A stretch of 29,850 bases of DNA from a virus. Every line of letters starts with the position of its first letter. The stretch's first letter is position 1. Shown here piece after piece: positions 1 to 29,850 of the stretch. The stretch is taken from the IMG/VR virus record IMGVR_UViG_3300018081_000012, positions 1 through 29,850 of that record. One strand, given 5' to 3'. Position numbers and translations under genes: made by a program. The notes under the pieces are model-generated. The model saw only the letters and a program-made list of their open reading frames with translations, was not told where the DNA came from and ran no database searches.

Positions 1-1
1 A

Positions 2-478
2 ATCCTCGAATGTTCAGAAGGAGAAGCCAGAGAGGCTCTTGATTTACTTCTTAAACGGTACGAGGGTTTCGCGGAACTTAAAAAGACTACTATTCCTCGA
101 GACGCTGAGCGCGGTTATTTTATTGGGTTGGATGGACGTAGAGTCCCAATTCCCGGGGACACGAAAGGGGAACGCAAACATCTTTGCATGTCGGGCTATC
201 TTCAAAACGGAGAAGCCATCATAATGAAAATGGCTACCCTTAAATGGGAGGATAAACTTGCAGATCACCAAGCTCTGTTGGTTAATCTGGTGCACGACGA
301 GTGCCAAACTGAGGTACCGAATAATATGGAGAGTGCTCTCTGTGTCGCTAAGATGCAGGCTGATTCTTTTGAAGAAGTTGGTGAAGAATTAAAACTTAAG
401 TGTCCTTTAAAAGGTAGTTACTGGAATGAAGATCATAAAGACTATACAATCGGAACAAATTGGTCAGTTACCCATTAA
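2..478 (+). CDS. T7-type family A DNA polymerase, C-terminal part (5' end outside window)
   Basis: The reading frame is open from base 2 to a TAA at 476-478, so only about 158 C-terminal residues are present. The piece carries polymerase motif C as LVHDECQTEVP; His-Asp-Glu is encoded at 293-301, and the Asp is a metal ligand of the palm. It ends IGTNWSVTH, closely matching the G-x-NW-x-x-H end of T7 gp5 (family knowledge). Upstream residues GRRVPIPGDTKGERKH fit the fingers/palm connection of the same family. The enzyme replicates the phage genome. The short gene that follows begins 29 bases downstream with its own strong ribosome site, so the replication genes run on in one transcript. Assignment to family A is firm. 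Exonuclease domain and thioredoxin-binding loop, if any, lie outside the window. Confidence 0.95.
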   Translation: MLECSEGEAREALDLLLKRYEGFAELKKTTIPRDAERGYFIGLDGRRVPIPGDTKGERKHLCMSGYLQNGEAIIMKMATLKWEDKLADHQALLVNLVHDECQTEVPNNMESALCVAKMQADSFEEVGEELKLKCPLKGSYWNEDHKDYTIGTNWSVTH

Positions 479-507
479 CAAACCAATTGATTAACAAGGA
501 GATTACA

Positions 508-690
508 ATGCCTAAGTATGAAGTTGAATATACTTATAATATTCCCGAGGAAGGTGTCTTTACCTTAGAGACCCCGGAGCCTCTGACTATGGATGAAGTT
601 GAAGAGCAAGCTATTGTTGAAATTCAAGAGACATTCCCAGATGTAAGAGACATTAGAGTTGACGGATTTAAGGAGATTACTGTTGGCTAA
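508..690 (+). CDS. small acidic hypothetical protein, 60 aa
   Basis: Start ATG 508 is chosen because AAGGA at 496-500 lies 7 bases upstream; a longer in-frame version starting at 460 would overlap the polymerase end without a ribosome site. The 60-residue product begins MPKYEVEYTYNIPEEGVF and is acidic, with an alternating hydrophobic N-terminal half (possible beta strands) followed by a predicted helix MDEVEEQAIVEIQETF. No family is recognised. Its stop overlaps the TTG start of the next gene, and that gene's ribosome site lies inside its last codons, which implies translational coupling. It lies between DNA polymerase and a probable ssDNA-binding protein, so a replication accessory role is possible but is only inference from position. 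Confidence 0.8.
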   Translation: MPKYEVEYTYNIPEEGVFTLETPEPLTMDEVEEQAIVEIQETFPDVRDIRVDGFKEITVG

Positions 691-1192
691 GATTGATTTT
701 GTTTATCTGCAAGGCAAAACCAAATGGTTTCGCCATTCAGCCCCCAACCAATGGGGTAATTGGTCGCACGATCTCTATATAGATCCTCCCTCCCTCGAAA
801 AATGGAAAGAACTACAAACAGGATCTGATGATGTTTTAGGAATTAAGAATCAATTGAGAAAGGATGAAGACGGATACTTTGTTACTTTGAGACGACCTGT
901 CGAAAAGCAATTGAGGTCGGGAAAGAAGATTGGCTTTGCGCCTCCTGAAGTTCTAATGGCAGACGGAGTGACTCCACTTCGTGGTGTTATGGTTGGCAAT
1001 GGTTCTGACGTCACCACAAAACTAGAAGTATATACACACTTCGTACCAGGAAGTAACAATAAGAAGGCTAGAGCCATACGCTGGTTATCTTCAAAGATTG
1101 ATAACTTAGTTCCCTTTGAAATTAACAAAGACTTTAATGAAAATGAAGAGAAGCAGGTCAGAGGATTAGCTGAACAACCTGCTCAATTTTAG
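683..1192 (+). CDS. probable phage ssDNA-binding protein (gp2.5-like role)
   Basis: The 169-residue product starts at TTG 683, seven bases after AAGGAG (670-675); the start overlaps the preceding stop. Conserved-looking blocks are TKWFRHSAPNQWGNWSHDLY near the N-terminus, FVTLRRPVEKQLR, IGFAPPEVLMADGVTPLRG and GNGSDVTTKLEVY, ending in a charged low-complexity tail. This pattern resembles a protein found beside DNA polymerase and exonuclease in many podoviruses and annotated there as an ssDNA-binding or hypothetical protein; an OB-fold and an acidic tail are typical of gp2.5-like proteins (family knowledge). Sequence evidence is by remembered similarity plus neighbourhood, so the function is moderately supported. 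The TTG start would make translation lower than the flanking ATG genes. The TAG stop lies in the first hairpin of the long non-coding region. Confidence 0.6.
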   Translation: MAKIDFVYLQGKTKWFRHSAPNQWGNWSHDLYIDPPSLEKWKELQTGSDDVLGIKNQLRKDEDGYFVTLRRPVEKQLRSGKKIGFAPPEVLMADGVTPLRGVMVGNGSDVTTKLEVYTHFVPGSNNKKARAIRWLSSKIDNLVPFEINKDFNENEEKQVRGLAEQPAQF

Positions 1193-1796
1193 CCGACGCT
1201 ATTCGGCTAATGAAGCTGACCTCTACTGTTAAAGCTTTCAGTAAGTCAGAGCCTGTGGGAGTAGCGTCCGCGACGGGACCTTTTCTTTTGTCACAGTCGT
1301 CTAAGTAGCTGTTATAGGATACCTGTTCGTTGCAGGAGACGTACGAGAACCGCTTAATCGTACCTGTGAACAGCACTTGCCACTCCCGGTCCAAACGGTG
1401 TAGTGCATGTGCCCTCCGGTACCCGTAATTAAAGTGGGGACCTCCTCACCTATGTAACTCGTGGTATCGCAATCTCCGTGGTGAATGGGAGATCCCGCTA
1501 GTCATCCGGTGGAGGATAAAAGAGGGTGACCCGCGTTTGCTGCTTTCCAGGTACGTTGAAAGCAGGAGGATATCCCACCATTCCCTCACAGGTGCAAGGG
1601 ATGCACATGAGGCCTTACCGAAAACTAGGACTCCGCAAAATACGAACTGGGCGGTGCGGTGCATAACCGTGGTAGACGGCCAATAATGGTTTGGATGTCA
1701 GTCTAGTAATTACGACGCTCAATCGTAGTGACCTAGACCGTAGCCTAAGCGCTAGAGACCAACTAGTATCCTGACGGCGGTCTACCGTTCGGGACT

Positions 1797-1824
1797 GAAG
1801 GTTCGAGTCCTTCCAGGGTCAACA
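1797..1824 (+). other. tRNA 3'-end-like element (T-arm plus ACA tail) inside the large RNA
   Basis: Bases 1797-1813 form a perfect 5-bp stem (GAAGG/CCTTC) around the loop TTCGAGT, which fits the tRNA T-loop consensus UUCRANY. They are followed by CAGGGTC and AACA, like an acceptor strand with a CCA-like tail. No matching D-arm and anticodon arm precede it at tRNA spacing; the closest 5' acceptor candidate, GACCTAG at 1730-1736, is also used by the perfect hairpin 1701-1738. A conventional tRNA gene is therefore not called. Confidence 0.5.
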
Positions 1825-2132
1825 GGTCCCTGTGGCGAAACGGCAAACGCACTAGTGGGGACAAGTAGGTTACAACCCTACCACTGTCCAGATACCGTTT
1901 GAGAGGTCGTGGCTGTCAGTGAAAACAGAGACGAAGTTTACTCTCGAACAAGTACGCTTGCATTCCTAGGCAAGTCCTAAGTTCTCACCTTGGAGTTCCC
2001 AGGGCCAAACCAAAAAGGTGGTGTTATCAGGTGACGTGAGGGCAGGAAAGAAGAGATGTCTAAAGACGGTGCCATCAGCGAAGCTTCTTCCATTCAAGAA
2101 GTGGGGCTTGAAGCTGTCTTCTTGACTAGCAA

Positions 2133-2149
2133 CCACGTTCGAATCGTGG
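2133..2149 (+). other. second T-arm-like hairpin inside the large RNA
   Basis: CCACG and CGTGG pair perfectly around TTCGAAT, a canonical T-loop sequence. The hairpin is enclosed by the perfect 6-bp stem 2124-2129/2168-2173, so it appears to be an arm of a larger fold and not part of a tRNA. T-loops are common tertiary-contact motifs in large RNAs. Confidence 0.5.
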
Positions 2150-2672
2150 ATATAACGGATGGTAACTCTAGTCTCGTAGTAACGACATGTCTCTTCGGCG
2201 GATGCGCCAAACCCCGCAAGGTTTGGAGATACTGACGTAACGAACAGTTCACGTCTCGCGCCAGATGAACACCCGTGGATGTGGAGAACCATAAGAAAGC
2301 AAGCCGAAAACCCAGGGCCAGATTAGCCCTCTCTGATTGGAAGAGCTGTTAACCGAACCTCCTTCTGAGGGAGACGGACTGTTGGTGTTCATGTACACCT
2401 CTGGATCAGCAAGGAATGTGCTCTACCTCGCCACCCAGGTGATGGGGCTCTTCGGAGCAGGAATGGCGTAACACAATAGGGCAATGCCCGGAACCTCTTG
2501 CAAAAGCTGTCTCCAATATCGAAGGTGAGGAGAATAGTGTACACGAAGCAGGTGAGGACGGATCGAGATAGACAAGTACTGGTGAGAAAGACACATGAAG
2601 CCAGGAAAGAGCGCGTCCAATAACCGTAACACTTCTTGCGAGGGAATTCCACAAAACCAAAGGAGAAGTGCC

Positions 2673-2729
2673 ATGACGTTCCTCTGGACCCAGATACTAG
2701 AAGTCATTGCTCCTCAGCAACCGCCCTAG
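2673..2729 (+). CDS. possible 18-aa peptide at the 3' end of the structured region
   Basis: ATG 2673 follows AAAGGAG (2659-2665) by seven bases, as good a ribosome site as any real gene here. The peptide is MTFLWTQILEVIAPQQPP, a hydrophobic helix followed by a proline end. The stop at 2727-2729 falls in the hairpin 2723-2738, so ribosomes on this peptide could disturb that hairpin. It may be a leader peptide, a tiny membrane peptide or chance. No homologue is recognised. Confidence 0.35.
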   Translation: MTFLWTQILEVIAPQQPP

Positions 2730-2752
2730 AGGTAGGGCTTTAGTACATTTTA
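2723..2752 (+). terminator. weak terminator or processing hairpin ending the structured region
   Basis: GCCCT (2723-2727) and AGGGC (2734-2738) form a perfect stem with a six-base loop, followed by TTTAGTACATTTT. The T tract is interrupted, so this may be a leaky terminator or an RNA 3'-end processing site. The next gene starts 22 bases later with its own ribosome site. Confidence 0.45.
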
Positions 2753-2773
2753 AACAATAAAAAGGAGTGAGCT

Positions 2774-3064
2774 ATGTATCCTCCGAATTATAACCCCTGG
2801 CCGCAAATGTGGCCGCCAGCAGGGCCGAATATAGATGAAACTCTCCGTGTCCTCCATAAGATTCGCAGGCAGGAAAAGAAGAGACAGAAACAAGAGGACG
2901 AGGAAAAGAAGAAGAAAGAACCTCCGAAGAGAAGATCTTATACACTTACGGACGTCTTTCTGATATTGTTCTCATGTTCTTGGTTCGTAGGACCGTTGAC
3001 CGCAATGGCAATGATCAAAGTAACCCAGAACTTCTTATTAACCATGCAACCGTTAGTCAAATGA
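2774..3064 (+). CDS. membrane protein with Pro-rich N-terminus and charged linker, 96 aa
   Basis: ATG 2774 is preceded by AAAGGAG (2761-2767). Residues 1-18 are proline- and tryptophan-rich; residues about 25-54 are a highly charged Lys/Glu/Gln stretch likely to be a helix or coiled coil; residues about 59-82 (DVFLILFSCSWFVGPLTAMA) are hydrophobic enough for one membrane span. The layout suggests a membrane-anchored cytoplasmic tail. No known family is recognised. It is the first gene after the structured RNA region, and its TGA stop overlaps the ATG of the next gene (ATGA). A role in take-over of the membrane or in anchoring replication is possible but unsupported. Confidence 0.75.
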   Translation: MYPPNYNPWPQMWPPAGPNIDETLRVLHKIRRQEKKRQKQEDEEKKKKEPPKRRSYTLTDVFLILFSCSWFVGPLTAMAMIKVTQNFLLTMQPLVK

Positions 3065-3243
3065 CATATAGTCCAACAACCAAATACAACCTTCTTTACG
3101 AAATGAAGAGGTTGAAGAAAAAAGAGGATGAACTCGGTTACTTAGAAGAAGAAGAGTTCTCCTTTGATGAATACGACATCCCCTATATAATAGAATTGAT
3201 TGAGAAAGATATTGCAAGTGCCGGAGATACAGACCTTAATTAA
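3061..3243 (+). CDS. small acidic hypothetical protein, 60 aa
   Basis: ATG 3061 overlaps the preceding stop in an ATGA arrangement, so it is chosen over an upstream in-frame start at 2974 inside the neighbouring gene. The product begins MTYSPTTKYNLLYEMKRLKK and continues with an acidic middle (EDELGYLEEEEFSFDEYD) and a final helix IIELIEKDIAS. Charge is strongly polarised: basic near the N-terminus, acidic afterwards. No family is recognised. It lies directly before the exonuclease gene, whose probable start overlaps its 3' end. DNA mimicry or nuclease modulation could be imagined from the acidity, but nothing in the sequence shows it. Confidence 0.7.
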   Translation: MTYSPTTKYNLLYEMKRLKKKEDELGYLEEEEFSFDEYDIPYIIELIEKDIASAGDTDLN

Positions 3244-4111
3244 GGACATCTACAATCTTGTCCAAAGAAAGGACGGATGGTTTAACGATGACCTCGCGAA
3301 CAGTTTTGCGTCAACAGTGGCTAGTAAACTACAAGAACAACTTGGAGAAAGCCAGAAGACGTCTACACTTCGCCTCAGCAAGATGGGACCGAGTTGTCCT
3401 AAAGCGTTATGGTACTCCGTTAACCACCCTGAACTTGCTGAAGCGTTGCCTCCATGGGCCGAGATCAAGTATTCATACGGTCATGTTATTGAAGCATTGG
3501 CTATCGTCCTATCAGAGGCCGCCGGACACGAAGTAACGGGGAAACAAGATGCAATCGTACTCGACGGGATCACAGGTCATAGGGATTGCGTTATCGATGG
3601 GTGTATCGTCGATGTCAAGTCTAGTAGTAGCAGGGGTTTTAGTAAGTTCAAGGATAAGACTCTTGCGAAAGACGATAGCTTTGGCTATCTGGACCAGCTT
3701 GATGGGTATGTGTTGGGTTCCCATTCTGATCCTCTTGTTCGGTGCAAGGACCGTGGCTACATTCTAGCTATTGATAAAACCTTAGGACATATGGTGCTCT
3801 ATGAACATGAGGTTAGCCATGATCGATCAGAAGCTCTTAAAGAGAGAATTCGAGTATACAAGGCTATCGTTGCTGATCCAACTCCACCGGCTTGTGGATG
3901 CGAGACATTCGCCGAAGGATCATCCGGTAACGTGCGCCTTGATACAAGGGCTAGCTACTCGCCTTACAAGCATATCTGTTTTCCTAACCTCAGAACATTC
4001 CTATATGCCGCAGGACCCGTCTTCCTTTCCAGAGTAATGAAGAGACCATTCAATAAAGATGGTCCAATAACAGAGATTGACAAAAACGGTAAGATCGTGT
4101 ACAATGTATAG
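3218..4111 (+). CDS. PD-(D/E)XK exonuclease with Cas4-like cysteines
   Basis: The protein has the core of RecB/Cas4-type nucleases: GHRD with Asp at 3584-3586, then IDGCIVDVKSSSS with Asp 3611-3613 and Lys 3617-3619 forming the D...D-x-K metal site, and a following GYLDQLDGY helix typical of this fold (QxxxY-like). A block LRLSKMGPSCPKALWYSV gives one N-terminal cysteine, and CGCE plus KHICFPN give three C-terminal cysteines. One-plus-three is the arrangement that binds a 4Fe-4S cluster in Cas4 and AddB nucleases (family knowledge); here it is inference. The start is uncertain: GTG 3218 is chosen with GAGAAAG upstream, but TTG 3200 or TTG 3212 are possible. The likely role is 5'-3' degradation of host DNA or recombination, as for T7 gp6. 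It ends inside the next tiny gene. Confidence 0.85.
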   Translation: MPEIQTLIKDIYNLVQRKDGWFNDDLANSFASTVASKLQEQLGESQKTSTLRLSKMGPSCPKALWYSVNHPELAEALPPWAEIKYSYGHVIEALAIVLSEAAGHEVTGKQDAIVLDGITGHRDCVIDGCIVDVKSSSSRGFSKFKDKTLAKDDSFGYLDQLDGYVLGSHSDPLVRCKDRGYILAIDKTLGHMVLYEHEVSHDRSEALKERIRVYKAIVADPTPPACGCETFAEGSSGNVRLDTRASYSPYKHICFPNLRTFLYAAGPVFLSRVMKRPFNKDGPITEIDKNGKIVYNV

Positions 4112-4199
4112 CACAGAAAGATATTGCAAATGTAAGAGACCTTCCCAATGCTACGGTGGTAGCTATGGTGTAATTTGTAAATTGAATGCAACCAAATGA
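4104..4199 (+). CDS. tiny Cys-rich protein, 31 aa
   Basis: ATG 4104 lies within the last codons of the exonuclease gene, and the TGA at 4197-4199 overlaps the next ATG. The product MYSTERYCKCKRPSQCYGG... has four cysteines (C-x-C, then single Cys at two later places), basic residues and glycines, consistent with a minimal metal knuckle. There is no clear ribosome site, so translation would depend on coupling to the exonuclease. No family is recognised. The overlap chain of exonuclease, this ORF and the next one argues for a real gene; very short length keeps the call modest. Confidence 0.5.
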   Translation: MYSTERYCKCKRPSQCYGGSYGVICKLNATK

Positions 4200-4306
4200 A
4201 CGGGAGTTGGCCGTGTTTCGTCTTCGGCGGTCACCACTGGTGCTTCCATATAGACAAGTATGGGCTCTATCTAACGATCTGCCGCCGGTGTGGTAGAATT
4301 AAATAA
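4196..4306 (+). CDS. tiny zinc-ribbon-like protein, 36 aa
   Basis: ATG 4196 overlaps the preceding TGA, and the frame ends at TAA 4304-4306. The product begins MNGSWPCFVFGGHHWCF and ends ICRRCGRIK. One Cys, a His-His-x-Cys group and a terminal C-x-x-C make a plausible compact zinc-binding fold, like the small CRRCG-ending proteins seen in several phages (recollection, not tested). It is Trp- and aromatic-rich. It may act as a small nucleic-acid- or protein-binding factor, but this is inference. The ribosome site AAAGGAG at 4305-4311 directly follows its stop and belongs to the leader before endonuclease I. Confidence 0.55.
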   Translation: MNGSWPCFVFGGHHWCFHIDKYGLYLTICRRCGRIK

Positions 4307-4440
4307 AGGAGAGCTTCTGCTGGATCAAATGAACGGCGCCGTTGTCCTGAGCCGTTTGGTCTCGACTGCGGAGAGCCCCGTCGCTTAGACGACGGTAATC
4401 AGCAGAGCCCCGTGAAAGTCGGGGCACTACAAAAGGAGGG
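4305..4440 (+). promoter_or_regulatory. structured leader with two strong hairpins and a repeated GC-rich block before endonuclease I
   Basis: The stretch holds a 12-base perfect palindrome AACGGCGCCGTT starting at 4332, the perfect hairpin CCGTCG/CGACGG around CTTAGA near 4378-4395, and the hairpin GCCCCG/CGGGGC around TGAAAGT near 4407-4425. The 10-base block AGAGCCCCGT occurs twice, once before each hairpin, so the first copy could also pair with the final CGGGGC strand; this allows two exclusive folds. AAAAGGAGGG at 4431-4440 follows. A possible 19-codon ORF (4329-4388, MNGAVVLSRLVSTAESPVA) lies within it after an AAAGGAG at 4305-4311, though 17 bases away. Together this suggests translational or processing control of the downstream nuclease. 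Confidence 0.5.
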
Positions 4441-4462
4441 TCGAGTGAATTGAAAAAAGAAA

Positions 4463-4813
4463 TTGTTGAAGAAGAAGCTAAAAAACAAGTTTGAAAAGAG
4501 AATATACAATGTGTTACGTCGGGCTAAGAGTAATTTCCAGTACGAAAGTGAACGCATCCCCTACCTCTTGGCCCGACATTATATCCCTGATTTCGTAGTA
4601 ATTACTCCTTTAGGTAAGGTTTACATAGAATGTAAAGGCTACCTCCGACCTGAGGACAAATGCAAGATGGTAGCCGTTAAGAAATTACATCCAGAGATTG
4701 ATTTGCGTATCCTGTTTTATAGCCACAATAAGAAATATATTAAATGGGCAGAGAAGAACGGTATAAAATACGCAATTGGTACAATCCCAAAGGAGTGGCT
4801 CGATGGTCTATAA
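4463..4813 (+). CDS. endonuclease I, Holliday-junction resolvase (T7 gp3 homologue)
   Basis: The 116-residue protein matches T7 endonuclease I in its active-site order: Glu11 in FEKRIYNVL, Asp43 in HYIPDFVV, Glu56 and Lys58 in VYIECKGYL, corresponding to T7 E20, D55, E65 and K67 (family knowledge). HPEIDLRILFYS and the end GTIPKEWLDGL also match the family. It is shorter than T7 gp3 (149), mostly at both ends. The enzyme resolves branched DNA and helps break down host DNA. The start is unclear: TTG 4463 is the first start codon after an in-frame TGA at 4451, yet the best ribosome site, AAAAGGAGGG (4431-4440), points to GTG 4445, from which the frame stops after two codons. It ends overlapping the next gene. 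Confidence 0.9.
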   Translation: MLKKKLKNKFEKRIYNVLRRAKSNFQYESERIPYLLARHYIPDFVVITPLGKVYIECKGYLRPEDKCKMVAVKKLHPEIDLRILFYSHNKKYIKWAEKNGIKYAIGTIPKEWLDGL

Positions 4814-4961
4814 AGATGACGATGATCTAGTCGAGTTAACTAAAGAAGAGTTTGCTAGTGAACTCAACCATGCTAAATACATGGGAGGCCTAGCAGGCGC
4901 AGCAATAACTATTATTACAACATTGGTGTTTTTATATTACCTTGAATATCGTTACTATTAA
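4803..4961 (+). CDS. one-span membrane protein, 52 aa
   Basis: ATG 4803 follows AAAGGAG (4789-4795) by seven bases and overlaps the end of endonuclease I by 11 bases. The product starts MVYKDDDDLVELTKEEFASE, an acidic cytoplasmic-looking segment, followed by one hydrophobic helix (about residues 30-47, GGLAGAAITIITTLVFLYY) and a short tail with Arg. No family is recognised; small acidic membrane proteins are common near T7-like early and middle genes. The function is unknown. Its 3' end overlaps the next small gene. Confidence 0.75.
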   Translation: MVYKDDDDLVELTKEEFASELNHAKYMGGLAGAAITIITTLVFLYYLEYRYY

Positions 4962-5094
4962 TGAAGTAGAGAACATACTGCAAACGTACTCTATCGAAGA
5001 TATATTTAATATGAATGAATTGACTGAAGCGGATGTTCTCTACTTTCTAGTCGAACAAGAATTTGTAACCTTACCGAATCCTAAACCATTATGA
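4942..5094 (+). CDS. conserved-looking small acidic protein, 50 aa
   Basis: The frame opens at TTG 4942 inside the previous gene and closes at TGA 5092-5094, overlapping the next ATG. No ATG is available upstream, and no good ribosome site is seen, so the exact start is weak. The product contains ENILQTYSIEDIFNMNELTE and ends FVTLPNPKPL. The pattern S-I-E-D-I-hydrophobic-N-x-L-T-E followed by a short helix and a Leu-Pro-x-Pro end is one I recall as recurring in small proteins of T7-like phages, which supports a real gene. Function unknown. The coupling on both sides suggests it is made with its neighbours. Confidence 0.6.
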   Translation: MNIVTINEVENILQTYSIEDIFNMNELTEADVLYFLVEQEFVTLPNPKPL

Positions 5095-5276
5095 AACATC
5101 CTAGTAACAGATTCGAAAGAATAGTTAATGCGAAGAAGAAGGAAGAACGGGCAAAGCAAAAGGCAGCCCGGGATAAAGTTCGGCGAGTACTCAAAGAAAG
5201 ACTCAAAGAACAGGAGACAGACCATGAACTCCGAACGCTTGATCGAGTTGACAATCTCGAGAGACAACGTAGTTAG
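5091..5276 (+). CDS. small basic, highly charged protein, 61 aa
   Basis: ATG 5091 overlaps the preceding TGA (ATGA). The product MKHPSNRFERIVNAKKKEER... is about half Lys, Arg and Glu, without hydrophobic stretches, and is probably one long helix or coiled coil. It overlaps the start of the next gene by about 50 bases, and that gene's ribosome site AGGAGA (5212-5217) lies inside it. No family is recognised. Nucleic-acid binding is plausible from composition only. Because low-complexity charged frames can arise by chance, confidence is moderate. Confidence 0.55.
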   Translation: MKHPSNRFERIVNAKKKEERAKQKAARDKVRRVLKERLKEQETDHELRTLDRVDNLERQRS

Positions 5277-5403
5277 CCAGGTTGCAGCATTCTTAGCTGC
5301 TATCGGTGTTGTCAAGGACTACGAAGATATCCTGGACATTAAGTTCGGTGATACCCAACAAGATCAGATACCAATAAAGATTAAATTCAAGGAGGCAAAA
5401 TAA
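5224..5403 (+). CDS. small hypothetical protein, 59 aa
   Basis: ATG 5224 is chosen because AGGAGA at 5212-5217 precedes it by six bases; a longer in-frame version from 5128 would be buried in the neighbouring gene. The product has an N-terminal segment MNSERLIELTISRDNVVSQV, a small hydrophobic helix AAFLAAIGVV, then an acidic strand-like part (DYEDILDIKFGD) and a terminal IPIKIKFKEAK. No family is recognised. The mixture of alpha and beta patterns and the strong ribosome site make it a convincing gene. It is followed after six bases by a basic HNH-like protein. Confidence 0.7.
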   Translation: MNSERLIELTISRDNVVSQVAAFLAAIGVVKDYEDILDIKFGDTQQDQIPIKIKFKEAK

Positions 5404-5409
5404 CTTAAA

Positions 5410-5652
5410 GTGGCTAAGAGGGTAAGAAACTATCGGAGGGAATATGACCAGTATCATGGCACGCCTCTCCAGAAGAAACGTAGAGCGGATCGAAATCGTG
5501 CACGACGTGCTGCAGAACGTCAAGGTCGTGTCCATAAAGGTGATCGCAAAGAAGTCGACCATCTCGGAAGCCACAGAACTGGGCGTCTTAAGAACGTTCC
5601 AACTCGCGTGGTTAGTCGTCACAAGAATCGTATAAGACAGCCTAAGAGATGA
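5410..5652 (+). CDS. small HNH-like basic protein, 80 aa
   Basis: The GTG 5410 start has AAGGAGG at 5390-5396, a somewhat long gap of 13 bases. The product is very basic, starting MAKRVRNYRREYDQYHGTP, with an Arg-rich helix (KKRRADRNRARRAAERQG) and then EVDHLGSHRTGRLKN followed by TRVVSRHKNRIRQPKR. The D-H, later N and N-R spacing resembles a degenerate HNH nuclease motif of small phage proteins that usually read VDH...G-x-L-x-N...RV-x-x-x-x-N-R (family recollection). The first catalytic His is replaced or shifted, so whether it cuts DNA is uncertain; a nick-making or DNA-binding role in packaging or replication is possible. Its TGA overlaps the ATG of the next gene. Confidence 0.65.
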   Translation: MAKRVRNYRREYDQYHGTPLQKKRRADRNRARRAAERQGRVHKGDRKEVDHLGSHRTGRLKNVPTRVVSRHKNRIRQPKR

Positions 5653-5753
5653 GAACATTAGGAGAAATTGGGGGTATCTTATTCTTACTTACAATCTTAT
5701 TGGGAGTAATATTTTTATTTATTAACTGGCTTCAACAAAGGTCAAGATATTAA
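5649..5753 (+). CDS. one-span membrane peptide, 34 aa
   Basis: ATG 5649 overlaps the preceding TGA. The peptide MRTLGEIGGILFLLTILLGV... is one hydrophobic helix of about 22 residues followed by NWLQQRSRY, a positively charged end. It fits a minimal single-span membrane protein. No family is recognised; size and topology resemble small phage membrane peptides that alter host membrane enzymes or assist lysis, but nothing specific is shown. A second such peptide follows 12 bases later. Confidence 0.55.
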   Translation: MRTLGEIGGILFLLTILLGVIFLFINWLQQRSRY

Positions 5754-5764
5754 GGGAGATAATT

Positions 5765-5881
5765 TTGGATAACGGTACAATAGCATTAATCATAGTCTTA
5801 TTGATCATTGGGGTGCCAATCGTGATAGCGGGAATGCTTTGGGTTCTTAATCTTACCAACCCATTTCGTTCTGGGCACTAA
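5765..5881 (+). CDS. one-span membrane peptide, 38 aa
   Basis: The TTG 5765 start is preceded by AGGGAGA (5753-5759), an acceptable ribosome site. The peptide begins MDNGTIALIIVLLIIGVPIV, forming a single long hydrophobic helix, and ends LTNPFRSGH. It is the second of three consecutive tiny ORFs. No family is recognised. The TTG start and small size limit confidence, but the strong hydrophobic periodicity and the good ribosome site support translation. Confidence 0.5.
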   Translation: MDNGTIALIIVLLIIGVPIVIAGMLWVLNLTNPFRSGH

Positions 5882-5893
5882 AGGATAATTATT

Positions 5894-5995
5894 ATGAAAT
5901 ATTGGTTTGAAATAATTATATTAAATACTTTCTTCAACCCTATTGAAAACACAGTCCATCCAGTGTGTACTCAAACCTGGATGGCAGATCTATAA
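5894..5995 (+). CDS. possible tiny protein, 33 aa
   Basis: ATG 5894 is preceded by AAAGGAT (5880-5886). The product MKYWFEIIILNTFFNPIENT... has an aromatic hydrophobic start, followed by HPVCTQTWMADL. It could be a short membrane-associated or exported peptide, but the hydrophobic part is only about 13 residues. No family is recognised. It is kept because of the ribosome site and tight packing with neighbours. Confidence 0.4.
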   Translation: MKYWFEIIILNTFFNPIENTVHPVCTQTWMADL

Positions 5996-6011
5996 CAAGA
6001 AAGGTGTTAAA

Positions 6012-6173
6012 ATGAATGACCAAATTGAGAGACAGATTACTCCAGTGGTTTCAGCCAACGGAAAAGAAATCATCCCGGAGTTCCTCCTCCGCAAAGATCG
6101 GAAAGAAAGTGCCTCGGAAGTCTTCCAGAGTGCGGAAGACGTCGGTACCGAGGACTCCTGTGATGTGAAGTAA
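6012..6173 (+). CDS. small hypothetical protein, 53 aa, before a terminator
   Basis: ATG 6012 is preceded by AAAGG at 6000-6004, weaker than elsewhere; an in-frame start at 5943 would overlap the preceding ORF. The product starts MNDQIERQITPVVSANGKEI, contains PEFLLRKDRKESASEVF and an acidic end EDVGTEDSCDVK. No family, membrane segment or metal site is recognised. It is the last gene before the hairpin terminator at 6204-6230, so it closes the run of small middle genes. Confidence 0.6.
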   Translation: MNDQIERQITPVVSANGKEIIPEFLLRKDRKESASEVFQSAEDVGTEDSCDVK

Positions 6174-6203
6174 TTAAAGTACCGATTCCGAACAGGATAA
6201 GAC

Positions 6204-6230
6204 AAAGGCCTCCGAAAGGGGGCCTTTTCT
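6204..6230 (+). terminator. intrinsic terminator
   Basis: AAAGGCCTCC and GGGGGCCTTTT form a stem with one G-T pair and a GAAA loop, followed by a TTTTCTTATT tract. The position after the small-gene cluster and before a gene with its own ribosome site fits a factor-independent terminator, probably partial, as the next gene is on the same strand 25 bases later. Confidence 0.75.
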
Positions 6231-6254
6231 TATTGTGTGTGTGTGGAGAATTAC

Positions 6255-6977
6255 ATGGAAGCAGTGTATAATGCCAGATTTCAGATGTGGTGTCGATTGA
6301 TTCCTGGTTATGCAGGAATGACCCGCACTGACAAGAGAAAAGCACAATCAGAATTCTTAGCTTTTTGGGGCTTTGAAGGACCAAGTCAACTAGAGCCTTT
6401 AGAAAGGGACTACAGAATGATCCCAAAAGAACAAATCTTAGAAGGTTGTAATTGTAATTTTTGTAGAGATAATTACAATCTTAGATACGCACAAGTTCCA
6501 ACGTCAATGAAGAAGAAGGAAGAAAACACCATGAATACTCTCAACATTGTTGCGTCTGCTGCACAGTCTTCTGCTCAAACTTTTGAGCATGAGGCTCGCG
6601 AATATCTTCGTAATCGTCTATCAAAGACTTATTGGACGAAGACTGAGGACCTCCGTCCCAGCTTCGGTCTTGAGGATGACAGCCCTCCGAAGACTCCGAA
6701 GGAAGTGATCGAGCGGATCACCAGCGGCATGTATATGCTGCCTGAGGAACCGGAAGACGATTTCGCCCAGGGAGATCTGGGAGGGGAATCGTGGTACCAG
6801 CCTTGGAACTCCATTCGTTGGCGTGATCCGGCGAAGAAGAAGGACCGAGATGGTTACAATCTGGCATTGAAGACTCTCGCAAAAGATCGAGACGCTACTC
6901 AGGATATCATTATGACTTCGGACGGCAAGGCTGGTTTGGAGGCTTTGCAGAAGTTCGAGTCTACTGCTATCCACTAG
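6255..6977 (+). CDS. conserved-type podovirus hypothetical protein, 240 aa (or two in-frame genes)
   Basis: ATG 6255 has GGAG at 6245-6248. The product has two unlike halves. Residues 1-90 contain aromatic and Cys residues (RFQMWCRLIPGYAG; GCNCNFC, a possible metal knuckle). After a charged link MKKKEENT there is a second candidate start, ATG 6531, with AAGGAAG upstream; the part from there begins MNTLNIVASAAQSSAQTFEH and contains KTPKEVIERITSGMYMLP, PWNSIRWRDPAKKKDRDGYN and a final helical region GLEALQKFES. The IRWRDP-x-x-x-KD-x-x-GY pattern is one I recall in unnamed proteins of other podoviruses. So this may be one fused protein or two adjacent in-frame genes joined by loss of a stop. Function unknown. 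It is the last plus-strand gene. Confidence 0.75.
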   Translation: MEAVYNARFQMWCRLIPGYAGMTRTDKRKAQSEFLAFWGFEGPSQLEPLERDYRMIPKEQILEGCNCNFCRDNYNLRYAQVPTSMKKKEENTMNTLNIVASAAQSSAQTFEHEAREYLRNRLSKTYWTKTEDLRPSFGLEDDSPPKTPKEVIERITSGMYMLPEEPEDDFAQGDLGGESWYQPWNSIRWRDPAKKKDRDGYNLALKTLAKDRDATQDIIMTSDGKAGLEALQKFESTAIH

Positions 6978-7070
6978 AAGATCTTACGCCCGCACGCGTA
7001 GGACTTCTAGGGATGAGACCTAAGCACAAGAGAGGGCTCGTACTCCCCTGGACTCTCTTTTAAGCTTAGG
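6974..7070 (+). ncRNA. structured 3' region at the arm junction (two long stems)
   Basis: CTAGAAG 6974-6980 pairs with CTTCTAG 7004-7010, with an inner TACGC/GCGTA (6985-6989/6996-7000); the stem contains the stop codon of the preceding gene. Next, CCTAAGC 7019-7025 pairs with GCTTAGG 7064-7070 and encloses AAGAGAG/CTCTCTT (7028-7034/7053-7059). Neither has a T tract, so these are not simple terminators; they may protect a 3' end or form a small RNA. Confidence 0.5.
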
Positions 7071-7084
7071 CAGACTAACAAACT

Positions 7085-7127
7085 AAAACCCCCTAGGTGT
7101 GTTGAGGCACTTAGGGGGTTTATTTTT
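7085..7127 (+). terminator. bidirectional terminator between converging arms
   Basis: AACCCCCTAGGTG (7087-7099) pairs with CACTTAGGGGGTT (7108-7120), 13 bp with one G-T wobble, followed on the plus strand by TATTTTT and on the minus strand by a TTTTAG-TTTG tract. It lies midway between the two converging operons and can end both. Confidence 0.85.
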
Positions 7128-7146
7128 GTCTTGTTCAGATTTAAGG

Positions 7147-7182
7147 GCTTATAAGTGCCGGTAGAGCACTCGATTTAGAAGG
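7147..7182 (+). other. fragment resembling the 5' half of a tRNA
   Basis: GGGCTTA-TA is followed by AGTGC/GCACT around CGGTAGA, like an acceptor strand, linker and D-arm with the GGTAGAGCA signature, then CTCGATTTAGAA like an anticodon stem and loop. The sequence beyond (GGCCTCCAGGAGCC) does not continue as a tRNA, and no T-arm is found before the next gene. It could be an acquired tRNA piece, part of another RNA, or chance. Confidence 0.3.
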
Positions 7183-7211
7183 CCTCCAGGAGCCACAGAG
7201 AAGGCCGTACG

Positions 7212-7862
7212 TTAGTTTATTTCATTGGCAGGTAGTATGGTAGTGGTGTAAATAAAGTTTCTATTAGAAAGGTATCTAGGATCCTTTTTTACAAGTGCCA
7301 TAAACTCTTTATGACCATTCTTAGTACGACCAACAATGCAACCAGCACTGGAAGAACCCATGTCTTCTCTCGGAAGATCATATCCCCAATGTTGGTTAAT
7401 ACCGAAGAATCCCGTGTCAAGTTTATCTCCTATACGTTGAAAGTCTTGATTTAAATCTCTACAAACAGTCACAGGACCACCAGTCTGCACGAGTGCTTCG
7501 TGATTATTTAAATGTATGCCTACTTGCCAGGCTTGATACTGACCGAATTGTATACGGGCAGCACCTTTAGGATTCATGGGTCTTTGCGTCCAACGAAGAG
7601 AAGGTTCAGTCGTAGCATCCCAAATTCCAGTTATGATAGGCACACCATCTTCGAATTCAAAAGTTATCCTAAGGTCATTAAAAACGTTGTTTCTATTGTC
7701 ATTAGGAGTACCGTCCATATCCATTCCTTCGATATAAACAATGTTTACTTCACCAGGTTCATCGTAGACTTCATAAGCATGCAGACGCATAGCCTTTACC
7801 ACTCTGTCAATGAACTCGTCCCTTACTTCAGGAACTTCTTCTGTTACATTATTCCACCACAT
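7212..7862 (-). CDS. putative L,D-transpeptidase-like (YkuD-like) phage protein, 216 aa
   Basis: The last gene of the late operon; ATG 7860-7862 overlaps the previous stop and has AGGAAG upstream. Conserved-looking blocks are PMNPKGAARIQFGQYQAWQ, HEALVQTGGPVTVCRDLN, DTGFFGINQHWG and SSSAGCIVG. His158 and Cys175 are 17 apart in H-x16-C with a preceding S-x-G, similar in layout to the H-x(14-17)-S/T-x-G-C active site of L,D-transpeptidases and related phage proteins. The usual His before Gly-Cys is Ala here. There is no signal peptide or membrane span. I recall related unnamed proteins in phages and bacteria with the same GINQH...SAGC-x-VG pattern. A cell-wall role (penetration at entry or lysis) is inference; its place after the internal virion genes suggests a virion-linked or late role. 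Confidence 0.55.
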   Translation of the reverse strand: MWWNNVTEEVPEVRDEFIDRVVKAMRLHAYEVYDEPGEVNIVYIEGMDMDGTPNDNRNNVFNDLRITFEFEDGVPIITGIWDATTEPSLRWTQRPMNPKGAARIQFGQYQAWQVGIHLNNHEALVQTGGPVTVCRDLNQDFQRIGDKLDTGFFGINQHWGYDLPREDMGSSSAGCIVGRTKNGHKEFMALVKKDPRYLSNRNFIYTTTILPANEIN

Positions 7863-9505
7863 TATTCACTTCCTGATTTGTTCATCTTATTGTATTGCTC
7901 TCGTAATTTTCCTAAAGATTCTTCAGCTTCTTTAATCTGAAGATATTCATTATAGCCAGGTTCTCCTGGATATCTAATTTCCGGAGGGAAATAACCCATT
8001 TCTTCTAATGTTTTTTGGGTACCAACAGGCGAATGTAATAATTTAGAAGGCTCATCCATTTGAGGCCGAATTCCTCCTACTATACGAGATTCTATTTCCC
8101 CTGGAGTACGTTCATATAAACGTTGACCCCATCTATTTGGGTCTTTTTCCAATGTGTTAATTAAATTCAAATACTCAACATACTCACTTAAAGGTCTATT
8201 TCGGGCTTTGTCCGATAGAGATGCCGTTGCTTTCCCTAATGCTGCATTCCAATTTGATCCGAGATCAAAACCTTCTCGCTCTTGAATCCAATGTTGTATT
8301 TCATGAAGAAGAGTATTTTTAAGATCTGTTGAAGCGATGGGATCTAGTACAATTGAAGTCCAATTCTTATCAACCCAATCATCTAAGGTTCCTGATAATA
8401 CCCCTTCCGTATCTTTTAACTTCACTGTCGTATTCTTTAATTCAGGATACGCTTTATACAGTTCAGGATAATTTAAGACTTCATGAAGCTTCATTACAGG
8501 ATCTTTATTAATTCTTCCTACCCAAGCATCTTTCAACTTCGTATGATTTAGATTAGCTTCAGTACTGCCAGGAATCTCATGTTTCCATTTACCTTCAGGA
8601 CCTTCATACCAACCAGTTTTCCTCCAGATCTCTTCCGTTGTAAACGGACCTTGAGGATCATCTCGGGTAGGATACTTCATTTTTATCGCTTCAGCTAATT
8701 TAGCCTTATTTGCACCTTGTGCAGTAATTCCTGCAATAGAACCTAAAGTGCCATCAATAGCTTTACGAGCGATAGGCATAGGACCAAAGATAACAGCCCC
8801 TGCTATTTCTGTAGTAGCTGCTATAGTCTCATCAGATAAAGCATCCTTCTCTCCACGTATGACAGCCATATTATGAGCTACAGCTTTAACTACATGTCTA
8901 ACTATCTTCTCCGGCCAAGTTTGATATCTCTCATTCTCAGGAGTAGCAGTAGACTTTAGATACTCAGACATAGTCTGTGGCTTAGCTTCACGTTTAGGAT
9001 ATCTAGCTCTAGTACGTTCTGCTGCAGCTTCAAATGCATCTGTATAAGGTTCTGTCTGCAGTCTAATTATTGTATCTTCTTCAGCAGGACTATAATAGTT
9101 CATAGTCCCATCTCTTACACCTTGTTCTATTCTTGCTGATCTATTTATATCCCGATCAAGGGAAGTAGGCTCTTCATAGTCTTTTGCAGTAATCATGGTT
9201 GGTTCAGGACCACCATGAGCACGTCTCTCTAAAGGAACCGGAACTCTCATATCACCAGGACCTGGAACAAGACCACGCTGTTGAAATCGTTGCATAGACT
9301 GTTCTATATCTTGATCTGAGAAAGGAGGAAAGTTCTCCATGAACTGTTCTTGAGTACCTAAATCTTGAGCAGAAGGTTTCTCTTCAGATCTTATTTGGGG
9401 ATTGACATCGGGAGGACGAATAGTAATACGGGTAGTAGGAGAAGTTGACTTCATTAAGTCAAACTCATCCTCTACATATCTACCGTCGCTAGTACTAATA
9501 CCCAT
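7862..9505 (-). CDS. large late protein with HExxH metallopeptidase motif
   Basis: A 547-residue protein starting MGISTSDGRYVEDEF with GAGGAGAA just upstream of ATG 9503-9505. The first 200 residues are polar and proline-rich, probably disordered. Residues about 228-260 (TTEIAGAVIFGPMPIARKAI) are a hydrophobic segment. Near residues 290-320, TGWYEGPEGKWKHEIPGS is followed by HEVLNYPELYKAYPEL and then LLHEIQHWIQEREGF, with His401, Glu402 and His405 forming a zinc peptidase HExxH. This succession matches domains found in large polyvalent proteins of phages and mobile elements (LPD-type metallopeptidases, recollection). It overlaps by one base the end of the gp15-like gene, so it is likely packaged or made with the ejection proteins; a peptidase entering the host is an attractive inference. 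Confidence 0.75.
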   Translation of the reverse strand: MGISTSDGRYVEDEFDLMKSTSPTTRITIRPPDVNPQIRSEEKPSAQDLGTQEQFMENFPPFSDQDIEQSMQRFQQRGLVPGPGDMRVPVPLERRAHGGPEPTMITAKDYEEPTSLDRDINRSARIEQGVRDGTMNYYSPAEEDTIIRLQTEPYTDAFEAAAERTRARYPKREAKPQTMSEYLKSTATPENERYQTWPEKIVRHVVKAVAHNMAVIRGEKDALSDETIAATTEIAGAVIFGPMPIARKAIDGTLGSIAGITAQGANKAKLAEAIKMKYPTRDDPQGPFTTEEIWRKTGWYEGPEGKWKHEIPGSTEANLNHTKLKDAWVGRINKDPVMKLHEVLNYPELYKAYPELKNTTVKLKDTEGVLSGTLDDWVDKNWTSIVLDPIASTDLKNTLLHEIQHWIQEREGFDLGSNWNAALGKATASLSDKARNRPLSEYVEYLNLINTLEKDPNRWGQRLYERTPGEIESRIVGGIRPQMDEPSKLLHSPVGTQKTLEEMGYFPPEIRYPGEPGYNEYLQIKEAEESLGKLREQYNKMNKSGSE

Positions 9506-11619
9506 TATTCTCCTCGAGACTTTCTACGGAGTTCCTCTTCGTATTTCTTTTGATTTTGTTTTTGATCCCAAATAGATTTAACCAAATGCTGAGGGAAATT
9601 AGAAGGATTTTGAATAGTAGGATCGTAGCCTAGATCAATGAAATGTTTAGCTAGATAATTTGAGACGAAAGTAGGATCGGCGTTCTCTTCACGTGCTACT
9701 CTAACAATAGGTTTAATACCTTCATTAACTCTATTTATAATGGCACGTTCATAAGGAGGTAATCCACGTCCTGTTTGACGCCCACCTAGAATATCCTGTC
9801 CCTTTTCATTAGTCACTGTCCACTTAGTATTAGTTGTATCCCAACCCATAGTTAAACCAGGAGAAAGCTTAATATCTTTTAAAGCTAAGATATCAGGCTT
9901 CAAGAGTTCATTTCCAAATGAATTCTTAACCCAATTGGTATACATAGGCCAGAGAGTAGGATCTAAATTATTTAGCCTCTTGACTTGTGATATAAATTCA
10001 TCTGTAGACAGTTGTTGATAGGCAGAATATTGTCCCTTTTTACCAGGCGCACCTGTTATTGGATCAATACCTTCCTTCTGAATCTGAGATAGTGCGAACT
10101 GACCTTGTGGACTAAAAGCATATTTAACACGATTAATCTTTATCTTATCAGAGACAGAAGGATCAGTAATGTCACTTACCTGCTTGAGCATAGAAGCATA
10201 GAATTTAGGATTAGTAATTCCCTTTTTCTCTGCATCACTTATATCTACACCTAGAGCAGGGATGGCTCCAGTTTTAGGATCGACACGTAGTGCATCTGCG
10301 GCTGCTCTAGCTTCATTACGATAAGCTTTAATAGCCGTAGGTAAATCATCAATCATACTTTGAACAGCCAATGATCCTACTGCTGTAGGTCCAGCTTGCT
10401 CAAAGATAGATTTCAAATCTAGAAGCGTCGGTCCAATAGTCGGATGTTTTAACAGTTTTTGAGTATTAACATCCCCTCTGTTTTTAATATCATGAGCCAA
10501 CATATAAGCAGGACCATGTTCTTTATGTTCTTGGAAAGCTATGATACTTTTATAACCTGCTAAATTCTCCTGAATAATCTTTTCAGCTTTATCTGGGCCT
10601 ACATCATTATACCAAGAAGATCCATTAGGACGTATAACCTTAGCAGCAGCTCTCATCTGTTTTTCAGCTTCTAGCATATCTAAAGCTGTATCTTGAGCTA
10701 GCTGTCTAGCTGCTTGAGGATCTATATTACCAGATAGAAATTTCTGTCTAACTTCTGGAGGATCATCTCCCATTCCAGCTGCAGTGAGATTAGTAGACAT
10801 TCTATCTACAACTATTTGACTGGCTGAAGATTGGAAGTCTTTTTCAGATTGTGTAGCCTTTTCTTCATTAGTTTCTTTTCTGTCTTTACGAAGTAAATCT
10901 CTGACTTTAGATGCGTGAAAGATTTCCAATTGACCGTTCAACCATTTCTCTGCTTCATGTAAAGAACCTCCTCTACGGACAAATTCAACCATATCAGCTA
11001 CACCTGGAATTTCAGGATGACGATGTAGGAGAGATATAGTCTTATCTGAATCAGATTTAGCTTTACCTAAGAAACTATTGATATCCGCCATTCTAGCTTT
11101 AATTAAAGCATTAGCCACAGGAATACCTGTAGCTTGTTCTGCCTTAGTATCTATATATTCTCTATAGCCAGGATACTGTGCCCTGATGTCAGAAAGATAT
11201 TGGTCCCGTCTCATGATATATTCAGTCATAGACAATTTACCATTAGCCCGTGCACTTCCCATGGAGGTTAAATTCTCAGAGACATTCTCCAATTCAGTAG
11301 GAACAGCTTGAGCATTAGCAGTCATAACATCTGTATCACCAGCAGCAGCATGTCTCTGTCCTGTAACAGTGTCATAGGCTACACCTAGTTCATTAGTAAG
11401 TTTGTTCCTCTCTGCATCTGCTTTAGCATAGACAACATCATCAATAGACTTCTTGATTACAGCGTCTCCGCCTTTAGCTACAGCACCAGCGACATCCCCA
11501 ATACCCTTGAATAGAGCTTCTAAACTCTGATCAGGTGCAGGTTGACTGATTGGACCGCCAGACCACTTTAAGTAGTTGGATTCCGGCAGATCAGGAACTT
11601 GTGGGTTAAAAATAGCCAA
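9505..11619 (-). CDS. internal virion protein, gp15-like position
   Basis: A 704-residue mostly helical protein starting at TTG 11617-11619, with AGGAG about ten bases upstream inside the end of the previous gene. It begins MAIFNPQVPDLPESNYLKWS and continues with long polar helices rich in Ala, Lys, Asp and Gln (for example KADAERNKLTNELGVAYDTV). T7 gp15 has 747 residues, and gene order gp14-like, gp16-like, this protein suggests it is the gp15-like ejectosome component that forms the periplasmic channel with its partners. No sequence motif proves this; length, helical content and position are the evidence. No membrane span or catalytic motif is seen. In T7 the order is 14-15-16; here the larger protein comes before it. 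Confidence 0.6.
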   Translation of the reverse strand: MAIFNPQVPDLPESNYLKWSGGPISQPAPDQSLEALFKGIGDVAGAVAKGGDAVIKKSIDDVVYAKADAERNKLTNELGVAYDTVTGQRHAAAGDTDVMTANAQAVPTELENVSENLTSMGSARANGKLSMTEYIMRRDQYLSDIRAQYPGYREYIDTKAEQATGIPVANALIKARMADINSFLGKAKSDSDKTISLLHRHPEIPGVADMVEFVRRGGSLHEAEKWLNGQLEIFHASKVRDLLRKDRKETNEEKATQSEKDFQSSASQIVVDRMSTNLTAAGMGDDPPEVRQKFLSGNIDPQAARQLAQDTALDMLEAEKQMRAAAKVIRPNGSSWYNDVGPDKAEKIIQENLAGYKSIIAFQEHKEHGPAYMLAHDIKNRGDVNTQKLLKHPTIGPTLLDLKSIFEQAGPTAVGSLAVQSMIDDLPTAIKAYRNEARAAADALRVDPKTGAIPALGVDISDAEKKGITNPKFYASMLKQVSDITDPSVSDKIKINRVKYAFSPQGQFALSQIQKEGIDPITGAPGKKGQYSAYQQLSTDEFISQVKRLNNLDPTLWPMYTNWVKNSFGNELLKPDILALKDIKLSPGLTMGWDTTNTKWTVTNEKGQDILGGRQTGRGLPPYERAIINRVNEGIKPIVRVAREENADPTFVSNYLAKHFIDLGYDPTIQNPSNFPQHLVKSIWDQKQNQKKYEEELRRKSRGE

Positions 11620-14600
11620 TTATCTGTTCTCCTGTAATTGTAATTTGCGCCTATAAGTATCCATTAAACGTTGACGATCAGCCGTAGGAACATTCCTTAG
11701 ATGATAACTAAAGTCTAGGCGACTAATTAAGGTCTCATTTCCTTTAGCAGCTCTAGATATCAAAGAAGAATATTTCTCTAAAGGATAACCAGTGACAACC
11801 AAAGTAGCTCTAGCTGTCTTCAGATAGTCTTGAGCTTGTGTAGTATTATTGTCTTTTAGTGCTTGTAAATAACTATTGAAATTCTTTAAGAAAACATCTT
11901 CAGCATACTTTTCAGCATTCTTACGATCTTGTTGTAACCAAGTATAAGAACGAGTGTCTGCTACGCTTTGAGGTTGCATACCAGTAAGACCCATGAAAGT
12001 AGCCATACCCGGTGTAATATCTTTCTCTAACAACTGTCCTTTACGAGACATCCATCTACCAGTTTCAAGTGCACCTATAGAACGAAAAGCATTATTAGCA
12101 CTAGAGAAGAGTTTCAATGGTCCTATTAAATCATCTACTTTTAGTGGAACAGCTTTATCATCATCTCTCATCAAAGAGAACATAGCTGTCTTAAAGCCAT
12201 CACTTTGTTCTAAGGCTGTAGATAGAGTACTAGCGACAGCGCCTCCAGCCATTCTCCACCAAGGTTTGTCAGAGACTAGAGCATCCTTGATTATATCTGC
12301 TCCCGATGAACCATAGCGTTGACCAAAGTTAAGGAAAGTACCCTTGCGTATATCGCCACCACCGGTGATCATAGCAATCATAGCAGAAGGCAATCCTTCT
12401 CCAACCATAGTTTCTACAACATTATCACCGACAAGATATCCATTATCTACGGCGTATTTACGGAAATAATCTCCTAATGGGAATCCCACTATACCCGCAG
12501 CAGAAGAACCATAGAAAGCTGCAAAAGTATTAAATAATCTAGCACGTTCGATTCCAGTAATACGCTTACCTGTGAATAGCTCAGCTAGACGCATGTTGTA
12601 AGCGAGAAACTGCGTCGGGAAAGCCATAGGTCCTCTTTGAAGGATAGACTTAGAAGCTTGAGACATATTGCCTGAAAGAAGTTCAGCCCTCTCGAAGATA
12701 GTTCGTTTGTTAGCCTCTGTCAGACGCCCAGTAGGATTAGCATCTCTAAACTCTCTGAAGGCTGTGTACCATGCACCATATCGTGCATTCTTTTCACCTT
12801 CTTTGAAGAAGATTTGTCCTAAATCCAGAAACTGGCCCCAAGCACTTTCAATTACTTTAGGAGTATATCTGACATCCTGCATGGCGTTCTCTTGACCAAC
12901 ATGCTGAAATCCAGTGTTCCTTAGTAATTCATTAGCTTCTTTCCATTCACCTGGTTTCCATCTAGATGTACCAGGGATAAGCTGCTTAGAAGCAATCTCA
13001 TCTAGCTTATCAATCATACCTGGATTTATACGAGACAGTTGATGTAAGAATGCTCCCTTAGTACCAGGGATAGCCATCTTAGCGCCAGCTACTCCTAAGA
13101 TAGTAACGTAAGTCATGTTCTGAACCATGAATTGTGGTAGAGCAAACATACCAATTGCAGCATGGTAAGCTACTGATCTAAAGAAACTAGGAGCATCAGT
13201 TATTCTATCGAACATCCATTGAGGAGCTAGATGTATAGCACTAGGACCAAACTTATCGTACCCGACGTCAGCAAGCTTCTGAGATATTCCTTGTAAAGCA
13301 GTATCTAATGCACTAGGAGTACCCATGAGCTGTTTAATCTTAAATTGATTAGACAACAACCTACTCTTAATATCAACAGGAGTTGCAGATAGTAGTTTAG
13401 TATTGTTGAAATGCCAGAACGGAGCGTGAAGAATTTCACTCAAAGGTGCATCTAGATGTTCTTTAGCTTCGTTAATCCAACGTTCAACAGAGTAAATCTT
13501 ATAATCGTCTAACAGAGAACTATTAGTAATTCTCTGCATAGCTCTATTCATGGATGGGATAGGATCAACAAGAGTAGCAGGATCATAGCTGTAAAGAGGG
13601 TTATGACGAGTCCCTTTATCATTGATTGTATATATTTCATAAGCATCCCTCTGTCCTGTATATTGAATCTGGTTCTGTCTGGCATCTGACCCGTGTCTAG
13701 TGCCATCCTTTAATTGAGACTTCCCATCTCTATCTAAGAACCTTTTTTCTATAGACTTATCTATATCGACAATCAGCTTATTCTGAGGTACCAAATAGAA
13801 AGGTTCAGTCTTATCTAATCTAGCAGGAACTACTTCACCACCAGGACCCCGAGATGGTTCATACCAACTACGGTGTTCTTTCCAATCTATAGGAAGATTA
13901 CGAGCAGCCTTTTCAGCTTCAATTTCATTACCTGCTTTAATATGACCTCTAACTTCTTCTAGTAATTTAACGATATTACGACCTAAAGTACCATTAGCTA
14001 TAGGCATTACAGTACGGTCACCGAAGTACCAGTACTTAAGAGAAGGTAAGTCAAAACTTATGTTACCTTGCTTAATGTAAAGCGGGTAGTCGTAGTCAAA
14101 GTGTCCACCACCTCTACGAGGGGTAGGGCTAAAAGATATAGGTTTAGTTTCTACGTTAGGAGCAATAAAAAACCTAATAAGACTATTATCATCGCCAATA
14201 CTACCGAAGCCTGCCAACGGTCTCCTCTCAGGATCGTATATTCTGTAGACCGCCTGCTTACCTTCTTCAACTTCCTTTTTGAGCGCATCTCTATCTTTCT
14301 TATTTAATGGTTTACTAGAAGGGTTAAATACTCTCTCTTTACCAACTTCAGACCCCATGAACATGATGTTATCTTCACCACCAGGGAACTCTTTCTGTCT
14401 TATAGCATCAACGAAAGGAGAGTTTACTTTCTTACCTGCTTTATCAACAGTAACGATACTGTGTCTTTCTGTACCTAATCTAAGCTTATTAGTGACATCG
14501 CGCATGTCACGATAGACACCATCCAGTTCTACATATCTTTTCCAGGCAAAGTAACCTAAGATCTCACCTTCAGTGGGTGGACGATGGTACATAGTCAAAT

Positions 14601-16689
14601 AATGAGATTCGATATCACCGATGTGTCTGAAAGTATACCCAGTCTCTCCAGTCAAAGGATCTGTAGCAGTCTGCCCAAACTTAAGAACTTCCTCAAACTG
14701 TTTGAACATTTCTTTTCGAGAAGTACCTGGGAAAGACCACTTAGCTAGCTTACGAGCATCTTTCATCTCTTGCTTAGCCAGAGCTAGAAGATTAGCAGGA
14801 CCGTAAGTAGCAATCTTAGCATTAGCTCTTGCATCTACTGATGCAGTCTCTTCAGGAGTCCTCAGCCATCCTAAAAAAGAATTAAGGTAACCATCAGGAG
14901 TCTTAGAGTCCTTAGTCTTACCAAACAAGTCTCTTAAGATATAAGCATTCTCAGGAACAGGCTCGTACTTACTGAGATAATATTTACCTCCAACCTGTTC
15001 TATAGAAGCACCAGGACTGGCTTTTAGTTTATTTAGTTCTTTGTAATAACTTCCTAGACCATCTTCTAGGCTTTTGATCTCAGACTTATAGACTTCAGGT
15101 TCTTTTCTGAAAGCCTTAAGTTGATCTTCTGAAAGCTTAACCAAGCTTTGAAGTTCTAACTGACGTTGACCATCTTCAGAGCCTTTTAAGACAATTCCCT
15201 TTTCCTTAGCAAATGCCCAAACATGTTCAGGCCTATCCCAGAATTCAGCATTACTTTTACCGAACCATATCTCTGCCCAGACAGCATTAGTGTTTACGTC
15301 ATGATGAGCATCTATGTTTACAATGTTCTTAGAAAGATTGGGATGTCTATCGTTAATAAATGTTTTAATAGCTCTGACACCATCTTCAGTAGCTAGCTCA
15401 GGAGTACGCCCAACCTTCAATTGATTTTGGATTACATTTAAGACATTGTTCTGAGCGGTAATATAACCGTCTTGAATTTGATTTACGAGTTCTCTAAAAT
15501 TACCAAAGTTCTTTCCTACATCTTCTGATTGAGATTTCATTACACTAGGTAGAGCTTCAATAGCCCACTTAGCAGGATTATTAGTTCCACGCATCTCACT
15601 CATAAGACCGCCAGTAGCATGTAGGACAGCGGCCTCTCCGATGTCACCAGCGCCTGCGGCAGCAGCTACCTTAGGAGACCAAAGGGCATCTACACCCGCA
15701 CCATAAGAGAACTTAGCAGACTCAACAGAATCAGCTACAGCCTTCTTGACGGGATTTATTACTCCGAACTTCTCAGCTACTTTCCTAGTTAAAAAACCTG
15801 TTCCTGGGACAGAAATAGCAGTCGCAGCTGTAGAGAAGTTATGAGCTAAAATATCGCTTTTAGACATTCCCAACATACTCGTCAGGAATTCTACGGCTAG
15901 AGAAGGATTGTCTACTTTAAGTCTATCTGCTATTTCAACAACCTTAGCTTTAAATTCAGGGAAAGGTAATCTATATAAAGCTTTCCTCTGTTCCTCTAGA
16001 GCATTGCCTAGAGAAGGAGTTAAAGGTGTTCCTGGGATGTTCCCACGTAGTTTTACTTCGCCGTAAATACCCAGTGATAGGAGATTTTTACCGAAGTCTA
16101 CGGCTCTGCCACCCCAAGACTGTGCATCAAGTACTGATTGAGCATCTTGTATTTGAGTACGTAAGAAGGAATCTTTAGTTAAGAAACTAGTTCCTACATC
16201 GACAGCCTCAGCAACCATGTTAGGATATTGATGAACAACAGAGTCCCACCAGGAACCTGGTTCATTTGCACCGACACCGTAGAGAGTATTTACATACCGC
16301 TTAGAGAACTTCTCTTCGAAGATACTCTTAGGATCACTATATTCTTTGTTTATTTTAATTTCATCTAGAGTGCCTTGCATCTCTTTAGTAGTCAGAGGCC
16401 CACCCTTTCGAATAGACATATCTGAGAATAGCTTTCTAAGCTTATCTGCTTTATCAACATCTTCTTTAGAAGCTACTTCACCACGTAGTTGATCTTCCTT
16501 ACCTTCTGCAATAGACCGTTTGATATCTTCATAAGTTCTACTAATATCGTAGATACCGTAATGCGCCATAGTAGAACGAGTAGAAATAACCGGTTCTGTC
16601 AATGGAGTAGCTAGCGAAGAACTAGTATCTATACTGACCGGTTGTCTTTCGTCTATTACAGGAGTCGTATCTATTGAAACAGGAGCCAT
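11620..16689 (-). CDS. giant internal virion protein, gp16-like
   Basis: A 1689-residue protein (T7 gp16 has 1318). ATG 16687-16689 overlaps the stop of the gp14-like gene. The N-terminus (MAPVSIDTTPVIDERQPVS) is Ser/Thr/Pro-rich. No lytic transglycosylase domain (Glu with GLMQI-type blocks) is visible near the N-terminus, in contrast to T7 gp16. The middle is mixed alpha/beta with several charged linkers. In the C-terminal third, around residues 1175-1205, AIGMFALPQFMVQNMTYVT is hydrophobic, and around 1390 AAFYGSSAAGIVGFPLGDYF is another hydrophobic segment, consistent with insertion into the host inner membrane during DNA ejection. The final 60 residues are basic helices. The largest gene of the window, it probably forms the core of the ejection apparatus; this is by length, place and hydrophobic pattern. 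Confidence 0.7.
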   Translation of the reverse strand: MAPVSIDTTPVIDERQPVSIDTSSSLATPLTEPVISTRSTMAHYGIYDISRTYEDIKRSIAEGKEDQLRGEVASKEDVDKADKLRKLFSDMSIRKGGPLTTKEMQGTLDEIKINKEYSDPKSIFEEKFSKRYVNTLYGVGANEPGSWWDSVVHQYPNMVAEAVDVGTSFLTKDSFLRTQIQDAQSVLDAQSWGGRAVDFGKNLLSLGIYGEVKLRGNIPGTPLTPSLGNALEEQRKALYRLPFPEFKAKVVEIADRLKVDNPSLAVEFLTSMLGMSKSDILAHNFSTAATAISVPGTGFLTRKVAEKFGVINPVKKAVADSVESAKFSYGAGVDALWSPKVAAAAGAGDIGEAAVLHATGGLMSEMRGTNNPAKWAIEALPSVMKSQSEDVGKNFGNFRELVNQIQDGYITAQNNVLNVIQNQLKVGRTPELATEDGVRAIKTFINDRHPNLSKNIVNIDAHHDVNTNAVWAEIWFGKSNAEFWDRPEHVWAFAKEKGIVLKGSEDGQRQLELQSLVKLSEDQLKAFRKEPEVYKSEIKSLEDGLGSYYKELNKLKASPGASIEQVGGKYYLSKYEPVPENAYILRDLFGKTKDSKTPDGYLNSFLGWLRTPEETASVDARANAKIATYGPANLLALAKQEMKDARKLAKWSFPGTSRKEMFKQFEEVLKFGQTATDPLTGETGYTFRHIGDIESHYLTMYHRPPTEGEILGYFAWKRYVELDGVYRDMRDVTNKLRLGTERHSIVTVDKAGKKVNSPFVDAIRQKEFPGGEDNIMFMGSEVGKERVFNPSSKPLNKKDRDALKKEVEEGKQAVYRIYDPERRPLAGFGSIGDDNSLIRFFIAPNVETKPISFSPTPRRGGGHFDYDYPLYIKQGNISFDLPSLKYWYFGDRTVMPIANGTLGRNIVKLLEEVRGHIKAGNEIEAEKAARNLPIDWKEHRSWYEPSRGPGGEVVPARLDKTEPFYLVPQNKLIVDIDKSIEKRFLDRDGKSQLKDGTRHGSDARQNQIQYTGQRDAYEIYTINDKGTRHNPLYSYDPATLVDPIPSMNRAMQRITNSSLLDDYKIYSVERWINEAKEHLDAPLSEILHAPFWHFNNTKLLSATPVDIKSRLLSNQFKIKQLMGTPSALDTALQGISQKLADVGYDKFGPSAIHLAPQWMFDRITDAPSFFRSVAYHAAIGMFALPQFMVQNMTYVTILGVAGAKMAIPGTKGAFLHQLSRINPGMIDKLDEIASKQLIPGTSRWKPGEWKEANELLRNTGFQHVGQENAMQDVRYTPKVIESAWGQFLDLGQIFFKEGEKNARYGAWYTAFREFRDANPTGRLTEANKRTIFERAELLSGNMSQASKSILQRGPMAFPTQFLAYNMRLAELFTGKRITGIERARLFNTFAAFYGSSAAGIVGFPLGDYFRKYAVDNGYLVGDNVVETMVGEGLPSAMIAMITGGGDIRKGTFLNFGQRYGSSGADIIKDALVSDKPWWRMAGGAVASTLSTALEQSDGFKTAMFSLMRDDDKAVPLKVDDLIGPLKLFSSANNAFRSIGALETGRWMSRKGQLLEKDITPGMATFMGLTGMQPQSVADTRSYTWLQQDRKNAEKYAEDVFLKNFNSYLQALKDNNTTQAQDYLKTARATLVVTGYPLEKYSSLISRAAKGNETLISRLDFSYHLRNVPTADRQRLMDTYRRKLQLQENR

Positions 16690-17261
16690 TATCCACCGAA
16701 CCTCGGATACGGGAGGTAACTAGATTGATTCCCGCCCGCAGGAGCAACAGAACTACCGAAGCCTGAAGCGTATGATCCTACTCTACCTAATGGACCTATG
16801 TTACTAATCAATTGTCCGCCTAGAGACGATAGACCTTGACCTGTAGATATTTCCGTACCTGCTTTAGATTGAATTATTCTCTCTTGAGAAATCTGACTAT
16901 TGATATCGAAGATATTGCGTCCAGCTCCTAGAGGTTGAGTTATACCTAATATATTAGTTCCCAGCTGACCGGAGATTTGACCATAAGCCCCAGGGAGTCC
17001 AGAACTACCGCCACCAGTAGCACCTTGCGATGTAGCATTAACTAGACCGAGTGCTCTCGCTCTCTGTCCTACTCTTATAGCTTCCAATTGATCTCGACGT
17101 CCTTTTATTTCCATCTGTTGTCTTCGTACAGCTTCAGCCTGTTGTTCTAGAGCAATCTGATGTTGCTGTGATGCAGCAACATCTTTATGTCCTTGCTGTT
17201 GACTGTATGATCCATATGCTGACATAGCCAAACCAGCTACTGCTATTAGTGCTTCAATCAT
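16689..17261 (-). CDS. internal virion protein, gp14-like, 190 aa
   Basis: The product starts MIEALIAVAGLAMSAYGSYS, a hydrophobic Gly/Ala/Ser N-terminus, followed by a long Gln-rich helix (QQHQIALEQQAEAVRRQQME), then a Gly/Ser-rich C-terminal half. T7 gp14 has 196 residues with the same arrangement of hydrophobic N-terminus and Gln-rich helix (family knowledge), and this gene directly follows tail tubular protein B, as expected. In T7 gp14 enters the outer membrane during ejection. No strong ribosome site (AAGAA only) is seen. The assignment is good by length, composition and order. Confidence 0.8.
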   Translation of the reverse strand: MIEALIAVAGLAMSAYGSYSQQQGHKDVAASQQHQIALEQQAEAVRRQQMEIKGRRDQLEAIRVGQRARALGLVNATSQGATGGGSSGLPGAYGQISGQLGTNILGITQPLGAGRNIFDINSQISQERIIQSKAGTEISTGQGLSSLGGQLISNIGPLGRVGSYASGFGSSVAPAGGNQSSYLPYPRFGG

Positions 17262-17264
17262 TTC

Positions 17265-19589
17265 TTAAATCCATGGGTTCCCTGTCTCAGCAACAGACCA
17301 TCCGATTATATTGAATGGTATATTTGAATTGTTTAATACGTGAAGAGAACAGGCTTTACCGTGCCCTCTTATTTTCACTCGCTTAGATTTATATTTATAT
17401 AGACCATCTCCAGATATACTTAAAGTCTGTGCTACAGACCATTGTCCTGAATCAGCAGAAGTAGCATAATCCCACTGTCCTCTTATCTTAAAGGAAGTAT
17501 CTTCTTCAGAACTATCTGAATAAATGTAAACATAATTATCTTGGAATTTCCTTACAGCTTCCCCTCTTACGACAAATCCAGTTACAAAGAAACTTTCGAA
17601 TTCGTCTTCTTCCCAATCTAAGTAATCAGTACTTCTCTGCTCTGAGAAAGTAAAAGCATTTAGATCATCTGAAGTTATATACTTAAATACTGGGGGTGGA
17701 GACGTACTGCCTCCTGGACCAACTATATAGTTAACTCCGTGAATCTTAATATCGCTGTCTACACTCCAAGGGTAGAATGCTTGAGAACTGAGATTATAAT
17801 TAAGAAGCCTATTGAATTCATATCTTTGGGTTACATTGTTCGTCTCTATATCTCTATACACCCATTGGATCAAAGTAGAAATAGGATCATAAGCTCCCCT
17901 AGCAAACTTCTTACCTAACAAAGGTATATCTTCGAAGAAAGATGCTATAGTAGAATCTGTCAGAGATTGAACATTCAACCCACCTTGCTGTCCTGGAACT
18001 ATAGAATAAATACCTTCTTCATTCCAGAATGTAGGATATCCTTGTACAATTACCGAAGGTGTAGAAGATATGCTTTGGATTGAAGATACTTTAGTTATCG
18101 TATAATCATTAGCTGTAAAACCAATTCCTTGGCTACCGGTTATAAACCATACACCATTAGCAGCTCTAACTATTAAACCATTCTGTATAGGTATTAATTC
18201 ATAAATAGATCCAGCACCTTGTATTCTAATTACACCGCCATCAGACGGAAGCAGATCGAATCTATCTTCTGAAGTAGGATCATTGTTTTGATAACATCTT
18301 TCGAACTGCTTTACATTCTCCATTATCTGAGAGAAGTAAATGTTCTCTGTCCATGTTGCAAAAGGCATATCTCCAGAAGCAGAGAATGAAGCATCTACCC
18401 CTGAATACCAAATACGTCCTGCAAACCATGCTCCAATTCTAGGTCTTACTAATGTAGAAAGAGTAGTTATACCTGCTAAACCTGAAGCAGTATTTCTATT
18501 TTGATCAAAAGCACTGAGAATGAAATGTCCTTTAGGAGCAGGGCCTAATCCTAAAGTAACATTAGCAAAAGTAGTAGCAGGATCAAATACATCTGAAGAA
18601 TTCTTAAACAACCACCAGACATCTGAATTAGAAGGATAGAAAGCTAAGTCTGTAAAGAACTCAGTGATATACCCTGTATTAACCGGAGAAATCTCCCAAT
18701 CAACAACAGCTGTAGTAAATATAGGCGGAGGATTTCCGTAGGTTATTTGAAACGAAGTAACATTAATGGTTAAAGTAGTTCCTGCATAACTTACAACAGT
18801 ACCTGACTTTATTACCCTTTGATGCCTGCTTCCAACAATTATATATCCTCTGATTGTAACAGCATTTCCTGATGCAGGCGTCGTTAAACCTGCTTCAACT
18901 GTAAAAGCTTGAACTCCAGTTGAGTCGTCCTGAAACGAAGTTGTAGAATGTGCCAACCAAGGACCTCCTGAAGTCCATCCTTGATTCTGTAAATTATAGC
19001 TATGTTGTGTAGTTAAAGTAGTGGAACGGAGATCATCAGGTATTTCTTCTAAGATACCACTGAAATCTCTGATCTGAATACTAATACGATTACCTTCTAT
19101 AACTCCAGCATCATACGTACAATAAATAGGCTCTAGGCTAGGATGAAAGACAAATAAATATCCATTACCTGTTGCATAAGTACATTCAGCAGCATTATCT
19201 ATCGTACCTCCTGGAGGAAGAAAGAAACCTAAGGTAATAGTACTAGCTAACTTTTTAGTTGACAACGGACTAGCTACTGTAGCTGCAGATTGAAGGTAAA
19301 AATGTAATGTGCCGTCTATTTGCTTTACAAAGACTGTAGTATTCCCGTCACCACCTGCATTAGTCCATACGAAAGAAGATATCGCAAATCCACTCTTACT
19401 TATAGTAGTAGATGTACCATTCTCTTCAATATCCATGCCCTTACGTCTGGAAACTAATCCAATACGATCGAATACACAGTTGTCTGTATCCGTACAAGCA
19501 TTCTCAGGGAAAGTTAAACCAGTAGCTTCGGTTACTAATCCTTTAGTGAAATTGTTCTGTGCAGATATTTTTCTAGCTCTGTTAGGCAT
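17265..19589 (-). CDS. tail tubular protein B (nozzle), gp12-like
   Basis: A 774-residue protein, close to T7 gp12 (794). It begins MPNRARKISAQNNFTKGLVT, with a conserved-type start: Gly-Leu followed by a block NACTDTDNCVFDRIGLVSRR, seen at the head of podovirus nozzle proteins (N-x-x-F-DRIG-x-x-x-RRG). The remaining sequence is beta-rich with many aromatic and Gly/Ser/Thr turns, and there are few charged helices, fitting the beta-propeller nozzle. Its start overlaps the 103-residue gene by 8 bases. The late-operon position, just before the internal virion proteins, is the T7 place for gp12. It forms the tip of the tail tube and contacts the tailspike. Confidence 0.9.
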   Translation of the reverse strand: MPNRARKISAQNNFTKGLVTEATGLTFPENACTDTDNCVFDRIGLVSRRKGMDIEENGTSTTISKSGFAISSFVWTNAGGDGNTTVFVKQIDGTLHFYLQSAATVASPLSTKKLASTITLGFFLPPGGTIDNAAECTYATGNGYLFVFHPSLEPIYCTYDAGVIEGNRISIQIRDFSGILEEIPDDLRSTTLTTQHSYNLQNQGWTSGGPWLAHSTTSFQDDSTGVQAFTVEAGLTTPASGNAVTIRGYIIVGSRHQRVIKSGTVVSYAGTTLTINVTSFQITYGNPPPIFTTAVVDWEISPVNTGYITEFFTDLAFYPSNSDVWWLFKNSSDVFDPATTFANVTLGLGPAPKGHFILSAFDQNRNTASGLAGITTLSTLVRPRIGAWFAGRIWYSGVDASFSASGDMPFATWTENIYFSQIMENVKQFERCYQNNDPTSEDRFDLLPSDGGVIRIQGAGSIYELIPIQNGLIVRAANGVWFITGSQGIGFTANDYTITKVSSIQSISSTPSVIVQGYPTFWNEEGIYSIVPGQQGGLNVQSLTDSTIASFFEDIPLLGKKFARGAYDPISTLIQWVYRDIETNNVTQRYEFNRLLNYNLSSQAFYPWSVDSDIKIHGVNYIVGPGGSTSPPPVFKYITSDDLNAFTFSEQRSTDYLDWEEDEFESFFVTGFVVRGEAVRKFQDNYVYIYSDSSEEDTSFKIRGQWDYATSADSGQWSVAQTLSISGDGLYKYKSKRVKIRGHGKACSLHVLNNSNIPFNIIGWSVAETGNPWI

Positions 19590-19893
19590 TCTTAACTTCT
19601 GTTATTCTAATATTTCTCTTATTGAAATAAGTATCTGCATATCTCTTCAAATGCTCAAAACTAGTGAATTGGTTCTTCAGAGGTGCAGGGACTATTCCAT
19701 CTGCATATTTAAAACTCCATAAGCAATTCATAGGATTCATTATAGCATGTAAAGTGTTATTCCCTGTAAACAGACGACTGTCCACTAGCCCAGTGGTAGA
19801 CAAGGCAGACTTCCCATCTATAACTTCTAGTTTTAGTATACGATCGTCTGACCGCATCTTAGCCTTACGTCTATCTTCATAGTCAACTAACAT
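19582..19893 (-). CDS. conserved-type podovirus protein between tail tube genes, 103 aa
   Basis: The product begins MLVDYEDRRKAKMRSDDRIL and contains FTGNNTLHAIMNPMNCLWSF and FTSFEHLKRYADTYFNKRNI. Its ATG overlaps the stop of tail tube A, and its end overlaps the start of tail tube B. The pattern NPMNCLWSFKY...G-x-x-P-x-x-L-x-x-x-F is one I recall between tail tubular genes of other podoviruses, without a function. It is soluble, with no membrane span. A tail assembly or adaptor role is inferred from position only. Confidence 0.7.
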   Translation of the reverse strand: MLVDYEDRRKAKMRSDDRILKLEVIDGKSALSTTGLVDSRLFTGNNTLHAIMNPMNCLWSFKYADGIVPAPLKNQFTSFEHLKRYADTYFNKRNIRITEVKNA

Positions 19894-20645
19894 TACACAC
19901 GCCTAGCAAAAGTAGGGAATTGATCGAAAGCCAAAGGCTTATCTAAGGTCTTAGTACGTTGTAAAGTTCTCCACTGTCTACGAGATTCTAGTTCAGCCTT
20001 CTCATTAGGTGCTTGTTTCAATTCTACAAAAGCTAAAGATTTAGCTTCATTAAGCAATAGAACAAACTGTTGATCATCTAAATCTGGGGTGAAAGCATCA
20101 GATAAAGTAAAGGTAGGAATAACTAATCCATAACACATTGTCTTAGATGACTGTAAAGTAACATCTACATCTATATCATAAGAATCGAAGACAACATAAA
20201 CATCATCTACTATTGTACAGTACGTAGGAGCAAGACCATTTTTAAAGTAGAAAGTAAAGTTATTTAGCACTAATGTATCTACATCAATTTCAGTAGTCTT
20301 AAAAGTTTGAACCATATCTAGAAATTGTTTAATTGGCAGTATAGTCACATAATCAAAATGATCTTCGGGAAAACCGATAGTAGCTTTATTATACTTGATC
20401 CAATCTATACGTCTTACATCAGCAGGTCTAATCATAAGGACAGGTTGAGCATTATCACCGGAAGCATCTAGAGAGAAGATCTGCCTATGTTCCGGTAAAT
20501 CTGCTCTAGCTATGATGTTAAAGTAACATGTTCTGATTATCTGTGCTACCTGCATAGACTCGGTAGTATCTGATATACTATTTACTTCATCAGAATCTAA
20601 TGACGATAGTATCGTCTGAGTCATATCTAAAAGTGAATATTTCAT
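19893..20645 (-). CDS. tail tubular protein A (adaptor/gatekeeper), gp11-like
   Basis: A 250-residue protein starting MKYSLLDMTQTILSSLDSDE, with ATG overlapping the stop of the preceding membrane protein (ATGA). The opening helix (LDMTQTILSSLDSDEVNSIS-DT-E) and the C-terminal helix FVLLLNEAKSLAFVELKQAP, followed by a basic RRQWRTLQRTK segment, are typical for podovirus adaptor proteins, where N-terminal helices bind the portal ring. It is somewhat longer than T7 gp11 (196). It forms the dodecameric ring between portal and nozzle. Order is as in T7 (A, then B), apart from the intervening 103-residue gene. Confidence 0.88.
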   Translation of the reverse strand: MKYSLLDMTQTILSSLDSDEVNSISDTTESMQVAQIIRTCYFNIIARADLPEHRQIFSLDASGDNAQPVLMIRPADVRRIDWIKYNKATIGFPEDHFDYVTILPIKQFLDMVQTFKTTEIDVDTLVLNNFTFYFKNGLAPTYCTIVDDVYVVFDSYDIDVDVTLQSSKTMCYGLVIPTFTLSDAFTPDLDDQQFVLLLNEAKSLAFVELKQAPNEKAELESRRQWRTLQRTKTLDKPLAFDQFPTFARRV

Positions 20646-21088
20646 TTACGTAACTTCCACGTTGTTGCTAAGAAGTAAAAACCAATTACAGAAATCACAA
20701 CCCACCATAGATTGGAATCAGCAAGTGTATCTGTGTTGAATATATGACAATCTAGGTTCAGATCTCCTCTGACTCCTGAACATCCATAAAAAGCTCCAAC
20801 AGTCTTATCCCATAAGAAAATCTTAGTTAAATAAGCAATCGGTCCTATAGCTGCTACAAGTCTAACGAAACCATTAACACGTCTAGTTAATGTATCCCCA
20901 GCTTCAGCTAAAAGGACCGCTTTACGAGCATTAGCTATTTCAAGTTCTAAATTGATCTCCGCTTTCTGAGTATCACTGTCAGCCTTAGCCCTAGCGATCT
21001 TCAGATCAGTAATCTTATTTAATACGCTGGATATAGGTCCAGCTAGACCACTAAGAAAACCAAAGATAAGGCTTAGAAAACTAAACAT
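20642..21088 (-). CDS. holin-like membrane protein, 148 aa
   Basis: Three hydrophobic segments are visible: residues 1-20 (MFSFLSLIFGFLSGLAGPIS), about 78-95 (FVRLVAAIGPIAYLTKIF) and about 125-142 (LWWVVISVIGFYFLATTW), with an amphipathic charged helix (KIARAKADSDTQKAEINLEL) between the first and second. This layout resembles three-span phage holins. A pair of cysteines (GCSG and LDCHIF) lies between spans two and three, possibly a periplasmic disulphide. It lies with two other small membrane proteins next to the endolysin, so a holin or pinholin role is likely though not proved. The start has GAGG immediately upstream, with little spacing. Confidence 0.65.
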   Translation of the reverse strand: MFSFLSLIFGFLSGLAGPISSVLNKITDLKIARAKADSDTQKAEINLELEIANARKAVLLAEAGDTLTRRVNGFVRLVAAIGPIAYLTKIFLWDKTVGAFYGCSGVRGDLNLDCHIFNTDTLADSNLWWVVISVIGFYFLATTWKLRK

Positions 21089-21494
21089 GCCTCAGCCTTT
21101 TACGTTTAACAATCTCTGTATTCACCAAGAATCCATCTACCTTTACTGTATTAAGTCTACGCGCCCATTCTGTAATTATACCTTTAAATATCAAAATATT
21201 ACCAAGTATGATACCTTGCTTCCAATTAAAGGATCCTGCAACACTATAAGATAAGAGAGAAGAATAATCTATAATTGAGAAAGCTGTAACTACAAATCCA
21301 ATAGCTGTTTCAAGACGAGCTAGAAAGATAATTTCCGAATTGTTAAACCAAAGTTTAGTTCTTTCCCACTTAGTAGGATATTTTATTTCTCGTTCGGATT
21401 GTACCTTTACAACCCATTTACGGCGTCGGCGTCGTCGTAGGAGTAGAGACGAAGAAGGACTTAATTCTTTGGAAGTCTTCTTTAATGCCGACAT
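21081..21494 (-). CDS. membrane protein with poly-Arg head, holin candidate, 137 aa
   Basis: The product begins MSALKKTSKELSPSSSLLLR followed by RRRRRKW, then PTKWERTKLWFNNSEI and two hydrophobic segments (about residues 56-76, LARLETAIGFVVTAFSII; about 85-107, SYSVAGSFNWKQGIILGNIL). The KWERTKLWFN-x-x-x-I-F-x-A-R-L-E part is like two-span holin proteins I recall in other phages. The first 26 codons overlap in another frame with the 49-residue membrane protein. No good ribosome site precedes ATG 21492-21494 (only GAGG two bases away). The true start, or a frameshift joining the two frames, is therefore uncertain. It overlaps the next gene by 8 bases. Confidence 0.6.
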   Translation of the reverse strand: MSALKKTSKELSPSSSLLLRRRRRRKWVVKVQSEREIKYPTKWERTKLWFNNSEIIFLARLETAIGFVVTAFSIIDYSSLLSYSVAGSFNWKQGIILGNILIFKGIITEWARRLNTVKVDGFLVNTEIVKRKRLRHV

Positions 21495-21567
21495 AACCTC
21501 GCCTTCCGATGTAATACCCCAGACCAGTGAAACCAGCCAACAGTACTAATGTACCAATAAATTCCAT
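21418..21567 (-). CDS. one-span membrane protein with Thr/Pro tail, 49 aa
   Basis: ATG 21565-21567 is preceded by AAAGGAT five bases upstream, just after the endolysin stop. The product MEFIGTLVLLAGFTGLGYYI... has one N-terminal hydrophobic helix, then RRGYVGIKEDFQRIKSFF and the tail VSTPTTTPTP. The last part overlaps the next ORF in a different frame, where the same bases encode LLLRRRRRR. Topology (N-terminal span, soluble tail with Pro) recalls small spanin-like or holin-accessory proteins. It is a new call supported by its ribosome site and its place filling the gap between endolysin and the next membrane protein. Confidence 0.6.
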   Translation of the reverse strand: MEFIGTLVLLAGFTGLGYYIGRRGYVGIKEDFQRIKSFFVSTPTTTPTP

Positions 21568-21570
21568 GTT

Positions 21571-22095
21571 TTATCCTTTATATTTGTTCCAGAGAGATAG
21601 AGCTAATGTCTTACCCTCGTTAACTCGTCTAGTCCAACCTCTGCCAAAAACAGGCCAAGTATTAAGCCTTTTTAGAAAAGCCAGACGTTCTCCATAGATA
21701 GTATTAATTAAATATTCTGGGTCTTTTGCATTCACTGCAGCCAGTGTGATAGGACCGATATGTCCGTCTTGTATTGCACCTACAATTCCTTGTAGAACTT
21801 TAGCAGAGCGACTTATCCCCGAATTGATACCGTAGTCGAGAACAGCATAATCAACACCAGGAGGAAGATCGTTATAATGAATAGGTTCTGCATAGTGTTT
21901 GTCATAGATGTCCTCCGCTACATCTTTAGTCATGTTTCGAACGTCTTGGGCAGTCGCATTAGACTTCCAATACATTCTAGCATCATGAATAGTTATACCC
22001 CAGTTAGTAGGACCCCCAGGATCAGCTGCATCATTAGTATATCCGCCTTCATCTTCGAAGACTTTAGACATAGCTTCTTTATATGTTTCTTTCAC
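21571..22095 (-). CDS. endolysin, GH108-type N-acetylmuramidase
   Basis: A 174-residue protein starting at GTG 22093-22095, with GAGG upstream. Near the N-terminus, VFEDEGGYTNDAADPGGPTN is the signature of glycoside hydrolase family 108; Glu16 in EGGY is the expected catalytic acid (family knowledge). NWGITIHDARMYW follows. The C-terminal part DYGINSGISRSAKVLQGIVG with QDGHIGPITLAAVNA matches the companion peptidoglycan-binding domain (PG_binding_3). It cleaves the sugar backbone of murein at the end of infection. There is no signal peptide, so it needs a holin; three small membrane genes follow directly. The gene begins one base after the tailspike stop. Confidence 0.93.
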   Translation of the reverse strand: MKETYKEAMSKVFEDEGGYTNDAADPGGPTNWGITIHDARMYWKSNATAQDVRNMTKDVAEDIYDKHYAEPIHYNDLPPGVDYAVLDYGINSGISRSAKVLQGIVGAIQDGHIGPITLAAVNAKDPEYLINTIYGERLAFLKRLNTWPVFGRGWTRRVNEGKTLALSLWNKYKG

Positions 22096-22096
22096 A

Positions 22097-24127
22097 TTAC
22101 CTCACAATTAGTGCAGTAACAGTAGCAGTAGACGTCGCATTACTTGATTTAAAACTGAATCCAGTCGTAGCGATAGTTGCATGGTCAATCCAGAACGTTT
22201 CGTTAGCACTGCCTACAAGACCAACAACCATATAGTTGGCATCTGGCTCATTCTCACCAATCACAGTAGCTTTACCAGAACCTTGCGGATAACGTCCACC
22301 TGGCGTGCTATCGGAACTTGGGAAAATATTAACAGTCGTAGATGATAAAAAGTCTACGATGTAACCATACCAATCTGCTCCGGTATCCGCTCCAGCAGTT
22401 ATCTTAAGCTTCTTTCCTACATCGGATTGAGTAAATGTTCCAGTTGTCGCAGTCAGAAGATCACTTGCATTGCAAGTGACAATTACATTTGTTCTAGCGA
22501 ACACAAAAACTGAAGTGGGTGAACCAGTGAACGTACTTCTAACACGTAGATTCTTTCCTGATGTTGGTGCAGTTCCTGCCGAAGAGCCGGGGAAAGAACC
22601 CTCACTAAGATGTCTAACATGATTCAAGGCTAAATAAGATACACCAATGTCCGTCGTCGAAGCCTTGTCAATAGGAATAACAGAAATACATGGCTCATAT
22701 AATACAGTAAGTGGCGCTGGAAAATCTTGTGCCTTAATGCCAAACATTCCTTGTTGATCGAGTATCTGTCTTGGCGGGAATGTACCAGCATCAGTGTTAT
22801 TGCGGAAGAGGCATCTCGCTCTCAAAGATATGTCAGGAAGAGACATCATCACAGGTAACTTTGTTGTCGTATCCCATCTAGATAAATTGTTACCGGTTAT
22901 TTCTAGTGTATTACTTACGTTGGAGAGAGTAATAAAACCATCTATTTGAGAATTCGTTACAACAAGACTTCCGAAAGAGCCAGTAATGCTATTAAATGGA
23001 CTTGGAGGTGAAACTACAAGAGCCCTATCAATAACAACATTTCCACCAGCACCTAACACAAATGCAGTAGCTACTTCAGATCTAAACCCTCCACCAATAT
23101 ATGTTTGCTGACTATTCGAACCAATCTTAAAATCTGCAATAGAAGAGAACGAAGCTGAGCCTCCAAACACGTCAAAACCTGTGGCAGCTCCAGTTTCAAT
23201 ACCTATTCCACATGCATCTATCCCAGGACAAATGAAAGTAAAGTCAAGTGAATTAAAATCTGTGGCAGTAAAACCTATATCACAATTTTGAAATATAGGT
23301 AGATTAAATGCAACTTCAGAAGCAGCCCCACCAGAACTTCCAGCATGGACACCAACATTAAAGCCAGAAACGATTATGCCGTCAAATATAACTCCAGAAG
23401 TCTGATTACCGCCGCCAGGACCGCCAAGACCCAAGCCAACAGTCGTACCTCTAGCTACTTGATTATATATTGCTAATCCAGAACAACGAACAAACTTTTG
23501 TTTCTGGAACAACATGGCCAAACCATCAGTTGCTCCAAACCATTTAATGCCAGATGCAATCGGTCCATAAGGACATTCAATATTGATGTGATTTTGTCCT
23601 GCAGAATTACCGACAAAAATAGTATCCGTGACCTTACAGAAACCAACATCCCAAACGACTGTCCCGCCTGCAGCGCCAGCAACTGAAGCAAAAGCATCGT
23701 TTAGTGCGGTAGTATCATCGGTTGAGCCGTCCCCCACTACGCCGAAATCAGATAGAAAGACCCAAGGTAAACCTGCAGTTCCAGGCCCCCAAGCTGTATC
23801 AAAATCAGTACCAGAAACTTTAGTTAATACTTTACCTGTTGCTCCCCCAGTAGGTAGGGTAGATACAGGGAAGACTTGTCCTGATCCTTTGAAGTCTGCC
23901 AAATCTTTTAAACGAAGAGGCTCTAACTCATGAATAGGAGTAGGAAGATTCATCACCCTCTTGTTATTCATGTCTAAATTAGCATTCATATGATTAGGTG
24001 TAGTCCCTGATCTAGACAGAAAGGTATCACTCTTAACTTCTATTTCAGAAACATTCTGACCTAGCTGACTTAAAGCAGACTGCTCATTAGTCAGAGATCC
24101 TATAACTTGAAGGTCTATTTTAGTCAT
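22097..24127 (-). CDS. tailspike with pectate-lyase-type beta-helix
   Basis: A 676-residue protein. Residues 1-35 (MTKIDLQVIGSLTNEQSALS) form a likely virion-anchoring helix. Residues 51-64 (LDMNNKRVMNLPTP) resemble a repeat found at the head of podovirus tail proteins. Around 127-140, DFGVVGDGSTDDT is the typical opening of the Pectate_lyase_3 right-handed beta-helix, followed by Gly-, Asn- and Val-rich coils to about residue 460, and then a beta-rich C-terminal receptor or trimerisation part. It probably binds and may cleave host surface polysaccharide; catalytic residues are not identifiable by eye. It starts within the previous gene (8-base overlap), with no clear ribosome site, so translation is probably coupled. 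Confidence 0.88.
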   Translation of the reverse strand: MTKIDLQVIGSLTNEQSALSQLGQNVSEIEVKSDTFLSRSGTTPNHMNANLDMNNKRVMNLPTPIHELEPLRLKDLADFKGSGQVFPVSTLPTGGATGKVLTKVSGTDFDTAWGPGTAGLPWVFLSDFGVVGDGSTDDTTALNDAFASVAGAAGGTVVWDVGFCKVTDTIFVGNSAGQNHINIECPYGPIASGIKWFGATDGLAMLFQKQKFVRCSGLAIYNQVARGTTVGLGLGGPGGGNQTSGVIFDGIIVSGFNVGVHAGSSGGAASEVAFNLPIFQNCDIGFTATDFNSLDFTFICPGIDACGIGIETGAATGFDVFGGSASFSSIADFKIGSNSQQTYIGGGFRSEVATAFVLGAGGNVVIDRALVVSPPSPFNSITGSFGSLVVTNSQIDGFITLSNVSNTLEITGNNLSRWDTTTKLPVMMSLPDISLRARCLFRNNTDAGTFPPRQILDQQGMFGIKAQDFPAPLTVLYEPCISVIPIDKASTTDIGVSYLALNHVRHLSEGSFPGSSAGTAPTSGKNLRVRSTFTGSPTSVFVFARTNVIVTCNASDLLTATTGTFTQSDVGKKLKITAGADTGADWYGYIVDFLSSTTVNIFPSSDSTPGGRYPQGSGKATVIGENEPDANYMVVGLVGSANETFWIDHATIATTGFSFKSSNATSTATVTALIVR

Positions 24128-24293
24128 TTGTATTTATCGCAGTCCAGGAAAGATGTCCGTCAGTATTTATCCACATACGATCTGCAACTCCAACTCCCTT
24201 TAGATTTACATAAATAGAACCTTTTCGAGCAGGCGATGTAGGGTTACCGTCTCCTGTGATAAAGGCTATATCTCCTAATTCAATAGATTCCAT
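24120..24293 (-). CDS. small hypothetical virion-region protein, 57 aa
   Basis: ATG 24291-24293 is chosen because AGGA lies eight bases upstream; an in-frame ATG at 24335 would place a strong hairpin inside the gene. The product starts MESIELGDIAFITGDGNPTS and contains GSIYVNLKGVGVADRMWINT and ends GHLSWTAINTND. The pattern G-D-x-x-x-x-x-G-x-P...G-S-I-Y-x-x-x-x-G...R-M-W-I-N-T-D-G-x-W resembles a short beta-rich repeat found in phage tail fibre proteins. It may act as a tailspike accessory or attachment module. It overlaps the tailspike start by eight bases. Confidence 0.7.
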   Translation of the reverse strand: MESIELGDIAFITGDGNPTSPARKGSIYVNLKGVGVADRMWINTDGHLSWTAINTND

Positions 24294-24315
24294 TGTTTTA
24301 ATCCTGTTGTTATAG

Positions 24316-24336
24316 TGGGGGACCGAAGTCCCCACA
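24316..24336 (-). terminator. strong GC hairpin with UUCG loop between head and tail genes
   Basis: On the minus strand GTGGGGAC pairs with GTCCCCCAC (one bulged C) around TTCG, just after the 168-residue gene. No T tract follows (ACTATAACAAC), so it may be a weak terminator or a stabilising 3'-end structure. Its position after the capsid genes is like the T-phi terminator after T7 gene 10. Confidence 0.55.
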
Positions 24337-24354
24337 CCATAATTGTGAATATTA

Positions 24355-24861
24355 TTACAGAGCGTAATAATTAATTGTGACGATAATTACACCAGCTGTA
24401 AACGCTGTAGGCGTGGTCCGGCTACAGGTAACATAACCTGGTAGAGTCGTCGTGGTGCCTAGAAGCGCACCTTGGCCAATTGCAGCGGCGGGGATATTAC
24501 TAGCCGTTAATGACAGAGTAATATGTTCACCGACACCATCCATTTGGGCCGTTGGGAACGCTGCTAAAAATCCATCGAAATCGATTTGTGTAGAACGATT
24601 AGTCTGCACTAGTCCTAAATCAATAGCCACGCCTGTTGCAGCGGGGGTATGAGTCATGACATCGATAGAATGAACTCTCATCTTTGGGAAAAAGACTGTA
24701 TCTGATAACGGAGTTTCTAGTTCCGTAAGGGTCGTCAGATCAATCTTAAACTTAATTTGTCGAAGAGCACCAGTGGTGGTATACTCGCCACCTGTATTCG
24801 GTACTGCCTTTTCAGGACCATACTGGATATACAGGCCGTCGTTATTTAGCCAATTACCCAT
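24355..24861 (-). CDS. probable head decoration or minor structural protein, 168 aa
   Basis: ATG 24859-24861 has AGGAGAG six bases upstream, one of the best ribosome sites in the late operon, so it is probably made in large amounts. The product begins MGNWLNNDGLYIQYGPEKAV and is Thr-, Ala- and Gly-rich and beta-patterned (FKIDLTTLTELETP; PGYVTCSRTTPTAFTAGVII), without membrane spans. A protein of this size directly after the capsid gene is found in several podoviruses as a decoration or structural protein; that role is inferred from position, expression signal and composition. A hairpin follows the gene. Confidence 0.65.
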   Translation of the reverse strand: MGNWLNNDGLYIQYGPEKAVPNTGGEYTTTGALRQIKFKIDLTTLTELETPLSDTVFFPKMRVHSIDVMTHTPAATGVAIDLGLVQTNRSTQIDFDGFLAAFPTAQMDGVGEHITLSLTASNIPAAAIGQGALLGTTTTLPGYVTCSRTTPTAFTAGVIIVTINYYAL

Positions 24862-24874
24862 GTTACTCTCCTAT

Positions 24875-25834
24875 TTACACAACCTGATCAATGTCAGTTA
24901 AGACGATGACCATGTTTTCTGGACGATATAGCTTAAAACCATATTCTGTAATGGTTAGGTACTCAGTCTGTTGAAGATCTTTATTGAACTCAGAATACAC
25001 AGTAGGCATCTGACGGAAGCCACCGATTATCGGTAGCGTATCGCCAGGAGCTGCTGAGAAGAACTGATTCGCAACACCGACAGTCACAGACTTAGCATTG
25101 ATGGTTTCAACGATGCCCCGAGGGAGATAGTTGGAAACATACACGTCAAAGCCATAGATATTGAAACGGAACTTCATGCCCGTAACAAGATTATCTCTGA
25201 CCACTTGATCCCACATAGGAGTGGGCGTCAAGAGATTGACGATGTTAGTCTGCGTTTGTAGAGTATATGCGACCGTAGGATCCACAACTGCAACAAGGTT
25301 AGTCATAGGAACGTTAGCCTTTGAAAGGGCATAATGCGCCTGTGCGAAATCCTTGAGTGCAATAGTTTCGTTTGTACCTGAACCAACAAAACGGTGATTA
25401 GCTTCGTTAATTACGTTTAGGTTGCTTGCCGTCTGTCCAGCGTTAGCCCGATCAAAAATACGGGTTTCAACGCCTTCCATAATAGCACGGTGCTGTCTCG
25501 GAGAGAATGCAGCTAGAACGTCCGAAGACCAATAACTATCTCTCTTGAACTTCTCCGAAAGCGAGTTGGCAGAATACTTGTATTGATCGAAGGAGAACTG
25601 GAATTCACCAGTATCCATCTTATTGTACAAGACTGCTTGACCTTCTGCAAAGTCAGCAGTTTCTGCTTCACCCAAGCTCGGGATTGTGAACACGGTACCA
25701 TCAGGGAAGTCCGAAAGAATTCGGACAAACTTCGTGGCGAACAAATCATCCAATAAGAGCTGCTTTAGTTGTTTAGACCAAAGCTCATCTCTAATCAAAT
25801 GTTCGTTAGTAGCAACTGTAAAGCCACTTGCCAT
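24875..25834 (-). CDS. major capsid protein
   Basis: A 319-residue protein (T7 gp10A 345). ATG 25832-25834 has AGGAGA eight bases upstream. It begins MASGFTVATNEHLIRDELWS and contains FTIPSLGEAETADFAEGQAV, an E-loop-like region, FDRANAGQTASNLNVINEAN and NVPMTNLVAVVDPTVAYTLQ, then a P-domain-like part and the C-terminal YLTITEYGFKLYRPENMVIV. The last motif (G-x-K-L-Y-R-P-E-N-hydrophobic) is characteristic of HK97-fold capsid proteins in T7-like podoviruses, by recollection. Its place after scaffold and before decoration is standard. It forms the icosahedral head. Confidence 0.93.
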   Translation of the reverse strand: MASGFTVATNEHLIRDELWSKQLKQLLLDDLFATKFVRILSDFPDGTVFTIPSLGEAETADFAEGQAVLYNKMDTGEFQFSFDQYKYSANSLSEKFKRDSYWSSDVLAAFSPRQHRAIMEGVETRIFDRANAGQTASNLNVINEANHRFVGSGTNETIALKDFAQAHYALSKANVPMTNLVAVVDPTVAYTLQTQTNIVNLLTPTPMWDQVVRDNLVTGMKFRFNIYGFDVYVSNYLPRGIVETINAKSVTVGVANQFFSAAPGDTLPIIGGFRQMPTVYSEFNKDLQQTEYLTITEYGFKLYRPENMVIVLTDIDQVV

Positions 25835-25854
25835 TTGTTAGTCTCCTGATTAAA

Positions 25855-26619
25855 TTAGCCCAATGCTTTCCAAGTGCCGTCTTCGAATTCTTTTCCTAAG
25901 TTAGCTTGATCTTGGTGCATTTGAACTTGTACTTGTGGACTATAATAGCGATTAGGGTCTTCCTTCCTCATCTTCTCATAATGAGCCCAAGTTCGTTTCT
26001 GCAACGATGGTGCGAAGCTGTCACTACGCTGATTGGGGCGAGGAGGAGACTGGAACTCTTCTCTCTGAACTTCTTGGTCTAAACCTAATGTTCTAATAAG
26101 AACCTTAGGTTGTTTCCGAGCCATTTCATTAAGATCAGCTTCAGTAATACCTAAATCATCTATTTGTTTCTTTACAGCATCCTTATAGTCGTTGCCATAA
26201 CGTTGCTGTAACTTGTTCCTGATTAAATTGAAGTTATCTTCTTGTCTCTTTGTCAATTCATGTTCTTGAATCTTAGAAGACACTAAGCTTTCAATTTCTT
26301 TAGGATCATATGCGGGCCGTGTTCCTTCGTTCGCTGGGGGTGTTTCGCTACTTGTCAGCTGCTGTTTAGAAAATTGGTCAATTATTTCTTCGAGCTTAGC
26401 CCTTGAGTTGTACTCTTCTCTTAGTTTAAGATAGTCATTACGTAATTCGTCACGACCTCTCTCTAAGTGTTTGATGTACGTATCCGATTCAAACTTACCT
26501 CTAGCGAGTTCTTCAGGAGATTTGAATTTCTTCCCTTCTCCTACTAACTCTTCGAAATAATTCTTACTCGGATCAATTTGTGGTTCTGTCGGATTGTCGT
26601 CCATTAAATTCTCGGTCAT
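25855..26619 (-). CDS. capsid scaffolding protein
   Basis: A 254-residue acidic, helical protein; ATG 26617-26619 has AGGAGA five bases upstream and overlaps the stop of the 87-residue gene. It begins MTENLMDDNPTEPQIDPSKN, then FKSPEELARGKFESDTYIKH, a block seen at the start of many podovirus scaffolds, followed by long charged helices (RDELRNDYLKLREEYNSRAK) and a Pro/Gln-rich C-terminal part. It lies between portal and capsid, as in T7 (gp9, 307 residues). It guides procapsid assembly and is removed on DNA packaging. Confidence 0.9.
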   Translation of the reverse strand: MTENLMDDNPTEPQIDPSKNYFEELVGEGKKFKSPEELARGKFESDTYIKHLERGRDELRNDYLKLREEYNSRAKLEEIIDQFSKQQLTSSETPPANEGTRPAYDPKEIESLVSSKIQEHELTKRQEDNFNLIRNKLQQRYGNDYKDAVKKQIDDLGITEADLNEMARKQPKVLIRTLGLDQEVQREEFQSPPRPNQRSDSFAPSLQKRTWAHYEKMRKEDPNRYYSPQVQVQMHQDQANLGKEFEDGTWKALG

Positions 26620-26879
26620 TTAGTCTCCTGTTGGTCTAGGTCAATTAATTTTGCGTATTTGAAGAGACAAGATCTAAAACCATTTCTATGGGCTTGTCTA
26701 TAATCCCAATTAGGTTTATCGTAGGTACTTGTGTCGATCTCTGCTCTATATAGAGTAGCTTCGTCTTCTAATACTAATTCTTGTAGCCGTTCTAAAACGG
26801 ATTTTGCGCCTAATACTTGATTCTCAAATCTTTTCTTTTCTTCGGGGTCTTTGATGTGTTTGGTCCACGCACCAATCAT
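26616..26879 (-). CDS. small helical protein between portal and scaffold, 87 aa
   Basis: ATG 26877-26879 overlaps the portal stop, and its own stop overlaps the scaffold start, so it is tightly coupled. The product MIGAWTKHIKDPEEKKRFEN... is helical and charged, with VLERLQELVLEDEATLYRAE in the middle and DYRQAHRNGFRSCLFKYAKL near the end. I recall similar 80-90-residue proteins at this place in other podoviruses, without a function. A head assembly or packaging accessory role is inferred from position only. Confidence 0.75.
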   Translation of the reverse strand: MIGAWTKHIKDPEEKKRFENQVLGAKSVLERLQELVLEDEATLYRAEIDTSTYDKPNWDYRQAHRNGFRSCLFKYAKLIDLDQQETK

Positions 26880-28687
26880 TGTGGAGGCACTCCTTCTGTT
26901 TGAGCTGCCGCTTCAGCTTCTAGATCGTAATCTTCCCCGAGTCCTGTAGCAGTAGTTGCCGATGTAGCTACCTGTTGCTGCAAGGCATTAATCTGCTTCT
27001 GAGCATCTGCTTGTTCAGCCAAGGCTACGTTTGTATTTACAATACCATATTGCTGGATATTGAATATTTCTTCAATCAATCTAGCTAATCCAATGCCAGA
27101 GAAGTGAGGCTGAACTGCAGGCCATAAGCCTGACCCTGTTAAACTAGTCAGGTTCTGCACCAACTCAGCCTGTTCTGCAAAGTGTCTAGCAGCTATAGGT
27201 TTAATTCGTCCAATACCTGTAATGTCTTCTACTGTCAGTGTTTGGAAAGTAGCAATCTTAAGATCATCATCGAAGACTCTGATTACAGTTGAACCTGTAA
27301 GATTACGTCGTGCTAATTCAAGCATAGCGTTCAGAAGAGGTTCTACAACCTGTTCTTCGAACTGTTTAATCTTATTCTGGAAGACACGAGCAGCTGCGTT
27401 CTCTAAACGTTGAACTTCATATTTAGTCTTTTCGCCTGGGGTTCTAAAGCCCATGGCTTCTCTAGGAGCACCGGCCATTATTTCCATAATGCTCTCTAGT
27501 CTTTCAATCTTCATATCCCCTTGCATAACATTTACATCAGGGACAACAAGCTCTACGTTTCCTTCTTCAGAGACGAAGATCTTCTCACCAGGCTGCCAAG
27601 TAAAGTCTTCAACAAAGCCTGTGACTTTCTGGACAGGATAAGTAACCAAGTCCCAGATATCTGCGCCCATGTTCTCCACATGGTCCATACGATACTGCAT
27701 ACCCACTAGATTATCTAAAGGGCCCATACCCCAGAGATTATCTTGCTTCCTACGCCACGGTGCATGGAAGATTGGCGGATAACCAAAGTAAGAAGGATTA
27801 GGTTTCTTTCCAATAAGCTTATGTCTATCTACGACAGTAATAACGTAGTTCTTTAAGAACGTATCGTTATCTTTATCGTATAAATCTCCGTAGAAAGTTA
27901 AGACTTCTACAGAATCTGAACACAAGTAATCTCGGAAAGATCCGAAGCCGTCTACCGAATATAGAGCATCTCGTTGCTGCCAATCACCTTCAAAGGTAGA
28001 TGCGTTCCTTCGTATATCTTTGAAATAGTTCCAGAGAGCTTGGTATTCTTCTCTATTCTCATCAGTTGATAACTTCTCCAATTTATCTTTAAGTTCTCCC
28101 AGACTGGTGACTGAGCGTACAATCTTAGGAGAAGATCTGAAGCTTTCTGCCGTAGGATTCATAACGATATCCAAGGGATTAATACGTCTAGCCCCAGGAC
28201 CTATATAACCCATTTGAGTCATATTGGTAGTTTGAACTCTTTCGTCTATCCATTCGACAGTCGGCATGCAATTGCCAAAATCAATATAGTCTAAGATGAT
28301 TTTGTCCATCTCTTCTTTAAAAGAAGGCTGTTCGATCATCCAAGTAGTATAGTTGATTATAGCATCGCGCTTTCGTACTGAATTAGCATCTTTGTTATTA
28401 GCTTCCCATGTCAGCCACTTACGTTGTGGAAACAGAGTAGCTACATAATTCGCATATAGATTATCTCTGATCTGACAGAGCTTAGGGACAGTAGTCTTAT
28501 TTTTCCACGGTAATTGAGAATTGCTAGTGTGAGAAGTATCGGTAGCATAGACATAACGTCTGATCTCTTCCCAATCTTGCTTCTTAGGCTGTCGTAACAT
28601 ATCCCATTCTAGCCACTTCTCAGTAATCTGTATGGCTAATTGATCGGGTTGAACGACATCATCTAGTTCTAGAACTTTAGAAGTCAT
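26876..28687 (-). CDS. portal (head-tail connector) protein
   Basis: A 603-residue protein from ATG 28685-28687, chosen since it overlaps the terminase TGA (ATGA) and has GGAG upstream; an in-frame ATG 15 bases earlier (MGRSG) has no ribosome site. It shows WKNKTTVPKLCQIRDNLYAN early, MQYRMDHVENMGADIWDLVT in the middle (stem or wing), FVEDFTWQPGEKIFV, then MEIMAGAPREAMGFRTPGEK, a characteristic portal block, and a Gln/Ala-rich C-terminal tail (INALQQQVATSATTATGLGE). The length is comparable to T7 gp8 (536). It forms the dodecameric ring through which DNA enters and leaves the head, next to the terminase gene that drives packaging. Confidence 0.94.
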   Translation of the reverse strand: MTSKVLELDDVVQPDQLAIQITEKWLEWDMLRQPKKQDWEEIRRYVYATDTSHTSNSQLPWKNKTTVPKLCQIRDNLYANYVATLFPQRKWLTWEANNKDANSVRKRDAIINYTTWMIEQPSFKEEMDKIILDYIDFGNCMPTVEWIDERVQTTNMTQMGYIGPGARRINPLDIVMNPTAESFRSSPKIVRSVTSLGELKDKLEKLSTDENREEYQALWNYFKDIRRNASTFEGDWQQRDALYSVDGFGSFRDYLCSDSVEVLTFYGDLYDKDNDTFLKNYVITVVDRHKLIGKKPNPSYFGYPPIFHAPWRRKQDNLWGMGPLDNLVGMQYRMDHVENMGADIWDLVTYPVQKVTGFVEDFTWQPGEKIFVSEEGNVELVVPDVNVMQGDMKIERLESIMEIMAGAPREAMGFRTPGEKTKYEVQRLENAAARVFQNKIKQFEEQVVEPLLNAMLELARRNLTGSTVIRVFDDDLKIATFQTLTVEDITGIGRIKPIAARHFAEQAELVQNLTSLTGSGLWPAVQPHFSGIGLARLIEEIFNIQQYGIVNTNVALAEQADAQKQINALQQQVATSATTATGLGEDYDLEAEAAAQTEGVPPQ

Positions 28688-29850
28688 GCCACTCCGCCCC
28701 ATCTCTGATGAAATTCAAATCCATGTGTACTTTCTTTTTTCAGTTTAAACAAATCTAAGGGTGCTACTGCAAAATCTACCGCTGAAGCTAAGGCATCTTT
28801 GATATCGTCATGAGCTGGATTAGCGAAGACAAGCTCTTCTTCTAATGCTTGACAGTTACCGCCCATGTAATGCCAGATCTGATGATTAGCATACTTAGGT
28901 TCTAGGACAGCCATGATACGTTCTTCTTTAGAACCTTGCCATCTAGAAGGACGGAACTCGTCGACTACTAGAGACAGCCCATAAGGGCGAATGTAGTTGT
29001 CCTTTAAGTCTTGTACTATAACCGCTTGGGCTACGCTTACTTCGGCTCTTATTTTTCTGAAGCCCCATTTCTCATACAACTTTAATATTCGATTGAAGTA
29101 CTCAGATATCTTATCTGTTTTAAATCTATCTATTTCTAATATGTAATAGTTAAGATGACCGTCTACCCCCAGAACCACGATCGACGTGGAGTCTGCTTTT
29201 TTTCCGGTGGAGAAGGCAAAGTCGACACTGGCGACGACGTTGAGCTTGTCTCCTTTGAAGTACCATTTACCGTCTCGACGGGCGAGGTAGTTTTGGTCGT
29301 AGTATTGGAAGAGGTCCCTTTGGATAGGCGAGGAATCGACGTCGTGCGGATCGTTATAGTATTGGGCCCGGAAGTGTACCTTATTGAGGTACTGTGACTT
29401 CTTTGTAGCGAGAATCTCTCTGTTGAAGCCGAACCATTTACCATCCGAACGTTGCTGGCGCGGCCAGAGAAATTCGCCAGTTCCATCTCCAATTGATTCA
29501 ACTTGTCGCTCAAAAACCTCGAATAGGGGTTCCGTTGAAATAACATTTCCCAATTCATCGTAACTTTCAATCTCCATTTCTGATATATCGTAATACAAAT
29601 CTTTAGGGTGATAACGAGTACCGACAACCCACTCTCTAGAGTTAACTGTTTCGACCGATGATAGGAGCGAATACTGGTCCTTTACGCGAGTTCTGCCTTC
29701 GTCTAGATAGGCGTTAGCTTCAACCACCACGTCATCCAGAACAGCAATATCGCAATGCATGCCAACGATATTGGAAGTAAGACCAGCAGTAAAAATAGAA
29801 GGGTCGCGTATAGACTCTTTCTTACGTTCTGGGTGATCAATGGATATTTC
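28684..29850 (-). CDS. large terminase subunit, C-terminal part (5' end outside window)
   Basis: The frame is open to the window edge, giving 388 residues. HCDIAVLDDVV, about 30 residues into the visible part, is the Walker B strand with its acidic pair. VVGTRYHPKDLYYDISE follows as the coupling motif. The nuclease domain shows VASVDFAFSTGKKADSTSIV with its Asp, then IRAEVSVAQAVIVQDL with Glu, and NPAHDDIKDALASAVD with the last acidic pair: the RNase H-like metal site of large terminases (family knowledge). The ATPase Walker A lies outside the window. It packages DNA into the portal. The TGA overlaps the portal start. The end (TKKESTHGFEFHQRWGGVA) is short, as in T7-like relatives. Confidence 0.95.
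   Translation of the reverse strand, partial: EISIDHPERKKESIRDPSIFTAGLTSNIVGMHCDIAVLDDVVVEANAYLDEGRTRVKDQYSLLSSVETVNSREWVVGTRYHPKDLYYDISEMEIESYDELGNVISTEPLFEVFERQVESIGDGTGEFLWPRQQRSDGKWFGFNREILATKKSQYLNKVHFRAQYYNDPHDVDSSPIQRDLFQYYDQNYLARRDGKWYFKGDKLNVVASVDFAFSTGKKADSTSIVVLGVDGHLNYYILEIDRFKTDKISEYFNRILKLYEKWGFRKIRAEVSVAQAVIVQDLKDNYIRPYGLSLVVDEFRPSRWQGSKEERIMAVLEPKYANHQIWHYMGGNCQALEEELVFANPAHDDIKDALASAVDFAVAPLDLFKLKKESTHGFEFHQRWGGVA

Follow-up and report, generated by a model that had tools for sequence, protein, structure and literature searches.

A probable large structured RNA, carrying a tRNA-like module in permuted order, between replication genes of one phage clade

A non-coding interval of roughly 1.5 kb among the replication genes of a phage very probably encodes a structured RNA, one of a fast-evolving family that appears to be fixed between the genes for a single-stranded DNA-binding (SSB) protein and an exonuclease. 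The best reading of our data is a new class of large phage RNA, probably the scaffold of a membrane-anchored ribonucleoprotein (RNP); it has not been described before in the sense that we found it neither in Rfam nor in the open-access literature searched. Very large structured RNAs of bacteria and phages are few (GOLLD, ROOL and OLE) and their functions are poorly understood. The region reported here is as large as or larger than these and occurs in every in-group phage examined. It also provides two handles for function, namely a permuted tRNA elbow that resembles the one in Y RNAs, and a neighbouring candidate protein partner; these should open its function to study through pull-downs and the mapping of modifications.

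The stretch analysed (the window) is a 29,850-base IMG/VR virus record. The first-pass annotation had placed the gap between an SSB-like gene and a small membrane-protein gene, and this arrangement holds. The surrounding features are as follows.

2-478, C-terminus of polA, at the start of the window and followed by a small ORF
659-1192, plus strand, SSB-like gene, the upstream neighbour of the gap, conserved in position
1193-2770, plus strand, giant structured non-coding RNA region (very probable), with no conserved ORF, an interval kept and covariation found in relatives, absent from outgroups
2774-3064, plus strand, small membrane-protein gene 3′ of the gap, followed by an overlapping ORF
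3200-4111, plus strand, Cas4-like exonuclease gene (phrog_1990, E 2e-24), the downstream neighbour and the bait for relatives
4463-4813, endonuclease I gene, downstream of the exonuclease gene

The RNA region is delimited here by its neighbours, namely by the stop codon of the SSB-like gene on one side and the Shine-Dalgarno region of the membrane-protein gene on the other. The upstream gene, which gave no Pfam or PHROG match, we take to encode SSB from its position and from the name given to it in the first-pass annotation. No promoter or terminator belonging to the gap itself was recognised, and the RNA would probably be transcribed together with the replication genes. Between the exonuclease and endonuclease I genes, positions 4310-4440 are also G+C-rich and hold several hairpins (for example GCCCCGTGAAAGTCGGGGC), although the folding stability of 4200-4440 does not exceed that of shuffles.

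Two further statements made about the gap from its letters were borne out. There is no convincing long ORF, the longest in six frames of 1193-2773 being 108 amino acids, a length equalled or beaten by 33% of shuffles. The chance ORFs (60-108 amino acids, mostly on the minus strand) gave no PHROG match worth the name and no family matches. Apart from the membrane-protein gene, no ORF is common to six of eight aligned relatives, and the eight have none in common in the RNA part. The G+C content is raised, at 0.49-0.53 versus 0.38-0.43 in the flanking genes, a difference of about 0.1.

Using the exonuclease as bait, we collected 83 loci from viral contigs. The SSB-exonuclease interval measures 1463-4166 nt in all 70 in-group loci for which both flanking genes were found. 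In the nine outgroups (the four viral contigs L330-L333, L017, and the records phiM6, T5S1, CRP-13 and SIO1) it is short or filled with ORFs; for example, phiM6 has two small ORFs between SSB and exonuclease, and in L017, where SSB was not recognised, the pol-exonuclease interval carries ORFs. A long interval in the in-group and a short or coding one in the outgroups indicate that the RNA region is a feature of one clade. The two longest intervals (L002, 1856-6000, and L045, 1845-6009; each more than 4.1 kb) contain plus-strand ORFs of 140-177 amino acids, possibly genes inserted within the RNA region.

The closest exonuclease in the phage record collection is 40% identical and belongs to no close relative, a DNA comparison with phage records matched neither the gap nor the genes upstream of it, the SSB protein recovered no relatives when used as bait, and a search of the genome collection with the exonuclease alignment found no host or prophage. 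We found no relative whose interval can be aligned along the whole of the window's RNA: 29 loci are reached with iterated nhmmer profiles, the window not being one of them, and its alignment with L020, L021, L022 and L034 is unreliable. The window appears to belong to the family by virtue of its position, its tRNA-like module, a 36-nt block that it shares with L020 and L021, and the motif GCCAGATTAGC.

The gap was originally singled out partly for more than fifteen perfect stems, an argument that did not survive comparison with dinucleotide shuffles. Stems of at least 4 bp number 284 versus 266 ± 17 in shuffles, those of at least 6 bp 23 versus 17.5 ± 3.8, and those of at least 8 bp 2 versus 1.2; stems of at least 5 bp are the sole enriched class, and mildly so (81 versus 67.9). 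Folding energy is likewise ordinary, with z = -0.4 for the whole region and z = -0.9, -1.2 and 0.0 for 500-nt pieces, compared with -1.9 to +1.6 for coding controls. The stems as first listed are by themselves insufficient evidence for a structured RNA, and the structural claim rests on the relatives instead, given that both stem counts and folding energy lie near chance. The T-loop and UUCG hairpins seen at the outset are indeed present, at 1797-1813 (within the module described below) and at two of the following positions.

2133-2149, plus strand, second T-arm-type hairpin, CCACGTTCGAATCGTGG
2315-2329, plus strand, hairpin GGGCCAGATTAGCCC, whose core GCCAGATTAGC is a word shared by 11 of 78 gaps
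2376-2411, plus strand, 36-nt block with 94-97% identity to L020 and L021, the rest of whose gaps cannot be aligned with this one
2447-2458, UUCG hairpin

Base pairing in the relatives is under selection. Eight alignable relatives (56-89% identical), a set outside the window, whose RNA cannot be aligned to theirs end to end, were folded jointly with RNAalifold. They were compared with 71 R-scape-like null alignments, which preserve the tree, the number and type of substitutions on each branch and the gaps, scatter the substitutions over columns, and have the consensus refitted each time. The consensus energy is -416 versus -249 to -295 in the nulls, and 125 pairs show two-sided changes versus 36-64. 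Folding also favours the plus strand (-416, versus -370 for the minus strand). Three further subfamilies agree in two-sided changes: 147 versus at most 63 in nulls for C5, 123 versus at most 60 for E3, and 64 versus at most 43 for B3. The poorly aligned subfamily D4 is mixed, with an energy worse than the null and two-sided changes above it. The exonuclease coding sequence, analysed as a control, gave no signal (18 two-sided changes versus a null mean of 26). An all-pairs covariation test, underpowered at eight sequences, returned three pairs at E of 1 or less. We also considered sequestration of the Shine-Dalgarno sequence by the 3′ end of the RNA and rejected it, as there was no enrichment over control windows. 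The original idea of a giant structured non-coding phage RNA is supported by covariation in relatives, conserved synteny and strand-specific T-arms, but not by the stems cited for it.

The word that the gaps share most often, GGTTCGAGTCC, is that of a tRNA T-arm. On the plus strand of 78 gaps we counted 92 perfect hairpins of 5 bp with a TTCRANY loop, spread over 58 of the gaps, compared with one on the minus strand, two in reversed sequence and one in 367 kb of plus strand further downstream. T-arm hairpins of the window and about 15 relatives belong to a circularly permuted tRNA-like module, which in the window has these parts.

1759-1859, plus strand, circularly permuted tRNA-like module, comprising closing stem, long variable arm, T-arm, closed acceptor-like hairpin and D-arm
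1759-1767, plus strand, anticodon-like closing stem, 5′ strand (CCAACTAGT), pairing with 1851-1859 with one A-G mismatch
1769-1794, plus strand, variable-arm-like hairpin, predicted from the local MFE structure
1797-1813, plus strand, T-arm, GAAGGTTCGAGTCCTTC
1814-1832, plus strand, acceptor-like stem closed by a loop (CAGGG..CCCTG), with no CCA end
1835-1850, plus strand, D-arm, GCGAAACGGCAAACGC, with a GG dinucleotide
1851-1859, plus strand, closing stem, 3′ strand (ACTAGTGGG)
1865-1881, plus strand, hairpin GTAGGTTACAACCCTAC, resembling the GTGNAA-loop hairpins that adjoin T-arms in relatives

After the T-arm, the window and many relatives have first a short hairpin that is closed, or a linker, and next a D-arm resembling that of tRNA-Leu (TGGCGAAACGGCAAACGC); the module as a whole is closed by an anticodon-like stem. 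This is the order of a tRNA made circular by closure of its acceptor end and opened at the anticodon loop. The window contains a single instance of the T-arm/D-arm pattern, and none turns up in 100 shuffles. Invariant positions of the module include the equivalents of U8, A14, G18, G19 and A21, assigned by comparison with tRNA-Leu.

Pairing within the module is conserved. In an alignment of 15 sequences its helices are 98% paired, covariation is 0.825 versus 0.228 (reached in 0 of 500 shuffles), and 61 two-sided changes compare with 16.6 in shuffles. Because the boundaries of this alignment were set manually, around a closing stem picked for pairing, the stem was also tested against partners swapped between loci, and not one of 10,000 permutations came up to the mean observed. 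Perfect helices at a fixed offset are required in this automatic test, for which reason the window's stem, with six pairs, a mismatch and two further pairs, scores zero. Similarly, a strict descriptor requiring seven perfect closing pairs finds the module in 11 of 78 gaps, the window not among them, and has no matches in reversed, reverse-complemented, shuffled or flanking controls. In the window the module alone is no more stable thermodynamically than shuffles, and part of the D-loop can pair alternatively with 1895-1900. The acceptor part differs between relatives, and L025, L041 and L064 lack it; because T-arm, D-arm and closing stem stay, a structural elbow is favoured over aminoacylation.

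ARAGORN finds no tRNA in the window or in 17 relatives, neither ARAGORN nor Rfam reports a tRNA of normal order in the gap, and ARAGORN accepted none of three modules that we re-permuted. The sole match of the YrlA model (RF02553) in the window record falls on the module, at 1796-1850 (14.6 bits, E 0.06, below the gathering cut-off of 69 bits). The same model has matches in 13 other in-group records, with E values down to 5e-6 and 29.4 bits for the best relative; by positions converted by hand, all lie in the SSB-exonuclease gap except one, on the contig of L007, and every one of them scores far below cut-off. Since matches below cut-off also arise in 12 of 14 control genomes, a single weak match means little, and it is position that counts. 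The module resembles YrlA in having T-arm, closed acceptor hairpin and D-arm in this order, in a permuted tRNA-like arrangement that hangs on a basal stem. In contrast to YrlA, which is about 90-150 nt long and has Ro60 as its partner, it lies inside a non-coding region of about 1.6 kb, its acceptor is sometimes missing, and its score is far below cut-off. A Ro60 (TROVE) gene was found in none of 31 records (the window and 30 relatives), all of them phage records. The permuted, two-piece tmRNA likewise has a circularly permuted tRNA-like domain, but the phage module has no CCA end and ARAGORN reports no tmRNA. A weak alpha-tmRNA match elsewhere in the window (24284-24445, 15.7 bits, E 0.58, far below cut-off) was taken as chance.

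The alternative had also been left open that the RNA belongs to GOLLD or ROOL. The models for GOLLD, ROOL and OLE have no match in the gap, even at relaxed E-value with the gap searched alone, or in the intervals of 14 relatives, and a mascRNA match of 17 bits (E 2.7) was all that Rfam, at gathering as well as relaxed thresholds, gave for the gap. Membership of the known families is thus disfavoured, and of the two options offered a new class is the better. GOLLD, which is reported to form a 14-mer RNA nanocage (PMC12286853), and ROOL are also very large structured RNAs of phages; the present RNA differs in its longer non-coding region, its permuted tRNA elbow, its fixed position in a replication gene cluster and the absence of a tRNA island.

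A further clue comes from the gene that follows. The product of 2774-3064 is a lysine-rich protein of 96 amino acids with a predicted C-terminal membrane segment. Its counterparts in relatives have about 90-110 residues: the N-terminus is of proline/aromatic type, the middle is rich in lysine and glutamate, and a hydrophobic stretch lies at the C-terminus. An automatic procedure picked a membrane-protein ORF after the RNA in 59 loci, of which a few (for example those of L044 and L076) are of other make-up; the outgroup ORFs examined are of other kinds, with no membrane-protein ORF of this kind among them. Identity to the window's protein is 17-29% over 14 aligned members, and the protein has no PHROG match and no Pfam match at cut-off. 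From gene order and composition it is a candidate RNP partner of the RNA. The precedent is OLE RNA and the OapA gene (PMC12265935), where a large structured RNA is likewise followed directly by the gene for a small basic membrane protein. However, OLE resides in Gram-positive host chromosomes rather than a phage, and OapA has four predicted helices, in contrast to the C-terminal hydrophobic stretch and lysine-rich coil found here, so that the phage protein does not qualify as an OapA.

On these grounds we propose that 1193-2770 would yield a discrete, stable RNA whose fold combines repeated T-loop hairpins with the permuted elbow, the latter ordered as anticodon-like stem, variable arm, T-arm, closed acceptor hairpin or short linker, and D-arm. 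Suspended in mid-RNA by its anticodon-like stem, the module would have no end that could be aminoacylated, and its T-loop/D-loop contact may act as a rigid architectural or docking element. The RNA would bind the small basic membrane protein and be held by it at the membrane, as OLE RNA is by OapA, as an RNP scaffold with some role in infection. This RNP mechanism we put forward tentatively; the explanation as a whole, joining a structured RNA to a membrane-anchored scaffold, seems to us evenly poised. In its boldest form, which we consider speculative and rather doubtful, the system would be a new phage RNP machine, in which a very large RNA with Y-RNA-like tRNA mimics, from non-coding intervals of about 1.1-3.8 kb, is tied to the membrane by a co-inherited basic protein, is fixed among the clade's replication genes, and either manipulates host tRNA-handling enzymes or organises replication.

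The main rival holds that the elbow is a tRNA or Y-RNA mimic that recruits or titrates a host tRNA-handling enzyme such as PNPase, DusA, TruB or a tRNase, so that phage RNA is protected or a defence that cuts tRNAs is blocked. In topology the module matches the effector-binding domain of YrlA, and it is found by the YrlA model; YrlA reportedly binds PNPase and undergoes modification by DusA and TruB (PMC8394870), and has been suggested to inhibit an anticodon nuclease (PMC7790460). We nevertheless consider it unlikely that the RNA works as such a mimic, in view of the acceptor part that varies or is missing in several relatives, the small share of the 1.5-kb RNA taken up by the module, and the absence of a Ro60 gene from the 31 records. 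Somewhat less probable is a role as a structured leader of great length, governing how the mRNA for the membrane protein and exonuclease is translated or how stable it is. Such a leader would fit the shared strand and direction, the absence of a recognised terminator before the next gene, and a segment visible in the main set that can pair with the Shine-Dalgarno sequence, although complementarity of this kind is not enriched relative to control windows and the RNA is unusually large for the task.

Three other explanations are already disfavoured. A decayed tRNA array or other non-functional DNA could account for a D-arm like that of tRNA-Leu and for the lack of excess folding energy, yet it is highly improbable considering the compensatory substitutions, the interval kept in 70 of 70 in-group loci, the permuted order and the failure of ARAGORN to find tRNAs. 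Size, phage origin and ornate structure would suit a divergent GOLLD or ROOL RNA, a possibility made more remote still by the lack of model matches and of a tRNA island. We give practically no credence to protein coding in small or unusual ORFs; such ORFs exist, mostly on the minus strand, but they are as long as those of shuffles, without family matches, and not shared by six of the eight aligned relatives.

Module-like patterns also turned up outside this clade. The order T-arm, closed hairpin, D-arm occurs in seven viral contigs (L118 7956-8008; L140 1241-1293; L127 222-274, minus strand; L123 3266-3313; L092 770-820, minus strand; L095 6667-6717, minus strand; and L175 7506-7560), at sites outside ARAGORN tRNAs and with no Rfam match there. 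Several of these contigs are large and rich in tRNAs, and the patterns are perhaps unrecognised YrlA-type RNAs. Matches to the T-arm/D-arm pattern were at first mostly tandem tRNA genes, and only those outside ARAGORN tRNAs were kept. In two Flavobacteriia loci (L224 4730-4782, and L269 2038-2084 on the minus strand) a T-arm is fused to a stretch resembling tRNA, of which the Rfam match covers just the part between D-arm and T-arm (model positions 8-63). Three Streptomyces loci from a scan of bacterial genomes carry a permuted tRNA-like module (L239 4768-4819, minus strand; L249 1312-1362, minus strand; L265 635-686, plus strand), and at relaxed threshold Rfam reports YrlA-like stretches in each, below cut-off and two of them in L239. 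In L265, a gene for a TROVE-domain (Ro60) protein lies directly downstream of the module.
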